NCBI GenBank assembly: GCA_002690045.1
Contig: NZDE01000013.1
Span: 62,001 to 126,000, forward strand
Source: Alphaproteobacteria bacterium
GTDB lineage: Bacteria > Pseudomonadota > Alphaproteobacteria > Micavibrionales > Micavibrionaceae
DNA: 64,000 nucleotides
Reading direction: 5' to 3'
The notes below the pieces were generated by a model. The model was given only the letters and a program-made list of their open reading frames with translations, made no database searches and had not been told where the DNA came from. The first letter of the stretch is position 1. Each line of letters opens with the position of its first letter. Position numbers and translations under genes: made by a program. Shown here piece after piece: positions 1 through 64,000 of the stretch.

Positions 1-1
1 T

Positions 2-553
2 CGCGTTAAATCTCCTTACAATCTTCGCCAAACTGCACCAGGTATGCACGGCCAGCGCCGCGGCAAATTGTCAGATTACGGTTTGCAGTTAATGGCAAAA
101 CAGAAGCTTAAAGGTTACTACGGTAACATTGGCGAGAAACAATTCCGCCGTTATTATAAAGAAGCTTCTCGTCTACGTGGTGACGCAGGTCAAAACCTTG
201 TTGGTTTGCTAGAGCGTCGTTTGGATGCTGTTATTTACCGTGCGAAATTCGTACCGACTGTGTTCGCAGCGCGTCAGTTCGTGAACCACGGTCACATTTT
301 GGTGAACGGTAACCGCGTAAACATTCCTTCTTACCAAGTTAAAGAAGGCGACGTTATTGAAGTGCGTGAATCTTCACGCCAGATCCCAATGGTTATTGAA
401 GCGCAACAATCACAAGAACGTGAATACTGCGAATATATCGAAGTTGATGAAAAAGCGTTCAAAGCTACATTTCTTCGCACACCATCTTTGGAAGATGTTC
501 CATATGCAAGCCTTATGGAGCCAAACCTTATCGTCGAATTTTATTCGCGTTAA
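2..553 (+). CDS. rpsD: 30S ribosomal protein S4 (5' end cut by window)
   Basis: The last 183 codons of ribosomal protein S4, which binds 16S rRNA early in small-subunit assembly. The reading frame is open to the window edge, so about 20 N-terminal residues are missing. The sequence has the family block [12 protein letters not shown], then LKGYYG, and the S4 RNA-binding domain with [14 protein letters not shown] and [16 protein letters not shown]. It ends in the usual VEFYSR. A strong terminator follows directly, so this is the last or only gene of its transcript. Confidence 0.97.
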
Positions 554-572
554 GCGTAAACAGAATATACAG

Positions 573-603
573 AAAAGGGCCGATATATCGGCCCTTTTTT
601 TTG
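573..603 (+). terminator. Intrinsic terminator of rpsD
   Basis: A perfect 8-base-pair GC-rich hairpin (gggccgat / atcggccc, 577-594) is followed by nine T residues. It lies 23 bases after the rpsD stop. Confidence 0.9.
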
Positions 604-623
604 TGTTGTTATTTTCTCTAACT

Positions 624-1061
624 TTAATCTTCTAGCTTTAAGCTATCTGCGCCTTGTGATGTGCCTGTGTTGTCTAAAACAACATCCATGCAGACATTGA
701 ATTCAGTAAGGTCGAGTGATTTGCGTGCGTCGCGTGGCAGCATGATTTTGTGGTCAATGCAGTAATTGATTAATGCAGCGCTGACAAAGTCTGCGGTTAA
801 GTTGAAGAATTTGTGTTCAAAAGTTTCTTCATCAAAAAACGTAACGATTATGGCGCGGTCTTGCCCGTCGACATTAAAGTTTTTATTTACACCGGTTTGC
901 TTGCCCTTCATGCTGTGTAGTTCGTATTCAGCATTGCCTGCATATTTCGCGCGGATCATCTTTCCTTTAGGGAAGGGGATGCTTTCGGTCTTGCCGAATT
1001 TTAAAAGCGCTTCGGTTGTTTCTTTGTGTGAAAAAACTAATCGTCTTAGTTCTGCGGGCAT
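624..1061 (-). CDS. Conserved hypothetical protein, 145 aa
   Basis: No family was recognised. The frame is open further upstream, but I start at the ATG at 1061 (MPAELRRLVFSHKE) because an AGGA ribosome site lies upstream at normal distance and the extra upstream residues look non-coding. The protein is soluble, without signal peptide or membrane segment. A central stretch (GQDRAIIVTFFDEE) suggests a small alpha/beta fold. It is convergent with rpsD and divergent from the pilus cluster. Function unknown. Confidence 0.7.
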   Translation of the reverse strand: MPAELRRLVFSHKETTEALLKFGKTESIPFPKGKMIRAKYAGNAEYELHSMKGKQTGVNKNFNVDGQDRAIIVTFFDEETFEHKFFNLTADFVSAALINYCIDHKIMLPRDARKSLDLTEFNVCMDVVLDNTGTSQGADSLKLED

Positions 1062-1317
1062 AATGAGTAGTCCTGATATGTTTAGATTTATTATTTTTAT
1101 AGTCCATTCTATTACAAAAATGCGCGTCTTGAAAGGGGGCATAATATTTTGTGTGAAACATATAAAATTTCTCGTTTCATAAGGTATTGTTAATATTTTG
1201 CGGGCATATTTATTTCTAAGCATATTGAATTGTGTTATGATTTGTTTCTTGCACAGAATGTGCTGTCAAACTTAAGTGATAATAATCTATCCAAATTTAT
1301 TCCGTGAGAGGTCGCAA

Positions 1318-3390
1318 GTGAGTGGAGATTCCCCAAAAGCTGAAGATGATATTGAAATCGTTTCTTTGTCTTTAGAAGAAGATGAGCACGAAAATGATTC
1401 AGAGCATCTGGCGGATGACCAAACAGAGCAATCTGCAGATACACCACCGCAAGGCGCGGGGAGTGTTGTTTCACATGTCGATTCTATGGATTTGAATGTG
1501 TCTGGTCATGTACCGTTAGATGATGGCGCGGATGATGATGTGCTTGATGTTGAGGCAACGGAAGTATTGCCTGAAGTCGTTGGCGGCACGCAGGGCGTAT
1601 CAGAGCGCAAATCCTCTGATGTGGATATGGATTCTGCGGGTGAGGGCGGCGTTAGCGGCGGCGCGGTTGTCGGGGGCAAAAGCGTTCCCGTAAATATTGA
1701 CCGTGAAGGGGCTTCGCGTATTGGTGATCGCCTTATTGAACTTGGCGTGATTACGCGTGAGCAATTGATGGTTGCGCTACAAGAAAAGAAGATATCTGGC
1801 AAAATGCTTGGTCAGGTTCTTGTTGATCTTGAATTTATTGATGAGCAAGTGCTTTCACAAGTTCTTGCTGAAGCTGCGGGCCACGAGGTTTTTGACCCGA
1901 AGAATACGATTTTTGATGGCGCGGCGTTAGAGTTGATGGATCGTGCAACGGCAGAAAAAATGAACGTTCTGCCTGTGTCAATTGATGATGATGAAATTTG
2001 CGTGGTGATGACTGACCCGCATGATGTGGTGGCGATGGACTCGCTGCGCCGTTATGTGCCTAAGGGGCTGCATATTCGTCCATTGGTTAGTACGCCGACT
2101 ATTTTGGCGGATGCGATTGATGCGGCCTATGGGTATTCGAGTGCGATTGATGATATTTTGGAAGAGCTTGAGAAACAGGGTGACGATATTGATGTCGCTG
2201 AGCTTTCGGGCGATTCGGCTTATACGCACCCAATTGTGCGCTTGGTGAACGCACTCGTATTTGATGCGGTGAAAAAAGGTGTGTCTGACTTGCACTTTGA
2301 ACCAGAAGAAAACTTTATTCGTCTGCGTTTCCGTTTAGATGGCGTTCTGTCGACAGCATATATGATCCATAAAAAGCATTGGAATGGTATATCGCAGCGC
2401 TTAAAATTGATGTCCAATATGAATATTGCGGATAAGTTAAGCGCGCAAGATGGACGTTTCCACATTAATGTTGGTGGGCGTGAAGCTGACTTTCGTGTGT
2501 CATCATTACCAACAGTGTGGGGCGAAAACATTGTTCTGCGTGTTTTGGATAAAAGCTCAAGTATTATGCCGCTTTCGGCATTGGGTTTCAGTAAAATTAA
2601 TCAGGAAAAAATTGATTACTGCCAGACGAAACCCGAAGGGATCATTATTGTTACGGGGCCTACGGGGAGTGGTAAAAGTACATCGCTTTATTCGATGCTG
2701 AACCATATTAACTCGGTAGAGGTGAATATTCAGACGCTTGAAGATCCTGTGGAATATAGTTTGCCGATGATTCGTCAAACAAATGTTCGTGAAGGTGTTT
2801 TGGAGTTCTCTGATGGCATTAAGGCGCTTTTGCGTCAAGATCCTGACATTATCTTTATTGGTGAGATTCGTGACCAAACGACGGCTGAAATGGCGCTTAA
2901 GGCTGCTATGACCGGTCACCAAGTTTATACGACACTCCACACAAACGATTCATTCGGCGCATTGCCGCGTTTGATGGATTTAAATATTAAGCCGGGTATG
3001 CTTGCGGGGGCGATTATTGGTGTTTTTGCACAGCGTTTGGCGCGCCGTCTATGCTCACAATGCAAGGAGCCGTATCGTGCAACTGAGGAAGAGTGTAAAT
3101 ATTTGAAGGTGGATCCGTTAAACCCGCCTGAAATTTACAAGGCACGTGAAAAAGGGTGTTCGGTTTGTAGTGGTACAGGATATAAAGGGCGTATCGCTTT
3201 GGCGGAGATTTTGACGTTTGATGAAGATTTGGATGATTTGGTTGCTGCGAATGCGCCAAAATCGGATATTCGGAAGATGGCTTTTCAAAAAGGATTTAAA
3301 AGCATGAAAGATGATGGTATGCTAAAAATACTTGAAGGCACATCAGACTTTGCAGCCGTGTCAAAAGTTGTTAATATAGACAAAGACTAA
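1318..3390 (+). CDS. mshE: MshE/GspE/PilB-type pilus extension ATPase
   Basis: A secretion/pilus assembly ATPase, 690 aa, expected on the cytoplasmic face of the inner membrane to power pilin polymerisation. A very acidic, low-complexity N-terminus (~130 residues) precedes the T2SSE N-domain (GDRLIELGVITREQL). The ATPase core has Walker A GPTGSGKST (~447) and Walker B DPDIIFIGEIRD (~508). A four-cysteine zinc motif (CSQC ~579, CSVC ~614) is typical of PilB/MshE/GspE. The GTG at 1318 is chosen as start because a GAGAGG ribosome site precedes it; a GTG at 1276 is also in frame. First gene of the pilus block. MshE versus PilB is decided mainly by the neighbours. Confidence 0.9.
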   Translation: MSGDSPKAEDDIEIVSLSLEEDEHENDSEHLADDQTEQSADTPPQGAGSVVSHVDSMDLNVSGHVPLDDGADDDVLDVEATEVLPEVVGGTQGVSERKSSDVDMDSAGEGGVSGGAVVGGKSVPVNIDREGASRIGDRLIELGVITREQLMVALQEKKISGKMLGQVLVDLEFIDEQVLSQVLAEAAGHEVFDPKNTIFDGAALELMDRATAEKMNVLPVSIDDDEICVVMTDPHDVVAMDSLRRYVPKGLHIRPLVSTPTILADAIDAAYGYSSAIDDILEELEKQGDDIDVAELSGDSAYTHPIVRLVNALVFDAVKKGVSDLHFEPEENFIRLRFRLDGVLSTAYMIHKKHWNGISQRLKLMSNMNIADKLSAQDGRFHINVGGREADFRVSSLPTVWGENIVLRVLDKSSSIMPLSALGFSKINQEKIDYCQTKPEGIIIVTGPTGSGKSTSLYSMLNHINSVEVNIQTLEDPVEYSLPMIRQTNVREGVLEFSDGIKALLRQDPDIIFIGEIRDQTTAEMALKAAMTGHQVYTTLHTNDSFGALPRLMDLNIKPGMLAGAIIGVFAQRLARRLCSQCKEPYRATEEECKYLKVDPLNPPEIYKAREKGCSVCSGTGYKGRIALAEILTFDEDLDDLVAANAPKSDIRKMAFQKGFKSMKDDGMLKILEGTSDFAAVSKVVNIDKD

Positions 3391-3520
3391 TTCGTATGGC
3401 GTTCTGCCATGCATTCGCTGATTGTTCAATCTTTTGCTGGTTCAATGCTTATAGGGGGCAGCTATTCATAAGTTTAAGTACAGAGCATTAAATGCCAAGG
3501 GGCGCCCGATTAAGGGGGTA

Positions 3521-4681
3521 ATGTCCGCCAAGAATGAAATTGATTTGTATAATCAACTTCAGGCTGCGGGCATGGAACTTATGGGGTGTTCTGATATGGA
3601 TGGCGGCAGTAAGCTTAGCGGTTTATCGCTTGGTGTGAAGAAGGTTAAGATTCGTGATCTTATTCAGTTGTTCATGCATTTGGAGCAAATGCAATCAGCT
3701 GGTGTTCCTATGTTAGACTCCTTAGCTGATATTCGTGACACAACAGATCACAACACCTTGCGTGATGTTATGGCGGAAGTGCATCGTGACGTGTCGGAAG
3801 GCAGTTCATTGTCCGAATCTTTGGCGCGTCATCCGAAAATTTTTAACAGCTTATATATTTCATTGATCGCCGCAGGTGAAGATACAGGTGATTTGACATC
3901 ATCATATCGTCAGTTGATGAAGTTTCTTAAATGGATGGATGAAATGCAGTCGCAAATTAAAAAAGCGACTCGTTATCCTATGATTTTGCTTGGCGCGGTT
4001 GTGTTGGTTGTCGTTGTGATGATGGGCTATGTTGTGCCAGAAGTTGTTGGCTTCATTAAGAATATTGGTCAGGAGCTGCCGTTCTATACTATATGGCTGA
4101 TTAACACATCTGAGTTTTTCCAAGCTTATTGGTGGGGGATAGTCGGTGCGCCGTTCGCTGTCTTCTTTGGTTTTAAAGGGCTTAAGAAGTTATCGGCAGA
4201 TTTTGCATATCGTGTCGATTATATGATGCTGTCATTCCCAATTTACGGCAACTTGACCCGCAAAATTAATATTGCGCGCTATGCGCAAACCTTTGGCGCA
4301 TTGTTTGCCAGTGGTATTGATATTATGAATTGTTTAAGAAGCGGGCGACAAACGGTGGGTAACCTCGCTTTGATTGAGGCCATGGAGGCTGTTGAAGCCT
4401 ATGTGCAGGCCGGCAGCCCGCTATCTGAAGCGTTTTCGCTTAGTGGGGAGTTCCCAAGTCTGGTGACCCGCATGATTAAAATTGGTGAAGAATCTGGTAA
4501 TTTGACATCGGTTCTCGAACAAGTATCTGATTTTTATACAAAGGATGTTGATGAAGCGATTCAGGGCATGATTGCTATGATCGAACCGTTCTTGACAGCG
4601 TTCCTTGGTATTATGATTCTGTGGATTGTGGCTGCGGTATTTGGTCCAATCTACTCAAGTTTTGAAAATATAGGTTTCTAA
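3521..4681 (+). CDS. mshG: MshG/PilC/GspF-type inner-membrane platform protein
   Basis: The polytopic inner-membrane platform protein (386 aa) that partners the extension ATPase in type IV pilus and type II secretion machines. It has two T2SSF domains (first ~ residues 50-180, second ~ 250-375) and three membrane segments, including a valine-rich helix near 155-175. The second domain carries the family pattern ARYAQTFGALFASGIDI. A strong AAGGGGG ribosome site precedes the ATG. It is separated from the ATPase gene by 130 bases and followed 11 bases later by the MshI-like gene. Confidence 0.92.
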   Translation: MSAKNEIDLYNQLQAAGMELMGCSDMDGGSKLSGLSLGVKKVKIRDLIQLFMHLEQMQSAGVPMLDSLADIRDTTDHNTLRDVMAEVHRDVSEGSSLSESLARHPKIFNSLYISLIAAGEDTGDLTSSYRQLMKFLKWMDEMQSQIKKATRYPMILLGAVVLVVVVMMGYVVPEVVGFIKNIGQELPFYTIWLINTSEFFQAYWWGIVGAPFAVFFGFKGLKKLSADFAYRVDYMMLSFPIYGNLTRKINIARYAQTFGALFASGIDIMNCLRSGRQTVGNLALIEAMEAVEAYVQAGSPLSEAFSLSGEFPSLVTRMIKIGEESGNLTSVLEQVSDFYTKDVDEAIQGMIAMIEPFLTAFLGIMILWIVAAVFGPIYSSFENIGF

Positions 4682-4692
4682 GGACAATATTC

Positions 4693-6303
4693 ATGGCTTC
4701 AAAACCCGTGCCGTTTATGGCTCCATCGCGAACAGTTCTTATGATGACAGATGAAAGTCTGGCCATATACAATGTGCGTGCAGGGTTTGTGCGCTTGGAA
4801 GGTGTCGTGCCATGGGTTGATGAACAGTTCATTGATAAAACGCTTGGCGTATTAAGTAAGAAATGTTCAGGGTCAGTTCTGTTGCTTAACGATATGGTCG
4901 AGCAACATTACCGTAAAGAAAAGCTGCCAAAAGTTGGTGCGCTTGACCGTACTGGGGTCATTCGCCGTAAATTAGCGGTTGTCTTTCCGAACCATCCAGT
5001 GCGCGCAGCGCTTGCGATGAAGTCAGATAAGAAACAGCCGGGGGATTATTATTTATTCACGGGTGTACCTGTTACGCAGCCATTTAAGTTGGCGCTAGAA
5101 TCTATTAATAAATCATATGCGCAGATATTTGGTTATGCGACGCTGCCTGTTGAATCGGCGGGTATGATTAGTGAGCTTGCGCAGAGCTTGGCAAAAGAGA
5201 CGAAACGTAAAAAGTCCAAATGGGTGGTCTTTATAGGGCAGCATGTTAATGGCGGCCTGCGTCAGATCGTCACTAAAGATGGTGAGCTTGCGCTGACACG
5301 TATTACACCAATTGTTGATTCTGATATTGACCCTGGCCTATGGGCGAGTGAGGTTTCACAAGAGTTTACAGCAACAATGAGTTATCTTTCGCGTTTTGGT
5401 TATGCGCAGGAAGATGGCTTGGACGTTATCGTGATTTCTAATCCTGAGGCATCTCAAGCGTTAGAGGCGATGATTACCGTATCGTGTTATTTGACGGTTT
5501 TAACCGTTGCAGAAGCTGCGAAAAAGATTGGCGTTCGTATCGGCGCGCAGGATGATATGCGATTGGCTGACCCGCTTCATGTTGCATGGGCTGGGCGCAA
5601 AGCCGTACTTGACCTGCCGTTAAAGTCTAAAGATTTAGACACCATTATGCAGCCACGCCAAATTGCCAATGGCGCGATGATGCTTGCAACAGTATCGTTT
5701 TTGGCTGCCATTTATTTTGTGTCGATCACAGGGCAAAAGCTTTATCAAGTTGATGCAGATATAAAACTGGCACAGGAGCAGCGTGTCCAAGTGGAAAACA
5801 TGTATAAACGCGAGGTGGAAAGTAAGAAGAAAATCGGTATCGACCTTGATAAATTTTTTAATGCGATAAACCTCTATAATGATTTGTCCGTTAAGAATTT
5901 TGACACATTAGCATGGGCTAAGGATGTGACAGATAATTTGGGTCATAATATACGTTTTGATGATTTTTCCATTCGCTATGTAGCACCGCCAACAGGGGGC
6001 GCAAATCGCTACAATCAGAGTAAGGGCCATATAGAGGCGAACTTGTCTATGAGCTTCCCGCCCGAGGTGGAGGTCGAGCTGGGCAATGTCAGTGTAAAGG
6101 CACTTCGTGCACGTTTAGAGAAACATTTTGGTGGTGATTATAAGGTTTTAATCACAAAAGAGCTTCAGGACTTGGCTTCAGCGGCGACTTTTTCGGATGA
6201 AGTTGGCTATAATGTCGCTAATGTCCAGCAGCGACAGGTCTCACGCCAAAGAAGTAAGGCTGATTTGACTGCGTCTATTATGATACGAAAGGACTTGAAA
6301 TAA
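4693..6303 (+). CDS. MshI-like (PilM/PilN-type) pilus inner-membrane assembly protein
   Basis: 536 aa. A cytoplasmic N-terminal part (~1-320) is followed by one membrane helix (~327-347), a coiled-coil stalk and a periplasmic domain. This is the layout expected of MshI or a fused PilM-PilN, which links the cytoplasmic ATPase ring to the periplasmic alignment complex. Sequence similarity is not obvious by eye, so the call rests on topology and on position between the platform protein and PilO/PilP-like genes. The stop codon overlaps the next start by one base. Confidence 0.6.
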   Translation: MASKPVPFMAPSRTVLMMTDESLAIYNVRAGFVRLEGVVPWVDEQFIDKTLGVLSKKCSGSVLLLNDMVEQHYRKEKLPKVGALDRTGVIRRKLAVVFPNHPVRAALAMKSDKKQPGDYYLFTGVPVTQPFKLALESINKSYAQIFGYATLPVESAGMISELAQSLAKETKRKKSKWVVFIGQHVNGGLRQIVTKDGELALTRITPIVDSDIDPGLWASEVSQEFTATMSYLSRFGYAQEDGLDVIVISNPEASQALEAMITVSCYLTVLTVAEAAKKIGVRIGAQDDMRLADPLHVAWAGRKAVLDLPLKSKDLDTIMQPRQIANGAMMLATVSFLAAIYFVSITGQKLYQVDADIKLAQEQRVQVENMYKREVESKKKIGIDLDKFFNAINLYNDLSVKNFDTLAWAKDVTDNLGHNIRFDDFSIRYVAPPTGGANRYNQSKGHIEANLSMSFPPEVEVELGNVSVKALRARLEKHFGGDYKVLITKELQDLASAATFSDEVGYNVANVQQRQVSRQRSKADLTASIMIRKDLK

Positions 6304-6941
6304 TGGTTTCTATTTTAGGTGTAAAGCGTATCGTTTTTATTCTGCTGCTCGTGGCGTTAAATGTCGGTGGCGGTTTTGGTTATAAATATATGAATGACAC
6401 TATAACCATCAAAGAGCGCCAGTTAAATGGTTTGAAACGTAAGGTGCGTGACCGATTCAATGAAGTGAAAAAAGTCCGTGAACAGTTCGCAGCCTTGCGT
6501 GGGCAAGTCACAGATTACGTCTTGCTTGAAAAGCGCGGCTTCTTTGAAGAGCAAGACCGTGAAGTTTTGCGCGATATTTTCTTTGAAGCGCAAAAGAAAT
6601 CTCAGGTATTACGCGCGAAATATGACGTGAGTCCATATAAGTCACAATCTAGCGCTTTTATAACGCAGCCTAATTTACGTTGGGTGAATAGTAAGGTTAA
6701 TATTAAGATTGAGGCGCTTGACGATATCGATATTTTCAGTTTTGTTGAGTTAATTGAACGTGATTTCCCAGGCTATGTCCAGTTTGAATCGATAGATTTA
6801 AAACGTAATGAAACTTTGACGCCTGATGTCTTGAAAAAGATTGGCTCAGGTACACCAATTAGTTTGGTGAATGCCGATGTTAGCTTTTTGTGGCACTCTG
6901 TGCCGGAAACGAAACAGGAAGCAGAGTCAACAGCGCAGTAA
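6303..6941 (+). CDS. PilO/MshJ-like pilus alignment protein
   Basis: 212 aa, with a single N-terminal membrane helix (~7-25), a charged coiled coil (~33-65) and a small periplasmic alpha/beta domain. This is the standard PilO/MshJ architecture. The start ATG overlaps the previous stop (TAATG), a sign of translational coupling. In known systems PilO pairs with PilN below the secretin. The call is from architecture and order, not from a diagnostic motif. Confidence 0.6.
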   Translation: MVSILGVKRIVFILLLVALNVGGGFGYKYMNDTITIKERQLNGLKRKVRDRFNEVKKVREQFAALRGQVTDYVLLEKRGFFEEQDREVLRDIFFEAQKKSQVLRAKYDVSPYKSQSSAFITQPNLRWVNSKVNIKIEALDDIDIFSFVELIERDFPGYVQFESIDLKRNETLTPDVLKKIGSGTPISLVNADVSFLWHSVPETKQEAESTAQ

Positions 6942-6982
6942 TTGTTGAATAGGTTAAGATGACGCGACAAGGTGATATAAAT

Positions 6983-7654
6983 ATGAATAACAAAAAGCAG
7001 GCGATATCGTTTCGTACCATAAAGTGCGCGCTGTGCCTTGGCGTTACAGTTTTCGCTTTAAGCGGTAATATTGCGGGGGCGCAATCTTTGTATCAGGGTG
7101 AAAGTTTTTTAGATGAACGCCAATTCCGTGCGCAGACACAGCAACTTATACAGGACGAGCAGGTGGTATTACCTAATTTGCTTGAATTGAGAAAAGATCA
7201 AGAAGAAGCAACAACTGAATTTAGGCTCATGCTTGATAATATTATTGCTGATCTTGATAGTGATGAGAATTTCACATATGAAAAGCCTGTTATGAAGTCG
7301 TTATTCTTCAATTTGCAGGAATATGCGTTAATTCAAGAAGCACGCCGAGGCTTTGAGGCACGTCTTCCAGGTTCTGGTGTGTCTACGAATGCGGCGCCGA
7401 CACGTGAGATTCGTGCGCGCCGTGATCTGATTTTAGGTGGCATAGTTTATAAAGATAAAAAGCAATGGACTATATATTTGAATGAACTACGCATTACGCC
7501 TGAAAACTTGCCTGATGAGATACTAGATATACAGGTGAGTAACGATTTTGTGCGCCTTAAATGGTTTGATAAGGGAACCAATACGATTTTCCCTGTGAAG
7601 TTGCGCCCAAATCAGACCTTTAATCTGGATGCAAAGTTATTCTTCCCGGGTTGA
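6983..7654 (+). CDS. PilP/MshK-like periplasmic pilus protein
   Basis: 223 aa. A signal peptide (positive MNNKK start, hydrophobic stretch, cleavage probably after IAGA) leads to an acidic helical part. The C-terminal ~75-residue beta domain begins near DLILGGIVYKDKKQW, which resembles the HR/GspC-like domain of PilP and MshK that contacts the secretin. The ATG at 6983 is preferred over one at 6959 because it has AAGGTGAT upstream and gives a normal signal peptide. It ends one base before the ABC ATPase gene. Confidence 0.55.
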   Translation: MNNKKQAISFRTIKCALCLGVTVFALSGNIAGAQSLYQGESFLDERQFRAQTQQLIQDEQVVLPNLLELRKDQEEATTEFRLMLDNIIADLDSDENFTYEKPVMKSLFFNLQEYALIQEARRGFEARLPGSGVSTNAAPTREIRARRDLILGGIVYKDKKQWTIYLNELRITPENLPDEILDIQVSNDFVRLKWFDKGTNTIFPVKLRPNQTFNLDAKLFFPG

Positions 7655-7655
7655 T

Positions 7656-8390
7656 ATGACTGAATCACAAACATTATTACACGCAAATAAACTATGTGTT
7701 GGTTATCCAAATATTGATGTTTTGACCAATGTCGATTTGGCTGTTTGTCGCGGGGAAACGGTTGGGCTGATTGGCCTTAACGGTGCGGGTAAAACTACAC
7801 TAATAAAAACACTACTTGGGCTTCGTCAAAAAAAAGCGGGAACATTTTCATTAAATTATAAGAGCGATAAAAAACGAGAGGGTAAACAGGATGCGGTTGC
7901 ATATTTACCTGAGAAATTTGAACCGCCAGCATTCTTGACGGGGTATGAGTTCATCGCATTCTCGTTAAGCGTTTACGGTAAAAAGCTAGATCGCGAAGCG
8001 ATACGCCTTGCCGTGCATGATTTGGCATTTGATTTGAAGTTTTTAGATAAAAAAGTGTCATCATATTCCAAAGGGATGCGGCAAAAGATTGGCTTGCTTG
8101 CAACGGTTTTAACAGGATGTGATTTGATGATACTTGATGAGCCGATGAGTGGCCTTGACCCGTTTTCGAGAAGTTTGGTGAAAGATTTAATTAAGGCGGA
8201 AAAAGCAAAAGGCGTTTCGTTCTTGATTAGCAGCCATGTTCTGGCTGATATGGAAGAGATCTGTGATAAAGTTACGATTATTGACCAGGGCAAAATTCAT
8301 TTCTTTGGTGCACCGCATGAGTTTGTTGAAATGCGCGAGGGGGAAACATTGGAACGATGCTTTATGGATCTAGTTTTGCACAACCGCTGA
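7656..8390 (+). CDS. ABC exporter ATP-binding protein
   Basis: 244 aa ATP-binding subunit. Walker A is GLNGAGKTT, the signature is YSKGMRQK, Walker B is LMILDEPMSGLDP, and the switch histidine lies in SSHVLADMEE. This combination is typical of ABC-2 (NatA/DrrA-like) exporters. No permease is adjacent; the only ABC-2-type permease in the window is at 15113-15874, beyond the pilus genes. The gene starts one base after the PilP-like stop, so it is probably in the same operon. Substrate unknown. Confidence 0.88.
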   Translation: MTESQTLLHANKLCVGYPNIDVLTNVDLAVCRGETVGLIGLNGAGKTTLIKTLLGLRQKKAGTFSLNYKSDKKREGKQDAVAYLPEKFEPPAFLTGYEFIAFSLSVYGKKLDREAIRLAVHDLAFDLKFLDKKVSSYSKGMRQKIGLLATVLTGCDLMILDEPMSGLDPFSRSLVKDLIKAEKAKGVSFLISSHVLADMEEICDKVTIIDQGKIHFFGAPHEFVEMREGETLERCFMDLVLHNR

Positions 8391-8420
8391 TAAAGGTTTG
8401 TGGGTCTGTTTTATATGCGC

Positions 8421-8449
8421 TTGGCATTGATGTTTTCTTGATGTACAAT
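8421..8449 (+). promoter_or_regulatory. Sigma70-type promoter before the TPR gene
   Basis: TTGGCA (8421-8426) and TACAAT (8444-8449) are separated by 17 bases, five of six matches in each box. The predicted start of transcription near 8456 leaves about 40 bases before the ATG at 8497. This would allow the TPR-prepilin peptidase part to be expressed apart from the upstream genes. Confidence 0.55.
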
Positions 8450-8496
8450 ACAATCTGTCTATTGGTTTTCCATGCCCCTCACGAGTGAGTTATTCA

Positions 8497-9807
8497 ATGA
8501 ATGTCCGTAAATATATTTTAAGTTGTGCTGCAATCGCATTATCTGGTGGAAGTCTATGTTTGTTAGGGGCTACGGCTCATGCGCAGCCTACAGATGACTT
8601 TTTTACTCCACCTGTCGTGGAAAATGTCACTGAAATTGAGATGCCTGAAATTGACGCGCCAGATGCACTGGCTATGCCGGATGATTCTTTTGTGGATATT
8701 GACGCGCCTGTAAATGATTTGGGGGATGATCCTTTTATTAACGCATCGCCAGACGAGCTAGGTGCTTTTGTACCAGAAGACACCATGGATGATACTGATG
8801 AGGCGCAGATAGATGCGGAAACTTTACCAGATTTTCCTGTTGTAGAGACAGTGGAAGATGATATATCTGCTGAAAATAATACGCCTGTAGATATAGCCAT
8901 AGAGGCACCAGCACCAATTGCTAATGTCGTTGAGGATACACCAGCTGAAGAAGAAATAAGTGATAATGCTATTCCTACGCCAGCTATCCCTGTGCCGGCA
9001 ATTCAGCCAAATAAGCCAAGCCTGGCCCCAGGCGGCGAGGAAGCTTTGAAAGCGATTAGCGGTGAAAGTAAGGGCGGCGTACAGGCGTCTAGCGGTTTTG
9101 AAGATATAGAAGAAAAATATTATAGTGCTGATCGTGGTGTAACGACATCGGATTTGAATGCGCCACTTAAGGCTGACCCTGATAAGGACCCAGCACAGCG
9201 CATTGTTATTATTGATCGTGTAGGCACAAAAAACAGTGTAGATGCACGTTTTGTTGCAGCTCAACGCGCGCTTGATTTGCGCCGCTATGATGCTGCATTG
9301 CAGATGTTTGATGATTTATATGCGAAGAACCGACGTGACCAACGCGTTCTGATGGGGCGCGCAGTTGCTTTGCAGATGACAGGACATGAAGAAAAAGCTA
9401 TTCAAGCTTATGAAGAACTGTTGGAACTCACACCGAAGAATCCAAAGGTGCTTGTAAACCTTATGGGGCTAATTTCAAAGCAGTATCCTGCCGTCGCGTT
9501 GGAGCGCCTGAAGGGGCTTTATGAGAAGAATCCTGGTAATGCGGCTATCGTGGCACAGATGGGGCTTGCGGAAGCGAAGCTACATAACTATGCAAGCGCT
9601 GAGCGTTATATTGGTATCGCATCATCGATAGAGCCAAATAATGCACTTCATTATTATAATCTTGCGGTAGTATATGACCGTAATAAAAATTATGATGACG
9701 CAATTAAACATTATGAGCATGCGCTGCAAATTGATGCACTTAACCGTGGCGGGCGCATAAAACGTGAAGTTATATATGATCGTTTAAGTCGCCTACGCAA
9801 TATGTAA
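8497..9807 (+). CDS. Exported TPR protein, MshN-like
   Basis: 436 aa. A signal peptide (MNVRKYIL to ATAHA) is followed by a long acidic, proline-rich disordered region (~30-190). At least four tetratricopeptide repeats (~240-430) come next, for example AIQAYEELLELTPKNPKVL and AIKHYEHALQIDALN. TPR proteins of this kind (MshN, PilF-like) help assemble the pilus secretin or MSHA. The ATG at 8497 is preferred over the GTG at 8485 since it has GAGTGAG upstream and begins a clean signal peptide. The prepilin peptidase gene follows after 11 bases. Confidence 0.7.
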   Translation: MNVRKYILSCAAIALSGGSLCLLGATAHAQPTDDFFTPPVVENVTEIEMPEIDAPDALAMPDDSFVDIDAPVNDLGDDPFINASPDELGAFVPEDTMDDTDEAQIDAETLPDFPVVETVEDDISAENNTPVDIAIEAPAPIANVVEDTPAEEEISDNAIPTPAIPVPAIQPNKPSLAPGGEEALKAISGESKGGVQASSGFEDIEEKYYSADRGVTTSDLNAPLKADPDKDPAQRIVIIDRVGTKNSVDARFVAAQRALDLRRYDAALQMFDDLYAKNRRDQRVLMGRAVALQMTGHEEKAIQAYEELLELTPKNPKVLVNLMGLISKQYPAVALERLKGLYEKNPGNAAIVAQMGLAEAKLHNYASAERYIGIASSIEPNNALHYYNLAVVYDRNKNYDDAIKHYEHALQIDALNRGGRIKREVIYDRLSRLRNM

Positions 9808-9818
9808 GGGCAGTTATA

Positions 9819-10643
9819 GTGCCATTTGATATCATAGATACAGTAATTTTGATAAGCCTCTCCATAATCATGGGGGGGCTTTTCGGTAGTTTCACGACGG
9901 CGCTTGTTTACCGTTTGCCGCGCGGTATACCCGTTGCTTTTGGGCGTGGCGCGAAAAAGGGTGGGGACGAATCGGGCGTAGCGCGATCTTACTGTACGGG
10001 ATGTAACCATCAGTTAGGGGCATTTGATTTGTTTCCTGTATTGTCGTTTCTATGCTTGCGCGGAAAATGCCGATATTGCGGTGCGCCGTACGGCAAACAA
10101 TATTTTTTGATTGAGTTGTGCAGTGTTGCATTGAGTTTAATGATATTCTTGTTTTGGGGGCTTAGCCTTAAATCTTTTGTTGCGCTTTGTGCTGTGCCGG
10201 TTTTATTAGCGCTTTTATTTATAGATTTAGAGCATTTCATATTACCCAATATTCTTGTGTTTCTTTTGTTTGTTATTGGCGTGGTGTTTCGCTTGTTTAT
10301 TGATGGGGCTGGGATAAGCGTTGCCAGTTTATTGGCACTTGGCTTTGATGTCGTTGTGTTTGGTGCGACATCATTTTTAATTGGTTTTATCTTTTCAAAA
10401 ATTTTGCGTAAAGATACGCTTGGTCTTGGCGATGTGAAGTTTTATATGGCAGCGTCTGTGTGGCTCGGCGGCATGATTCTACCTATATTCATGATTCTTT
10501 CGGGTGTTTTGGGCGTTTTGCATGGCGGGGTCATGCGGCTGCGTCACGGGGCGGTGGTTTTTCCATTCGGGCCATCACTTATTATTGCGCTTGTTATATG
10601 CTATCTTTTCAAAGATGCGTTTTACGTGTATTTTTATGGGTGA
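9819..10643 (+). CDS. pilD: Prepilin peptidase / N-methyltransferase (A24 family)
   Basis: 274 aa bifunctional membrane enzyme that cleaves the leader of type IV prepilins and methylates the new N-terminus. All key residues are present: two CxxC pairs of the methylase/zinc loop (Cys59/62 and Cys84/87) and the two catalytic aspartates, Asp136 in FIDLEHF and Asp205 in GLGDVKF. Eight hydrophobic segments are visible. The start is GTG at 9819 with AAGGG upstream. Its presence implies prepilin substrates, yet no pilin gene is seen in the window. Confidence 0.92.
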   Translation: MPFDIIDTVILISLSIIMGGLFGSFTTALVYRLPRGIPVAFGRGAKKGGDESGVARSYCTGCNHQLGAFDLFPVLSFLCLRGKCRYCGAPYGKQYFLIELCSVALSLMIFLFWGLSLKSFVALCAVPVLLALLFIDLEHFILPNILVFLLFVIGVVFRLFIDGAGISVASLLALGFDVVVFGATSFLIGFIFSKILRKDTLGLGDVKFYMAASVWLGGMILPIFMILSGVLGVLHGGVMRLRHGAVVFPFGPSLIIALVICYLFKDAFYVYFYG

Positions 10644-10763
10644 ATGTTCTTTTTTGTTAATAGAGTTTTTACATTCTAAAAATATGATATTCTAGTATAT
10701 GCGCAAGAATGCGTATTCTTTTCCGGCGTTACTCGCGCGGTCACCACTTAAGGAGGACTTACC

Positions 10764-11915
10764 TTGGATATTACTCAGCTTCTTGCGTTTTCAATGCAAA
10801 ATAACGCATCGGATTTGCACATCAGTTCTAATCAGCCACCGATTGTGCGTGTTTATGGCGAAATGAAACGTGTGAAGATGGATCCGCTTGCTAGTGATGA
10901 TATTCGTACAATGCTGTTCTCGATTATGACTGAAGAGCAGCGCGCCGAGTATGAGAAAGAATTAGAAATTGATTTTGCGATTTCATTTGGTGAGAAAGCA
11001 CGTTTCCGTGTGAACGCATTCACCACACGTGAAGGTGCGGCGGCTGTGTTCCGTAGTATTCCATCTGATATTCCAACAATGGAAGAGTTAGAGCTTCCGC
11101 CCGTTATGCGCCGTTTTGCGGAGTTGGAAAAAGGCATTATCTTGGTTACTGGGCCAACGGGGTCTGGTAAGTCAACAACTTTGGCATCAATGATTAACCA
11201 CATTAACCAAACGACTAGTAAACATATTTTGACAGTTGAAGACCCTGTGGAATTTTTTCATACGTCTAAAAAATCATTGGTTAACCACCGTGAGGTTGGC
11301 ACGGATACGCATAGCTTTAACCGCGCACTGAAATCTGCGCTACGTGAAGACCCTGATGTTATTCTAGTTGGTGAGATGCGTGACCATGAAACAATATCTT
11401 TGGCGTTAACTGCGGCAGAAACAGGCCACTTGGTATTTGGTACATTGCACGCGAACTCAGCGGCCAAAACAATTGACCGTATTATTGACGTATTCGAATC
11501 TGGCGATAAAGAAATGGTACGCGCCATGCTTTCAGGCTCACTGCAGGGGGTCGTTGCGCAAACGCTTCTTAAGCGCGCAGATGGCACAGGCCGTGTTGGT
11601 GCGTTTGAAATTTTGGTTGGTACGAATGCGGTGCGAAACCTTATTCGTGAAAACCAGATCGCACAGATGTACTCGATGATGCAAACTGGTGCACGTTACG
11701 GCATGGTCACGATGGAAGAGGCGATTAAAAACCTTGCTGAGGGTGGAATTATTTCACGTAGAGAAGCACGTCGCGCACTTCTAAAAGCATCTGATGAAGA
11801 AAGTGATTTTGAAGATGATGAAGCGCCGCAAGCACCAGAGGCACATGCGGGCGGACAAAAATCATCTGAAGATGAAGACGGTAAAGCGGCTGCAGAAGAA
11901 GGATATTCGTTTTGA
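10764..11915 (+). CDS. pilT: Pilus retraction ATPase PilT
   Basis: 383 aa hexameric ATPase that depolymerises type IV pili for twitching or retraction. The opening block (LLAFSMQNNASDLHISSN) is characteristic, with Walker A GPTGSGKSTT (~130), Walker B REDPDVILVGEMRD and the His box GHLVFGTLHANSA. It starts at TTG (10764) behind a perfect AAGGAGG seven bases upstream. The C-terminus is extended by ~40 acidic, low-complexity residues compared with usual PilT. The stop overlaps the pilU start (TTGA). Confidence 0.93.
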   Translation: MDITQLLAFSMQNNASDLHISSNQPPIVRVYGEMKRVKMDPLASDDIRTMLFSIMTEEQRAEYEKELEIDFAISFGEKARFRVNAFTTREGAAAVFRSIPSDIPTMEELELPPVMRRFAELEKGIILVTGPTGSGKSTTLASMINHINQTTSKHILTVEDPVEFFHTSKKSLVNHREVGTDTHSFNRALKSALREDPDVILVGEMRDHETISLALTAAETGHLVFGTLHANSAAKTIDRIIDVFESGDKEMVRAMLSGSLQGVVAQTLLKRADGTGRVGAFEILVGTNAVRNLIRENQIAQMYSMMQTGARYGMVTMEEAIKNLAEGGIISRREARRALLKASDEESDFEDDEAPQAPEAHAGGQKSSEDEDGKAAAEEGYSF

Positions 11916-13039
11916 GCGTACCTGTTATATTCAATTATCTCAAAGCTATGGCTGAGCACGACGCGAGTGATTTATATCTCACGCTTGGCTTTCCGCCAAC
12001 CATACGTGTTGATGACCGCATAATTAATATTGCGGAACAAAAATTGGATGTAAAAGACTTAAATGAAATTTTAGGGATGGTGCTGACGAACCGTCAGCGC
12101 CGTGAGTATGAAACGGATAAAGAACTTAACACCTCACTAGATATGGGGAAATATGGACGTTTTCGTTTGAATGTGTTCCGACAGAAGCAAACGCCGGGGC
12201 TGGTTATACGTCGCGTAAAGACTGAAATCCCGAGTTTTGAAGAGTTGCAAATCCCGATGCTCTTAAAGGATTTAGCATTAACAAAACGCGGCCTTATTCT
12301 GGTTACGGGGCAAACTGGCTCAGGTAAATCGACAACGCTTGCAGCGATGCTCAATCACCGAAATGAAGCACGTCCGGGGCATATAATAACAATTGAAGAC
12401 CCTATTGAATATTATCATGAGCATAAGAAATGCGTAGTGACGCAGCGTGAAGTTGGTGTGGATACTGAAAACTATGCCGTTGCGCTCAAAAATTCCTTAC
12501 GTCAGCGCCCTGATGTGGTGCTGGTCGGTGAGGCGCGTGACCGTGAGGTGATGGAGCAGGCTCTTGCGACCGCTGAAACAGGGCATTTATGTTTGTCTAC
12601 ACTGCATACGAATAACTCTTACCAAGGTATTGAGCGTATTGTGAATATGTTCCCCGAAGATCGCCATGACCAAATCCGTGCGTCTTTGGCGATGAACTTA
12701 CGTGCAATTATTTCTCAGCGTCTTGTGCCAACCGTTAATGGCGGTATGACTGTAGCCATGGAAATTTTGATTAATGAAGGGCTTATTAAGGACCTTATTG
12801 AACAAAACAAGGCCGCAAAAATTCCCGAAGTTATTTCGCAGAACATTAATATGGGGATGTGTACATTCGATCAGTCACTTCTTAATCTGTACAGCCGCGG
12901 CCTAATTTCGGAAGAAATCGCGATTGCACACGCGGATACAGCAAATGATGTTCGCCTGAAAATTCAGCAAATGCGTTTGGGAAATACGGATGTCGGTTTA
13001 ACTAATCTTGATACTTCGCGCTTAAAAATGTCTGATTAA
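11912..13039 (+). CDS. pilU: PilT-dependent ATPase PilU
   Basis: 375 aa paralogue of PilT. The PilU-type opening (YLKAMAEHDASDLYLTLGFPP) and Walker A with Gln (GQTGSGKSTT, ~133) separate it from PilT, as does its placement directly behind pilT. Walker B is RPDVVLVGEARD. In known systems PilU boosts retraction force through PilT. It starts at TTG overlapping the pilT stop by four bases, so translation is probably coupled. Confidence 0.9.
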   Translation: MSVPVIFNYLKAMAEHDASDLYLTLGFPPTIRVDDRIINIAEQKLDVKDLNEILGMVLTNRQRREYETDKELNTSLDMGKYGRFRLNVFRQKQTPGLVIRRVKTEIPSFEELQIPMLLKDLALTKRGLILVTGQTGSGKSTTLAAMLNHRNEARPGHIITIEDPIEYYHEHKKCVVTQREVGVDTENYAVALKNSLRQRPDVVLVGEARDREVMEQALATAETGHLCLSTLHTNNSYQGIERIVNMFPEDRHDQIRASLAMNLRAIISQRLVPTVNGGMTVAMEILINEGLIKDLIEQNKAAKIPEVISQNINMGMCTFDQSLLNLYSRGLISEEIAIAHADTANDVRLKIQQMRLGNTDVGLTNLDTSRLKMSD

Positions 13040-13128
13040 ACGTTTGTGCAGCCTTTAGGTTGTGTCTTAAATTGGTGTCATAGGATTTCTTCCCTTGCCT
13101 AAAGCCAGAAAAACAAGCAAAATAGGAT

Positions 13129-13156
13129 CATGATTCTGCATCTACGCCGAATCATG
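13129..13156. promoter_or_regulatory. Inverted repeat upstream of the secretin gene
   Basis: A perfect 8-base inverted repeat, CATGATTC and GAATCATG, with a 12-base spacer, lies in the 179-base gap between pilU and the secretin gene. No T tract follows, so it is more likely an operator or an mRNA stem than a terminator. Confidence 0.35.
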
Positions 13157-13218
13157 GCTAATCTATAATCTCGTGATTGGTTCTTGTCCTTTATATAGTC
13201 TAAAAAGTGGGTTTCCGG

Positions 13219-15078
13219 ATGTTCTCAACAAAGAAAAAAAACGCTTTCACAAAAATATCCCTAATTATGACGACGGCTGTAATTGGCCTTAGTGGTTGTG
13301 ATCTGGCTAATAATCATACAAAGCTAGACCGTAGTACGAATCTGGAAATGCAGGATTATAGAGATGCGATGGCGCCGCGTGAAGCTGAATTACCAGCAGA
13401 GCTCGAAAATGGCGTGCCTGAGCTTGAAAATTATGTGATGTCGGACGCAAGCGAATTTGCACCAATGCCAATTGTTTCCGTATCCTTGAACCAAAATGTG
13501 CCGTTACGTGATGCGTTATTTGAGATGGCTAAGGAAGCCGGATACGATATTGAACTTGATCCACGGATTAGCGGGTCGATTATTTTTACAGCGCGTAATA
13601 AGCCGCTAGACATTGTAATTAACCGTATTTCTGAAATCGCTGGTTTGCGTTATAAGTTTGAAGACGATACGATCCGTGTTGAATTGGATACGCCATATTC
13701 TAAAAGCTATAAGATTGATTATTTGAACTTGATGCGTGAAAGCAAGTCATCAATGAACACAGATGTTTCTGTTGTTTCTGGTGAAGGTGCAGATACAGGG
13801 TCAAGCTTTGGCGTTACAGCCGAAGCAAAGTCTGATTTCTGGGAAAGTCTTGATGAAAACCTTGCACAAATCCTTGATTCAAACTCCACGCAGAACACAT
13901 TACGTACAGATTCTGACCCATCACTGAATATATCACAAACAACGCCGCCAGTTATTGCGCCAGTGTCAGCGGAAAGTGTCGGCGGTGATCCAAATGCTGA
14001 ATTGACGGCAGATGCATTCGATGCACAGCGTCCTACGCCAGTGCTGCGTATTCAGTCCTTACCATCATCGGCAGCATCTGCCAACGCGGTTAGTTTCACG
14101 CCAAGTTTTACGATAAACAAGCAAGCTGGTTTAGTGTCTATTTTCGCGAACGAGAAGCAACATAAAGAAGTTAAGAGCTACTTAGCGGAATTGAAACGCT
14201 CTGTATCGTCACAAGTGTTGATCGAAGCGAAGGTTTTACAGGTTAGTCTGACCGATGAGTTTTCTGCGGGTGTTGACTGGACTAAGGTCGGTGGTTTCTT
14301 ATCTGGTGAGCTTGGCCTCGAGTTTAACACATCAGGCGGTTCAGCGCGTAGCGCATTGAGCCCTCCAAGCTCATCTAACTTCTCACTCAGCTATTCAGGC
14401 AATGATTTGAATGCCGTTGTTGATGCGATTTCACGTTTTGGTACTGTACATGCATTGGCGAGTCCGCGTTTAACTGTGCTTAACAACCAAGCTGCTGTTC
14501 TGAACGTTGCAGAAAACACGGTTTACTTTGAAATTGATATTGATACTACAACAGATGAAGGTGTAACTCAAATTGAGACAGACTCTCAAATCCGTACAGT
14601 ACCAGAAGGTGTATTGATAAACGTTATGCCATCTATCGATTTGGACACACGCGAAATTTCACTTTCTGTTCGTCCAACAATTACACGTATTGAAGACTTT
14701 GTCGAAGACCCTGGTGTTCTTCTTTCTGCTGCGCAGGCAGAGGCTGACGGTGCAAATGTTGATGGTATTTCATCACAGGTGCCGATTGTTAGTGTACAGG
14801 AAATGGATTCGATTATTAGCATTCCATCAGGCGACGTCGCCATTCTTGGCGGCTTGCTTGAAGACCGCACAGTAAGTGAAGAAAACGGGGTGCCAGTTCT
14901 TGGTGAGCTACCATTGTTTGGTTCAATGTTTAAAAACCACAATGACCGTGTCCAAAAAACAGAACTTATTGTTTTCTTGAAGGCGACTATTGTGAACAAT
15001 GCGAAAGATACAATCCACAATACGGATAAAGACTTCTACCGCATGTTCTCACAAGACCGTCGTCCGCTAAAGCTGTAA
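13219..15078 (+). CDS. mshL: Outer-membrane secretin, MshL/PilQ-like
   Basis: 619 aa outer-membrane channel through which the pilus passes. It has a lipoprotein signal with lipobox LSGC (Cys27) and a secretin short N-domain (VSLNQNVPLRDALFEMAKEA). An N1-type domain is followed by a long Ser/Thr/Asn-rich linker and the C-terminal secretin domain (~330-605), with the family motif VPVLGELPLFGSMFK. ATG at 13219 was chosen over GTG at 13207 because it begins the lipoprotein signal. The single N1-like domain and lipobox favour MshL over GspD. Confidence 0.9.
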   Translation: MFSTKKKNAFTKISLIMTTAVIGLSGCDLANNHTKLDRSTNLEMQDYRDAMAPREAELPAELENGVPELENYVMSDASEFAPMPIVSVSLNQNVPLRDALFEMAKEAGYDIELDPRISGSIIFTARNKPLDIVINRISEIAGLRYKFEDDTIRVELDTPYSKSYKIDYLNLMRESKSSMNTDVSVVSGEGADTGSSFGVTAEAKSDFWESLDENLAQILDSNSTQNTLRTDSDPSLNISQTTPPVIAPVSAESVGGDPNAELTADAFDAQRPTPVLRIQSLPSSAASANAVSFTPSFTINKQAGLVSIFANEKQHKEVKSYLAELKRSVSSQVLIEAKVLQVSLTDEFSAGVDWTKVGGFLSGELGLEFNTSGGSARSALSPPSSSNFSLSYSGNDLNAVVDAISRFGTVHALASPRLTVLNNQAAVLNVAENTVYFEIDIDTTTDEGVTQIETDSQIRTVPEGVLINVMPSIDLDTREISLSVRPTITRIEDFVEDPGVLLSAAQAEADGANVDGISSQVPIVSVQEMDSIISIPSGDVAILGGLLEDRTVSEENGVPVLGELPLFGSMFKNHNDRVQKTELIVFLKATIVNNAKDTIHNTDKDFYRMFSQDRRPLKL

Positions 15079-15112
15079 GGCATTATCATACACGAATTGA
15101 AATTTGGGGATG

Positions 15113-15874
15113 ATGTCTCTACCGTTAATTAACTACACATTAAAAGCTGCAAGACGTGACCGTTTAATTTGGATTATGACGGTCACTTTTGCGTTATCTG
15201 TTTGTATGTCGCTTTTCATGTCGTCGGCTGTTGTGACGGAGAAAGAAATATTTGCTGTTGTCTTTATGGGCGGTAGTATGCGTTTATTTGCAGTAATTGG
15301 CATTGTTTTATTTGTGTGTTTTTATGTACGCCGTTTGTTTGAAAATCGTGAGATTGAATATTTACTTTCGCGCCCCATATCGCGCACAGGGTTTGTCTTG
15401 TCTAACGCATTTGCATTATCAGCTGTCGCGCTTTTCTTTGCCTTATGTGCCGCTTTGGCCGTTGGTCTAGCGGTCTATGAGCCATTTAGCCTGTCATTTG
15501 CTTTATGGTGCTTCAGTTTTATTGTTGAATTACTTGTTGTTGTTCATGCTGCATTGTTTTTTTCAATGGTTATAACCAGCGCAGCGGGCAGTGCGCTCGC
15601 GACCATGGGATTCTATGTGTTTGCCCGTATGATGGGGCAGTTATTAGGTATATCACATAGCGGCGTTGATTTACCGGGCGGTGAATTGTTGAATGGGGTC
15701 TTTACCTTTATTTCGATGTTTATTCCACGTTTGGATTTGTTAACACAGACAAGCTGGTTAGTTTATGGCGTACAAGATGTACAGGCTTGCGTGTTATCAA
15801 TTGCACATGGTTTAGTGATTATTCCAGTCTTGTTATTTGCTGCTATATTTGATCTTGTACGCCGTGAGTTTTAA
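15113..15874 (+). CDS. ABC-2-type exporter permease
   Basis: 253 aa membrane protein with about six helices. The amphipathic opening LPLINYTLKAARRDRLIW and the block YVRRLFENREIEYLLSRPISR are typical of ABC-2 permeases. No ATP-binding gene is adjacent; the likely partner is the ATPase at 7656-8390. In-frame starts also occur at 15104 and 15110, and the ribosome site is ambiguous. It continues 13 bases later into the next gene. Confidence 0.75.
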   Translation: MSLPLINYTLKAARRDRLIWIMTVTFALSVCMSLFMSSAVVTEKEIFAVVFMGGSMRLFAVIGIVLFVCFYVRRLFENREIEYLLSRPISRTGFVLSNAFALSAVALFFALCAALAVGLAVYEPFSLSFALWCFSFIVELLVVVHAALFFSMVITSAAGSALATMGFYVFARMMGQLLGISHSGVDLPGGELLNGVFTFISMFIPRLDLLTQTSWLVYGVQDVQACVLSIAHGLVIIPVLLFAAIFDLVRREF

Positions 15875-15887
15875 GGGAGAATCTAGC

Positions 15888-16619
15888 GTGGATAAATCCC
15901 TTAGAAATACTTCAGTTCTTCTTATCTTATTTTTCGCCATCCAATTGATTTTTTGGAATCAGACGCGGCATATGAAACCCGTTTGGTTTGATGTCCCACC
16001 GCCGCCACAGCAAGAAACTGCGGCGAGCTTTACTTTGGGGGATAAACAGCTTGCATATCGCTCTTATGGCTTAACGTTACAAAATATGGGTGATCAAGGC
16101 GGGGAGGTTACGCCGCTCCGTGATTTGGATTATGCACGCCTGTCGAAGTGGTTTTCTGTATTGGACTATTTAGACCCGAAATCGAACTTCGTGCCAATGA
16201 TGGTGTCGTATTACTTCTCTGCGACAGATAAGCCTGAGCAGCTTGATTATGTGATTTCTTTCTTACGTGAGGTCGGGTTGCGTGAAGCGGCAAATTATAA
16301 GAAATGGCGTTGGCTCGTCAATGCTATTTTCTTTGCGCGGCATAAGCAGAAAGATTTAGATAAAGCACTATCTATGGCTTACGAATTATCTGACTTACAA
16401 AATAAAGGAATTGAGTTACCAAGCTGGGCAAAAAATATGCCGTCCTTCATTAAATTGGAACAGGGGGATAAGCAGGCAGCATATGAAATGACAATTCGTT
16501 TGTTACAAGAGGGGGCAGAAGATATGCATCCGAATGAAGTTAATTTTATGGTCGATTATTTATGTAACCGTATTTTGGATGATGCGGAAGCTGCAATTCA
16601 TCCCCTATGCCCCAAATAA
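15888..16619 (+). CDS. Membrane-anchored protein with helical (TPR-like) domain
   Basis: 243 aa, one N-terminal membrane anchor (LLILFFAIQLIFW) and an extracytoplasmic domain. The blocks LAYRSYGLTLQNMGD, WFSVLDYLDPKSNFVP and YYFSATDKPEQ look strongly patterned, and the C-terminal helices resemble TPR repeats. The GTG at 15888 has AAGGGAGA upstream and immediately follows the permease gene, so it is probably an accessory part of that ABC system. No named family was recognised. Confidence 0.7.
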   Translation: MDKSLRNTSVLLILFFAIQLIFWNQTRHMKPVWFDVPPPPQQETAASFTLGDKQLAYRSYGLTLQNMGDQGGEVTPLRDLDYARLSKWFSVLDYLDPKSNFVPMMVSYYFSATDKPEQLDYVISFLREVGLREAANYKKWRWLVNAIFFARHKQKDLDKALSMAYELSDLQNKGIELPSWAKNMPSFIKLEQGDKQAAYEMTIRLLQEGAEDMHPNEVNFMVDYLCNRILDDAEAAIHPLCPK

Positions 16620-16637
16620 AAATGACCTATAATTACT

Positions 16638-17714
16638 ATGATGATTGAAAATTTACGCTTTTCTTTATTTGATTTATTGGCCATCACGGGGCTCGCGCAG
16701 ACGGTCTCTGTTTTGGTTTATATGGCGTTCCGTTCGGGGCATATTAAGCATGCCTTCATTCCCGTGCTTTATTTTTTGTTTATCGGCGGCGCTTTTTATG
16801 CCGAATTTGCGGGCGTTTTTATCGAAGGTAATACAAGCTTTTTTAAATGGCTGTCATTTTTCTTATGGTCGAGTGTACCAGCGCTTAGTGTATTATTGAT
16901 CGTTAATCTGGCGCGCATGCCGAAGCTACCACATATTGGTTACTATAGCTTTTTATTGCTACCTATCCTGCTATATGTGTTTTATAAGATTGATAGCCGT
17001 ATGTATGATGGCTTGTATCAAGATTATTTGCCTGTGATTAGTGTTGTCTTTGGGGCGATAACGCTTCTTGGCCTATGGGTGCGACGCGATTTGTTGACGC
17101 AGTTATATAATAACCAAAGTAATGCAGGCAATGATCGTTACTGGCTGTCTATGGCACTGGTCTTTTTCAATGTGTTGTTTATCGGCGGGTTATTCTTTGA
17201 AACTTTAGGCGCATTTCAAAATAATGTCTGGGATATGCTGCGTTTAATTATCTGTAACGTTTTTGTCTATTTGGCCTCGACTAGCTTATTCCGTATTTAT
17301 CCGCAGGCTTATTTTGTCGCTGATGATAATAATGGTGTGAAGGGAGCCGATAAAGTCCCTTTAACCGATGAAGATAAACAAGCGCTTGATGCATTGATTA
17401 ATTTGATGGAAGTGCAAAAGATTTATCAAGAGGCGAGCCTAACGCGGACGGATTTAGCACAAGAACTAAAGATATCTGAAGGGCTTCTTTCGCGCCTTGT
17501 TAGTGCTCATTACAATAAAACCATACCGCAGCTAATTAATAGCCTACGTATAGATGATGCAAAGGCGCTTATCGCGCAAACAGATGCGCCGATACAAGAT
17601 ATCGCAGAAGAGGCAGGGTTTAGTTCCAACGCGACATTTAACCGCGTCTTTAAAGAGCAGATAGGGATGTCACCATCTGAATATCGTAAAGAATCCAAGA
17701 ACATTATCCATTAA
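16638..17714 (+). CDS. Membrane-embedded AraC-family transcription regulator
   Basis: 358 aa. The N-terminal ~230 residues form about seven hydrophobic helices. The C-terminal ~100 residues are an AraC/XylS DNA-binding domain with two helix-turn-helix units (DLAQELKISEGLLSRLVS, then IQDIAEEAGFSSNATFNRVF) and the closing GMSPSEYRK. Membrane-bound AraC proteins of this shape sense a signal at the membrane and act directly at DNA. It is the last gene before a terminator. The natural target may be the pilus/ABC block, which is inference. Confidence 0.82.
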   Translation: MMIENLRFSLFDLLAITGLAQTVSVLVYMAFRSGHIKHAFIPVLYFLFIGGAFYAEFAGVFIEGNTSFFKWLSFFLWSSVPALSVLLIVNLARMPKLPHIGYYSFLLLPILLYVFYKIDSRMYDGLYQDYLPVISVVFGAITLLGLWVRRDLLTQLYNNQSNAGNDRYWLSMALVFFNVLFIGGLFFETLGAFQNNVWDMLRLIICNVFVYLASTSLFRIYPQAYFVADDNNGVKGADKVPLTDEDKQALDALINLMEVQKIYQEASLTRTDLAQELKISEGLLSRLVSAHYNKTIPQLINSLRIDDAKALIAQTDAPIQDIAEEAGFSSNATFNRVFKEQIGMSPSEYRKESKNIIH

Positions 17715-17745
17715 AAAAAGGCTGCTTAAATAAGCAGCCTTTTAT
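17712..17745. terminator. Bidirectional terminator between the AraC gene and pnp
   Basis: Stem aggctgctta with its complement (17719-17740) is flanked by A and T runs on both sides. It can therefore end both the rightward pilus transcript and the leftward pnp transcript. Confidence 0.85.
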
Positions 17746-17764
17746 TTAATCAATAGCGTGAAGA

Positions 17765-19906
17765 TTATGCTGTTGCAGCTTCCGCATCATTCGCGGCATC
17801 TTCTTCGATCAATGTACCAGTTTCTTGGTCAACGCGCTTCATAGAAAGCTTGTATTTACCACGGTCATCAACGTTTAGAAGAACAACCTTAACGGCGTCA
17901 CCTTCGTTAACAACGTCTGTGACTTTCGCAACACGGCGGTTTTCAAGTTCAGAGATGTGAACAAGGCCGTCACGGTTCATGAAGTTCACGAATGCACCAA
18001 ATTCAACAACTTTAACAACTTTACCTTCGTAGATCTGGCCTACTTCAGGGTCATCGGTGATGTTGCGGATCATTGTTACGGCCTTTTCAATCGCGGCGCC
18101 ATCTGGAGCGGCAACTTTAATTGTACCATCGTCTTCGATGTCAATTTTTGTGCCAGTAAGTTCGATGATTTCACGAATAACTTTACCGCCAGTACCAATC
18201 ACGTCACGGATTTTTTCCGTTGGAATGGTCAATGTTTTGATCTGTGGTGCAAATTCAGACAAGCCTGTACGTGCAGAAGAAATGGCTTTTTCCATTTCAT
18301 TCAGAATGTGCAGACGGCCGTCTTTCGCTTGGCCAAGTGCAATCTTCATGATTTCTTCTGTGATAGATGTAATTTTAATATCCATCTGTAGGGATGTAAT
18401 GCCTTCGCTTGTACCAGCAACTTTAAAGTCCATGTCACCTAGGTGATCTTCATCACCAAGGATGTCAGAAAGAACAGCAAATTCATCGCCTTCTTTAATC
18501 AAGCCCATCGCGATACCTGCAACAGGTGCTTTCAGTGGAACGCCTGCATCCATAAGGGCAAGTGATGTACCACAAACTGTCGCCATAGATGATGAACCGT
18601 TTGATTCAGTGATTTCTGACACCGCACGGATTGTGTATGGGAAGTCTTCTGCAGATGGAAGAAGCGGGTGAACCGCACGCCATGCAAGCTTACCATGACC
18701 AATTTCACGGCGGCCTGTTGCGCCCATACGGCCACATTCACCAACTGAGTATGGAGGGAAGTTATAGTGAAGCATGAAGCTTTCTTTATATTCGCCGTCC
18801 AATGCGTCGATGATTTGTTCGTCTGTGCCTGTACCAAGCGTTGTCACAACCAAAGCCTGTGTTTCGCCGCGTGTGAACAAAGCTGAACCGTGTGCACGTG
18901 GAAGAATACCAACTTCAGCAACAATCGGGCGAACATCAACAGTTTTACGACCATCAATACGGCCACCTGTTTTAAGAATGCCGCCACGAACAACGTCAGC
19001 TTCAGCTGATTTGAATTTCGCTGTTACGACTTCTGCGCCGATGCCAGCGTCCTCATTGGTGAACTTTTCAACAGCTTGGTCACGAAGCGCACTAACTTTC
19101 GCCTGGCGTTCTAGCTTGATTTGCTCTTTGTATGCTTCTGTCAAAGGTGCAGCAAATTCAGCTTTAAGGTCTTCACCAAGCTTTTTGATTGCTGGGTCTT
19201 CTTCTGTAATATCCCATGGTTCTTTCGCGCACATTTCAGCTAGGTCGATAATTGTGTCGATAACAGGCTGGAAGCCTTTCCAACCGAACATAACTGCATC
19301 AAGCATGATGTCTTCTGAAAGCTGTTCTGCTTCAGATTCAACCATCAACACACCTTCTTGTGTACCTGCAACAACGAGGTCAAGGTCACTTTCAGCCATT
19401 TGCTCAATTGTAGGGTTAAGGATGAATTCGCCATCTTTATAACCAACGCGTGCGCCGCCAATTGGGCCCATGAATGGGATACCTGAGATTGTTAGTGCAG
19501 CAGATGCACCGATCATCGCGACCATATCAGGGTCGTTAACCATGTCGTGTGAAACAACAGTACATACAACCTGAACTTCGTTTAGGAAGCCTTTAGGGAA
19601 TAGTGGACGAATCGGACGGTCGATCAAGCGAGAAACAAGTGTTTCTTTTTCAGATGGACGGCCTTCGCGTTTGAAAAATCCACCAGGGATTTTACCCGCT
19701 GCGTATGCTTTTTCGATGTAGTGTACTGAAAGTGGGAAGAAATCTTGCCCATCAGCGACTGATTTTTTACCAGTTACAGCACAAAGTACGGATGTGCCGC
19801 CTAGTGTTGCGATCACGCAGCCATCAGCCTGACGTGCGACTTTACCAGTCTCTAGGACAAGTTTTTGGCCTGCAAAGTCTAGTTCTTTGCGGTAGATATT
19901 AAACAT
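17765..19906 (-). CDS. pnp: Polynucleotide phosphorylase
   Basis: 713 aa 3'-5' exoribonuclease of the RNA degradosome. Two RNase PH domains (~1-230 and ~320-540) are followed by a KH domain ([15 protein letters not shown], ~560-615) and an S1 domain ([21 protein letters not shown], ~625-695). The length is normal for the family. A clear AAGGAAAG ribosome site lies ahead of ATG 19906. rpsO, its usual upstream neighbour, is absent here. The 5' leader carries a long stem (see 19970-20045). Confidence 0.98.
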
Positions 19907-20221
19907 ATAGTCTTTCCTTTTTAATAGTTTAATGTATTGATATAGAAAAGATTTTATATGACTTGCTTCGGTGGACAGCTGACGACAGCAGAAGACTTTT
20001 GTGTGTGTGCGGGGAGAAAGACCTCGCTGCCGTCAGCCGTCAACCGTAACGTGTCATGTACAAAACCTTTTCCATGGCCATATATTTCGCATTATTAGCA
20101 GGTTTTGTCAAAGAGTTTTGCTAAGAATTTGTTTTTTATGTTGTTTATCGTTTTAATCAGAAATGCTATATTTTTCACGAAGTTAGCTTCGATTCAGAAT
20201 CAAATTTTATAAAGGTGTGTA
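19907..20221. other. Divergent intergenic region pnp / gpmA
   Basis: The 315 bases hold the pnp leader with a long stem-loop (19970-20045) and the AT-rich upstream region of gpmA. No ORF worth calling is seen. Confidence 0.6.
19970..20045 (-). promoter_or_regulatory. Long stem-loop in the pnp mRNA leader
   Basis: Arms at 19970-19989 and 20026-20045 pair over 20 positions. One position is a true mismatch, and two are A/C mismatches on the plus strand that become G-U pairs in the pnp-sense RNA. In enterobacteria a similar double-stranded pnp leader is cut by RNase III and mediates autoregulation; the same role here is inference. Confidence 0.5.
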
Positions 20222-20848
20222 ATGCAGCAAAAACTAATATTACTTCGTCATGGTGAATCCGAGTGGAATTTGCAAAATCGGTTCACGGGTTTTAAGGATG
20301 TAGATCTCACAGAAAACGGCGAGGCCGAAGCCAAGCGCGCGGGACAATTATTGAAAGATGCAGGCATAAAAGTTGATAAAGTTTTCTCATCAACACAAAA
20401 GCGCGCTAACCGTACGGCGGATATTGCTTTAACCGAAGCAGGGCAGCCAGATAAGTTTGCTGCAATGGTACGCCATGATGATCTGCGTGAGCGTGATTAT
20501 GGCGATTTAACAGGCCTTAACAAAGATGAAACCCGCCAAAAATATGGTGATGAGCAAGTGCATATTTGGCGCCGCAGTTATGATGTTCCACCGCCGGGAG
20601 GCGAATGCCTAAAAGACGTCGTGGAAAACCGCGTCCGCCCATATTTTGAAAAAGAAATTCAGCCGTGCCTAGATAATGGCGAAACCGTCCTAATGGCTGC
20701 GCATGGTAACTCGCTCCGCGCTACGCTAATCATCATCGGCGCAGAAACACCTGATAGCATCAACGAAGCGGAAATGCCAACGGGCGTACCGCTGGTTTTT
20801 GAACTAGAGGATGGTAAAATTACCAAACGTTACTTCTTGGGTGAGTAG
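20222..20848 (+). CDS. gpmA: 2,3-bisphosphoglycerate-dependent phosphoglycerate mutase
   Basis: 208 aa glycolytic enzyme interconverting 3- and 2-phosphoglycerate. It has the catalytic motif LLRHGESEWN near the N-terminus, the substrate loop RFTGFKDVDLTENG, the block ERDYGDLTGLNKDE and the second histidine in AAHGNSLRA. It is shorter than the E. coli enzyme, as in other alphaproteobacterial GpmA. The next gene starts at the base after the stop. Confidence 0.95.
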   Translation: MQQKLILLRHGESEWNLQNRFTGFKDVDLTENGEAEAKRAGQLLKDAGIKVDKVFSSTQKRANRTADIALTEAGQPDKFAAMVRHDDLRERDYGDLTGLNKDETRQKYGDEQVHIWRRSYDVPPPGGECLKDVVENRVRPYFEKEIQPCLDNGETVLMAAHGNSLRATLIIIGAETPDSINEAEMPTGVPLVFELEDGKITKRYFLGE

Positions 20849-21316
20849 ATGTTAGACGATATTCGCCAACATTACCGCACGTATTTGAGAGATATAAAAA
20901 TGATGCAGTTGGCAAGCTGTGTTAATAATCAACCTTGGTTGTGTAATGTATGGTATGTGATGGATGAAGAAGATAATGTGTATTGGATGTCTCGCAAAAC
21001 ACGCCGTCATTCCCAAGAGATAGAACAAAACCCTAATATTGCTTGTACATTTCATAAATGGTTTGATGAGGGCTTGGGGCAAAAAGGGCAGGCCTTGGTG
21101 ATCGCCGGAAAAGCAGAGCTCCTTACTGGAGAAGGCTGTCGAATGCCTTATGAGCTATATGCGGAGAGGTATCCTGCGTTATATGATTTCCAAACGCTTG
21201 ATGATTTTTTGAAAGATGAAGGCGATCACTTCTTGTATAAATTGAGCCCCGAGGAATTTATGTGGTGGGATGACTTTAACTTTGGGGATGTTTCGCGGCA
21301 ATATGTTCGTTTGTAA
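20849..21316 (+). CDS. Pyridoxamine 5'-phosphate oxidase-like flavin protein
   Basis: 155 aa, resembling the split-barrel FMN-binding (PNPOx-like) family. The N-terminus has the pattern MMQLASCVNNQPWLCNVWYVMDE, then VYWMSRKTRRHSQEI and a central IAGKAELL strand. This is the layout of small flavin reductases and heme/FMN binding proteins, not of true PdxH. It abuts gpmA with no gap, so the two are probably co-transcribed. Exact substrate unknown. Confidence 0.65.
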   Translation: MLDDIRQHYRTYLRDIKMMQLASCVNNQPWLCNVWYVMDEEDNVYWMSRKTRRHSQEIEQNPNIACTFHKWFDEGLGQKGQALVIAGKAELLTGEGCRMPYELYAERYPALYDFQTLDDFLKDEGDHFLYKLSPEEFMWWDDFNFGDVSRQYVRL

Positions 21317-21322
21317 TCAGGC

Positions 21323-21649
21323 TTAAACCTTCGGGCCAAACACATCGCGGTTGAGGTGTCTTGCGGTGCCGAGCCATTCGATGTTGGCTTCGGCGTGGTC
21401 GTTATAGTCATCGCCGGTTTCGGGGTGGATGAGGATGGATAGGCCGTTATGTTCCTGCGATAGATATTTCTTGAACACGGCTAAGTTGTTTTCAACAATG
21501 ACGAGAAAGCTTCCCATTGGATGTGGCCCTATCGGGGCATCATGCACGCGGCCTTGTTTGAGGTTTGGGAAATCTTTACTGATTTTTTCTCTTAATGCCA
21601 TCGCCGTATCTTTGACGGCGTCGTTGAAATAGATATGAACGTGATGCAT
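21323..21649 (-). CDS. DOPA 4,5-dioxygenase-like protein
   Basis: 108 aa. The start MHHVHIYFNDAVKDTA and the block HPMGSFLVIV, followed by LSILIHPETGDDYNDH and WLGT, match the small DOPA dioxygenase family, whose conserved histidines bind a metal. The ORF is open upstream to 21781, but ATG 21649 begins exactly at the family's first beta strand. Convergent with the flavin protein gene. Substrate in bacteria is generally unknown. Confidence 0.75.
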   Translation of the reverse strand: MHHVHIYFNDAVKDTAMALREKISKDFPNLKQGRVHDAPIGPHPMGSFLVIVENNLAVFKKYLSQEHNGLSILIHPETGDDYNDHAEANIEWLGTARHLNRDVFGPKV

Positions 21650-21807
21650 GAAACCGTGCCTGTTTATTATCTTGATAAATAGACAACTATATTGAACCTC
21701 TGCCATCGTCAAGTGCAGAAGCGGCAATCTTGCACTTAAAGGTTGCTTATAATTCGGTTTTATTTTAGCTTGCAGAGGCATAAAATATAATTATAGGGAG
21801 AAATGAT

Positions 21808-22149
21808 ATGTCACTTAGAAAACTTGCAAACTTATGCGATGACTTTGTCTCAGCAGCGGGCTTTCCACTAGCGGATCAGCCAGGTTTGGCGAGGGATGTC
21901 GAAGATTCAATGAATGATGATGAAAATAATAACATGGCTGCCGCTGTATTTACAGCAATGGCAGGCGGCGTTGATGATTCAACAATTGAAGTTGCTGAAA
22001 TATTCGCAACGGTTGCTTATCGTCTTTCTCGTGAAGATGAAGCCGCGGCCTTTATTGATGTTGCGCAGACTGATGCAGGCACAGCGCAGGAGTTTCGTAC
22101 ACAATACGCCCCAAACATGGCGAAATTGGTTGAATTAGCGCGCGCCTAA
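21808..22149 (+). CDS. Hypothetical protein, 113 aa
   Basis: Small soluble, acidic, alpha-helical protein (MSLRKLANLCDDFVSAAG) with AGG-rich ribosome site TAGGGAGA before the ATG. There is no signal peptide or membrane segment. A hairpin with trailing T-rich stretch follows the stop. Family not recognised. Confidence 0.65.
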   Translation: MSLRKLANLCDDFVSAAGFPLADQPGLARDVEDSMNDDENNNMAAAVFTAMAGGVDDSTIEVAEIFATVAYRLSREDEAAAFIDVAQTDAGTAQEFRTQYAPNMAKLVELARA

Positions 22150-22173
22150 ATAAAGCCGATGAATACTTAATTA

Positions 22174-22210
22174 TAAGCCCTGTGACTTAACGGTTTCGGG
22201 GCTTTATTTT
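22174..22210 (+). terminator. Probable terminator after the 113-aa gene
   Basis: AAGCCC and GGGCTT arms pair around a ~20-base loop, followed by TTATTTT. The loop is larger than ideal. Confidence 0.45.
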
Positions 22211-22270
22211 ACCGCTTCTTAATTTATTGTCATTACACTATGAGCGTAAATACAGTTAAGGAGACTATAG

Positions 22271-22585
22271 ATGGCATTAGGTATAGTGCGTGAATTTAAC
22301 GCAAAGTTTGAAAAGAAATATCCTGAATACGCACTTTATGCGCAGGAAAATCAGCCTGCTAAGACCGGTGAGAATTGGCTAAATGCACATTATCATAATA
22401 TAGAGGATATTGCGAAAGATAGTGATGGATTAAGCCTTAAGAAGCCGTCTGATTTTGCAGCGTTCTTTGAGCGCGCAAAAGCGTATAACACCGATGGCCA
22501 AGTAACTAATGATAAGCGTTTAGATGGCCCAGCCGTAAGTGCAGAGCTAGATTATCAGCAGGGGAGTAACCCTAGTTTTAAATAG
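22271..22585 (+). CDS. Hypothetical protein, 104 aa
   Basis: Soluble protein with no signal peptide and many charged residues (FNAKFEKKYPEYALYAQ). AAGGAGA lies upstream of ATG 22271. The 3' end overlaps the convergent gene by eight bases. No family recognised. Confidence 0.6.
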   Translation: MALGIVREFNAKFEKKYPEYALYAQENQPAKTGENWLNAHYHNIEDIAKDSDGLSLKKPSDFAAFFERAKAYNTDGQVTNDKRLDGPAVSAELDYQQGSNPSFK

Positions 22586-23372
22586 ACATTTTTAGCGCAA
22601 GGAACGACGGACGTTTTTGAAACTTTGTCGTTGTGGGGTCGAAGCCAGATTTTTCAATGTGGTGAAGGTGGATTTTGGTTAATCTATACAGGCTTTTTAT
22701 AACACCTTTTGGTGGCTGTTTTATATCTTTCAGTAATTCCTGAATTTCTTGACAGATCATAGACAGGGTGGGCACGAGTTTTTCTGTATTTGCACTTATA
22801 ATGGCGTCTTTATCTATATTTTCTTTGGGTAACATAGCGATATTATGTTGTGCATGATAAGGCACGGCTGAAATTATGCCGATTAAGCCATTAGCACTTG
22901 CAAGTTTTTCGAGCTGAATTTCGGAATACTGAGAACCACAAATCCTTGCGGTTAGTTTCAAGAGTGGCCCATTGGTGTTTTTGATATAGGTGATTAACCC
23001 ATCTAATGTTTCGGGCTGAAGGTCTTCCAAATCAAATTCGCGGCCTAATAGTAATTCATCGAATAAATCATAAGGCAGGGCGAAGGTTTTAATCGCATCA
23101 GCAAGCTCGGGTAGTATGGGGTGGTCATCTAGGCTGCGTTTATGTTCAGTTGGCATGTCGTAAATGGCCTTTAATGCATCACGCCACCATGTTAGGCGTA
23201 TTAAGCCGATTGTGGTGTCGCTGACAATCTCGCGTGTGCGGGCGACTTCGTAGTTAAAGGCGAATAACGCCCAAAGCGCTTGCTTTTGTGCATAGCTTTT
23301 GGCGGAAAGGCTAACGAGGTAGCGAGTGTAATCATGAGTTTGGACGATGTCCTGCGCGTAACTTTTTTGCAT
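22578..23372 (-). CDS. Squalene/phytoene synthase-like protein (NDUFAF6 type)
   Basis: 264 aa, all-helical isoprenoid synthase fold, resembling the mitochondrial complex I assembly factor NDUFAF6 and its alphaproteobacterial relatives. The opening RYLVSLSAKSYAQKQALWALFAFNYEVAR corresponds to the synthase's first helices, but the Asp-rich DxxxD motifs that bind magnesium and diphosphate are missing. LTWWRDAL is conserved. An enzymatic synthase role is unlikely; a complex I assembly role is inference from the family. Confidence 0.75.
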   Translation of the reverse strand: MQKSYAQDIVQTHDYTRYLVSLSAKSYAQKQALWALFAFNYEVARTREIVSDTTIGLIRLTWWRDALKAIYDMPTEHKRSLDDHPILPELADAIKTFALPYDLFDELLLGREFDLEDLQPETLDGLITYIKNTNGPLLKLTARICGSQYSEIQLEKLASANGLIGIISAVPYHAQHNIAMLPKENIDKDAIISANTEKLVPTLSMICQEIQELLKDIKQPPKGVIKSLYRLTKIHLHHIEKSGFDPTTTKFQKRPSFLALKMSI

Positions 23373-23474
23373 AGCTTGATATTTCTTATTCGTTACCCCT
23401 TGTTAAATTCAATGGGCAATGTATCCTTATTCGCGTATTTTTGACAATGTTAAAATAATAAAGGAAACCATATT

Positions 23475-24101
23475 ATGACGTTTGAATTACCTGCGCTTCC
23501 TTTTGCCTATGATGCATTAGAGCCACATATGAGCAAGGAAACATTTGAGTATCACCACGATAAACACCACGCAGCTTATGTTGCGAAGGGTAATGAGCTT
23601 CTTGCTGGTACAGGCCTAGAAGGCAAGACGTTAGAAGAGATCGTCATGGCGGTTGCTAACGATACAGCAAAAATCGGCTTGTTCAACAATGCCGCACAAC
23701 ACTGGAATCACAGCTTTTTCTGGAACTGCCTAAGCCCAGAAGGCGGTAAAGGCGCGCTCAGCGCATCTCTCGCGGCTAAAATCGACGAAGCTTTCGGTAG
23801 CTATGATGCGTTTAAAGAAAAATTCGTTGCAACATGTGTTGGTCAATTCGGTTCAGGTTGGGGCTGGCTTGTAATGGATAATGCAAGCGGCAAACTTGAG
23901 ATTGTTAGCACATCAAATGCGGGCGTACCGTTCACACAAGGTAAAACACCGCTTTTGACTTGTGATGTTTGGGAACATGCCTATTACATTGATTATCGTA
24001 ATGCACGTCCTAAGTTTGTTGAATCATTCTTGGAACACATGGTCAACTGGGCGCATGTGGAAAGCCTACTTGAAAAAGGCCCATTGAAAATCGCTGCATA
24101 A
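23475..24101 (+). CDS. sodB: Iron superoxide dismutase
   Basis: 208 aa. It converts superoxide to hydrogen peroxide and oxygen. The four metal ligands are in YHHDKHH, AAQHWNHSFFW and DVWEHAYYIDY. The glutamine in NNAAQHWNH is the arrangement typical of iron rather than manganese enzymes. No signal peptide, so cytoplasmic. A strong terminator follows. Confidence 0.95.
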   Translation: MTFELPALPFAYDALEPHMSKETFEYHHDKHHAAYVAKGNELLAGTGLEGKTLEEIVMAVANDTAKIGLFNNAAQHWNHSFFWNCLSPEGGKGALSASLAAKIDEAFGSYDAFKEKFVATCVGQFGSGWGWLVMDNASGKLEIVSTSNAGVPFTQGKTPLLTCDVWEHAYYIDYRNARPKFVESFLEHMVNWAHVESLLEKGPLKIAA

Positions 24102-24126
24102 TATCGCGATACAATGAATGAAAAAG

Positions 24127-24156
24127 AAAAGCCCCTAATGTGTTAGGGGCTTTTTT
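24127..24156. terminator. Terminator after sodB
   Basis: GCCCCTAA and TTAGGGGC (24131-24150) form a perfect 8-base-pair hairpin with a TGTG loop. It has a T run to the right and an A-rich run to the left, so it may also serve the convergent gene. Confidence 0.9.
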
Positions 24157-24421
24157 ATATGTTCTCTGCTTGCGTTAGAATTTTTTCACGCAGCGCTGTG
24201 GTAAATTCAGCGGGCGAATAATCATCATCGTGTTCTAATTGGTCGATCTGATGAACGATCATCGCGCGGACTTCTTGGTTAAACGGGCCCAGGACGCCCT
24301 CAACAGCTGTAACCAAATTAAGGTGGTTATTCATCACCCAAAGCTGCTTCTTTGATAAGGTTTCCGCATCAGAAAGCGTGAAGTAACCCGCCATCCATTT
24401 CACAAATTCATAATTAGTCAT
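24155..24421 (-). CDS. Small protein of phage-type WLxGxF family (copy 2)
   Basis: 88 aa. The opening EFVKWMAGYFTLSD, then a helix ending NHLNLV, is the pattern I know from small uncharacterised phage and prophage proteins (FAYWLQGFFEL-like). The upstream gene shares this layout, so they are tandem paralogues. It starts six bases after that gene's stop, with a weak ribosome site, suggesting coupled translation. No other phage gene is seen around. Function unknown. Confidence 0.65.
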   Translation of the reverse strand: MTNYEFVKWMAGYFTLSDAETLSKKQLWVMNNHLNLVTAVEGVLGPFNQEVRAMIVHQIDQLEHDDDYSPAEFTTALREKILTQAENI

Positions 24422-24427
24422 GATTTT

Positions 24428-24754
24428 TTAACAGCGTACGCCAGGCTTGTTTGGCCCTTTACCATTATTGTGGATGCTGTTGAACTGATTTTGATTGCCG
24501 GCATAAGACGGGTCGATGTGATGTTCGAACATATCATTAAGAATTTCGGCAAGTTCTGGACCAGCGTTAGCTGCGCCGTTTTGAATAATTGTATCCGTAA
24601 TTTTTTGCGCCAATTTCTGTTGGTTGGCGGGCAATGTTTTTGCGGCTTCAAGGATTATTTTTGCTTGATCGACTGTTAGTTGATCTGTGCCTGAGATTTC
24701 AAAGAAACCCTGTAGCCAGTATGCGAATTCTGTTTCTGTTTTTATTTTTGTCAT
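24428..24754 (-). CDS. Small protein of phage-type WLxGxF family (copy 1)
   Basis: 108 aa. MTKIKTETEFAYWLQGFFEI is the characteristic opening of a widespread small phage/prophage protein family of unknown function. A C-terminal tail (~75-108) is rich in Asn, His and Gly and ends NKPGVRC. The start is set at ATG 24754, behind a GGGAGAG ribosome site, not at the longer in-frame ATG 24823. Confidence 0.7.
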   Translation of the reverse strand: MTKIKTETEFAYWLQGFFEISGTDQLTVDQAKIILEAAKTLPANQQKLAQKITDTIIQNGAANAGPELAEILNDMFEHHIDPSYAGNQNQFNSIHNNGKGPNKPGVRC

Positions 24755-24895
24755 TTCCACTCTCCCGATTGCTTTTGTATGCTTATGAGAACGGACTTTA
24801 GGTCTGTGGCGCTGCTTTGTCAAATATTATATGGAAGATACATTGATTTTCATATTCTAGGCAAAAATTACCCATTTTTTTCTGTGTTCAGACTG

Positions 24896-24904
24896 TGCTA
24901 TAAT
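24896..24904 (+). promoter_or_regulatory. Extended -10 promoter of flbT
   Basis: TGCTATAAT is a perfect extended -10 element. The -35 region is only T-rich. Transcription would begin near 24911, 78 bases before flbT. A small hairpin (CGGCA/TGCCG, 24925-24937) lies in the leader. Confidence 0.45.
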
Positions 24905-24988
24905 GATAAATATGATGGTTAATACGGCAGAATGCCGGTCTTTATTCTTTAGAACAAAGGCATATATTTATAGTAAGGAGAGAATCTC

Positions 24989-25408
24989 ATGGCCCTCGTA
25001 ATTGACTTAAAACCGCATGAAAAAATCCTAATCGGGGAAGCGGTTATCACGAATGATAAACAACGTACACGCCTTCACATTGCGGGCGATGCCCCCATTT
25101 TGCGTGAAAAAGATGTCATGCAAGAGGATGATGCGCAAACACCGTGCGAGCGTATATATTTCTTGATCCAGTGTATGTATTTGGCGCGTAAGCCGGAACT
25201 TTATTTTGACCAGTTTTATCGAGAAGCGGATCAGATCAAGAAAGCCGCGCCGTCAACAGCACTCTTTTTCATTAATATTACGAATTTTATTTTGAAAGAG
25301 AATTTTTATAAAGCGATGAAACAAGCGCGTGAATTAATGGCGTTTGAACAAGAGCTTTTGGAAAAAGCTTCTGGCCAAACACCGCAAGACCAAACAGAAA
25401 GTGCGTAA
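24989..25408 (+). CDS. flbT: Flagellin mRNA regulator FlbT
   Basis: 139 aa. FlbT binds flagellin mRNA in Caulobacter and makes its translation and stability depend on flagellar assembly. The sequence shows the family patterns LKPHEKILIGEAVI, ILREKDVM and CERIYFLIQCMYLA. AAGGAGAG precedes the ATG. Together with flaF four bases downstream it forms the standard alphaproteobacterial pair, but no flagellin gene is next to it. Confidence 0.9.
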   Translation: MALVIDLKPHEKILIGEAVITNDKQRTRLHIAGDAPILREKDVMQEDDAQTPCERIYFLIQCMYLARKPELYFDQFYREADQIKKAAPSTALFFINITNFILKENFYKAMKQARELMAFEQELLEKASGQTPQDQTESA

Positions 25409-25411
25409 CAT

Positions 25412-25876
25412 ATGAATAACAAATCTTATGCAGATGCAGCCGGTGCCTATGGCAAGAACGCGCATAATCTATCACGTGACCAGCGCGAGGTAGAGGCGCG
25501 CGTGCTTGTGAAATCAGCTGACGCACTTGAGGATATCAAAACGAACTGGAGCGATGACGGTAAGTGGCAGGGGCTTGATAAGAAAGAGATCTTATCTGAT
25601 TGTTTGCTTTATAATCGCTCCATTTGGTTGTTGTTCTATGATGCCGCTATTGAAAAGCAAGAGGCTATCGAACATCAAGATACGCAAGATAAGCAAGCAA
25701 AGACTTTGCGGAGTAATATCATTAATTTAGCAAATTTTATTTTTAAAAGAGAGATGGATATTTTACGCACGCAGGATGTATCAATGCTGGAAAGCATAAT
25801 TACGATTAACCGCGAAATTTCAGCAGGGTTAATGGTGCGTCCAAACAAGCCTAAAGCTGGTGCGTTAAAGCCATAA
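25412..25876 (+). CDS. flaF: Flagellar regulator FlaF
   Basis: 154 aa. FlaF is the flagellin secretion and activation partner of FlbT. The family blocks are AGAYGKNAHNLSRDQREVEAR near the start (given here in part), the NRSIWLLFYDAA helix and the LRSNIINLANFIF segment. The gene follows flbT by three bases. Confidence 0.88.
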   Translation: MNNKSYADAAGAYGKNAHNLSRDQREVEARVLVKSADALEDIKTNWSDDGKWQGLDKKEILSDCLLYNRSIWLLFYDAAIEKQEAIEHQDTQDKQAKTLRSNIINLANFIFKREMDILRTQDVSMLESIITINREISAGLMVRPNKPKAGALKP

Positions 25877-25883
25877 ATTTACA

Positions 25884-26531
25884 ATGAACCTAACTCCGAT
25901 TGATATATACTGCGAACGCCTTTCGCCGGATTTCTGGGCTGAACCAATAAATGCCATAACAAATGTTGCGTTTATTATTTCGGCCTATTGCGCGCATCGT
26001 TATGTGCAGCGTTTGGGTGATGTAAATTGGCGGGCTTATATTCTCATTGGTTTGCTTACAGCAATTGGCATTGGCAGCTTTTTGTTTCATACATTTGCAG
26101 TGCAATGGGCAATGTTATCTGACGTTGTGCCGATTTTTCTTTTTCAGCTATGCTTTATTGCGCTGTACGCGAATGATGTTATGAAAGCAGGTGTCATCAA
26201 AATATTTGGTATTTTTGCGGTGTTTTTCGCACTTAGCTACGGCGTATCATATATACCACCAGACGTGATGAATGGTAGTCTGGCGTATTTACCTGCGGCT
26301 TTATTAGTTAGCGCCTATGGCGTTTGGCACTGCTTTAGCGGGCAAGTTATAGCAGAGCGCGCTATATTATTAATTGCGGCTGCTTTATTTTTTATCTCAA
26401 TTTGTTTCCGGTCTTTGGATATGAGAGTTTGTAATGCCTTTCCGCAAGGGACGCATTTTATCTGGCATGTATTAAACGCAACTGTCCTCTATCTTTGCGT
26501 GCGGGGCTATGCTAAAAATGCCGGTAAATAA
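25884..26531 (+). CDS. Ceramidase-like membrane hydrolase (alkaline ceramidase/CREST family)
   Basis: 215 aa integral membrane protein with seven hydrophobic segments. The motif DIYCERLSPDFWAEPINAIT near the N-terminus, SFLFHTFA in the third helix, a DVVP block and the C-terminal HFIWHVLNA give the family's Ser/Asp/His zinc-site residues. Eukaryotic members hydrolyse ceramide amide bonds; the bacterial substrate is unknown. It lies seven bases after flaF, probably read on the same transcript. Confidence 0.85.
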   Translation: MNLTPIDIYCERLSPDFWAEPINAITNVAFIISAYCAHRYVQRLGDVNWRAYILIGLLTAIGIGSFLFHTFAVQWAMLSDVVPIFLFQLCFIALYANDVMKAGVIKIFGIFAVFFALSYGVSYIPPDVMNGSLAYLPAALLVSAYGVWHCFSGQVIAERAILLIAAALFFISICFRSLDMRVCNAFPQGTHFIWHVLNATVLYLCVRGYAKNAGK

Positions 26532-26549
26532 ACTGGGACGGACAGACAT

Positions 26550-27203
26550 ATGCAAGACCTTAATTTCTACAAATACGGTAATGAAGTAGACCCTGAAAAC
26601 CTTGTGATTTTACTGCATGGTTATGGTTCTAACGGGCAAGACCTTATTACTCTTGCGCCTGAATGGGATGCGGATATGTCCAAAACATTATTCGTTTCGC
26701 CTGATGCCCCTCAGCAATGTGAAATATCGGCCTTTGGTTTTCAGTGGTTTTCGTTGATGGATCGCCGTGAAGATGTGATGCTATCTAATATTAATCCTGC
26801 AGCACCGATTTTAGAAAAATTTATCCAAGACTGTTCAGATAATTTTAAAATTCCTTTCGAGAAAATTGCCTTGGTTGGCTTTTCACAGGGGACAATGATG
26901 TCGCTCTACACTGCGCCGCGCATGGATAAGGCGATTGCAGGGGTGCTTGGTTTCTCTGGGGCGCTGCTTAATGGTAAGGCATTAATGGATGCGCCAGATA
27001 AGTTCTTGAAATTCCCTATATATTTGGCGCATGGCAGCGCTGACGAGGTTGTGCCCGTTGATATGTTTGATGAAGCACACGCCTTTTTACAGGGCGCGGG
27101 TTACGATGTACAGGGGCATATTACTCCCGGTTTAGGGCACGGTATTGACCTTGAAGGCGTGCAAAAAGGCCATGATTTCTTAAAGAGAATACTTTATCCA
27201 TAG
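26550..27203 (+). CDS. Carboxylesterase/phospholipase of the alpha/beta hydrolase fold
   Basis: 217 aa, resembling the bacterial YpfH/EstB group of the acyl-protein thioesterase/carboxylesterase family. The oxyanion block is LLHGYGSNGQDL, the nucleophile elbow GFSQG, and the acid and histidine are near GSADEVVP and GLGHGID. No signal peptide. It follows the ceramidase-like gene by 18 bases; a shared lipid-related role is possible but not shown. Confidence 0.85.
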   Translation: MQDLNFYKYGNEVDPENLVILLHGYGSNGQDLITLAPEWDADMSKTLFVSPDAPQQCEISAFGFQWFSLMDRREDVMLSNINPAAPILEKFIQDCSDNFKIPFEKIALVGFSQGTMMSLYTAPRMDKAIAGVLGFSGALLNGKALMDAPDKFLKFPIYLAHGSADEVVPVDMFDEAHAFLQGAGYDVQGHITPGLGHGIDLEGVQKGHDFLKRILYP

Positions 27204-27279
27204 TTGTGAATCTTTGTTTTCCACAACTATATGTGTTATAATTCAGTGTATTAGGGGATTTTTCCTAAGCTTATCCACA
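27194..27279 (+). promoter_or_regulatory. Cluster of DnaA-box-like sequences
   Basis: TTATCCACA (27271-27279) is the exact consensus DnaA box. TTTTCCACA (27217-27225) fits TTWTNCACA and TTATCCATA (27194-27202) has one mismatch. A perfect 9-base inverted repeat (27200-27208 / 27222-27230) lies among them. They sit in and beside the gap before the HNH gene. Confidence 0.4.
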
Positions 27280-27387
27280 TGTCATGCACAGAGTGGATGA
27301 GGGGGACGGAAGAATCTGTTATTATGGTTGTGTCGAGTGCAAAGAATATACGCGCTAACCGATTATCTAGCCGGCAGGAGGATGGCC

Positions 27388-28074
27388 ATGGCAAATGGAT
27401 ATAGTGACACGACCGGAAATGGTCATTCAGGGCATGATGCAGGGCATCATCATAATCTCATACGCGATAAAATACGGGAACGAACCCGTCGGATGCGGGA
27501 AGTTGGGCGACATACGCCGTTAGAACAATGCCCTGCATTGATTTTGAACGCCGATTACCGTCCGCTCAGTTATTATCCTTTATCTATTTGGCCTTGGCAG
27601 GAAGCTGTTAAGGCCATTTTTCGTGGTACGGTACATGTTATATCGGAATATGAACGCGTGGTTCATTCGCCTTCAGCGCAAATGAATCTGCCTAGTGTTT
27701 TGGTGCTTAAAGATTATATATCTTATAATCGTAAGCCTGTTTTTACGCGGTTTAACCTGTTCTTACGTGATAAATGGTCGTGTCAATATTGTGGTGATCA
27801 GTTTAAATCACACGAATTAACGTTTGACCATGTTATTCCTCGCGCGTTAGGCGGGCGGACAAATTGGGAAAACATTGTCGCGGCCTGCCAGCCTTGTAAC
27901 CTTAAAAAGGGCAGCAAGCTGCCCAAAGAATGCAATATGCATCCCTTCCGTAAGCCGCATGAGCCAACATTGTCTGAACTGCAAGAATGCGGACGCCAAT
28001 TCCCACCAAATTTCCTGCATGATAGTTGGAGTGATTTCCTCTATTGGGACACAGAATTAGATTTGGATGAATAA
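27388..28074 (+). CDS. HNH endonuclease
   Basis: 228 aa. The HNH domain (~125-185) has two zinc-binding CxxC pairs, SCQYCGD and ACQPCN, around the catalytic block LTFDHVIPRALGGRTNWENIV. An N-terminal domain with LILNADYRPLSYYPLSIWPW is typical of the common alphaproteobacterial HNH family. ATG 27388 was chosen because AGGAGG lies six bases upstream; the ATG at 27382 is too close. The N-terminal tail is rich in His and Gly. Target unknown. Confidence 0.85.
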   Translation: MANGYSDTTGNGHSGHDAGHHHNLIRDKIRERTRRMREVGRHTPLEQCPALILNADYRPLSYYPLSIWPWQEAVKAIFRGTVHVISEYERVVHSPSAQMNLPSVLVLKDYISYNRKPVFTRFNLFLRDKWSCQYCGDQFKSHELTFDHVIPRALGGRTNWENIVAACQPCNLKKGSKLPKECNMHPFRKPHEPTLSELQECGRQFPPNFLHDSWSDFLYWDTELDLDE

Positions 28075-28136
28075 GTTATTACTTTTAAGTATGTGATAAC
28101 CGTGTAGTATATGGCCTTTATATTGGGGTTGTATGT

Positions 28137-28985
28137 ATGTGGCTTATTCCTGCGTTTCTTTGTTTGATATTTTCCTGTTTTATGACGGTGTGGAATCAGC
28201 ATATTCGTATGCCAGCGCTGCAATTGAATTTGGTGCGCTGTGTTGTGATATCTGTGATGTTTGGGGTGGCGTTGCCGTTTATTGAATGGCCTGTGGGCAT
28301 GGCGTTTTATAGCGGGGCTATCGTTGCGGGGATTGCGTCTGCAGTTACAACAACAAGTTTATTTTATGGCGCGAAGGAGCATAGCGCGCATCTCGCATCG
28401 CTTTTTATGCCGCTCGCCATGATATTCACGTTTGCGCTATGGCTGTTTATCGGGGAAGGGCGCTGGGCGTGGTTAGCTCACCACCCTGTTAATGCTGCGG
28501 TGATAACGGCGGCGATGATTGTCGCCAATATTACTGTGTTTAAAATGCGCCATATTCGTTTTACGCACACATCCTTTGTGGGGTTAGTCGTATTGAACGC
28601 CTTGATGATTGGTTTGTCACAAATATGGGTAAAAAAGACCGTGGATGATACGCTTGATGCTATGGTGATGTTGTCTTTTGTCATTTTTCTCTCGCAAGTC
28701 GTTTGTACGGCACTGTGGATGCGCTTTAAAAATATTCCAATTCAGCCACTACGAATAAACCGTAATATCGCTGTGTTGTCTGTAGTGAGTGCACTGTCTT
28801 GTTTATGTTCTTGGTATGCGGTACTGTGGGCGGCTGACCCGTCTTACGTTACGGCGGTGTTATTAGCTGCACCGTTTTTATTGATGCTTTATCATCGCGC
28901 TATGAAGCATGACATATCACAAAGCCTTATTCCCGGTGCAATTATCACCTTATGTAGCTTTGTTGTGATTGTGTTTTCGCTTTAG
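28137..28985 (+). CDS. EamA/DMT-like membrane permease
   Basis: 282 aa with about ten hydrophobic helices, in two five-helix halves, as in drug/metabolite transporters of the EamA group. The short loop FYGAKEHSAHLASLFMPL in the first half and WYAVLWAADPSYVTAVLLA in the second are the repeated positions. The substrate cannot be told. It is not clearly linked to its neighbours. Confidence 0.7.
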   Translation: MWLIPAFLCLIFSCFMTVWNQHIRMPALQLNLVRCVVISVMFGVALPFIEWPVGMAFYSGAIVAGIASAVTTTSLFYGAKEHSAHLASLFMPLAMIFTFALWLFIGEGRWAWLAHHPVNAAVITAAMIVANITVFKMRHIRFTHTSFVGLVVLNALMIGLSQIWVKKTVDDTLDAMVMLSFVIFLSQVVCTALWMRFKNIPIQPLRINRNIAVLSVVSALSCLCSWYAVLWAADPSYVTAVLLAAPFLLMLYHRAMKHDISQSLIPGAIITLCSFVVIVFSL

Positions 28986-29082
28986 TTATAACGCTTTAGA
29001 ATCGCTTTTTGTTTGTGGCCTTTACCATATGTTAAGATTAGGACAGTATAAATAAGTACTATTTAATTGAACGGGTGTTAAG

Positions 29083-29553
29083 ATGACGAATGAAATTAGA
29101 AAAATGTCGACACATGAGGTAGAGAGCAGCTTGCGTAACAATCCTTATGCAGCAAAAGTGATGAGCGCTATGGAGGAAAATAAGGGTGACATTGATGTGC
29201 AGAATAAGGCGCTAGGTCGTCTGGATAAGATGTTTAGAGATGAGCGTGCGTCTATTTTGATGTCGCGTGATTTTAAATTCGGTGATGCGCATATCCATCA
29301 TCGCTTTAATCCAACGGCTATAGGCGCAGATAAAGAGATTCAACGTTTACATCAGATCGAAGTTGCAGAAACATTACTAAATAACCTTGATTGTAGTGAA
29401 GAACGCTTTTACCAAAAAATGTCAGCAGCTATTCAGGGACAAAAATTTTTTGGTGCAGGCCCGACGACGGCGACCCAATTAATGCGTATGCGCGAAAGGG
29501 AATTGGGTAATCAATCACCAAAAGAACGTGTGACGGTTACGGCGCAGTTCTAA
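29083..29553 (+). CDS. Hypothetical protein, 156 aa
   Basis: Soluble, helical protein beginning MTNEIRKMSTHEVESSLR, with a His-rich stretch (DAHIHHRFNP) in the middle. There is no signal peptide. It ends just before a bidirectional terminator. No family recognised. Confidence 0.65.
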   Translation: MTNEIRKMSTHEVESSLRNNPYAAKVMSAMEENKGDIDVQNKALGRLDKMFRDERASILMSRDFKFGDAHIHHRFNPTAIGADKEIQRLHQIEVAETLLNNLDCSEERFYQKMSAAIQGQKFFGAGPTTATQLMRMRERELGNQSPKERVTVTAQF

Positions 29554-29573
29554 AGAGATTTATACGAATAAGA

Positions 29574-29610
29574 AAAAGCCTTGCAGAGTAATCCGCAAGG
29601 CTTTTGTTTT
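29574..29610. terminator. Bidirectional terminator between the 156-aa gene and rpsP
   Basis: AAAAGCCTTGC (29574-29584) and its complement GCAAGGCTTTT (29595-29605) form a perfect hairpin with T-rich flanks in both directions. Confidence 0.9.
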
Positions 29611-29632
29611 ATTTTGCGTTGAAGTGGTCAGC

Positions 29633-30073
29633 TTATGCTTCTTTTGCTTCTTCTTCAGCAGGTGCTTCAGCTGGTGCTTCTTCTGCAGGTGCAGCTTCAG
29701 CCGCCGCAGCTTCAGCAGCAGCTTCTTCAGCTGCTTTTGCTTTTTCAGCTTTTTCGTCAAGACGTTCTTGTGCTTTTGCTTTTGGCTTCGCTTTTTGTGG
29801 GTTGTTTGGTGTTGCTGGCATTTCTGTAAGGCCGGCTTTACCCAAGAAAGTTGAAACACGGTAAGATGGCTGTGCACCTTGACCTAGCCAGTACTGGATG
29901 CGCTCTTCGTTAAGAACAACGCGCTTTTCGTCGTCTTTTGCAAGAAGTGGGTTGTATGTACCTAGCTTCTCAATGAAACGGCCATCACGTGCCATGCGGC
30001 TATCACAAGCCACGATGCTGTAAAATGGACGATTTTTGCGGCCGCGACGTGCCAAACGAATTTTAACTGCCAT
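29633..30073 (-). CDS. rpsP: 30S ribosomal protein S16 with long Ala/Glu tail
   Basis: 146 aa. The core ([44 protein letters not shown]) is standard S16. After ~85 residues comes a Lys-, then Ala/Glu-rich tail of about 60 residues, longer than in most bacteria but seen in alphaproteobacteria. It lies 54 bases after ffh. The usual partners rimM, trmD and rplS do not follow; the transcript ends here at a terminator. Confidence 0.96.
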
Positions 30074-30127
30074 GATTTTCTACTCCTTTAATATGATTAA
30101 TCTCAACGTTAAATTTCAAAACTTTAT

Positions 30128-31744
30128 TTATCTCTTTTTCTTTTTGCGGTTCTTTTTTGTTCCGCCATGCGACATTCCACCTAAACCAGGCATGCCGCCG
30201 CCCATTCCGCCGCCAAGGCCTGGTAAACCTGCGCCTGCGCCAGATGTGAATGGGTTTGCGCCAAGTGGGGATGCTGGTGCATTCATATTTGCACCGTCAC
30301 CATCCATTTCGGCCATAAACTGTTTGATGGCTTCTGGGTCGTTCACGTCAACATTGCCCATATCCATGCCTTGCATTGCATCCATCATTGCGGCGTCTTT
30401 GCCGCCCATTAAGGATTTCATTTGCTTCATCATGCCGCCCATGCCCATCTTTTTCAGACGTTTCATGGCTTTTTCCATTTGTTGATGCTGTTTAATCAGG
30501 CGGTTAACTTCTGGTACAGTCGATCCTGAACCCGCGGCAATACGTTTTTTGCGTGATGCATTTAACAAAGATGGTTTTGCGCGTTCATCTTTGGTCATCG
30601 ATTGGATGATGGCTTCTTGTTTTTTCAAGACCGTATCATCCATATTTGCTTGGTCGATTTGGTCTGCAAATTTGCTGATGCCTGGCAAAAGTTTGAGCAT
30701 AGAGCCCATGCCACCCATTTTTTTCATTTGCTGGAACTGGTCAAGCATATCGTTAAAGTCGAATTGGCCCTTTTTGAATTTCTTGGCCATTTCTTCGGCT
30801 TTCGCCTGATCCATTGTCTCGACAGCTTTTTCAACAAGGGATACAACGTCACCCATGCCCAAAATGCGGCTAACGATACGGTCAGGGTGGAACGCGTCAA
30901 TTTCAGTCCATTTTTCACCAGTACCGATTAATTTAACAGGCTTACCTGTTACGCCGAGCATAGACATCGCGGCGCCGCCACGTGCGTCACCATCAACGCG
31001 CGTAAGCATAATGCCGGTAATGCCCATTTTGTCGTCAAAAGCCTTAGCTGTGTTGACGGCGTCTTGACCGGTCATTGCATCGGCAACTAGAAGCGTTTCT
31101 GTTGGCTCAGCCAATTTCTTAACCGCGGCAACTTCGTCCATTAACTCTTCATCAATGGCAAGGCGACCTGCGGTATCGAGCATTAAAACGTCATAGCCTT
31201 CAAGGCGGGCGGTTTCTAATGCGCGTTTTGTAATTTCAAGCGGGCTTTGCCCTTTTATAATTTCAAGCGTTGCGGTCTCTGTTTGCTCACCAAGTGTAGC
31301 AAGCTGTTCCTGCGCGGCAGGGCGCTGCACGTCAAGTGAGGCCATCAATACTTTTTTGCGGCTTTTCTCACGCAGCCAGTGGGCGATTTTGGCTGTCGAT
31401 GTTGTTTTACCTGCACCTTGCAGACCAACCATTAAATACACAACTGGTGGCTTGGCGTTCAGGTTAAGCTCTGTTTCGCCGGCGCCGAGCATGTCAATCA
31501 TCGCATCATTGACGATTTTAACAACTTGCTGTGCAGGGGATACGGCTTTGATAACATCTTGGCCGACGGCTTCGGCTTTAACTTTTTCGATGAATTCTTT
31601 GACAACTGGCAGGGCGACGTCGGCTTCTAGTAGCGCAATGCGAATTTCACGCATAGCGGCGGTAACGTCATTTTCACTAAGACGTCCACCTTTACCGAGC
31701 TTTTCAAATATACCGCCAAGGCGGTCACTCAAACTTTTAAACAT
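30128..31744 (-). CDS. ffh: Signal recognition particle protein Ffh
   Basis: 538 aa GTPase that binds signal sequences and SRP RNA. It has an N domain and a G domain with GLQGAGKTTSTAK, DVQRPAAQEQL, LDTAGRL and the TRVDGDARGG motif. The M domain has the RNA-binding region RKKRIAAGSGST and many methionines. The C-terminal ~70 residues are a Gly/Met/Pro-rich tail ending in a Lys cluster, which makes it longer than E. coli Ffh (453 aa). Its receptor FtsY is encoded nearby at 36052. rpsP follows. Confidence 0.98.
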   Translation of the reverse strand: MFKSLSDRLGGIFEKLGKGGRLSENDVTAAMREIRIALLEADVALPVVKEFIEKVKAEAVGQDVIKAVSPAQQVVKIVNDAMIDMLGAGETELNLNAKPPVVYLMVGLQGAGKTTSTAKIAHWLREKSRKKVLMASLDVQRPAAQEQLATLGEQTETATLEIIKGQSPLEITKRALETARLEGYDVLMLDTAGRLAIDEELMDEVAAVKKLAEPTETLLVADAMTGQDAVNTAKAFDDKMGITGIMLTRVDGDARGGAAMSMLGVTGKPVKLIGTGEKWTEIDAFHPDRIVSRILGMGDVVSLVEKAVETMDQAKAEEMAKKFKKGQFDFNDMLDQFQQMKKMGGMGSMLKLLPGISKFADQIDQANMDDTVLKKQEAIIQSMTKDERAKPSLLNASRKKRIAAGSGSTVPEVNRLIKQHQQMEKAMKRLKKMGMGGMMKQMKSLMGGKDAAMMDAMQGMDMGNVDVNDPEAIKQFMAEMDGDGANMNAPASPLGANPFTSGAGAGLPGLGGGMGGGMPGLGGMSHGGTKKNRKKKKR

Positions 31745-32170
31745 CGTCTAATCCAGACCTTTCATTATCTTGTTTAGCAGGCTGAAATATGCAGCTCATA
31801 AACGGATTAACCACAGTGAGCGAAACCTCGCCGACTATGGGGTATCCTTGCTAAACAATGGACACAAGTTTCCAAAAATGCTGTGAAACTGTGTTATTAC
31901 GCTGCTCTTTATAAGGATCTGTACAGAAATGTCAACGTCTTTATAGGAAAAACATTATGCAGATGGCGTGTAGGGGGCGGCTGATTTCTATATATATGAA
32001 TATTTATATATTTTCATATGATTAATTAGCGCCCTTTAAAGTAGTTTATTCTGATGAGATGAAAAATCCAATTACTTCCTATGGTTGCAATATCAGATTG
32101 TAAAATGCAATCTATGCGTGTTAATATAAACTATAGGATATGTTGCGGTGTGTTTTTATATGGGGGAAAT
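31745..32170. other. Divergent intergenic region ffh / Cache lipoprotein
   Basis: These 426 bases contain a structured element next to ffh (31770-31858) and an AT-rich stretch (~31990-32080). I find no convincing coding sequence and no SRP RNA core motif. Confidence 0.5.
31770..31858 (-). ncRNA. Structured RNA element upstream of ffh (unidentified)
   Basis: Closing arms TTGTTTAGCA-GG (31770-31781) and CC-TTGCTAAACAA (31846-31858) pair over 12 positions with one bulge. Inside, 31811-31840 folds into a second stem with a GCGA/TCGC tip. One pair in that stem is A/C on the plus strand and G-U in the ffh-sense RNA, so the minus strand is favoured. It could be an ffh leader or a small RNA. The SRP RNA consensus is absent. 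Confidence 0.35.
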
Positions 32171-32683
32171 ATGAATAAAACTACATTTAATTCGCTGTTT
32201 TTAATGTCTTTTTTGGTTGTTTCGGTGTGTGGGTGCGGCAAACAAAGCTTGGCAAGTGGTGCAAGCTTATGGGACGCAAAGGCGCACGCATTAAAAGCAG
32301 CCAACTTTGTGCGTGAATACGGGAAAATGAAAGCGCTTGCACAATTTAATAGTCAGAACTCACGCTTTGTGCAGGATGACTTATATGTCGTGGTTTTCGA
32401 TAGTGAAGGTGTTATTAAATCAGAGCCCGTAAACCCGCTTTTTGTAGGAAAAAGCATAAAATATCTACATGATACGCGCGGTGAATATGTTTTTGATAAA
32501 GTCAAATCTCTTCAGAGTGATGGTGGCTGGACGGAATATAAATGGCTGCACCCACAATCAGGTGAGGTGTTGCGCAAGAATAGTTTCGTGGTAAAAGTTG
32601 ACGACTTATATGTCAGTGTAGGCAGTTACGATCAAGATATAAACATTGCGTGTATGGCCAAAGAAGAAGAATATTCATTTTAA
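32171..32683 (+). CDS. Lipoprotein with a single Cache sensor-like domain
   Basis: 170 aa. A lipoprotein signal (SFLVVSVCGC, lipid Cys followed by Gly-Lys) is followed by a domain resembling sCache_2. The helix WDAKAHALKAANFVREYG is followed by DLYVVVFDSEGVIKSEPVNP, FVGKSIKYLHD, WTEYKWLHP and LYVSVGSYDQD. Such domains normally sit on chemoreceptors or histidine kinases; here it stands alone. ATG 32171 has GGGGGAAAT upstream. A longer in-frame start at 32081 lacks a ribosome site and a signal. Confidence 0.75.
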   Translation: MNKTTFNSLFLMSFLVVSVCGCGKQSLASGASLWDAKAHALKAANFVREYGKMKALAQFNSQNSRFVQDDLYVVVFDSEGVIKSEPVNPLFVGKSIKYLHDTRGEYVFDKVKSLQSDGGWTEYKWLHPQSGEVLRKNSFVVKVDDLYVSVGSYDQDINIACMAKEEEYSF

Positions 32684-32765
32684 CATTTATAATTTGATAT
32701 GATGCAGTGCATAGCTTAAAGATATAGGCTATGCGCTTTTTTTTGTAATTGGGACTAATTTAAGA

Positions 32766-33581
32766 ATGAATATGCCTATATCTTTTATAAAAATGCATGG
32801 CCTTGGCAATGACTTTGCAATATTTGATGCGCGGAATGCGCCCTTGCCGGATTTAAATATCATTACACTATCAAATCGCAAGACAGGTATTGGTTTTGAC
32901 CAAATGGCGGTGCTTGCACGTAGTGATAAAGCCGATTGCTTCATGCATATATATAATGCAGATGGCAGTCGCGTCGGGGCGTGCGGTAATATGACGCGCT
33001 GTGTGGCGGATATATTACTTAATGAAATGAGACAAGATAACGTCGCAATTGAGACTGATGCAGGCGTTTTATCAGCGTGGCATAGTCATAAAGTGCAGGG
33101 CTGGATAAGTGTTGATATGGGCGCGCCAAGATTTGATTGGGATGCCATTCCCCTTGCACAACAATGTGATAGCGCAAATGTGCCGATTACTGTTGATGGA
33201 TACAGCACACCGTTCACGGTAAATGTTGGTAATCCGCATGCTGTATTCTTTGTTGAGGACGCCGAAGGCATCGCCTTAGATATAGTAGGCCCTAAAATTG
33301 AAACGCATGAGATGTTTCCTGAAAAGATCAATGTAGAATTTGCGCATATCATAGACACTGAAAATATCCGCATGCGTGTATGGGAACGCGGTACAGGCAT
33401 TACTGAAGCATGCGGGACAGGTGCATGCGCAACATTGGTTGCGGCATATAAAAAGGATTTAACACAAAATGCGGCCTTTATTCATCTGGATGGTGGTCAG
33501 TTGCATATTGAGCTGAATAGTGAGGGGCGTATTATTATGAGCGGCCCTATTGCTTATGTATATGAGGGATCCATTATTTGA
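32766..33581 (+). CDS. dapF: Diaminopimelate epimerase
   Basis: 271 aa enzyme of lysine and peptidoglycan precursor synthesis, interconverting LL- and meso-diaminopimelate. Both catalytic cysteines are present, in VGACGNMTRC and EACGTGACAT. The opening ISFIKMHGLGNDFAIFD and the block NVGNPHAVFFV are typical. It lies ahead of mtaB-ftsY as in many alphaproteobacteria, although two small unknown genes and one secreted protein gene now separate them. Confidence 0.96.
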   Translation: MNMPISFIKMHGLGNDFAIFDARNAPLPDLNIITLSNRKTGIGFDQMAVLARSDKADCFMHIYNADGSRVGACGNMTRCVADILLNEMRQDNVAIETDAGVLSAWHSHKVQGWISVDMGAPRFDWDAIPLAQQCDSANVPITVDGYSTPFTVNVGNPHAVFFVEDAEGIALDIVGPKIETHEMFPEKINVEFAHIIDTENIRMRVWERGTGITEACGTGACATLVAAYKKDLTQNAAFIHLDGGQLHIELNSEGRIIMSGPIAYVYEGSII

Positions 33582-33640
33582 CATAATGTGCTTTGTGTGT
33601 TAATTTCTTCGATAGTTTTTTTGTTCTAGAGGGGGATGTT

Positions 33641-34213
33641 ATGTCAGTAAATATTTTAACACGTGAAGGTTATATGGCCACAATAGAAGATGTTGTTAAG
33701 CCATTTGACCCTAATGATATTGTGCCGGGCGATGTTATACCAGAAGGGCCTTTTGAAGGGTGGTTGGTAACTGCATATGATGACAATACGGGACAGCTTT
33801 CCTTGCTAGAAACATTTATTGAATCTGTTTATCACGCTGCAGATGTCGCGGTGACTATTAAAGAAGCCCTGCAGATGAAGCTATATAAAAATGAACATAT
33901 AGAATTTGAGGCTGGCAAAAGTATTCCTTTGCGTTTTATAAATGACCAGGATATGGACAATATTCAAAAAAATATTCTAAGCCGTGGCTTTAATGACATC
34001 GCTACTTTGGATGTCGGCGATAACCAAGCGGCGTCTCATGGTTTGCCATTGGCACGTCAGTACTGGCATGAATATAGTGAAGTAGAATACGACCATCTTC
34101 GATGTACAGCTAATTTTTCAACTGGCGGTAAGGGGCTATCGACCTCTGAGGATGATAAGTGCTATTCTCGCCTTGCTGCAGATGTTTGTGTGAAGGACCT
34201 CGGCTTGAATTGA
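33641..34213 (+). CDS. Hypothetical protein, 190 aa
   Basis: Soluble acidic protein, no signal peptide. ATG 33641 (MSVNILTREGYMATIEDVV) is preferred because GAGGGGG lies upstream; the longer in-frame start at 33593 has none. The C-terminal part contains three cysteines. Family not recognised. Confidence 0.65.
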   Translation: MSVNILTREGYMATIEDVVKPFDPNDIVPGDVIPEGPFEGWLVTAYDDNTGQLSLLETFIESVYHAADVAVTIKEALQMKLYKNEHIEFEAGKSIPLRFINDQDMDNIQKNILSRGFNDIATLDVGDNQAASHGLPLARQYWHEYSEVEYDHLRCTANFSTGGKGLSTSEDDKCYSRLAADVCVKDLGLN

Positions 34214-34293
34214 GGCGTAATTCATACTTTAACTTCAAAACAACTTAAATACTCGGTTTAGCCATATAATCCTAATGAGACGTGGTATTAACA

Positions 34294-34419
34294 ATGGAAA
34301 CAGGTGATATGATTGGCTTGATTCTTGGGTTTGTTGGTGCAGGTATAGGGATTGGTGCAGTGTTGTTTGTGTTGTTCTCTCTCGTTAGAGGCTTCGCGAA
34401 AAAAAGCAAAAGAAAATGA
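34294..34419 (+). CDS. Small membrane protein, 41 aa
   Basis: A short ORF encoding one glycine-rich membrane helix (GLILGFVGAGIGIGAVLFV) with a positively charged tail (KKSKRK). The TGA overlaps the next ATG (ATGA), a strong sign of translational coupling and so of real translation. It resembles small glycine-zipper membrane proteins. Function unknown. Confidence 0.55.
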   Translation: METGDMIGLILGFVGAGIGIGAVLFVLFSLVRGFAKKSKRK

Positions 34420-34712
34420 AGAAAACTTGTTTGATATGTAGTGCGCTCATCCTCATGTTTTCGGTGAATAATCCGGTGCAGGCGGATTATTTAAAGTCAT
34501 TAAAAATAAAAAAGGCCTATGGCAAGGCCTGTAAAATTACAGAGCGCTGCGATGATATGGTCTATGTTGATTGTAATGCGGCAGCGGATGGGCCTGCTTA
34601 TTATTTGGATAAGGACCTAAAGATTATAGGCACAAGTGGTGGCCTGTGTATGATGGGCTGCAGCGCCGCACCTGAAGCATGGCAAAATTGTCAGAATAAG
34701 AAAACGAAATAG
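34416..34712 (+). CDS. Small secreted cysteine-rich protein
   Basis: 98 aa with a Sec signal peptide (MKKTCLICSALILMFSV, cleavage probably after VQA). The mature part has six cysteines, probably in disulfides, and the block GGLCMMGCSAAP. Translation is coupled to the upstream 41-aa membrane protein. No family recognised. Confidence 0.7.
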   Translation: MKKTCLICSALILMFSVNNPVQADYLKSLKIKKAYGKACKITERCDDMVYVDCNAAADGPAYYLDKDLKIIGTSGGLCMMGCSAAPEAWQNCQNKKTK

Positions 34713-34785
34713 CTTAAGCTGACTAAAGCTTAGCAAGGCTTAATTTTCTTGCTTTTCGCGCGTAAAATATGCCATAACCCTCGCT

Positions 34786-36036
34786 ATGTCTAAAGCACCG
34801 GAAATAGTTACCTTTGGCTGCCGCTTGAACACTTACGAAAGTGAAGTGATGCGCGCGCATGCCGAAAATGCCAATATGGAAGATGTTATCATCTTCAACA
34901 CATGCGCGGTGACTAAAGAAGCAGAACGCCAAGCGCGCCAAGCGATACGCAAAGCCCGCCGTAAAAACCCAGATGCTAAAATTATTGTTACAGGTTGCGC
35001 GGCGCAGATTGACCCTGAAGGCTTCGGCGGTATGGAAGAAGTTGATCGCGTTATTGGCAATGATGAGAAGCTGAAGGCCGAAAGCTGGGGTAATCCATCA
35101 AGTGAAAAGGTGCAGGTAAATGACATTATGTCGGTTAAAGAGACCGCATCGCATTTAATCGAAGGTTTTGAAGGGCGCGCCCGCGCGTTTATACAGGTGC
35201 AAAATGGCTGCGACCATCGCTGTACATTCTGCATTATCCCATATGGCCGCGGTAATTCACGTTCCGTGCCGATTGGCGTCATTGCCGAGCAAACCAAGAA
35301 ATTAGTTGAAAGCGGTTATAACGAGATCGTCTTTACAGGCGTTGATGTTACGTCTTACGGCGCGGATTTACCGGGTAAGCCTGCATTGGGGCAAATGATC
35401 CGCCGTGTATTGGCGTTAGTGCCGGATTTAAAACGCCTGCGCCTATCGTCGCTTGACCCGGTTGAGATTGATGATGATCTCTGGCGCTTAATTGGTGAAG
35501 AGCCGCGTTTAATGCCGCATTTGCATATGAGTTTGCAGGCAGGCGATGATATGGTGTTAAAACGCATGAAGCGCCGCCATTTACGTGATGATGCGATAGC
35601 CATGGCGAAGCGCGCGCGTGAATTGCGCCCTGATATTGTATTTGGCGCGGATATTATTGCGGGTTTCCCAACGGAAACGGATGAAATGTTTGAAAACACG
35701 CTGAAGATTGTTGATGAATGCGACTTATCATTCCTGCACGTCTTCCCGTATTCGGAACGTGAAGGTACACCCGCAGCGCGCATGCCGCAGGTTGACCATC
35801 CAATCCGTAAAGAACGTGCGGCGCGTCTGCGCGAAGCGGGGGAGCGTCAGGTTGATGCTTTGCTGCGTAAGCATGTTAATTCAACACGTGAAGTGATTGT
35901 CGAAGCGGGGAATATCGGCCGTACAGAACATTTCCTGCCAGTAAAGCTTGATAAAGATTTAGAACAAGGTACACTCGCCACAGTAGAAATTAGTGATAAA
36001 ATCGAAGACGGCAAGTTAATTGGCCGCGTAGTATAA
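34786..36036 (+). CDS. mtaB: tRNA t6A37 methylthiotransferase MtaB
   Basis: 416 aa radical SAM enzyme that adds a methylthio group to t6A at position 37 of ANN-reading tRNAs. The N-terminal UPF0004 domain (VTFGCRLNTYESEVM, IIFNTCAVT, IIVTGCAAQ) supplies three cysteines for one iron-sulfur cluster. CDHRCTFCIIPYGRG gives the radical SAM CxxxCxxC. A TRAM domain lies at the C-terminus. The gene sits directly before ftsY (15 bases), as in many alphaproteobacteria. Confidence 0.95.
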   Translation: MSKAPEIVTFGCRLNTYESEVMRAHAENANMEDVIIFNTCAVTKEAERQARQAIRKARRKNPDAKIIVTGCAAQIDPEGFGGMEEVDRVIGNDEKLKAESWGNPSSEKVQVNDIMSVKETASHLIEGFEGRARAFIQVQNGCDHRCTFCIIPYGRGNSRSVPIGVIAEQTKKLVESGYNEIVFTGVDVTSYGADLPGKPALGQMIRRVLALVPDLKRLRLSSLDPVEIDDDLWRLIGEEPRLMPHLHMSLQAGDDMVLKRMKRRHLRDDAIAMAKRARELRPDIVFGADIIAGFPTETDEMFENTLKIVDECDLSFLHVFPYSEREGTPAARMPQVDHPIRKERAARLREAGERQVDALLRKHVNSTREVIVEAGNIGRTEHFLPVKLDKDLEQGTLATVEISDKIEDGKLIGRVV

Positions 36037-36051
36037 AGAGATAGGTTTACT

Positions 36052-37245
36052 ATGATTTTCTGGCGTAAGAAAAAATCAACCGAACAAGATAGCGCAGAAG
36101 AAGATGCATTGCTCCACCCAGAAGGGGAAGCTGCATTAGAACCCATAGAAGAAACACCAACTGTGCAAGACGCAGAAGAAGTTGTGCACGCGGTTGAAGA
36201 AGCCCTCGAAACGCCGATTGAGGATATTGAGGAAGTTCCTGTACCCGAAGCCGTAGAAGAAATGCCAGAGATTGCATCTGAAGAAGATGAGCATGAGGAA
36301 GAAGACACTGAAGAGCAGCAGGGTGGGTGGTTTTCACGCTTAAGCAGCGGCCTTTCCAAATCATCACAGAAAATTGGGCAGGGCATTGGTGACCTGATTA
36401 CCAAGAAGAAATTAGATCACGAAACATTAGAAGCATTAGAAGAAATTCTTATCACGGCGGATTTGGGACCTGAATTAGCCATGCGCCTTGTGTCGATGTT
36501 GGAACAAGACCGTTTTGACAAAGAAGTCAGCGATGAAGAAGTTAAAGAATATCTGGCGGAGAAAATCGCGGAGATATTAAAGCCATGCGCGGCGCAGTTT
36601 GAAATGAAAAAGCCTGAAAAAGGCCCGCGCGTTATTTTGGTGTGCGGCGTGAACGGCGTGGGTAAAACCACGACAATTGGTAAATTAGCGCATCAAATGC
36701 ATTTCAAAGCCGGAAAGACGGTTGCGCTGGGCGCGGGGGACACATTCCGCGCCGCGGCGGTTGAACAGCTACAAATTTGGGCAGAACGTACAGGCAGTGC
36801 CTTTGTATCCAAAGACCTTGGGTCAGATGCCGCCGCAGTGGCTTATGAGTCATACCAAAAGGCATTGGATGAAAACGCTGATCTGTTGATGATTGATACG
36901 GCAGGGCGTTTACACAATAAACAAAACTTGATGGCGGAACTTGAGAAAATCATCCGCGTTCTTAAAAAGCATGATGATAAACTACCACATGAAGTATTGC
37001 TCGTATTAGATTCAACCACTGGGCAAAATGCGATTACGCAGGTTGAAACATTTAAACAGTTGGTCAATGTGACGGGGTTAATTGTCACCAAACTTGACGG
37101 GTCAGCCAAAGGCGGCGTTGTGGTCGCGCTCGCCGAAAAATTCGGTCTGCCAGTCTATGCAGTCGGCGTTGGTGAGAAGGTTGAAGATTTACAGCCGTTC
37201 AAGCCAGAAGAATACGCCAAAGCGCTTGTCGGGTTAGACGCTTAA
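36052..37245 (+). CDS. ftsY: SRP receptor FtsY
   Basis: 397 aa GTPase that docks SRP-ribosome complexes at the membrane. A highly acidic N-terminal part (~10-90) is followed by the NG domain. Motifs are VCGVNGVGKTTTIGKLA, DTFRAAAVEQL, DTAGRLHNKQNLM and VTKLDGSAKGGV. The partner Ffh is at 30128-31744. A weak run of secondary structure follows the stop. Confidence 0.97.
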   Translation: MIFWRKKKSTEQDSAEEDALLHPEGEAALEPIEETPTVQDAEEVVHAVEEALETPIEDIEEVPVPEAVEEMPEIASEEDEHEEEDTEEQQGGWFSRLSSGLSKSSQKIGQGIGDLITKKKLDHETLEALEEILITADLGPELAMRLVSMLEQDRFDKEVSDEEVKEYLAEKIAEILKPCAAQFEMKKPEKGPRVILVCGVNGVGKTTTIGKLAHQMHFKAGKTVALGAGDTFRAAAVEQLQIWAERTGSAFVSKDLGSDAAAVAYESYQKALDENADLLMIDTAGRLHNKQNLMAELEKIIRVLKKHDDKLPHEVLLVLDSTTGQNAITQVETFKQLVNVTGLIVTKLDGSAKGGVVVALAEKFGLPVYAVGVGEKVEDLQPFKPEEYAKALVGLDA

Positions 37246-37316
37246 TCTTTAGCTGATTAATGGCAGTTTTAGGTCGCCGAACGTACCGTTTTTGATGACT
37301 TTAAATACATTCTTTT

Positions 37317-38240
37317 TTAGCGAATAAGAATATGGCTTCCACTTTGTTTAAGCGCTGGTTTACTTGCTTCAATACGCTCACCGCTATCCATAAAGGCGCG
37401 GGCGCGTTCGATCAGACCTTGGTTCATATATGTATCAAAGCTTTCAATATCTTTTGTGCGCCAGTTACAGACACGGAGGGCTGATGAGCCATCATAGCCT
37501 TCCTGCGTATGAATGGCATTTTGTTCAAAATCAATAAGCAGTCGTTTTCTCAATAAATAATCACTACCCTTGTAGTTCTTGAATAGCCCGTTTGGCATGT
37601 ATTGCGAAGCCTTTACATAGAAAATATGACTTAAAGCGGCGGTTTGATCGTCAAGGCGGACGAATTTACCTGATTCAAATTCTTGTATCGCATAATGTAC
37701 GAATGCACTGTAGTTTGATGATGTTGATTGTTTTTCGCCATTAAAATATGTCTGATAATCTAGGCCGTTTTCGAGAAGCTTTACTGTGATGTCTTTGTTG
37801 TCATCTGTTGTATAGAATAATGCAGATAGGTCGTTGTTGTCTTGCGCATTTAGGTCTGCGTCCAGATTGATAATATTTTCAAAAAGCGGCCATTCAAAAA
37901 TCGCTATCTTGGCATCAATACGTTGTCCGTCTTCGGTATAGTCATGAAGTTTTGCATTTTTGTCTTGGTTGTACTTCATTAATATCATTAATGGAGTTGC
38001 ACCATTTGCGCTCCAAAAATTTGCGCCGCGTTCAGGTTTGGTTTCATTTGTGTAGCGTCTTTCTAACTGGTCTGGGTTATTTTCCAAAAAATTTGTGATA
38101 ATGGCGGTCGCGTTTTCAGGCTCTTTAAGGATGCAATATTCAATAACATCGTAAATATTATCCATGTTAAATGTACGTGGCTTTGGCGGTGGTGGTGGCG
38201 GTGCTTGTTCTTTTTTGCCGATCAATCCGAATATTGCCAT
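37317..38240 (-). CDS. Diverged ankyrin-like protein at the end of the array
   Basis: 307 aa. The N-terminus is a short leader (MAIFGLIGKKE) and a run of prolines, followed by weak ankyrin-like repeats (GATPLMILMKYNQDKNAKL, DADLNAQDNNDLSALFYT). The C-terminal module of the upstream paralogues is not present in recognisable form, although GKFVRLDD recalls its first strand. ATG 38240 has AAGGAAG upstream. It lies 102 bases after the secreted-protein gene, so it may have its own promoter. Confidence 0.7.
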   Translation of the reverse strand: MAIFGLIGKKEQAPPPPPPKPRTFNMDNIYDVIEYCILKEPENATAIITNFLENNPDQLERRYTNETKPERGANFWSANGATPLMILMKYNQDKNAKLHDYTEDGQRIDAKIAIFEWPLFENIINLDADLNAQDNNDLSALFYTTDDNKDITVKLLENGLDYQTYFNGEKQSTSSNYSAFVHYAIQEFESGKFVRLDDQTAALSHIFYVKASQYMPNGLFKNYKGSDYLLRKRLLIDFEQNAIHTQEGYDGSSALRVCNWRTKDIESFDTYMNQGLIERARAFMDSGERIEASKPALKQSGSHILIR

Positions 38241-38342
38241 CTTTATCTTCCTTGCGCCTATGTTTAATAAAACCAATGAAATTTACATAAACACAACCTT
38301 TAAGTCAAGGAAATACTGTGCACATGCCGCCCGCGCGGCATA

Positions 38343-38915
38343 TTATTCGTAAACGTCTTCACAGGGGCGGGCGTTTTCGCCGCTACCACAATATTCGCCA
38401 AAATCTGCGGCGTTATAAGGCGGCGTATTAAGCCAGTATGTAGGGGCAGGTTGAATGGTATCAGCGCATTTTAATTCAGGGAATGGCCAGTTATAGACTT
38501 TGATCTTATATGGCCCATCAATGCCCTTGCGGCGGATGGCCTCACCTGAAAATCTGAATTTTATGCTGTGCTGTTCGTTTTCTGCGTCCGTCACGAACAT
38601 TAATGATGGGGCATTCACAGGTGATGCGTATTCGAAATAGGGCTGGCTTGTGATGTGTTTATCTTCTGCGCTTAACAGTCCCACATGAATATTATATGGG
38701 CCAATGCATTTGCTTTCTAAATCCAATCGCACGGTTATGGCCGTAAACTTGTCTTTATGCGTTTGGCCATTCCACATCGTTTTATCCGTGGAAATAGTCG
38801 TGCTTAATATGTTGAATGCGAGCATATTTTCTGCTGTATCTTGCGCCAAAACTGGCGCGGCGGATAAGGTTGTAAGCATCAAGGCCGTGCAAAATATGTT
38901 CTGTATTTTATTCAT
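38343..38915 (-). CDS. Secreted hypothetical protein within the ankyrin operon
   Basis: 190 aa. A clear signal peptide (MNKIQNIFCTALMLTTLSAA, cleavage after VLA) is followed by a beta-rich domain containing FSGEAIRRKGIDGPYKIKV. A four-cysteine C-terminus ends YCGSGENARPCEDVYE. It starts only four bases after the last array gene's stop with no clear ribosome site, so it is probably translated by reinitiation. Family uncertain; the IDGPY pattern recurs in bacterial exported proteins. Confidence 0.65.
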   Translation of the reverse strand: MNKIQNIFCTALMLTTLSAAPVLAQDTAENMLAFNILSTTISTDKTMWNGQTHKDKFTAITVRLDLESKCIGPYNIHVGLLSAEDKHITSQPYFEYASPVNAPSLMFVTDAENEQHSIKFRFSGEAIRRKGIDGPYKIKVYNWPFPELKCADTIQPAPTYWLNTPPYNAADFGEYCGSGENARPCEDVYE

Positions 38916-38919
38916 CTTA

Positions 38920-39603
38920 TTACTTTATTACAGATGGCGGTTTATATCCATGTAAATTGCCATCGTGTTCTTCTAAAAATTTAGCCGCTTGACTTAATTG
39001 GTGTGGGTTAGCTGTTTGGTTGAATAGTTGCATATAGCTGCTTTGCCCGTCATTATCCTTGGTTTTGCGTGTGATGGTTTTATCGGCAAAGTTAAAATAG
39101 GTCGTGAATGTTGTTTCGGTTTCTTCGGCGACATCGGTATAGGACACGATGTGGTCGTTTTCTCTTATAAAGACATGCACGGTTTGTCCAGCGATCTGCT
39201 CTTTGACATAGCTTGGGTTAATTAGTGTTTGTATGGTTTTATTGCTTGTGTAGTGTTCGGCACTATACCCGTATTTTGTCCTTGCGTCTCTATCAACATC
39301 TGTTTCCAAAACAATATTGACCATGTCAATATCATTAGTCATAGCGGCAGTATGTAATATGCTTCTTTTGTAGTTGTCGCGCGCATGAACATTTGCGCCG
39401 AGTTTTATCAAACCGCGGACAATATCGTGTTTTTTGTGGTATATCGCATAGTGTAAAGGCGTGATCTTCTTTCTTTTTGCATATCCTGACCCAACAGATG
39501 TTAGGGCTTCTAATTGTTTTGGGTTTTCAGCAAGATGGGTTTTAACTTGATTGAAGTCACCTTCATCAATGAGCTTAAAAATTTTTGCTTTTATAAGCGC
39601 CAT
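38920..39603 (-). CDS. Ankyrin-repeat protein, array copy 5
   Basis: 227 aa. About three ankyrin repeats follow an N-terminal helix (AKIFKLIDEGDFNQVKTHL), including ITPLHYAIYHKKHDIVRGLI and RSILHTAAMTNDIDMVNIVL. The C-terminal ~85 residues form the array's shared module: VSYTDVAEE, YFNFADKTIT, LSQAAKFLEEHDGNLHGY. No signal peptide, so cytoplasmic unless exported another way. AGGGG precedes the ATG, 11 bases after copy 4. Confidence 0.85.
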   Translation of the reverse strand: MALIKAKIFKLIDEGDFNQVKTHLAENPKQLEALTSVGSGYAKRKKITPLHYAIYHKKHDIVRGLIKLGANVHARDNYKRSILHTAAMTNDIDMVNIVLETDVDRDARTKYGYSAEHYTSNKTIQTLINPSYVKEQIAGQTVHVFIRENDHIVSYTDVAEETETTFTTYFNFADKTITRKTKDNDGQSSYMQLFNQTANPHQLSQAAKFLEEHDGNLHGYKPPSVIK

Positions 39604-39614
39604 ATTTGTTCCCC

Positions 39615-40442
39615 TTATTTAATTAATGTTGGCGTGTAGCCGCATAAATTACCATTTTTACTGTCCAAAAACTTGGTGGCGTTTTGTAGCTCAGTCTTGC
39701 TGATCGCTTCGTCAAAGCTTTTGGTTAGGGATTTGCCGGTGTTGTTGTATTGGTAAGATACCGTGCGCGCCTGAAAATTATAAAGCGCGGTTTCATCAAT
39801 ATTGGCAAGCTGCGCAAATGTTGAAACAGATACAAGAAAGTCGCCTTCCTGAATAAATTTACCTGATAACGCCTCTTTGATTTGAATTTGTATGTCTTTA
39901 TCCCTCGTACGGTTTTGTGGGAATTTACCATTTTTATTGCGTATAGTCGGGTCGGCATTATGGGCTAATAGGGTGTGTGCAACATTACTTCGATCATATG
40001 AAGCAGCTATATGCAGCGGAGTGTTTCCGTCCTCATCTTGTGCATTTGGGTCGAGACCTTGTGCAATAAGCAGTTCTATTAACTCTGTGTCCCAATACCT
40101 TGCAGCTAAGTGTAGCAGAGTCGAACCACTTTCTAATACGCAGTGACAGTCAACGCCGGCTTCGATAAGGAGTTTTACGCCTGATAGGTTTCTGCTGTTT
40201 ATTGCTGTTGCAATTGGCGGGTATCCCCATTTATTGGGGGTGTTTAACCCAGCATCATATTTAAGAAGTGTTTTTAAAGAAAGGTTGTAATAACAGGCGG
40301 CGGCATAACCTATAAGAAGGTTTTCATCGCTTTTGGTCGTCATCGTCAGGCATTCAGGATGCTTCTCTATATATGCTTCTAATTTTTCCTGATTGTCTTT
40401 TTCAATCAGCTTGAATATTTTCTTATTTCCAAAATTTAACAT
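39615..40442 (-). CDS. Ankyrin-repeat protein, array copy 4
   Basis: 275 aa. The longest clean repeat run in the array: about five ankyrin repeats (~30-190), for example STLLHLAARYWDTELIELLI and NTPLHIAASYDRSNVAHTLL. The shared C-terminal module follows: GKFIQEGDFLVSVSTFAQL, YNFQARTVSY, LQNATKFLDSKNGNLCGY. GGGAG precedes the ATG. It is 11 bases downstream of copy 3. Confidence 0.87.
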   Translation of the reverse strand: MLNFGNKKIFKLIEKDNQEKLEAYIEKHPECLTMTTKSDENLLIGYAAACYYNLSLKTLLKYDAGLNTPNKWGYPPIATAINSRNLSGVKLLIEAGVDCHCVLESGSTLLHLAARYWDTELIELLIAQGLDPNAQDEDGNTPLHIAASYDRSNVAHTLLAHNADPTIRNKNGKFPQNRTRDKDIQIQIKEALSGKFIQEGDFLVSVSTFAQLANIDETALYNFQARTVSYQYNNTGKSLTKSFDEAISKTELQNATKFLDSKNGNLCGYTPTLIK

Positions 40443-40453
40443 CTGGCATCTCC

Positions 40454-41086
40454 CTATATAATGGCTGGTATTTTATAGCCGCATAAATCGCCATTTTCTT
40501 TTTTCAAAAATTCTGCGGCCTGTTTTAATTGATATTGTTGTTTAAAGTCTTCGCGTGAATTGATTTGCCCGCTCATATCATGCGTGATGGTAATAATTTC
40601 GCGTGCCTTGAAATTGAATAGTTTTTTGATGCTTAATTGGCTGGCTTCGGCATAGTCGCTGATTGACACCATATAGGCAGATTCCTTGATGAATTTGCCA
40701 TTATTTTCTAAATCAAATATCATTCGGCATGATTCAGGCGCGTGCTCTTTGGCAGTTTTTCTGTAGGATGTTTTAATTGATGTATCTGCCCCAGCAAGGA
40801 TGAGGCGTTGCAAACAATATGCGCGGCCTTTCTTTGCTGCGCTTGATAAAGCAGTGTCGTGGTCCTTATCTTGTGCATCCAGATCTGCGCCAGATGTGAT
40901 TAGATAGTCCAGAATTTCATTCTTACCATGCCATGCTGCCCATATTAGGGGGGTGCATTTATAGTCTGTGCCAATAATGTTTAATGCTTCAGGATTATCT
41001 TTATGCCAGTTTTTGATATCATCCAGGTGGCCATTATCAATTAAATCAAAGATATCTTTTGCCGCGATCTTATTTTTCTTAAACAT
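40454..41086 (-). CDS. Ankyrin-repeat protein, array copy 3
   Basis: 210 aa. The N-terminal helix KDIFDLIDNGHLDDIKNW precedes about three ankyrin repeats (TPLIWAAWHGKNEILDYLI, TALSSAAKKGRAYCLQRLI). The shared C-terminal module is present: GKFIKESAYMVSISDYAEA, LFNFKAREIIT, LKQAAEFLKKENGDLCGY. AGGAAG precedes the ATG, 11 bases after copy 2. Confidence 0.86.
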   Translation of the reverse strand: MFKKNKIAAKDIFDLIDNGHLDDIKNWHKDNPEALNIIGTDYKCTPLIWAAWHGKNEILDYLITSGADLDAQDKDHDTALSSAAKKGRAYCLQRLILAGADTSIKTSYRKTAKEHAPESCRMIFDLENNGKFIKESAYMVSISDYAEASQLSIKKLFNFKAREIITITHDMSGQINSREDFKQQYQLKQAAEFLKKENGDLCGYKIPAII

Positions 41087-41097
41087 AAATGTGCTTC

Positions 41098-41997
41098 CTA
41101 TATAATCACGCGCTGTTGCCAGCTATATGTGTTGCCGCCCTGTGTTTCTAAATATTCTGCTGCGGCCTTTAACTGTTTTAGGCTCGCGGCATTTTTGAAG
41201 GCATTGACGCATTGTGCTTTGCCAGTGGGTTCAGTTGTGATGGTTGTGATCGTTTCATCGGAAAAATCGTAAATGATTTTCTGAATTGTTGCTGATGCTT
41301 CAAAGACCTTAGTGATGGATACGGCACTTTCGTTTTCTTGGACAAAGTTACCGGATTTTATATCTTCTGATAGCGTAGCTAAAGACTCATCTTGTTGCGT
41401 GTTCTGCGGCAAAGCGTCTATTTCTGAATCTACAATCCTTATGTATGTTGATTCTGATGTTTGAGAAGCTGTCTTTCCTGCATTATTTTTGATTGTTCTA
41501 TCTATGCCTGCAAGGAGTAGAGCTTTGTATACTGGGAGTCTAGAAAAGGATGCGGCTTTATGAAGTGCTGTATACCCATCTTTATTTTGTAAGTTAAGCT
41601 TAGCGCCATTCTTGATCAAACGCTTTAGTGTATTTAACTGGTTATTGTAGGCTGCGTAATGCAGTGCTGTATTGTTTGCGTGGCCACGGGCATTAATATC
41701 AACATCATCACGTGAGAGGAGCAGGGTTAGAAGCTCTTCATTACCTGTGGCCGCCGCGTGGTGAAGCGCGAGGTTATTATATGCATCTTCCTCATTGGGG
41801 TTTGCGCCGAGCTCTAAGAGTTTTTTGGCAAATTCGGTTTTCTTGTGCATTATCGTGTAAGAAAGTGGTGGGCGTTTGTCCGACCAAAAGCCAGAGCGTT
41901 CATTCAAACAATCAGGGTTGGCTTTTACGAACTCTTCTAATTCGTTGATTGTGCCGTTTTTAATGATTTTAAAAATGTCTCGTTCACTTTTAAACAT
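41098..41997 (-). CDS. Ankyrin-repeat protein, array copy 2
   Basis: 299 aa. About four ankyrin repeats (NLALHHAAATGNEELLTLLL, TALHYAAYNNQLNTLKRLI, TALHKAASFSRLPVYKALL) and a variable linker precede the shared C-terminal module. The module reads GNFVQENESAVSITKVFEA, IYDFSDETITTIT and LKAAAEYLETQGGNTYSW. Start ATG 41997 (MFKSERDIFKIIKNG) has AGAGGAA upstream; the longer frame to 42045 overlaps copy 1 and is rejected. It is 10 bases after copy 1. Confidence 0.86.
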   Translation of the reverse strand: MFKSERDIFKIIKNGTINELEEFVKANPDCLNERSGFWSDKRPPLSYTIMHKKTEFAKKLLELGANPNEEDAYNNLALHHAAATGNEELLTLLLSRDDVDINARGHANNTALHYAAYNNQLNTLKRLIKNGAKLNLQNKDGYTALHKAASFSRLPVYKALLLAGIDRTIKNNAGKTASQTSESTYIRIVDSEIDALPQNTQQDESLATLSEDIKSGNFVQENESAVSITKVFEASATIQKIIYDFSDETITTITTEPTGKAQCVNAFKNAASLKQLKAAAEYLETQGGNTYSWQQRVII

Positions 41998-42007
41998 GTT
42001 TTTTCCT

Positions 42008-42676
42008 CTATTGAATAAGCATTGGCTTCCAGCTACATGTGTCACCGTTTTTTTCTTGTAGATATTCCGCAGCAGCTTTTAGTTCTTTGGGGCTCGCGGC
42101 CTTATTAAACGGCACTACATGCGGCGCGGATTCTTTTGTACCTTGTAAATAGGTGACGGTTTGTGCCTTGAAGTTATAGACCGTGGTTAGGCTAAGCTTT
42201 GTTACTTCGGTGTGTTCGGTGATGGAGACAAGGTAATTTCCATCTTTACAGAATTTGCTATTATCGATCGATGTGTTGGTTTCGGAAACAAGTTCCTCAT
42301 TGGCTTTACGATGATTGATGAATAGCTGCTTAATGGAGTCGTTTTTTGCATTTTGCTCTGCGGTTAGCCCCCTGTTGTCTAAAATAGTGGTGTCTGCGCC
42401 AGCATTTAATAGTAACTTTACGCAGTCGTGATGACCGAAATGAGAAGAGAGAATAAGCGCATTACACATGTGTTTGTTCATGCAATCCAATTCGGCGTTG
42501 AATTCTAATAAAACTTGCAGCATATCGGCGCGGCCTTTAAATGCGGCGCGTGTGAGTGGTGTAGTATTGTCGCCGCCGCCTCTTTCATTCACTTTATCAG
42601 GGTTTTTCTGCAGAAAAGCGCGCAGCTGTTCTGGTGTGCCTTTATCGATGATTTTATATGCTGTCTTTTTAAACAT
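42008..42676 (-). CDS. Ankyrin-repeat protein, array copy 1 (operon head)
   Basis: 222 aa. Opening MFKKTAYKIIDKGTPEQLRA, then about three ankyrin repeats (TTPLTRAAFKGRADMLQVLL, NALILSSHFGHHDCVKLLL). The shared C-terminal module follows: GNYLVSITEHTEV, VYNFKAQTVTYL, LKAAAEYLQEKNGDTCSW. GGGAG lies seven bases ahead of the ATG. Directly upstream is a promoter with a perfect TTGACA box. No signal peptide. Function of the array unknown. Confidence 0.86.
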   Translation of the reverse strand: MFKKTAYKIIDKGTPEQLRAFLQKNPDKVNERGGGDNTTPLTRAAFKGRADMLQVLLEFNAELDCMNKHMCNALILSSHFGHHDCVKLLLNAGADTTILDNRGLTAEQNAKNDSIKQLFINHRKANEELVSETNTSIDNSKFCKDGNYLVSITEHTEVTKLSLTTVYNFKAQTVTYLQGTKESAPHVVPFNKAASPKELKAAAEYLQEKNGDTCSWKPMLIQ

Positions 42677-42704
42677 TATTGGGCTCCCATGAATTCAACT
42701 GGGC

Positions 42705-42732
42705 ATATTAAACATAATGGTAATTATGTCAA
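42705..42732 (-). promoter_or_regulatory. Promoter of the ankyrin array
   Basis: On the minus strand TTGACA (42732-42727) is followed after 16 bases by TAATAT (42710-42705). The predicted start is about 20 bases ahead of the first ATG. As the genes are 4-11 bases apart down to 38343, it can drive six genes. Confidence 0.5.
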
Positions 42733-42775
42733 GTTTTTATGTGGGGGCGTTTCTGTGCTTGGGGCAGGGGATGCC

Positions 42776-42803
42776 TTGATATTTCACACAATCGCGCCAT
42801 AAT
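42776..42803 (+). promoter_or_regulatory. Promoter of icd
   Basis: TTGATA (42776-42781) and CATAAT (42798-42803), 16 bases apart, match five of six bases in each box. Transcription would start near 42810, about 40 bases before icd. Confidence 0.45.
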
Positions 42804-42851
42804 AATTTTCACTATCCACCATTACGCATAAACAGGAAGGAACAGGGCGAA

Positions 42852-44075
42852 ATGAGCAAGATTAAAGTTGATAATCCGATCGTTGAAATTGATGGCGATG
42901 AAATGACGCGTATTATTTGGGACTTCATTAAAACGAAGTTGATTTTGCCTTATGTTGATGTGGATCTGAAATATTATGATTTGTCGATCCAATCTCGTGA
43001 TGCGACCGATGACCAGATCACGATTGATGCAGCAAACGCGATTAAAGAACACGGCGTTGGCGTTAAATGTGCAACGATTACCCCTGACGAAGGCCGCGTG
43101 GAAGAATTTGGCCTAAAGAAAATGTGGCGTTCCCCAAACGGGACAATCCGTAATATTATTGGCGGCACAGTTTTTCGTGAGCCGATTATTTGTGACAATG
43201 TACCGCGCTATGTGCCGGGCTGGACACAGCCAATTGTTATTGGTCGTCATGCTTTTGGTGACCAATACCGCGCGACAGATGTAAAAATCCCAGGTGCTGG
43301 GCGTTTGACTATGACTTACACACCAGAAGATGGTAGCGCGCCACAGGAAATGGAAATCTTTAACTTTGATGGCCCTGGCGTGGCAATGGGCATGTATAAC
43401 CTTGATGAAAGTATTAAAGGTTTTGCGCGCTCATGCTTTAACTATGGTTTGCAGCGTGGTTATCCCGTTTATATGTCGACGAAGAACACAATTTTGAAAG
43501 CCTATGATGGCCAGTTCAAAGATTTGTTCCAAGAAGTGTTTGATAATGAGTTCAAAGACAAGTTTGATGCGGCAGGTTTAACCTATGAACACCGCTTGAT
43601 TGATGACATGGTTGCCTGCGCCATTAAATGGAATGGCGGCTTTGTATGGGCATGTAAAAACTATGACGGCGATGTGCAGTCTGATATCGTAGCGCAGGGC
43701 TTTGGTTCTCTAGGTTTAATGACATCTGTTTTGATGACACCAGATGGCAAAACGGTAGAAGCCGAAGCTGCGCATGGAACAGTGACGCGTCACTTCCGCT
43801 TGCATGAACAAGGCAAAGAAACATCAACTAACCCGATAGCGTCTATATTCGCATGGACACGCGGCATGAAATATCGTGGTAAGTTTGATGACAATCAGCC
43901 ATTGATCGACTTTGCGGAGCGTCTAGAGCAGGTCTGTATCGATACAGTTGAAGCGGGCTTCATGACCAAAGACCTTGCGATCTTAGTTGGTAAAGATCAG
44001 CCATATCTAAATACACAAGCTTTTCTTGATAAGATTGTTGAGGGTCTAGAAGGCGCGATGCAGAAAGCGGTGTAA
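42852..44075 (+). CDS. icd: NADP-dependent isocitrate dehydrogenase
   Basis: 407 aa TCA-cycle enzyme producing 2-oxoglutarate and NADPH. It belongs to the homodimeric type II family shared by alphaproteobacteria and eukaryotes. The substrate block is [20 protein letters not shown], the metal-binding aspartates lie in [12 protein letters not shown] and [20 protein letters not shown], and [13 protein letters not shown] contacts the coenzyme. Length is as usual for the group. AAGGAA precedes the ATG. Confidence 0.97.
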
Positions 44076-44143
44076 ATTTTATTGACATAATGCATATCCT
44101 CCTGTATGCCCGCTATTTGGTGAGGTAATAGGAGGAATATGTT

Positions 44144-44653
44144 ATGTTTTTATACGATGCTCAAGCTGGTAGTTCATCCGCGAAATATGTTCGGATACGC
44201 GACCTTTTAAGTTATGAAATTAAACACAAATTTAATAAAAGCTTTTTAAATCAGCAGCTTGCAATAGTTTCTCTCGAAGAGGGAGGTCTCTTCGGACAGG
44301 ATTCGGAACATCTTTCGGCGGCTGATTTAACACAACTAATTCCTTGTATCAAAGATAATAATTCTTTTGTAGAGCTTCGCGGGGCTACATATTATACTGA
44401 TGCTGGATGTAAGGGCCTTTCTGAAAGCAACAGAAAGTTGGCATTACGTACGCTTGAAGAATCTCCTCTTCAGACTGTATTTATATAGAAATTTTCTATT
44501 AAAGACGTTGTCCCTAAAGAGGGGTATACAGAAATTTCGTTTAAGTCTGGTATTGGGGCTGGCTTTGGACGTTTTGACTGTGAATCGAGTGCTTTTGTTA
44601 TCTCACAAGATCCTATTGAAAAGGTTAAACAAACATTGGGCTTGGGGCGGTAA
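44144..44653 (+). pseudogene. Gene interrupted by in-frame amber codon
   Basis: A 114-codon ORF (MFLYDAQAGSSSAKYVRIRD) behind a good AGGAGG-like site ends in TAG at 44486-44488. The same frame then continues for 54 sense codons (SIKDVVPKEGYTEISFKSG, GRFDCESSAF) to TAA at 44651, directly before a terminator. The second part has sensible composition, so the gene was probably 169 codons before a nonsense mutation. If translated as is, only 114 residues are made. Family not recognised. Confidence 0.6.
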
Positions 44654-45035
44654 GTATTTTGGAAGATAATCAGTCTATATATATTTTATAAAGATACAAA
44701 AATGCGCGGTAAGTTTTACGGCGCATTTTTCTTGAATATATAGCCGATGATTTTTCTTCGTGTTGAGATTCATATCGATAACCCATTGTTATATGTCTGA
44801 TGATCCCTAGTGTGCGCACTTAATATACACAGTTAATTTTATAAATAATCAATGATTCGAGAACCGAATCTGCTTTCCAAACGTTTTTTTTATACACGAA
44901 CCAGCCATATTTGACTTACCCACAGCATAATAGGCTGTTTTAGGGCAAATGGTGGCGCTGTTAAGATTCCATTAATTATCGACAGGCAATGTGGAGTCAT
45001 AGCACAAGTTATACAGCCACGAAAGGGAGGCCAAC
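44654..45035. other. Intergenic region after the interrupted gene
   Basis: The first part holds a terminator (44699-44731). The rest is AT-rich and contains a 6-base inverted repeat GATTCG/CGAATC (44854-44870), which may be an operator. AAAGGGAGG just before 45036 is the ribosome site of the next gene. No other gene seen. Confidence 0.5.
44699..44731. terminator. Terminator after the interrupted gene
   Basis: AAAATGCGC and GCGCATTTT pair around a GGTAAGTTTTACG centre that itself can pair; T residues follow. Confidence 0.75.
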
Positions 45036-45506
45036 ATGACGAGCAAGACGATAAACAGCACAGTAAAAACAAATGACAACACAGTTACTTCTGCAGCGCG
45101 CGAAAGTGTCATTTTACCGCTACCGCCACAGGATTTAAAAGACAAGACAGATATGGAGATTTACGCACGTTTCATGCGTCACCTACGTTACGTCCCAAAC
45201 AGCCGTATGGAAGTAAAGGTTCTTTCAGCCATTCAGTTCACGGCAGATATGATGGATATACAAGACGCGCAAGTTGCACGCATATTGTTAGACCTAGGTC
45301 TACGTGCACCGCGCCTGTCATTTCCGAATGAGTTTTTGGAATTTGCGGATAACGCCCGCAGCCGCGATGCAACAGATTACGGTAGTGCAGGTGAAACATT
45401 GCAGGATTTATATGCCCACTGGGATGGGCTAGGTGAAGATAAATTCGCGGCGGCTAAACGTGAATACAGAACCCTAGATGAGGGCGTTATCACAAATACG
45501 CTATAA
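45036..45506 (+). CDS. Hypothetical protein, 156 aa
   Basis: Soluble helical protein; the first ~35 residues are Thr/Ser/Asn-rich and probably disordered. The rest is a compact domain (DMEIYARFMRHLRYVPNSRME, VARILLDLGLRAPRLSFP). A strong GGGAGG site and its own terminator suggest a single-gene transcript. No family recognised. Confidence 0.65.
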   Translation: MTSKTINSTVKTNDNTVTSAARESVILPLPPQDLKDKTDMEIYARFMRHLRYVPNSRMEVKVLSAIQFTADMMDIQDAQVARILLDLGLRAPRLSFPNEFLEFADNARSRDATDYGSAGETLQDLYAHWDGLGEDKFAAAKREYRTLDEGVITNTL

Positions 45507-45592
45507 GCACCGCTTGTTTATCTCTACTCGCCCAATATGGCGATAAAACAGAATAGTCCTTAGCTATTAATTACACCAGATAGCATAAACTC

Positions 45593-45629
45593 CCCCCGAT
45601 ATATCCTCCTATATCGGGGGTATTTTTTA
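45593..45629. terminator. Bidirectional terminator between the 156-aa gene and the PBP1A gene
   Basis: CCCCCGATATA (45593-45603) and TATATCGGGGG (45610-45620) form a perfect 11-base-pair hairpin, followed by a T run. It overlaps the 3' end of the convergent PBP gene by a few bases. Confidence 0.9.
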
Positions 45630-47615
45630 TTCGTTTAAATCGTAGCTTTGCTTTGGTGTTGTCGTGACTGTAGGGGCATTGTCGCTGCCGCCGAGGATTG
45701 AGCTTAATAAGCGTGAAAACCCTGATTGACCTTCTTTTTGATATGCATAAGCAGGGCTAGTATCCTCTAAACCGCGGCGCATAAGGTCTTGCCAGATGCG
45801 CGCGGGGAATGAGCCACCTGTGACGTGGTCCATTGGGGTGTTGTCATCGTTACCGAGCCAGACCGCCGTTGTGATTTTATCTGTAAAGCCAATAAACCAT
45901 GCATCGCGCGTGTCTTGAGATGTACCTGTTTTACCGTAGACATTAACGCCGTTGATCTGTGCAGCGCGCCCTGTACCATAAGTGACGGCATGATTTAGCA
46001 TGGTGTTCAGGCGTTCGACATAACGGCTTTTGGCGATGCGCGCTTGGCTGTGGCGATGATCTGTGCGGTCATATAAGACCACGCCGTCTTTTGTTAGAAT
46101 ACGTTTGATACCGTATGGCGTTACTTTTTGTCCTTCATTCATTAAGCCTGCATAGGCAGCTGTAAGCTCTATCGCGCTGATACCCGCACTGCCGAGGGCG
46201 AGGGACAGGTCACGGTTTAAGTCCGCAGTGATGCCAAATTTACGTAGCTTTTTGATGAAATTACCAAGGCCGGTTTCCAGTGTCAGGCGTACAGCGGCGG
46301 TATTCATAGACTTACTAAGGGCATCGGTCAGTGTTACTTCGCCGTAATATTTATCATTGTAATTGGCGGGTTGGTATTCGCTTTCTTGGTCAGTAATTAT
46401 GGCGTCGAGGATTTTATCATCTGGCTGCCAGCCATTTTCAAGCGCGGTTAAATATATGAATGGTTTAAGGGCAGAGCCTGATGGGCGCAAGGCTTGTGTC
46501 GCACGGTTAAACTGGCTTTGGTGATAATTTACGCCGCCGACCATGGCATAAACTGCGCCGTCGCGGCCCAATGATAATGTCGCGCCCTGTGAAAATTTAC
46601 GTTCTTCACCATGGCTTGTCACCGCTTGGTTTAATGCGCCTTGTGATGCGTTTTGCAGTTCAGGGTCAAGGGTGGTTTCAATGATAATGTGTTCTTCTGG
46701 CATAGAGATTAGTTTGGCTGCTTCGCTCATAATCCAGTCGGCGAAATAACGGCCGCTATCGGCATCAATTGGGCGTGGCTTAGGACGCGTGACGCTCAGG
46801 CCTGCCTGCATTTCAGCTTCGCTACGGGTGATGTAGCCCTCCTCAACCATGGCGTTGAGGACGAGGCGGCCGCGCTTTTGTGCCAGGGCAAGGTTGTTGG
46901 TTGGTGCATAGCGTGATGGCGCTTTGAGTAACCCTGCCAGAATAGCCGCTTCGCCAAGGTTTAGGTCTTGCGTTGATTTATCAAAGTAGGTGTTGGCAGC
47001 GGCTTCTATACCATAAGCGCCCGCACCGAAATAAACACGATTAAGATAAGCGCTGAGGATTTCGTCTTTCGTTAATGTTCGCTCAAGCCAGAGGGCGAGG
47101 AGAGCTTCTTGCACCTTACGTTTTAAGCTACGTTGATGACTTAAAAATAAGTTCTTTGCCAATTGCTGTGTGATGGTAGACCCACCAGCAAGGCGCCCAC
47201 CACGGAAGACTTTGGTATAAATCGCGCGCGCAATACCCTGCGGGTCGATACCGAAATGCGTATAAAAGCGGCGGTCTTCAATAGATATGAAAGCATGTCG
47301 AACATAATTCGGTACGTCTTGTATCTGAATTGTGAGGCCACGTAGTTCGCCAATGCGCGTGATTTGGCTATCATCATTGGCAAGGATGGTAATCGCGGCA
47401 CGATGTTCAAATTCGACGTTCTTGGTAATCGCGGGCAGTTCACGGGCATACCATGCCGTTAAGCAGATAACGCCAAGCGCGCCCCAAAGGCCGAGTAAGA
47501 TGCCAAATTTAAACAGCTTCGTAAAAAGCGCCCATAGTGAAGGGCGCGTTTTTTTTGTTTTTGATGCGGACTTCCTTTTGGATGGTGATTTTGCTTTGGT
47601 TTTTTTCTTGCTCAT
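45627..47615 (-). CDS. mrcA: Class A penicillin-binding protein 1A
   Basis: 662 aa bifunctional peptidoglycan synthase. A Lys/Ser-rich cytoplasmic tail and one membrane helix (~35-55) come first. The glycosyltransferase domain has the catalytic Glu in IEDRRFYTHFGID and the block GGSTITQQLAKNLFL. The transpeptidase domain has the serine motif SALK, SKSMN and KTGTSQ. It resembles the PBP1A/PbpC group; no C-terminal PbpC domain is present. A Ser-rich tail follows. Confidence 0.93.
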   Translation of the reverse strand: MSKKKTKAKSPSKRKSASKTKKTRPSLWALFTKLFKFGILLGLWGALGVICLTAWYARELPAITKNVEFEHRAAITILANDDSQITRIGELRGLTIQIQDVPNYVRHAFISIEDRRFYTHFGIDPQGIARAIYTKVFRGGRLAGGSTITQQLAKNLFLSHQRSLKRKVQEALLALWLERTLTKDEILSAYLNRVYFGAGAYGIEAAANTYFDKSTQDLNLGEAAILAGLLKAPSRYAPTNNLALAQKRGRLVLNAMVEEGYITRSEAEMQAGLSVTRPKPRPIDADSGRYFADWIMSEAAKLISMPEEHIIIETTLDPELQNASQGALNQAVTSHGEERKFSQGATLSLGRDGAVYAMVGGVNYHQSQFNRATQALRPSGSALKPFIYLTALENGWQPDDKILDAIITDQESEYQPANYNDKYYGEVTLTDALSKSMNTAAVRLTLETGLGNFIKKLRKFGITADLNRDLSLALGSAGISAIELTAAYAGLMNEGQKVTPYGIKRILTKDGVVLYDRTDHRHSQARIAKSRYVERLNTMLNHAVTYGTGRAAQINGVNVYGKTGTSQDTRDAWFIGFTDKITTAVWLGNDDNTPMDHVTGGSFPARIWQDLMRRGLEDTSPAYAYQKEGQSGFSRLLSSILGGSDNAPTVTTTPKQSYDLNE

Positions 47616-47654
47616 AGTTTCACTTTACAGCATTTTAGGCATCGGCCTGTTGTA

Positions 47655-49082
47655 TTACACGAGAAGCAAAGCGGCAAGCCCCAGAAAGGCAAAGAAGCCG
47701 ATAACATCTGTCGCGGTGGTCAAAATAACGGTTGATGATATGGCAGGGTCTGACCCCATGCGGTCGAGCATGATGGGGATGCCTGCGCCGAATAGACCCG
47801 CGATAAGTAGGTTAATAATCATTGCCGCGGCAATGACGCCGCCGAGCATAATGTCTTGGAACCATAAAGTCGCTGCCGCGCCGATAAGAATGGCGAATAG
47901 CGCGCCGTTAATGAAACCAACCAAGGTCTCCTTCCAAATGATACGCATTGTATTTGAACGGGTAAGCTCTTTGGTGGAAAGGGCGCGTACAGCAACGGTT
48001 AGCGCCTGCGTGCCTGCATTACCGCCCATGGATGCGACAATCGGCATCAAAATGGCAAGGGCAACGACTTTTTCGATGGTTGTTTCAAACAGCGCGATGA
48101 CCATAGATGCGAATATCGCAGTTAGCAAGTTGACGAACAGCCAACGGAAACGTGACCCTGTGGTCGATAGGACGGCGCGGTATAAATCGTCTTCCTCAAT
48201 ACCACCGAGTTTCAAGAAGTCTTCTTCGGCTTCTTCGTCGATAACGTGGATGACGTCATCAACTGTGACCACACCTATTAAGCGGCCATTGTCATCAACA
48301 ACAGGGGCGGATGCGATGTTTTCACGGCGGAAAATACGCGCCACGTCTTCTTGGTCGCTATCCGCGGGAATGGCGTGAATATCATCTAGGGTCAGGCTTT
48401 CAAGTTTTTCTGAGCGCTTAGCTTTAATCAGGCGGCTCAATGGAATTTCGCCTGCAACATGATATGTTGGTGTAATAACAAAAATATCGAAGAATTCATC
48501 TGGGATTTCTTCGGCGGCGGCACGTAAATAGTCAATGGTTTTACCTACGGTCCAGAATTGTGGGATTGCCACAAATTCGCGCTGCATCAAACGACCGGCG
48601 GAATCCTCGGGAAAGTTTAGGCCTTCTTTCAATTCCATACGGGTTTTGGCAGAAAGCTGGCGGATGATTTCATCCTGACGTTCTTCTTCTAGCGAGATGA
48701 TCAAATCAAGCGCATCGTCACTATCGAGCTCATCAACGATATTTGCCACTTGTTCCGTTGGCAGCAGGTCAATAATTTCAGGGCGTAAGTCGTGATCTAT
48801 TTCTGCATAAACATTTGGATCAAAGCTTTCGCCATGTTGATTGATGAGGTTCTCGCGCTGGTCTGTATGAAGCTTGGCAAATAAGTCCGCAATGTCAGCA
48901 TTGCGCATTTCATCAAGCAAGCCTTGCAGCGGTTTTTTTGCGTCTTTACCAGCATCAAGAAGTGCTGTGACGGCCTTTACCTGCGCGTCTTGTAGGCCGA
49001 ATAGGGGATTGTCTTGGACGTTTTTTTTGTCTTCGTCCAATTCTTCGGCAGTGTCTTTTATGAGATCGCTGTCTGAAGTCAT
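47655..49082 (-). CDS. mgtE: Magnesium transporter MgtE
   Basis: 475 aa Mg2+ channel of the inner membrane. A superhelical N-domain (~30-150: IADLFAKLHTDQR, DLLPTEQVANIVDEL) is followed by two CBS domains (~150-285) with DNGRLIGVVTVDDVIHVID. Five helices (~300-475) contain the pore signature MPIVASMGGNAGTQ. Length is normal for the family. Upstream ribosome site GGGTAAGGG is close to the ATG. It lies 39 bases from the PBP1A gene. Confidence 0.96.
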   Translation of the reverse strand: MTSDSDLIKDTAEELDEDKKNVQDNPLFGLQDAQVKAVTALLDAGKDAKKPLQGLLDEMRNADIADLFAKLHTDQRENLINQHGESFDPNVYAEIDHDLRPEIIDLLPTEQVANIVDELDSDDALDLIISLEEERQDEIIRQLSAKTRMELKEGLNFPEDSAGRLMQREFVAIPQFWTVGKTIDYLRAAAEEIPDEFFDIFVITPTYHVAGEIPLSRLIKAKRSEKLESLTLDDIHAIPADSDQEDVARIFRRENIASAPVVDDNGRLIGVVTVDDVIHVIDEEAEEDFLKLGGIEEDDLYRAVLSTTGSRFRWLFVNLLTAIFASMVIALFETTIEKVVALAILMPIVASMGGNAGTQALTVAVRALSTKELTRSNTMRIIWKETLVGFINGALFAILIGAAATLWFQDIMLGGVIAAAMIINLLIAGLFGAGIPIMLDRMGSDPAISSTVILTTATDVIGFFAFLGLAALLLV

Positions 49083-49232
49083 CCCTTACCCTAAAGTTTA
49101 TTTAATGATTTGTATTGATTATTTTCGCAAGATTTATAGCAGTTTTTCGTAAGTCATGCAAGGGCATAAGGCAAAGCCTTCTTCACATATGCGCAAAGAA
49201 GGCTTTGGTTTTATTCTTATAATATCCGCGTA

Positions 49233-51560
49233 TTAAGCTGATGCTTGTGACTTTGTAAATAATGTCTTTTGTACAACATTATCACGTTTTTGTTCAGCGA
49301 CTTGCGCAGAAATTGTTGCCATAGCTGTCATATTGACAATGCCGCGTGTTGACATGGATGGTGTCACAATGTGGATTGGTAGGCGCGCCCCGAGGATCAT
49401 CGGGCCTATAGATATACCATCCGTCATTGCTTTGGTCATGTTTAAACCGACATTTGCCGCGTCAAGATTTGGCATGACAAGTAGGTTAGCGTTATCTTTT
49501 AATGTTGAATTTGGCATGACTTCTTGGCGAACCGTTTCGCGCAAAGCGACGTCTGCGTGCATCTCACCATCTATTTCGAGTGTTGGATCACGCTCTTTGA
49601 TGATGCGGCAAGCTTCGGCCATACGTACGGCGCTTTCACTATCGCGGCTACCAAAGTTTGAGTGTGTTACAAGCGCGACTTTAGGGACGATACCGAAGCG
49701 GCGTACTTCTTCGGCGGCTTGCAGTGTGTTCTCAACAATTTCATCAACGGTTGGGCATACATTTACATGTGTGTCGGTCATGAAAATGGTGCTTTTATTT
49801 GTGATGAGTGCTGTAAGCGCAGAAAGGTTTTTTGCCTCTTTGTGTACGCCAATAATATCGTAAACATGTTTTAGGTGATCTTTAAATCGGCCATAAGCAC
49901 CGCAAATAACGGCATCTGCATCACCTTTATGTAGCATAAGGGCGCCAATTACTGTTGTATCGGTGCGGACAAGTGTTTTAGCGTATGCTGGCGTAACGCC
50001 GCGGCGTTCCAATAACTCATGATAGGTTGCCCAATAATCACGGTAACGTGAATCTTTCTCTGGGTCGCAAAGCTCGTAATCTTTACCTTCTTCAAGGCGT
50101 AGGCGCAATTTTTTGATGCGCATGTCGACGACTTTGCGGCGGCCAATGATGATTGGCTTTGCAATGCCGTCATCAACGGCCGTTTGAATGGCGCGCAGGA
50201 CTTTTTCTTCTTCGCCTTCACAATATGCGACGCGTTTCGGGTTTTGTTTTGCCTTGGAGAATATTGGGCGCATAACCATGCTGGTTTTGATGGTATGTGC
50301 CTGTAGGCTTTCTTTGTAAGCGTTCAAGTCGGTAATCGGACGCGTTGCAACGCCGCTATTCATCGCAGCTTCGGCAACTTTAGGCGGAAGTTCAACGATA
50401 AGGCGAGGGTCAAAGGGCTTCGGAATAAGATATTCAGGACCAAATTCCAATTGTTCGTCTTCATAGACGCTTGCGACTTCTGCGTCGGCTTCTTTGCGTG
50501 CGAGCTCGGCGATTGCTTTTACGCAGGCAAGTTTCATTTCTTCGTTAATCGCAGTTGCGCCAACGTCCAACGCGCCGCGGAAGATGAATGGGAAGCATAA
50601 CACATTGTTTACTTGGTTCGGGAAGTCTGAACGGCCAGTACAGATAATAGCCTCGGGTTGCACTTCACGGACAAGTTCAGGCATGATTTCAGGCGTTGGA
50701 TTGGCAAGTGTCATGACCAAAGGTGCTTTTGACATGCTTGCAATTTGGTCTTGGCTTACCGCGCCAGGGCCAGAAAGGCCAAGGAACACATCCGCACCGT
50801 TGATCGCTTCGTCTAGTGAACGTGCCTCTGTATCATTGGCAAATTTTTCTTTGGCTTTATCCATGCCTTCGTTGCGACCTTTATAAATTGGGCCGTTACG
50901 GTCACAGACGATAATGTTTTCTTTCGGCAGTCCCATTTCATGAATGATAGTCAGGCAGGCAATGGCCGATGCACCCGCGCCAGAAGCAACGAGTTTGATG
51001 TCTTTGATATTGCGGCCTGTATAGTGCAGCCAGTTGGTGAAGGCTGCGCCGACAATAATGGCTGTGCCGTGTTGGTCATCATGGAAAACCGGAATGTTCA
51101 TTTTTTCGCGCAGGCGCTCTTCAATTTCAAAACATTCTGGCGCTTTGATGTCTTCAAGGTTAATGCCACCAAAAGATGGCTCAAGGCGTGCGACAGTATC
51201 AACAAAGGCATCAACATCTAGCTCGTCGATTTCAATGTCTACTGAATCTAAATTTGCGAATTTTTTGAAAAGGACGGATTTCCCTTCCATAACAGGCTTG
51301 GATGCCAGTGCGCCAATTGCGCCGAGGCCAAGGACGGCTGTACCATTGGTAATTACGGCAACCATATTGCCGCGTGATGTATAATCAAGCGCCTTTAATG
51401 GGTCGGCGGCGATTTCTTCACATGGTGCGGCAACACCAGGGGAATAGGCAAGGGCCAAGTCTTTGGCCGTCGCCATCGCTTTTGTCGGTGTTATGGCTAT
51501 TTTACCCGGCTTTGGGTTTTTGTGATAATCAAGGGCGGATTCGCGTAGGCTATCTTTCAT
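49233..51560 (-). CDS. maeB: NADP-malic enzyme with phosphotransacetylase domain
   Basis: 775 aa fusion. The N-terminal ~430 residues are malic enzyme ([40 protein letters not shown]), converting malate to pyruvate plus CO2. The C-terminal ~340 residues are a phosphate acetyltransferase-like domain ([31 protein letters not shown]), regarded in this family as regulatory by acetyl-CoA. The domain order is standard for alphaproteobacterial MaeB. GAAGAGAG precedes the ATG. Confidence 0.97.
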
Positions 51561-51786
51561 TTAGGCGCTCTCTTCAAGGCTATATTTTAATACACTCTAT
51601 TACATGTAACGAATTACATATCGTTTTTTAACAAATGCCAGTAATTGCGGCAAGTGAATGTTCCGCATAGCAGCCCTTCAACCGCAAAATTCTATGCTGG
51701 ACTGCACAAAAAGATCAATATAGCGCCTCTATACGCCAGAAATATTTAGGGATATAATAGAAACCGTTAATCGTTAGGAGCATAAC

Positions 51787-52980
51787 ATGAAAATCCGCAA
51801 TTCTATCCAAGATATCAAAGATGAAATTACCGCTTATAGACGTTCGTTGCATCAGCACCCACAAACGTCATATGAAGAAGAGTTTGCATCTGGCCTTGTG
51901 CGTGACAAGTTGAGCGAATGGGGCATTACTTTTGAGGACAAAATCGCGGTAACAGGGATAGTGGCAACAATAGAAGGTGAAACAAATAATAGTGGTAAGG
52001 TTATTGGTCTGCGCGCAGATATGGATGCGCTTGATATTATTGAAGATGTAACGGGCAAGCCGCATGCGTCAAAAATACCAGGCAAAATGCATGGCTGCGG
52101 GCATGATGGGCATACTGCGATGCTGCTCGGCGCGGCAAAATACCTAAAAGAAAATCGTAATTTTGATGGTAAGGTGCATTTGATTTTTCAGCCTGCTGAA
52201 GAGGGTGCAGGCGGTGCGCATAAAATGATTGAAGAAGGGCTTTTTAAACGCTTCCCGATGGATGCTGTATATGGCCTTCATAACTGGCCGAAACTGCCCA
52301 AGGGTAAAATTGCGATGCGTAGCGGGCCAATTATGGCTGCGGCAGAACGTTTTGATATTCAAATTAGCGGTACGGGTGGTCATGCGGCCATGCCCCATAA
52401 AACGATTGATCCAATCATTATCGGGACGCAAATTGTCACGGCACTACAAACATTAGTGAGCCGTACAGCTGATCCGCTCGACCCTGTGGTGATTTCCATT
52501 ACAAATTTTAATGCGGGGACGGGCGCGTTTAATGTGATTCCTGATAGTGCGCATTTAAGTGGTACTTTGCGTGCATTTACCCCTGAAATGCGCAGCAACA
52601 TGATGCAGCGTATCCACGAAGTAGCGGCTGATACAGCAAAAATGTTGGGTGGTTCAGCGATTTGTGAATTTGCCGCGGGCGGATATGACCCGACTATCAA
52701 TACAGCGGCAGAAACCGCGCAATGTGCGGATATTGCCAAAGCGCTCGTTGGTGAAGATCTTGTTGATACAGATGTTACCCCGTCAATGGGCGCAGAAGAT
52801 TTTGGCGCGATGCTGCAGGCTGTACCTGGATGCTATATTTGGATGGGGCAGGGCGAAGCGGATGAAACATCTCACCATAACCAAGGTCTACACACGCCGC
52901 AATATGACTTTAATGACGATATTATTCCGCTCGGCATTGAATATTGGGTGCGCGTTGTGGAGAACACTTTAGGTCGATAA
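51787..52980 (+). CDS. M20 family amidohydrolase (hippurate hydrolase-like)
   Basis: 397 aa metal-dependent peptidase/amidohydrolase. Metal ligands and base lie in MHGCGHDGHTAMLLG, FQPAEEGAGGA and GLHNWPKLP. The dimerisation domain contains GTGGHAAMPHKTIDP, and the C-terminus has DVTPSMGAEDFG. This places it in the HipO/amhX group that cleaves N-acylated amino acids. Cytoplasmic, no signal. GGAG before ATG. Exact substrate cannot be told. Confidence 0.93.
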   Translation: MKIRNSIQDIKDEITAYRRSLHQHPQTSYEEEFASGLVRDKLSEWGITFEDKIAVTGIVATIEGETNNSGKVIGLRADMDALDIIEDVTGKPHASKIPGKMHGCGHDGHTAMLLGAAKYLKENRNFDGKVHLIFQPAEEGAGGAHKMIEEGLFKRFPMDAVYGLHNWPKLPKGKIAMRSGPIMAAAERFDIQISGTGGHAAMPHKTIDPIIIGTQIVTALQTLVSRTADPLDPVVISITNFNAGTGAFNVIPDSAHLSGTLRAFTPEMRSNMMQRIHEVAADTAKMLGGSAICEFAAGGYDPTINTAAETAQCADIAKALVGEDLVDTDVTPSMGAEDFGAMLQAVPGCYIWMGQGEADETSHHNQGLHTPQYDFNDDIIPLGIEYWVRVVENTLGR

Positions 52981-52998
52981 CATTTATATTTGAAAAAA

Positions 52999-53086
52999 TG
53001 GTGCGGCCGAGAAGACTCGAACTTCCACGGGATTACCTCCCACCAGATCCTTAGTCTGACGCGTCTACCAATTCCGCCACGGCCGC
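52999..53086 (-). tRNA. tRNA-Leu, anticodon read as AAG
   Basis: 88 bases with CCA encoded. Acceptor arms GCGGCCG and CGGCCGC pair perfectly, the D-arm is of the Leu type (GGAATTGGTAGACGC), there is a long variable arm (TGGGAGGTAATCCCG), and the T-arm contains TTCGAGT. Anticodon stem TCAGA/TCTGG encloses the seven-base loop CTAAGGA, so position 33 is U, the anticodon is AAG (53052-53050) and G37 follows, as expected for CUN-leucine tRNAs. A34 outside tRNA-Arg is unusual in bacteria. Confidence 0.95.
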
Positions 53087-53182
53087 ACTTGCACTATGTG
53101 ACTTAGTAGGCTATGTGAAATAGCAAAAGATTTTTATTCGTGCAAGTAAAATATTGCGCGTTTTATTAAAAAAGGATGATCT

Positions 53183-53854
53183 ATGGAGTATATCGTTTCG
53201 TCAGGGCACGTTGAATATCAAGATGCGCATGATTTTATGGAACAGCGCGTTGCGGCCATTCGCGATGGCGCGGCCGATGAGGCTATGTGGCTTTTGGAGC
53301 ATCCTGCATTATATACGGCAGGTAGTAGTGCAAAGGATGATGATTTGCTTGATGCGCGCTTTCCTGTTTATCAAACGGGGCGCGGCGGGCAATATACCTA
53401 TCATGGGCCGGGGCAGCGTGTTGGTTATGTGATGCTTGACCTGAAAGCGCGACAATCTGCGCCAGATGTTAAGGCGTTTATTTGTAAATTGGAAGAATGG
53501 CTTATTCGCACATTGGCTGAATTTGGCATTAAAGGTGAGCGGCGTGAAGGGCGCGTGGGGATTTGGGTGGACTTGAAGCCCTATGGCCGCGTAGGGGAGG
53601 CAAAAATCGCTGCGATTGGCGTGCGTATTCGTCGCTGGGTGACATTTCACGGTGTGTCTTTGAATTTAGACCCTGATCTTGACCATTTTAATGGCATTGT
53701 TCCATGTGGTTTGGCCGCGTTCGGCGTGACTTCACTCAAGGATTTGGGGGTATCTTTCACGAAAGAAGCGGTTGACGAGGCGTTAAGGCGCAATTTTTCA
53801 GCTGTGTTTGATGGCGGTGCCATAGAAACGCCAAGGTGCACGCAGCACAAATAG
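53183..53854 (+). CDS. lipB: Octanoyltransferase LipB
   Basis: 223 aa. Transfers octanoyl groups from acyl carrier protein to lipoyl domains. The family signature [20 protein letters not shown], the lysine in [11 protein letters not shown], and the catalytic cysteine in [14 protein letters not shown] are all present. The N-terminus ([20 protein letters not shown]) fits. AAAGGATGAT precedes the ATG. Confidence 0.95.
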
Positions 53855-53910
53855 CCCACATTCATTCATGTCGGCGTAATAAAGGATTTAAGCTAAGTAT
53901 TACACTTCGC

Positions 53911-54384
53911 TTATGTCGAGACGGAGACCTCTCCACCCTTCGAAGACGATGGTGTTACTGACTGCGTCACAGCGGCATATTCAGATGCACCGGCTTGTGC
54001 CGAGATCTTTGGTGCTGCCTGTGAAGGTTCAGATAATTCCAGCGTAATGGCTTTCGGCGCAAAATCTGCTTGAGATGATGTTAACGCCGCGGCTGACACA
54101 GATTGCTTTACTTCTGCTCCTGCAGAAGGTGTTGCACTGCGCTTAGCGCCAAGCTCTGGTGGAATTTGTCTTTGCACGTCGCCAGTGTTGTTATCACGAA
54201 TCTGAAGAATCGCTTGTCCTCTGGCAAGGTGTACATATGGGCTAATATAAGGTGCGGAAGCACTTGTTGTGACTGTGGGAGCCACATCAACGGCTTTGGA
54301 CGCGCCTTTATCTATACGGATGTTGTCTGCACTTACCTTTAATAATGGTGCGTTAGAGACAACAGAGTTTACTGCTTCTAACAT
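53911..54384 (-). CDS. FlaG-like flagellar protein
   Basis: 157 aa, Ala/Ser/Thr-rich and probably largely disordered. The central block YISPYVHLARGQAILQIRDN followed by TGDVQRQIPPE matches the pattern of FlaG-type and related alphaproteobacterial flagellar proteins. It diverges from fliF. Function in this group is not established; FlaG proteins elsewhere affect filament length. No signal peptide. AGGAAAAAC lies ahead of the ATG. Confidence 0.65.
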   Translation of the reverse strand: MLEAVNSVVSNAPLLKVSADNIRIDKGASKAVDVAPTVTTSASAPYISPYVHLARGQAILQIRDNNTGDVQRQIPPELGAKRSATPSAGAEVKQSVSAAALTSSQADFAPKAITLELSEPSQAAPKISAQAGASEYAAVTQSVTPSSSKGGEVSVST

Positions 54385-54815
54385 TGGTTTTTCCTAACCT
54401 TTCTAGGGCATCAATTCTTGATGGCCTGTTAATATGTGCCCAGCTCCCCAGCTAGGTACAATACCCTAATATCAATTATAGGTAGATTTACCCGTTTAAG
54501 TCAAGTTTTTTATAAACTTTAGGTGAATAAAACATAAAATTCTATGTTTTAATGCCGTTAAAATCGCATTGTAAGGTGGTAACGCCGTAAAAAACAATGT
54601 ATACTATATTAGAGTAAGTTTTTGTAACTTTATTTTATCGTGGGTTTAGGTAGGTAAAGCTTTTGCAAAAACAATCGTTTACTTTTGTTTTGGGTGCGTG
54701 GAGTAGTGTGGCCTGAACATTCTTTGAGAAGCCTTAGGCGTCCTGCTTTGTGGCTGTTTCATGACCGTGGTTGGGGAATAAATTATTGTATAAGTAGCTG
54801 GAGCAGGTACAAGAC
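54385..54815. other. Divergent intergenic region FlaG-like / fliF
   Basis: 431 bases, AT-rich in the middle, with a sigma54-type promoter candidate at 54651-54669 and about 140 bases of fliF leader. No gene seen. Confidence 0.55.
54651..54669 (+). promoter_or_regulatory. Candidate sigma54 promoter of fliF
   Basis: GG (54653-54654) and GC (54665-54666) are separated by exactly 10 bases, with TTTGCAAAA around the -12 element. The -24 side is AGGTAA instead of TGGCAC. The encoded FlbD is a sigma54 activator, which makes the match more credible. Confidence 0.4.
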
Positions 54816-56498
54816 GTGAATGGATTTTTAGATGTAATAAAACAAATTGGCCCGGCGCGCCTCGGTATAATGGGCGGCGTTGTTTTGGCGCTGCTTGCTT
54901 TCTTCGTATTTGTTTCGTTACGCGTATCTACCCCAGACTATTCGCTATTATACCGCGATTTGTCTTCTGCGGATGCAGGGCAGGTTGCTGCCGCGCTTGA
55001 AGTGGCTCAGATTCCTTATCAAATATCCCAAGATGGCAGCTCTGTCTTAGCGCCAGAAGATCAAGTCGGTCGTGCACGCATGCTGCTTGCGGAGCAAGGT
55101 TTGCCGAATGGCGGGTCTATGGGCTATGAGATTTTCGATAAGCAATCTGGCTTTGGCACAACAAATTTTGTGCAAAATGTAAATCAGGTACGTGCGCTTG
55201 AGGGGGAATTGTCGCGTACCATTATTTCTCTTTCTCCTATACGAAGTGCGCGTGTGCATTTGGTTTTGCCAAAACGTGAATTGTTTAGCCGTGAGAGCCT
55301 TCCGGCTTCGGCAAGTGTGTTCCTTGGTCTTGTGCCTGGTAATAGTTTGTCACGTGAACAGGTCGTGTCTATTCAGTCGCTGGTCGCATCAGCAGTGCCT
55401 CAGTTAAAGGCTGATGATGTGTCTATTGTTGATAGTAATGGTAATTTATTGGCGCGTGGCGGTGAAGATGGCGATGCGTTGCTAACGCAGCGCGGCGAAG
55501 AAATGCGCCGCAGCTATGAGCGCCGCGTACAAAACAACATTGAAGAGCTTGTCGGTAATGTTGTTGGCTACAATAAAGTGCGCGCGAACGTGACTGTCGA
55601 CTTGAAATTTGATCGTGTCAGCACAAATCAAGAATTATATGATCCTGAAGGTCAGGTTGTTCGTTCAACGCAAACTGTTGAAGAAAGTGACCGTGAGCGC
55701 GCCCCGCAGAACCAGGGCGTAACTGTTGAAAATAATTTGCCCGGCATTGGTGGTGATTTGTTGGGGATGGATTCGCCAACGCAGGAGGCTTCGCGCGTTG
55801 AGGAAACTACAAATTATGAGATTTCCAAAACCATACGCAGTACAGTTAGCGAAGTTGGTGAAGTGAATAAGCTATCTATTGCTGTTCTGATTGATGGTTC
55901 TTATGTGATGGATGAAGAGGGCAATAAAACGTACTCCCCCCGTACGCAGCAGCAGTTAGACCAGATATATGCGCTTGTGCGCTCCGCCGTTGGTTTTGAT
56001 GAGGCGCGTGGTGATTCCCTCGAAGTTATTAACATGCAATTTGCTGAAGTCGAAATTGGTGATATTGAGCAAACAGATACTATATTAGGATTTGCGAAGG
56101 ATGATCTGTTGGAGACGGCAGAAGTTCTTACGGTTGCCGTTATGATTATTTTGGTTGTCTTGCTTGTGCTGCAGCCAATGATTGGGCGTTTAATAAGCGC
56201 AGGTGCAGCTGAAGGTGAAGATGAAGGTTCAATTGCGATTGAAAATGAACTTCTGGGGTCTGGAACATCGCAGCAGATGTTAGCGTCACCTGGGCCAACT
56301 GGGGCGGGCGGCGCAGAGATGCCAATGGGCGAGCTAGATTTTGATAGCACAGATGAAGAGGATGTCGATATGATCAGTATGGATCGAATCGCAGGCCAGG
56401 TGAAGGCGTCATCTGTTAAGAAGGTTGAAGACATCATTGATCAATATCCAAACGAAGCAGTGACCGTATTGCGCGGATGGATGGAGCAGGATAATTAA
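54816..56498 (+). CDS. fliF: Flagellar MS-ring protein FliF
   Basis: 560 aa. It forms the membrane ring onto which rotor and export apparatus assemble. It has membrane helices near ~18-36 and ~447-467. The ring-building motifs DYSLLYRDLSSADAGQVAAA (first part of the domain) and LEGELSRTIISLSPIRSARVHL lie between them. The C-terminal cytoplasmic tail that binds FliG ends VTVLRGWMEQD. Starts at GTG 54816. First gene of the run to flbD. Confidence 0.97.
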   Translation: MNGFLDVIKQIGPARLGIMGGVVLALLAFFVFVSLRVSTPDYSLLYRDLSSADAGQVAAALEVAQIPYQISQDGSSVLAPEDQVGRARMLLAEQGLPNGGSMGYEIFDKQSGFGTTNFVQNVNQVRALEGELSRTIISLSPIRSARVHLVLPKRELFSRESLPASASVFLGLVPGNSLSREQVVSIQSLVASAVPQLKADDVSIVDSNGNLLARGGEDGDALLTQRGEEMRRSYERRVQNNIEELVGNVVGYNKVRANVTVDLKFDRVSTNQELYDPEGQVVRSTQTVEESDRERAPQNQGVTVENNLPGIGGDLLGMDSPTQEASRVEETTNYEISKTIRSTVSEVGEVNKLSIAVLIDGSYVMDEEGNKTYSPRTQQQLDQIYALVRSAVGFDEARGDSLEVINMQFAEVEIGDIEQTDTILGFAKDDLLETAEVLTVAVMIILVVLLVLQPMIGRLISAGAAEGEDEGSIAIENELLGSGTSQQMLASPGPTGAGGAEMPMGELDFDSTDEEDVDMISMDRIAGQVKASSVKKVEDIIDQYPNEAVTVLRGWMEQDN

Positions 56499-56525
56499 TT
56501 TATAAGGGTATTTGGATAAGCGAGA

Positions 56526-57542
56526 ATGCGTAAACGCGAAGACTTTAGAACCCTAACGGGTGGTGAAAAAGCAGCAATATTACTTTTATCTCTGGGCGAA
56601 GATTATAGCTCTAGAGTGTTCGAGCTTATGGATGATGAGGAAATTCTAGAAATTTCGCAGACTATGGCGAATTTAGGTAAAGTTAATTCGGCTATTGTTG
56701 AGCGCTTATTTGTTGATTTTGCTGAACAGATGAGTTCGACAAACTCCCTTGTTGGTACCTTGGATAGTACGGAGCGCCTGTTGCAGCGCGTGATGGGTAA
56801 AGAAAAAGTCGACCGCATCATGGAAGAGATTCGTGGCCCTGCTGGTCGTACGATGTGGGAAAAACTTGGTAATGTGAACGAAGAAATTCTAGCAAGCTTC
56901 TTACAAAAGGAATATCCGCAGACAGTTGCGGTTGTGCTGTCTAAAATTGCGACTGAACATGCGGCTGCAGTACTTGCACTCCTTCCAGAGGGGTTTGCGA
57001 TGGAAGTTGTTAACAGAATGCTGCGCATGGAGGCCGTACAAAAAGATGTCTTGGATGATGTAGAACGTACTTTGCGTACTGAGTTTATGTCGAATTTGGC
57101 GCGTACGCAGCGTCGCGATTCTCATGAAATGATGGCAGATATTTTCAACAACCTTGAGCGTGTTGTTGAAACACGATTTATGGAGGCCCTCGAAGAGCAG
57201 GCGCCAGAGGCAGCTGAAAAAATTCGTTCGCTTATGTTTACATTTGAAGACCTTGATAAACTTGATGCAGGCTCTGTACAGACGCTTATTCGTGCCGTTG
57301 ATAAGGATAAGCTGCCAACGGCTCTAAATGGTGCAACGGATACAGTGAAAGATTTGTTCTTCTCTAATATGTCGGAACGTGCAGCGAAGATTATGAAGGA
57401 AGATATGGCAGCCATGGGGCCAGTACGCTTGAAAGATGTTGAGGAATCTCAGCAATATATTGTCAATGTAGCCAAAGACCTCGAATCGCGTGGTGAGATT
57501 GTTATCTCAACTGGCACTGAAGAAGATGAAATGATCTATTAA
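56526..57542 (+). CDS. fliG: Flagellar motor switch protein FliG
   Basis: 338 aa rotor protein that couples torque and interacts with the stator. The N-domain [17 protein letters not shown] binds FliF. The middle-domain motif EHPQT-like appears as [14 protein letters not shown], and the C-terminal torque domain has [20 protein letters not shown] with its charged residues. Length is normal. 27 bases after fliF. Confidence 0.97.
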
Positions 57543-57559
57543 GAAATGAGATCGTATTA

Positions 57560-58285
57560 ATGAATACGAATGGTGATGATTTAAAAGAGAAAGCAACACG
57601 AAAAGATATGCGAACGAAGAAATTCATGTTCGATATGCATAGCTTTGATGAGCCTGAAGAAGATGAAGAAGAGGATTTAGAACCGCCACCCCCGACATTT
57701 TCAGAAGAAGAATTAGCACAGGCAAGGCAGCAAGGTTATGATGAGGGCTTTAAAAAGGCGAGTGAAGAAAGTGCGGCTTCGCGTGAGCAATACATCGCGG
57801 AGCAGCTAAAAATTGTTGCTGCAAGCTATAATGAAATATATAGGGCAGAAGCTGATCGTATAGATAAATTTGAACGAGAAGTTTTACGTCTGTCTTTAAG
57901 TATCTTCCAAAAGTCATTTCCTGTGTTCTTGGAACATTATGGTGCAGAGGAAATTGAAAATATTATTCGCAAGGCCTTTGAGCTTCATGAAGGCGTAAAC
58001 GAAATTGTGGTTGCAGTACGTTCTGAGGATAAAGATGATATTGAGGCGCGCATGGCATTAATGACACCGCGGCCTGAACATTTAATATGCGAAGCGGATG
58101 ATAGTTTAAGCGCCGGTGCGGTTAAAATGCGTTGGAAAGATGGTGGAGCAATCCTAGATCCAGCAGCTATGGGTGAAAAGATTGCAGATATATTGATAAA
58201 GACACTTGCTTCGGCGGAAGAGAATACGCAAAATCAAGAAGATATAAATGAAGGTATAGTTGACGGAGGCGATGAGCATGAGTGA
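57560..58285 (+). CDS. fliH: Flagellar assembly protein FliH (FlbE-like)
   Basis: 241 aa. It regulates the export ATPase FliI. The N-terminal acidic, proline-containing region (~30-60) is followed by a helix (ARQQGYDEGFKKASEESAAS) and the C-terminal FliH/HrpE fold with EIVVAVRSED. The C-terminus is again acidic. It resembles Caulobacter FlbE, which occupies this position. No fliI is found in the window. The stop overlaps the fliN start. Confidence 0.8.
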   Translation: MNTNGDDLKEKATRKDMRTKKFMFDMHSFDEPEEDEEEDLEPPPPTFSEEELAQARQQGYDEGFKKASEESAASREQYIAEQLKIVAASYNEIYRAEADRIDKFEREVLRLSLSIFQKSFPVFLEHYGAEEIENIIRKAFELHEGVNEIVVAVRSEDKDDIEARMALMTPRPEHLICEADDSLSAGAVKMRWKDGGAILDPAAMGEKIADILIKTLASAEENTQNQEDINEGIVDGGDEHE

Positions 58286-58724
58286 TGAAGAAAATGGCAT
58301 GGGCCAGAATGACATAGACGATATTATGAATGATGGCGCAGATGATGCTGATGAAATGGATATGGCGGCCGCAATGGGCGGGAGCGCTGAGACTGTTGCG
58401 GACGCCCTGAATTTGGATGAAATGGCGGGGGAGCTTATTAATAACGGCCCACAAAAAGAATATGTGCCGGGTGAGCCTATGGCTGGTGATGTTACGGCAA
58501 TTTACGATATTCCCGTGCAAATTTCTGCGGTATTGGGGCGTTCGACAATGCAGGTTTCTCAGTTGTTGAAACTCGGTCGTGGTGCGGTTGTTGATTTGGA
58601 CCGTAAAGTTGGTGAAGCAATTGATATTTACGTGAATAACCGTTTGGTTGCCCGTGGCGAGGTCGTGGTTGTTGAAGATAAGCTTGGTATTACTATGACT
58701 GAGATTGTTAAGTCAGACCGCTAA
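58278..58724 (+). CDS. fliN: Flagellar motor switch protein FliN
   Basis: 148 aa. The N-terminal ~60 residues are acidic (MGQNDIDDIMNDG) and the C-terminal SpoA domain reads IPVQISAVLGRSTMQVSQL, VDLDRKVGEAIDIYVNNRLVA and VVEDKLGITMTEI. ATG 58278 with GGAGG eight bases upstream is preferred over 58272 and a TTG at 58260; it overlaps the fliH end by eight bases. FliM is not encoded here. Confidence 0.93.
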   Translation: MSDEENGMGQNDIDDIMNDGADDADEMDMAAAMGGSAETVADALNLDEMAGELINNGPQKEYVPGEPMAGDVTAIYDIPVQISAVLGRSTMQVSQLLKLGRGAVVDLDRKVGEAIDIYVNNRLVARGEVVVVEDKLGITMTEIVKSDR

Positions 58725-58753
58725 TAAGAACAGTTTAAGGCGTTAAATATATT

Positions 58754-59623
58754 ATGAGTGATACATCCCAGAATAACGATACTCTAGGCGGCGCGGCAGG
58801 ACATTCTCCGCAAGTTGATGTATCCGGCATACGTATTCATCGTCCCGTTCTCGTTATTGATTTTGCGACAATATTGGGCTTAACCTTTGCTATTGGCCTC
58901 ATTTTGGCGGCAATCGTGTTTGGGTCTGGTAACGCGCAGTTTTTTAACATGCCTGCGGTGTTGATCGTTGTTTGCGGCACTATTGCGGTGACTAGTATTT
59001 CCTATACGGGTGAAGAATTAGGGCGTGCATGGAAAGTTGTGTCGCGTGCGATGTTCCGCCGATTGCAGGTGCCTTCAATAATGGCGCGCCAGTTGGTGGA
59101 GATGGCGGTTTTGGTGCGTAAACATGGGCCATTAGTTTTATCACGTATCGAAAGTGATGTTGCTAAAGACCCTGAGTTATCGCGCGTCATGCAATATTTG
59201 GTCGATGGGTATACGGCGCAAGATATTGATTTAATTATGAGTCAAGAGATTGGCGCTTTGGTAGAGCGTCATCAACGTTCTGCGGGTATTGTGCGTCGCG
59301 CCGCTGAAATTGCACCGGGGATGGGGCTTATTGGTACGTTGGTTGGACTTGTGCAGATGCTGGCACAGCTTGATGATCCGTCAGCTATCGGGCCTGCGAT
59401 GGCGGTTGCTTTGCTGACGACATTTTATGGCGCGATACTGGGTACGGTTATTTTAACGCCGATGGCAGCGAAATTAGAACGAAATTCACAAGAAGAAGCG
59501 CTTAACCGTGCTTTGATCCATACTGCTTTGGTGTCGATGGGTAAGCAAGAAAGCCCACGCCGTTTAGAGCACATCTTAAACAGCTTGCTTCCACCGTCGG
59601 AACAGATTAAATATTTTGATTAA
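58754..59623 (+). CDS. motA: Stator protein MotA/PomA-like
   Basis: 289 aa. It has four membrane segments, with the cytoplasmic loop between helices 2 and 3 (~90-180) carrying charged residues that contact FliG, and the conserved channel prolines in APGMGLIGTLVGLV and ILTPMAAKL. It is more like the PomA/MotP branch, with a short N-terminal extension. No motB is adjacent, which is unusual for this position. Ion specificity cannot be told. Confidence 0.88.
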   Translation: MSDTSQNNDTLGGAAGHSPQVDVSGIRIHRPVLVIDFATILGLTFAIGLILAAIVFGSGNAQFFNMPAVLIVVCGTIAVTSISYTGEELGRAWKVVSRAMFRRLQVPSIMARQLVEMAVLVRKHGPLVLSRIESDVAKDPELSRVMQYLVDGYTAQDIDLIMSQEIGALVERHQRSAGIVRRAAEIAPGMGLIGTLVGLVQMLAQLDDPSAIGPAMAVALLTTFYGAILGTVILTPMAAKLERNSQEEALNRALIHTALVSMGKQESPRRLEHILNSLLPPSEQIKYFD

Positions 59624-59653
59624 GCCCTTATTGTCTAAGGCGAGGAGAAATCT

Positions 59654-61093
59654 ATGCGTTTAATGATCGTTGGTCATTTAGAAGGTCATATTGCTGAAGC
59701 CGGTAAAATTGCCCTGCGTCGAGGGGCGAAAGTCGTGCATTGTGAAGACACTGAGGAAGCCCTTGGCGCATTACGAAATGGTAAGGGCGCGGATTTGGCA
59801 ATGGTTGATGTCAAGCAGCCTATCGGTGCGTTTATTACGAATCTAGAAAAAGAACGCATTAATGTACCTGTTGTCGCATGTGGTATTGGCTCAGACGCAA
59901 CTGCGGCTGTAAAGGCGATACGTGAGGGTGCGAAAGAATATGTGCCGCTGCCGCCAGATGCGGACATGATTGCGGCAGTATTGCAGGCGGTTACCGAAGA
60001 TAATGGCACAATGATTGCCGGCGCGCCGAGTATGCAAGCGCTCCTCAAGATAGTTGAACGTATTGCGCCATCGGATGCAACGGTTCTTATTCGTGGTGAA
60101 TCTGGTACAGGTAAAGAGGTGATGTCGAATTACATTCATAAGACATCAAAGCGTAAAGATGGGCCGTTTATTGCGATTAACTGTGCGGCTATTCCTGAAA
60201 ACCTTCTGGAATCTGAACTTTTTGGCCATGAAAAGGGCGCATTTACAGGGGCAGCCGCGCGCCGTATTGGTAAGTTTGAAGAAGCACATGGCGGCACGTT
60301 GTTGCTTGATGAAGTGTCAGAAATGCATCCGCAGCTGCAAGCTAAATTTTTGCGCGCTATTCAGGAAAAAGAAATCACCCGTGTTGGCAGTAATGAAAAT
60401 GTTAAGGTTGATGTGCGAATTGTCGCGACATCTAACCGTAATTTAGAAGAATCTGTTCAAAAAGGTGAATTCCGCGAAGACTTATACTTCCGTTTAAATG
60501 TTGTTGCACTAGATTTACCGCCGCTACGTGAGCGTAAAGAAGACATCGTTAAGCTTGCGCAGTTCTTTGCTGATAAATTTGCTGAAGATAACGGCGTATC
60601 TAAAAAGCGCATATCTGATGATACGGCGCAAAAGCTTATAAATTACCCGTGGCGTGGTAATATTCGTGAACTTGAAAACACAATGTATCGCGGCGTTTTA
60701 ATGTCTGTTCAGGATGAAATTGAGCCGGAAGCGGTAATGCTGCAAGAAAGCGGGTTTTCATCAGGCGTTTCTGCAAACAGCGGCGCGATGAATGCACCTG
60801 ACCCTAGCGGCGTGTCGAGCTATGGTGCGCAACCTGCGCCGCAACCAACCGAAGCTGCACCAAAGGCGCCGGAATCGCCGTATACAGAGGGCGCTGTGAA
60901 GAACCCAGGTGCTGTCGAAAACCTAGTTGGGCGGACGATTTCGGATGTTGAGCGTGATATGATTTTGAATACGCTTGACCATTGCCTTGGTAACCGTACC
61001 CATGCAGCAAAAATTTTAGGTATTTCCATTCGTACATTGCGCAATAAGCTTAATCAATACCGTGATGAAGGGCTTGATGTTCCCGAAGCGTAA
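59654..61093 (+). CDS. flbD: Sigma54-dependent flagellar regulator FlbD
   Basis: 479 aa. The receiver-like domain (~1-115) follows the FlbD pattern (MRLMIVGHLEGHIAEAGKIA, AVKAIREGAKEYVPLPPDA). The AAA+ domain (~125-365) has Walker A GESGTGKE, the sigma54-contact loop GAFTGA and the TSNRNLEESV segment. The Fis-type helix-turn-helix is at the end (THAAKILGISIRTLRNKL). In Caulobacter FlbD activates late and represses early flagellar genes including fliF. GAGGAG precedes the ATG. Confidence 0.95.
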   Translation: MRLMIVGHLEGHIAEAGKIALRRGAKVVHCEDTEEALGALRNGKGADLAMVDVKQPIGAFITNLEKERINVPVVACGIGSDATAAVKAIREGAKEYVPLPPDADMIAAVLQAVTEDNGTMIAGAPSMQALLKIVERIAPSDATVLIRGESGTGKEVMSNYIHKTSKRKDGPFIAINCAAIPENLLESELFGHEKGAFTGAAARRIGKFEEAHGGTLLLDEVSEMHPQLQAKFLRAIQEKEITRVGSNENVKVDVRIVATSNRNLEESVQKGEFREDLYFRLNVVALDLPPLRERKEDIVKLAQFFADKFAEDNGVSKKRISDDTAQKLINYPWRGNIRELENTMYRGVLMSVQDEIEPEAVMLQESGFSSGVSANSGAMNAPDPSGVSSYGAQPAPQPTEAAPKAPESPYTEGAVKNPGAVENLVGRTISDVERDMILNTLDHCLGNRTHAAKILGISIRTLRNKLNQYRDEGLDVPEA

Positions 61094-61158
61094 ACCGCGT
61101 TGACATAATTTTGTCCGCTTGCTATATCTATTTGCTATAATCAAGTGGAGTGTTTAGC

Positions 61159-61647
61159 GTGTTTAAGAAAATAAAAAATATTTTTTCTGGGGGATATAAA
61201 GGTCCAATCATTGAATGTGATGTACCGGGGTTTATGGTCGTAATGCGGGGGGAAGACAATGCGTTCTTTCAACGGGAAACGTTATATACGAATTATAGTA
61301 GCCCACCTGAGCAATTGGGATGTTATTCAGTCTCACTTCATAGCGTAAATAATAATCCAAAGTACAAGAATCTGGGTCAGCCTTTGACATTTCTTTTCGG
61401 TGTAAATGCGGTTGATGATAATCTTATAGGTCATTGCCCTGCCGTGCTTGAAAGCATTTCTAAAAAACATCGTTGGCTCAAATTTTCATTTAATGAACAG
61501 ATTAGTGATGATGGTCTGGCGGGCATATGGCTTACAGCTGTGTCAAGCTTTGGTGAAAATGGCAGTGTAAGTCGGAGCGTTCTTTGCTTGGAAAGCGGCG
61601 CACGCGGGCGCGCATGCTCTCTAGAGAAACTAAAGATACAGTTTTAA
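61159..61647 (+). CDS. Hypothetical protein between flbD and flhA
   Basis: 162 aa. The N-terminus is basic and hydrophobic (FKKIKNIFSGGYKG), possibly a weak membrane anchor, followed by a beta-rich domain. GTG 61159 has GGAG eight bases upstream; the alternative GTG 61150 overlaps that site. Base composition matches its neighbours. It is not part of a family I recognise and may be a lineage-specific insertion in the flagellar run. Confidence 0.6.
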   Translation: MFKKIKNIFSGGYKGPIIECDVPGFMVVMRGEDNAFFQRETLYTNYSSPPEQLGCYSVSLHSVNNNPKYKNLGQPLTFLFGVNAVDDNLIGHCPAVLESISKKHRWLKFSFNEQISDDGLAGIWLTAVSSFGENGSVSRSVLCLESGARGRACSLEKLKIQF

Positions 61648-61815
61648 TGTTTTAAGTTTATTCTTCGGTTTTGTGCCTATACGTTTTTGCTCATAAAATG
61701 GCGATCTTGTTTGCTTAAAACGCTGTTAACAGTTATTATATAAGGGTTATTCAGTTTCTTTTGAATAACGGGGCAAATCATTGCCTGTTCAATGCATTGA
61801 GTATTTACACGGATT

Positions 61816-63933
61816 ATGGCTGAAACACCGACAACGACAGGCGGCAGCGCCTTAGGCAATATTTTTGGTGGCGTATTACGCAGTGATGTTGCGTTTGCGC
61901 TTGGTATGCTGCTGATTTTATCATTCATGCTTGTGCCCATGCCGCCATTTGCGCTGGATATGGGGTTGTCGCTATCGGTAACATTTTCCGTACTTATTAT
62001 GATGACGGTAATGTTTATTAATCGTCCGCTCGAATTATCGTCTTTCCCAACAATCTTGCTTGTTGTGACGGCGCTCCGCCTTGGTTTGAACGTTGCATCT
62101 ACGCGTTTGATCCTGTCAAATGGGCATGAGGGAGATGGCGCCGCGGGTTCGATTATCTCGGCTTTTGGCTCATTTATTATTCAAGACAATTATGTCGTTG
62201 GCGGTATTGTTTTTGCGATTTTGATTATCGTAAACTTTGTCGTTATTACCAAAGGTTCTGGGCGTATTGCGGAAGTGGCTGCGCGTTTCACATTGGATGC
62301 GATGCCTGGTAAGCAAATGGCGATTGATTCTGATTTGTCTGCAGGGTTAATTACCGAAGATGAGGCAAAAACACGCCGTAAAGAGTTAGAACAAGAAAGT
62401 ACATTCTTCGGTGCGATGGATGGTGCCGCGAAATTCGTCCGTGGTGATGCGATTGCCGGATTGCTGATTACTGTTGTTAACGTTATTGGCGGTATTATCA
62501 TTGGCGCGGGGATGAAGGGGCTTACCCTTGCCGATGCTGCATCGACTTATACTTTGCTCACGATTGGTGATGGCCTTGTTTCGCAAATTCCTGCCTTGAT
62601 GGTTTCTGTATCGGCAGGTCTATTGGTGTCCAAGGCTGGTGTTGATGGCACGGCAGATAAAGTCCTGCTTGCACAATTTGCAAAATACCCCAAAGCCATT
62701 GCGATGAGCTCGTTCATGCTGTTTGTTTTGGCGATATCGCCGGGTATCCCGTTTGTGCCGTTCTTTATATTATCTGTTGCGGCGGGTGGTTTGTCGTATT
62801 TAGCTTATGCTGCAGAACAGAAAGCTACGGCACAGCAAGTTGAGCTTAAAGCGCTTGAAGCCAAGCAGCAGGGGCAATTGCCGGGCGGTGAAGCGAAGCC
62901 TGCGGAAGAGCCAATTTCACAAACTTTGGCGATGGATATTATTCGTATTGAACTTGGCTATAACTTACTGGCGCTTGTTCAAGGTGAGAATAAACTAACC
63001 GATCAAATCAAAGGTCTGCGTCGTCAGTTCGCTGAAGATATGGGCTATATTCTGCCGTCCGTGCGCATTCAGGATAACTTGCAACTGCCGAGCAATAGCT
63101 ACGTTGTCCGTATTAAAGAGGTTGAATCAGGTCGCGGCGAAGTGCGCCCAACAATGTTTATGATTATGGATCCGTCAGGTGACCCAATATCGCTTCCGGG
63201 CGAAAACACGGTTGAACCGACCTTTGGTCTGCCTGCAATGTGGATTGATGAGAAATATCAAGAAGAAGCGCATTTCAAAGGCTATACTGTGGTTGATGCG
63301 GCGACCGTTATTTCAACGCATATTACTGAAATTGTTCGTGATAACATGTCGGACTTGCTGTCTTATGCGGAGACGCAAAAACTGCTCGATGAATTGCCAG
63401 AGCAATATCAGAAACTTGTTACGGATGTTATTCCATCACAAATTTCTGTTGGAGCGCTTCAGCGTATCTTGCAAAACCTTGTGTCAGAGCGTGTATCTAT
63501 ACGTGACTTGCCAACTATTTTGGAGGGTGTGGCTGAGGCATCAGGCATCACGCGCAACGTATCGATGATTACCGAGCATGTGCGTTCGCGTCTTGCGCGT
63601 CATATTTGTGACCGTAATACAAGCCATAATGGTTATATGCCGCTTGTGTCGCTTTCACCAAATTGGGAACAGGCATTTTCTGAATCGTTGGTTGGCAACG
63701 GGGATGAAGTGCAACTAGCCATGGCGCCAACGCGCATGCAGGAATTTATTGCAGCTGTGCGTGATAAGTTTGATACTTTAAACGCACAGGGTGAAATGCC
63801 TGTGCTGTTGACGTCACCTGGGATACGTCCTTTTGTACGTTCGGTGATTGAACGTTTCCGTCCGCATACAGTGGTCGTATCACAGAATGAAATTCATCCA
63901 CGCGCTAAAATTAAGACCGTTGGGCAGATATAA
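61816..63933 (+). CDS. flhA: Flagellar export gate protein FlhA
   Basis: 705 aa. The N-terminal ~330 residues contain about eight membrane helices. The FHIPEP core is SSFPTILLVVTALRLGLNVAS (first part quoted), then GRIAEVAARFTLDAMPGKQ. The cytoplasmic C-terminal ~350 residues are the substrate-docking ring (MDIIRIELGYNLL). Length as expected. A perfect terminator follows. FlhB and FliPQR are not in the window. Confidence 0.97.
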   Translation: MAETPTTTGGSALGNIFGGVLRSDVAFALGMLLILSFMLVPMPPFALDMGLSLSVTFSVLIMMTVMFINRPLELSSFPTILLVVTALRLGLNVASTRLILSNGHEGDGAAGSIISAFGSFIIQDNYVVGGIVFAILIIVNFVVITKGSGRIAEVAARFTLDAMPGKQMAIDSDLSAGLITEDEAKTRRKELEQESTFFGAMDGAAKFVRGDAIAGLLITVVNVIGGIIIGAGMKGLTLADAASTYTLLTIGDGLVSQIPALMVSVSAGLLVSKAGVDGTADKVLLAQFAKYPKAIAMSSFMLFVLAISPGIPFVPFFILSVAAGGLSYLAYAAEQKATAQQVELKALEAKQQGQLPGGEAKPAEEPISQTLAMDIIRIELGYNLLALVQGENKLTDQIKGLRRQFAEDMGYILPSVRIQDNLQLPSNSYVVRIKEVESGRGEVRPTMFMIMDPSGDPISLPGENTVEPTFGLPAMWIDEKYQEEAHFKGYTVVDAATVISTHITEIVRDNMSDLLSYAETQKLLDELPEQYQKLVTDVIPSQISVGALQRILQNLVSERVSIRDLPTILEGVAEASGITRNVSMITEHVRSRLARHICDRNTSHNGYMPLVSLSPNWEQAFSESLVGNGDEVQLAMAPTRMQEFIAAVRDKFDTLNAQGEMPVLLTSPGIRPFVRSVIERFRPHTVVVSQNEIHPRAKIKTVGQI

Positions 63934-63955
63934 GCAGGTAAGCTTAATGTATTAA

Positions 63956-63985
63956 AAAAGCGCCATGAATGATGGCGCTTTTGCT
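63956..63985 (+). terminator. Terminator of flhA
   Basis: AAAAGCGCCAT (63956-63966) and ATGGCGCTTTT (63972-63982) form a perfect 11-base-pair hairpin, with T residues following. Confidence 0.9.
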
Positions 63986-64000
63986 TTTTATTATTGTGAC

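What the first reader, a model, noticed from the sequence alone, without database searches (positions are those of the whole stretch)
38343..42676. Operon of five tandem ankyrin-repeat paralogues with one secreted protein
Five minus-strand genes of 210-299 aa follow each other with gaps of 10-11 bases, each with an N-terminal 'IFKLI' helix, 3-5 ankyrin repeats and the same C-terminal module. A sixth gene, encoding an exported protein, starts four bases after the last copy. One TTGACA promoter heads the run. Repeat number and linker length vary while the ends are conserved, as expected for a recognition set that diversifies by duplication. Roles as immunity proteins, effectors or predation/defence factors are inference.
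Basis: partly seen in the sequence, partly recalled or inferred. Interest (0 to 1): 0.78.

Follow-up and report, generated by a model that had tools for sequence, protein, structure and literature searches.

The report
Array of cytosolic ankyrin-repeat binding proteins
A bacterium from the group that contains the predator Micavibrio carries a row of related ankyrin-repeat proteins that all end in a small, so far undescribed domain; related species carry similar rows of different length, so this looks like a repertoire of binding proteins, perhaps for protection, whose targets are unknown.

Summary
Five minus-strand genes (210-299 aa, gaps of 10-11 bases) each encode ankyrin repeats plus one C-terminal module; a secreted-protein gene S follows 4 bases later. 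It matches nothing in Pfam, NCBIfam, PADLOC, PHROGs or PDB sequences, and was found only in this order (Micavibrionales by inference), not in samples of 385 class and 299 phylum genomes. It is almost always fused to ankyrin repeats, typically in tandem arrays of 2-6 genes in fixed housekeeping slots with varying copy number. In the window's genus the slot icd-[array]-S-B-ftsY holds 5 copies, 5 (one truncated) or none; in the last case a 29-codon stub remains while S and B are kept. The TTGACA/TAATAT promoter is conserved where the array is present. Best explanation: a diversified set of cytosolic binders, likely a polyimmunity-like array; targets unknown. The duplications are old (31-34% identity), no T6SS was found, no toxin is linked, and S is not tied to the array.

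The parts
42705..42732 (-). Promoter of the array, TTGACA-16-TAATAT, divergent from icd
   Evidence: both hexamers identical in the same-genus genome G001, absent in G002 which lost the array
42008..42676 (-). A1: ANK + C-terminal module, 222 aa; orthologue in G001 (67% identity overall)
41098..41997 (-). A2: ANK + C-terminal module, 299 aa
40454..41086 (-). A3: ANK + C-terminal module, 210 aa; AlphaFold model pLDDT 91; likely orthologue G1_5
39615..40442 (-). A4: ANK + C-terminal module, 275 aa
38920..39603 (-). A5: ANK + C-terminal module, 227 aa; stop 4 bases before S
42011..42262 (-). C-terminal module of A1
41101..41355 (-). C-terminal module of A2
40457..40702 (-). C-terminal module of A3 (folded alone: pLDDT 91.3, pTM 0.79, five strands then a helix)
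39618..39866 (-). C-terminal module of A4
38923..39186 (-). C-terminal module of A5
38343..38915 (-). S: secreted protein, 190 aa, no family; found only in this genus
38280..38341 (-). Gap between S and B: GC hairpin 38324-38341 and promoter-like TTGACT-17-TAAATT 38308-38280, so B may be a separate unit
   Evidence: consensus matches only
37317..38240 (-). B: sixth, distant paralogue, 306 aa, eroded ANK + expanded C-terminal module; kept in all three species of the genus (62-65% identity)
42852..44075 (+). icd, isocitrate dehydrogenase: conserved flank of the slot (93-95% identity in the genus)
36052..37245 (+). ftsY-type SRP receptor GTPase: conserved flank of the slot, convergent with B

Best explanation
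The locus encodes a set of cytosolic binding proteins made to one plan: a variable ankyrin-repeat arm that holds a protein target, and a constant small beta-sheet-plus-helix module at the C-terminus that caps the repeats and probably docks to a shared partner or to itself. They are probably transcribed together from one promoter in the slot between icd and ftsY. Copies arose by old tandem duplication, diverged until they are about as unlike each other as copies of different species, and are gained, truncated or deleted in place. The most likely use is protective: each copy binds and blocks a different harmful protein, as in homogeneous polyimmunity loci, where tandem, distantly related immunity genes stand without any toxin gene. 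SHOWN here: architecture, the new module and its predicted fold, tight operon-like layout, conserved promoter sequence, copy-number change in a fixed slot, loss as a block, restriction to this order as far as sampled, absence of linked toxin families and of a T6SS sheath gene. INFERRED: co-transcription, that the proteins stay in the cytosol (no signal peptide), that ankyrin repeats bind proteins (general knowledge), that targets differ between copies, and that the targets are toxins. S (secreted) and B (distant paralogue) persist without the array and are probably not dependent on it.
For: Tandem same-strand genes with 10-11 base gaps. Same layout in relatives: arrays of 2-6 ANK+module genes, often overlapping by 4 bases, in three recurrent housekeeping slots in another family of the order: ftsH slot 2, 3 or 4 copies; ferredoxin oxidoreductase slot 2, 3 or about 6; phenylalanine hydroxylase slot 2 or 3. 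Window genus: 5 copies, 5 copies with one truncated by TAG, and 0 copies with a 29-codon C-terminal stub ahead of S. Promoter conserved with the array. Module accompanied by ankyrin repeats in 29-30 of 31 proteins, with no conserved catalytic-type residues (only F31 and A62 invariant, F50 and G71 nearly so). Fast divergence against flanking icd: A1 pair 67%, A3 pair 42%, icd 93%. Ankyrin proteins are a listed immunity type, found in heterogeneous polyimmunity loci and fused to other immunity domains, and polyimmunity loci have no toxin genes, small gaps, one orientation and variable number (PMC3482391).
Against: No toxin target is known. Other genomes of the order carry several such arrays (up to 26 module matches in one genome), whereas polyimmunity loci are usually single. 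The arrays elsewhere sit at stable chromosomal positions rather than in variable islands. The two-partner-secretion exoproteins examined in this genome have no recognisable toxin domain and RHS repeats are absent here, so no own toxin is known for them to neutralise. The orthologous A1 pair shows ordinary purifying selection. One species of the genus does without the array.
Confidence: 0.4

Rival explanations
1. Endogenous adaptor set: the ANK+module proteins are intracellular scaffolds or inhibitors for the cell's own proteins (for instance regulators of envelope or stress enzymes), expanded by duplication; no conflict with other organisms is involved.
For: Arrays sit stably among housekeeping genes across genera; no toxin, secretion or mobile genes seen nearby; single-copy members exist, e.g. 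L071 beside a glutaredoxin-like gene; purifying selection in A1; B is kept in all three species.
Against: Rapid divergence relative to flanks, variable copy number, truncation and complete block loss in a close relative are unusual for core regulators.
Confidence: 0.3
2. Translocated effectors: the ankyrin proteins are delivered into prey or a eukaryotic host, with the constant C-terminal module as the export signal.
For: Ankyrin repeats are common in injected effectors; the constant part is at the C-terminus, where several secretion systems read their signal; other families of the order carry very many ankyrin genes; the own genome has VirB5- and VirB6-like genes on contig C16.
Against: No T6SS sheath (VipB) and no VirB4 (PF03135) match in the own genome, two same-genus genomes and six relatives, with positive controls ringing; the module is a well-folded domain (pLDDT 91), not a floppy signal.
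Confidence: 0.15
3. Anti-phage sensors: each copy recognises a phage protein through its repeats.
For: Diversified recognition arm, variable copy number, block loss.
Against: No nuclease, membrane or NAD-consuming domain recognised in the locus; PADLOC matches are through ankyrin repeats; no defence genes seen adjacent.
Confidence: 0.1
4. S is an exported toxin and the array, or B, is its immunity.
For: S is 4 bases after A5 and follows the last copy equally closely in G001; S and B are kept together in all three species.
Against: S has no toxin match; the array is lost while S stays, so the array is not its required immunity; S is exported while B and the array lack signal peptides.
Confidence: 0.05

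Closest known systems
Homogeneous polyimmunity loci (Zhang et al. 2012, PMC3482391), including Imm-Ank
   Same: Tandem, distantly related paralogues in one orientation with small gaps, no toxin gene among them, number varying between relatives; ankyrin repeats are one listed immunity fold, also fused to other immunity domains.
   Different: The constant module here matches no family in Pfam, NCBIfam or PADLOC and seems order-restricted; no toxin partner is known; relatives carry several loci per genome in stable housekeeping slots.
Tandem T7SS immunity genes esaG/tipC (PMC9484751)
   Same: Strings of non-identical paralogues; loss and gain of copies in the string.
   Different: Those keep blocks of high sequence similarity between copies that drive recombination; here within-array protein identity is about 31-34% and the only long DNA repeat is an 81-base stretch at 72%.
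Bd3460, ankyrin self-protection protein of Bdellovibrio (PMC4686830)
   Same: Small ankyrin-repeat protein that protects a predator; the window organism belongs to a predator-containing order.
   Different: Bd3460 is exported to the periplasm by a signal peptide, consists of six repeats and sits beside its DD-endopeptidase target; the proteins here have no signal peptide, carry an extra module, form an array and have no peptidoglycan enzyme in the operon.
Ankyrin effectors of Legionella-type T4SS (NCBIfam AnkY, AnkH and others)
   Same: Sequence similarity through ankyrin repeats.
   Different: All scores are far below the curated cut-offs; no VirB4 found.

Membership tests
Homogeneous polyimmunity locus | Several tandem, often distantly related paralogues of one protein type | tested here: met
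   Five copies, 31-34% mean identity
Homogeneous polyimmunity locus | Never interrupted by toxin genes | tested here: met
   No toxin family among A1-A5, S or B
Homogeneous polyimmunity locus | Small gaps, same orientation | tested here: met
   Gaps 10-11 bases, all minus strand
Homogeneous polyimmunity locus | Number and type of genes differ between close relatives | tested here: met
   5, 5 (one truncated) and 0 copies in three species of the genus; 2-6 in other genera
Homogeneous polyimmunity locus | Usually one such locus per organism (a tendency, not strict) | tested here: inconclusive
   One in the own genome; several per genome in another family of the order
Homogeneous polyimmunity locus | The proteins neutralise toxins | not testable with these tools
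   Needs experiment; no cognate toxin identified
Homogeneous polyimmunity locus | Belongs to a recognised immunity family | tested here: inconclusive
   Ankyrin repeats are a listed immunity type but generic; the C-terminal module matches no family
Bd3460-type periplasmic self-protection | Signal peptide for export | tested here: not met
   A1-A5 and B start with charged, non-hydrophobic segments (read from the sequences)
Bd3460-type periplasmic self-protection | Operon with the peptidoglycan enzyme it inhibits | tested here: not met
   Operon partners are only paralogues and S
Injected ankyrin effectors (T4SS/T6SS) | A matching secretion machine in the genome | tested here: inconclusive
   VipB and VirB4 (PF03135) models not found, but VirB5/VirB6-like genes are present on contig C16
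Known anti-phage system | Match to a defence family beyond the ankyrin repeats | tested here: not met
   PADLOC matches follow the ankyrin part of the proteins

The most novel reading that the evidence does not exclude
An order-specific recognition repertoire: a previously undescribed C-terminal domain turns ankyrin repeats into interchangeable cytosolic neutralisers, kept as arrays in fixed slots in Micavibrionales and used against toxins (or phage proteins) met by bacteria that live by attacking or inhabiting other cells.
Probability: 0.25. Interest if true: 0.75.

Novelty: new variant of a known kind. Interest (0 to 1): 0.5.

Why it matters
If the proteins are neutralisers, this order uses a generic binding scaffold plus a new constant domain as a diversifiable protection kit, which would show how lineages with predators in them survive the weapons of other cells. 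Even without the function settled, the module is a new, confidently predicted domain family with dozens of members, and the slot with 5, 5 and 0 copies in one genus gives a natural experiment for testing what such arrays do.

Tried and rejected
Tried without result: family searches of the C-terminal module and of S (Pfam, NCBIfam, PADLOC, PHROGs, PDB sequences); viral contigs (one peptide pattern of the other-family type, so weak evidence); fold search with the full model lists only ankyrin proteins at the top; fold search with the module alone gave no Foldseek match below E 0.6 and VIA-align Z of at most 6.9 over 55 residues, with polo-box domains near Z 5.5, a level that may mean only a common sheet-plus-helix arrangement. 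Considered and rejected: very recent duplication (identity too low); gene conversion as a dominant force (tails look alike in places, but trees and identities give no clear signal); CDI-type toxins in the own genome as the target (three exoproteins examined have no recognised toxin domain). Repeat-versus-module rates: dS is saturated, so omega values are rough.
Full report
WHAT IS THERE. The window holds five minus-strand genes, A1 (42008-42676), A2 (41098-41997), A3 (40454-41086), A4 (39615-40442) and A5 (38920-39603), of 222, 299, 210, 275 and 227 aa, separated by 10, 11, 11 and 11 bases, each with a Shine-Dalgarno-like sequence. S (38343-38915) follows 4 bases after A5 and has a signal peptide. 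It missed B (37317-38240), a sixth and distant paralogue beyond S: Pfam sees only a weak ankyrin match (E 0.002), but B aligns with the others along its length and carries an expanded version of the same C-terminal module. A promoter TTGACA-16-TAATAT lies at 42732-42705.

THE C-TERMINAL MODULE. The last ~80-85 residues are shared by all five. AlphaFold with 31 aligned sequences gives a confident model of A3 (pLDDT 91.3): ankyrin helices, then five antiparallel strands and a helix. The module alone folds equally well (pLDDT 91.3, pTM 0.79). Neither it nor 30 diverse relatives reach any convincing Pfam family, nor NCBIfam, PADLOC or PHROGs beyond the ankyrin part, nor a solved structure by sequence. 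Fold searches found only weak matches of a common arrangement. Across 31 diverse modules only F31 and A62 are invariant, and F50 and G71 nearly so, which argues for a binding or structural role and against an enzyme.

WHERE IT OCCURS. The own genome has just these copies. A profile of the window modules finds relatives in 12 of 95 related genomes; a profile of the other-family type finds 23 of 142 genomes of the order, with up to 26 matches in one genome. A combined profile finds none besides the own genome among 385 genomes sampled across the class and 299 of the phylum, and one peptide pattern gave no confirmed match in viral contigs. Named records among the matches include 'Micavibrio sp. 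UBA2020', whose array DNA is 96% identical to that of one genome of the order. From this I infer the order that GTDB calls Micavibrionales (the order name is from my own knowledge; the NCBI taxonomy files the genus Micavibrio elsewhere). In 31 aligned full-length relatives, 29-30 have Pfam ankyrin repeats: the combination is all but fixed.

ARRAYS ELSEWHERE. In another family of the order, ANK+module genes form same-strand runs, often overlapping by 4 bases. They recur in the same housekeeping slots with different copy numbers: beside ftsH 4, 3 and 2 copies (L116, L117, L124); beside a ferredoxin oxidoreductase 3, 3 and 2 copies (L119, L120, L121) and about 6 (L115); beside phenylalanine hydroxylase 2, 2, 3, 3 and 3 copies (L063-L066, L068). 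Neighbours are ordinary metabolic or housekeeping genes; by eye I saw no toxin, recombinase or phage gene that recurs, though not every neighbour was searched.

THE SAME SLOT IN THE GENUS. G001 has icd-[five copies]-S-B-ftsY. Its first copy is the orthologue of A1 (support 99/99) and its fifth probably of A3 (91/89). Copies 2 and 3 pair with each other (95/84), copy 2 has no recognisable ankyrin repeats, and copy 4 ends at a TAG 13 codons early. G002 has icd-S-B-ftsY. In place of the array there is an open tail of 29 codons, '...QLKQAAEHLKAHDGNLCGFKLQTSI*', directly ahead of S, which is the end of a lost copy. At the head of the array the TTGACA and TAATAT boxes are identical in the window and G001 and missing in G002. 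So a deletion took promoter and array as a block, and S and B survived it. This is why I do not tie S to the array.

RATES. The flanking icd is 93-95% identical between the species. A1 and its orthologue are 67% identical overall (ankyrin 69%, module 76%, linker none), the A3 pair 42% (37% and 51%), S 55% and 33%, B 62% and 65%. Omega is about 0.1 where it can be computed, with dS near or at saturation. Within the window the five copies are on average 31% identical in the ankyrin part and 34% in the module; between species 30% and 38%. Duplication is therefore old, and the constant end is only slightly more conserved than the repeats.

WHAT IT MOST LIKELY IS. The anatomy fits a set of cytosolic binders with a variable arm and a constant foot. 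Against delivery into other cells: no T6SS sheath gene and no VirB4 match were found in nine genomes, with controls ringing, although VirB5- and VirB6-like genes on contig C16 mean that a T4SS is not fully excluded. Against a Bd3460-type role: no signal peptide and no peptidoglycan enzyme in the operon (PMC4686830). The features listed for polyimmunity loci (PMC3482391) are met where testable: tandem distant paralogues, one orientation, small gaps, no toxin among them, number variable between relatives. What cannot be tested here is the decisive one, that the proteins neutralise something. The own genome has two-partner-secretion exoproteins, but no toxin domain was recognised in the three examined, and no RHS repeats. 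I therefore hold 'polyimmunity-like array of ankyrin binders' at 0.4, with 'endogenous adaptors' as the main rival at 0.3.

NOVELTY. Arrays of tandem immunity-like paralogues are known; this array is of that kind in layout. The constant module, its apparent order-wide restriction and the slot-by-slot copy-number change appear undescribed: the library searches for Micavibrionales or Micavibrio together with ankyrin returned no paper whose title or abstract deals with such arrays.

Noticed in passing
L129:16486-17982 (own genome, contig C16): VirB5-like (PF07996) and VirB6-like (PF04610) genes stand next to a TPS-domain exoprotein, while no VirB4 (PF03135) match was found in the genome; perhaps a remnant or incomplete T4SS.
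   Followed up: partly
L125:3678-13142, L126:2705-7729, L127:2276-5779 (own genome): Three large exoproteins of the two-partner-secretion type; one has many beta-helix repeats, one laminin-G-like and MBG domains; no toxin domain recognised at the C-termini.
   Followed up: partly
window 38280-38341: GC-rich hairpin between S and B (listed as terminator-like on the plus strand) and a TTGACT-17-TAAATT site before B.
   Followed up: no
L060:8211-8864: Fourth array copy of G001 ends at an in-frame TAG 13 codons before the usual C-terminus.
   Followed up: yes
L070:5597-6301: A protein with the C-terminal module but no Pfam ankyrin match (cut by the locus end), so the module may exist with a diverged N-terminus.
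   Followed up: no
window 34416-34712: Small secreted Cys-containing protein (98 aa, signal peptide) upstream of the mtaB-like gene, not searched against families.
   Followed up: no
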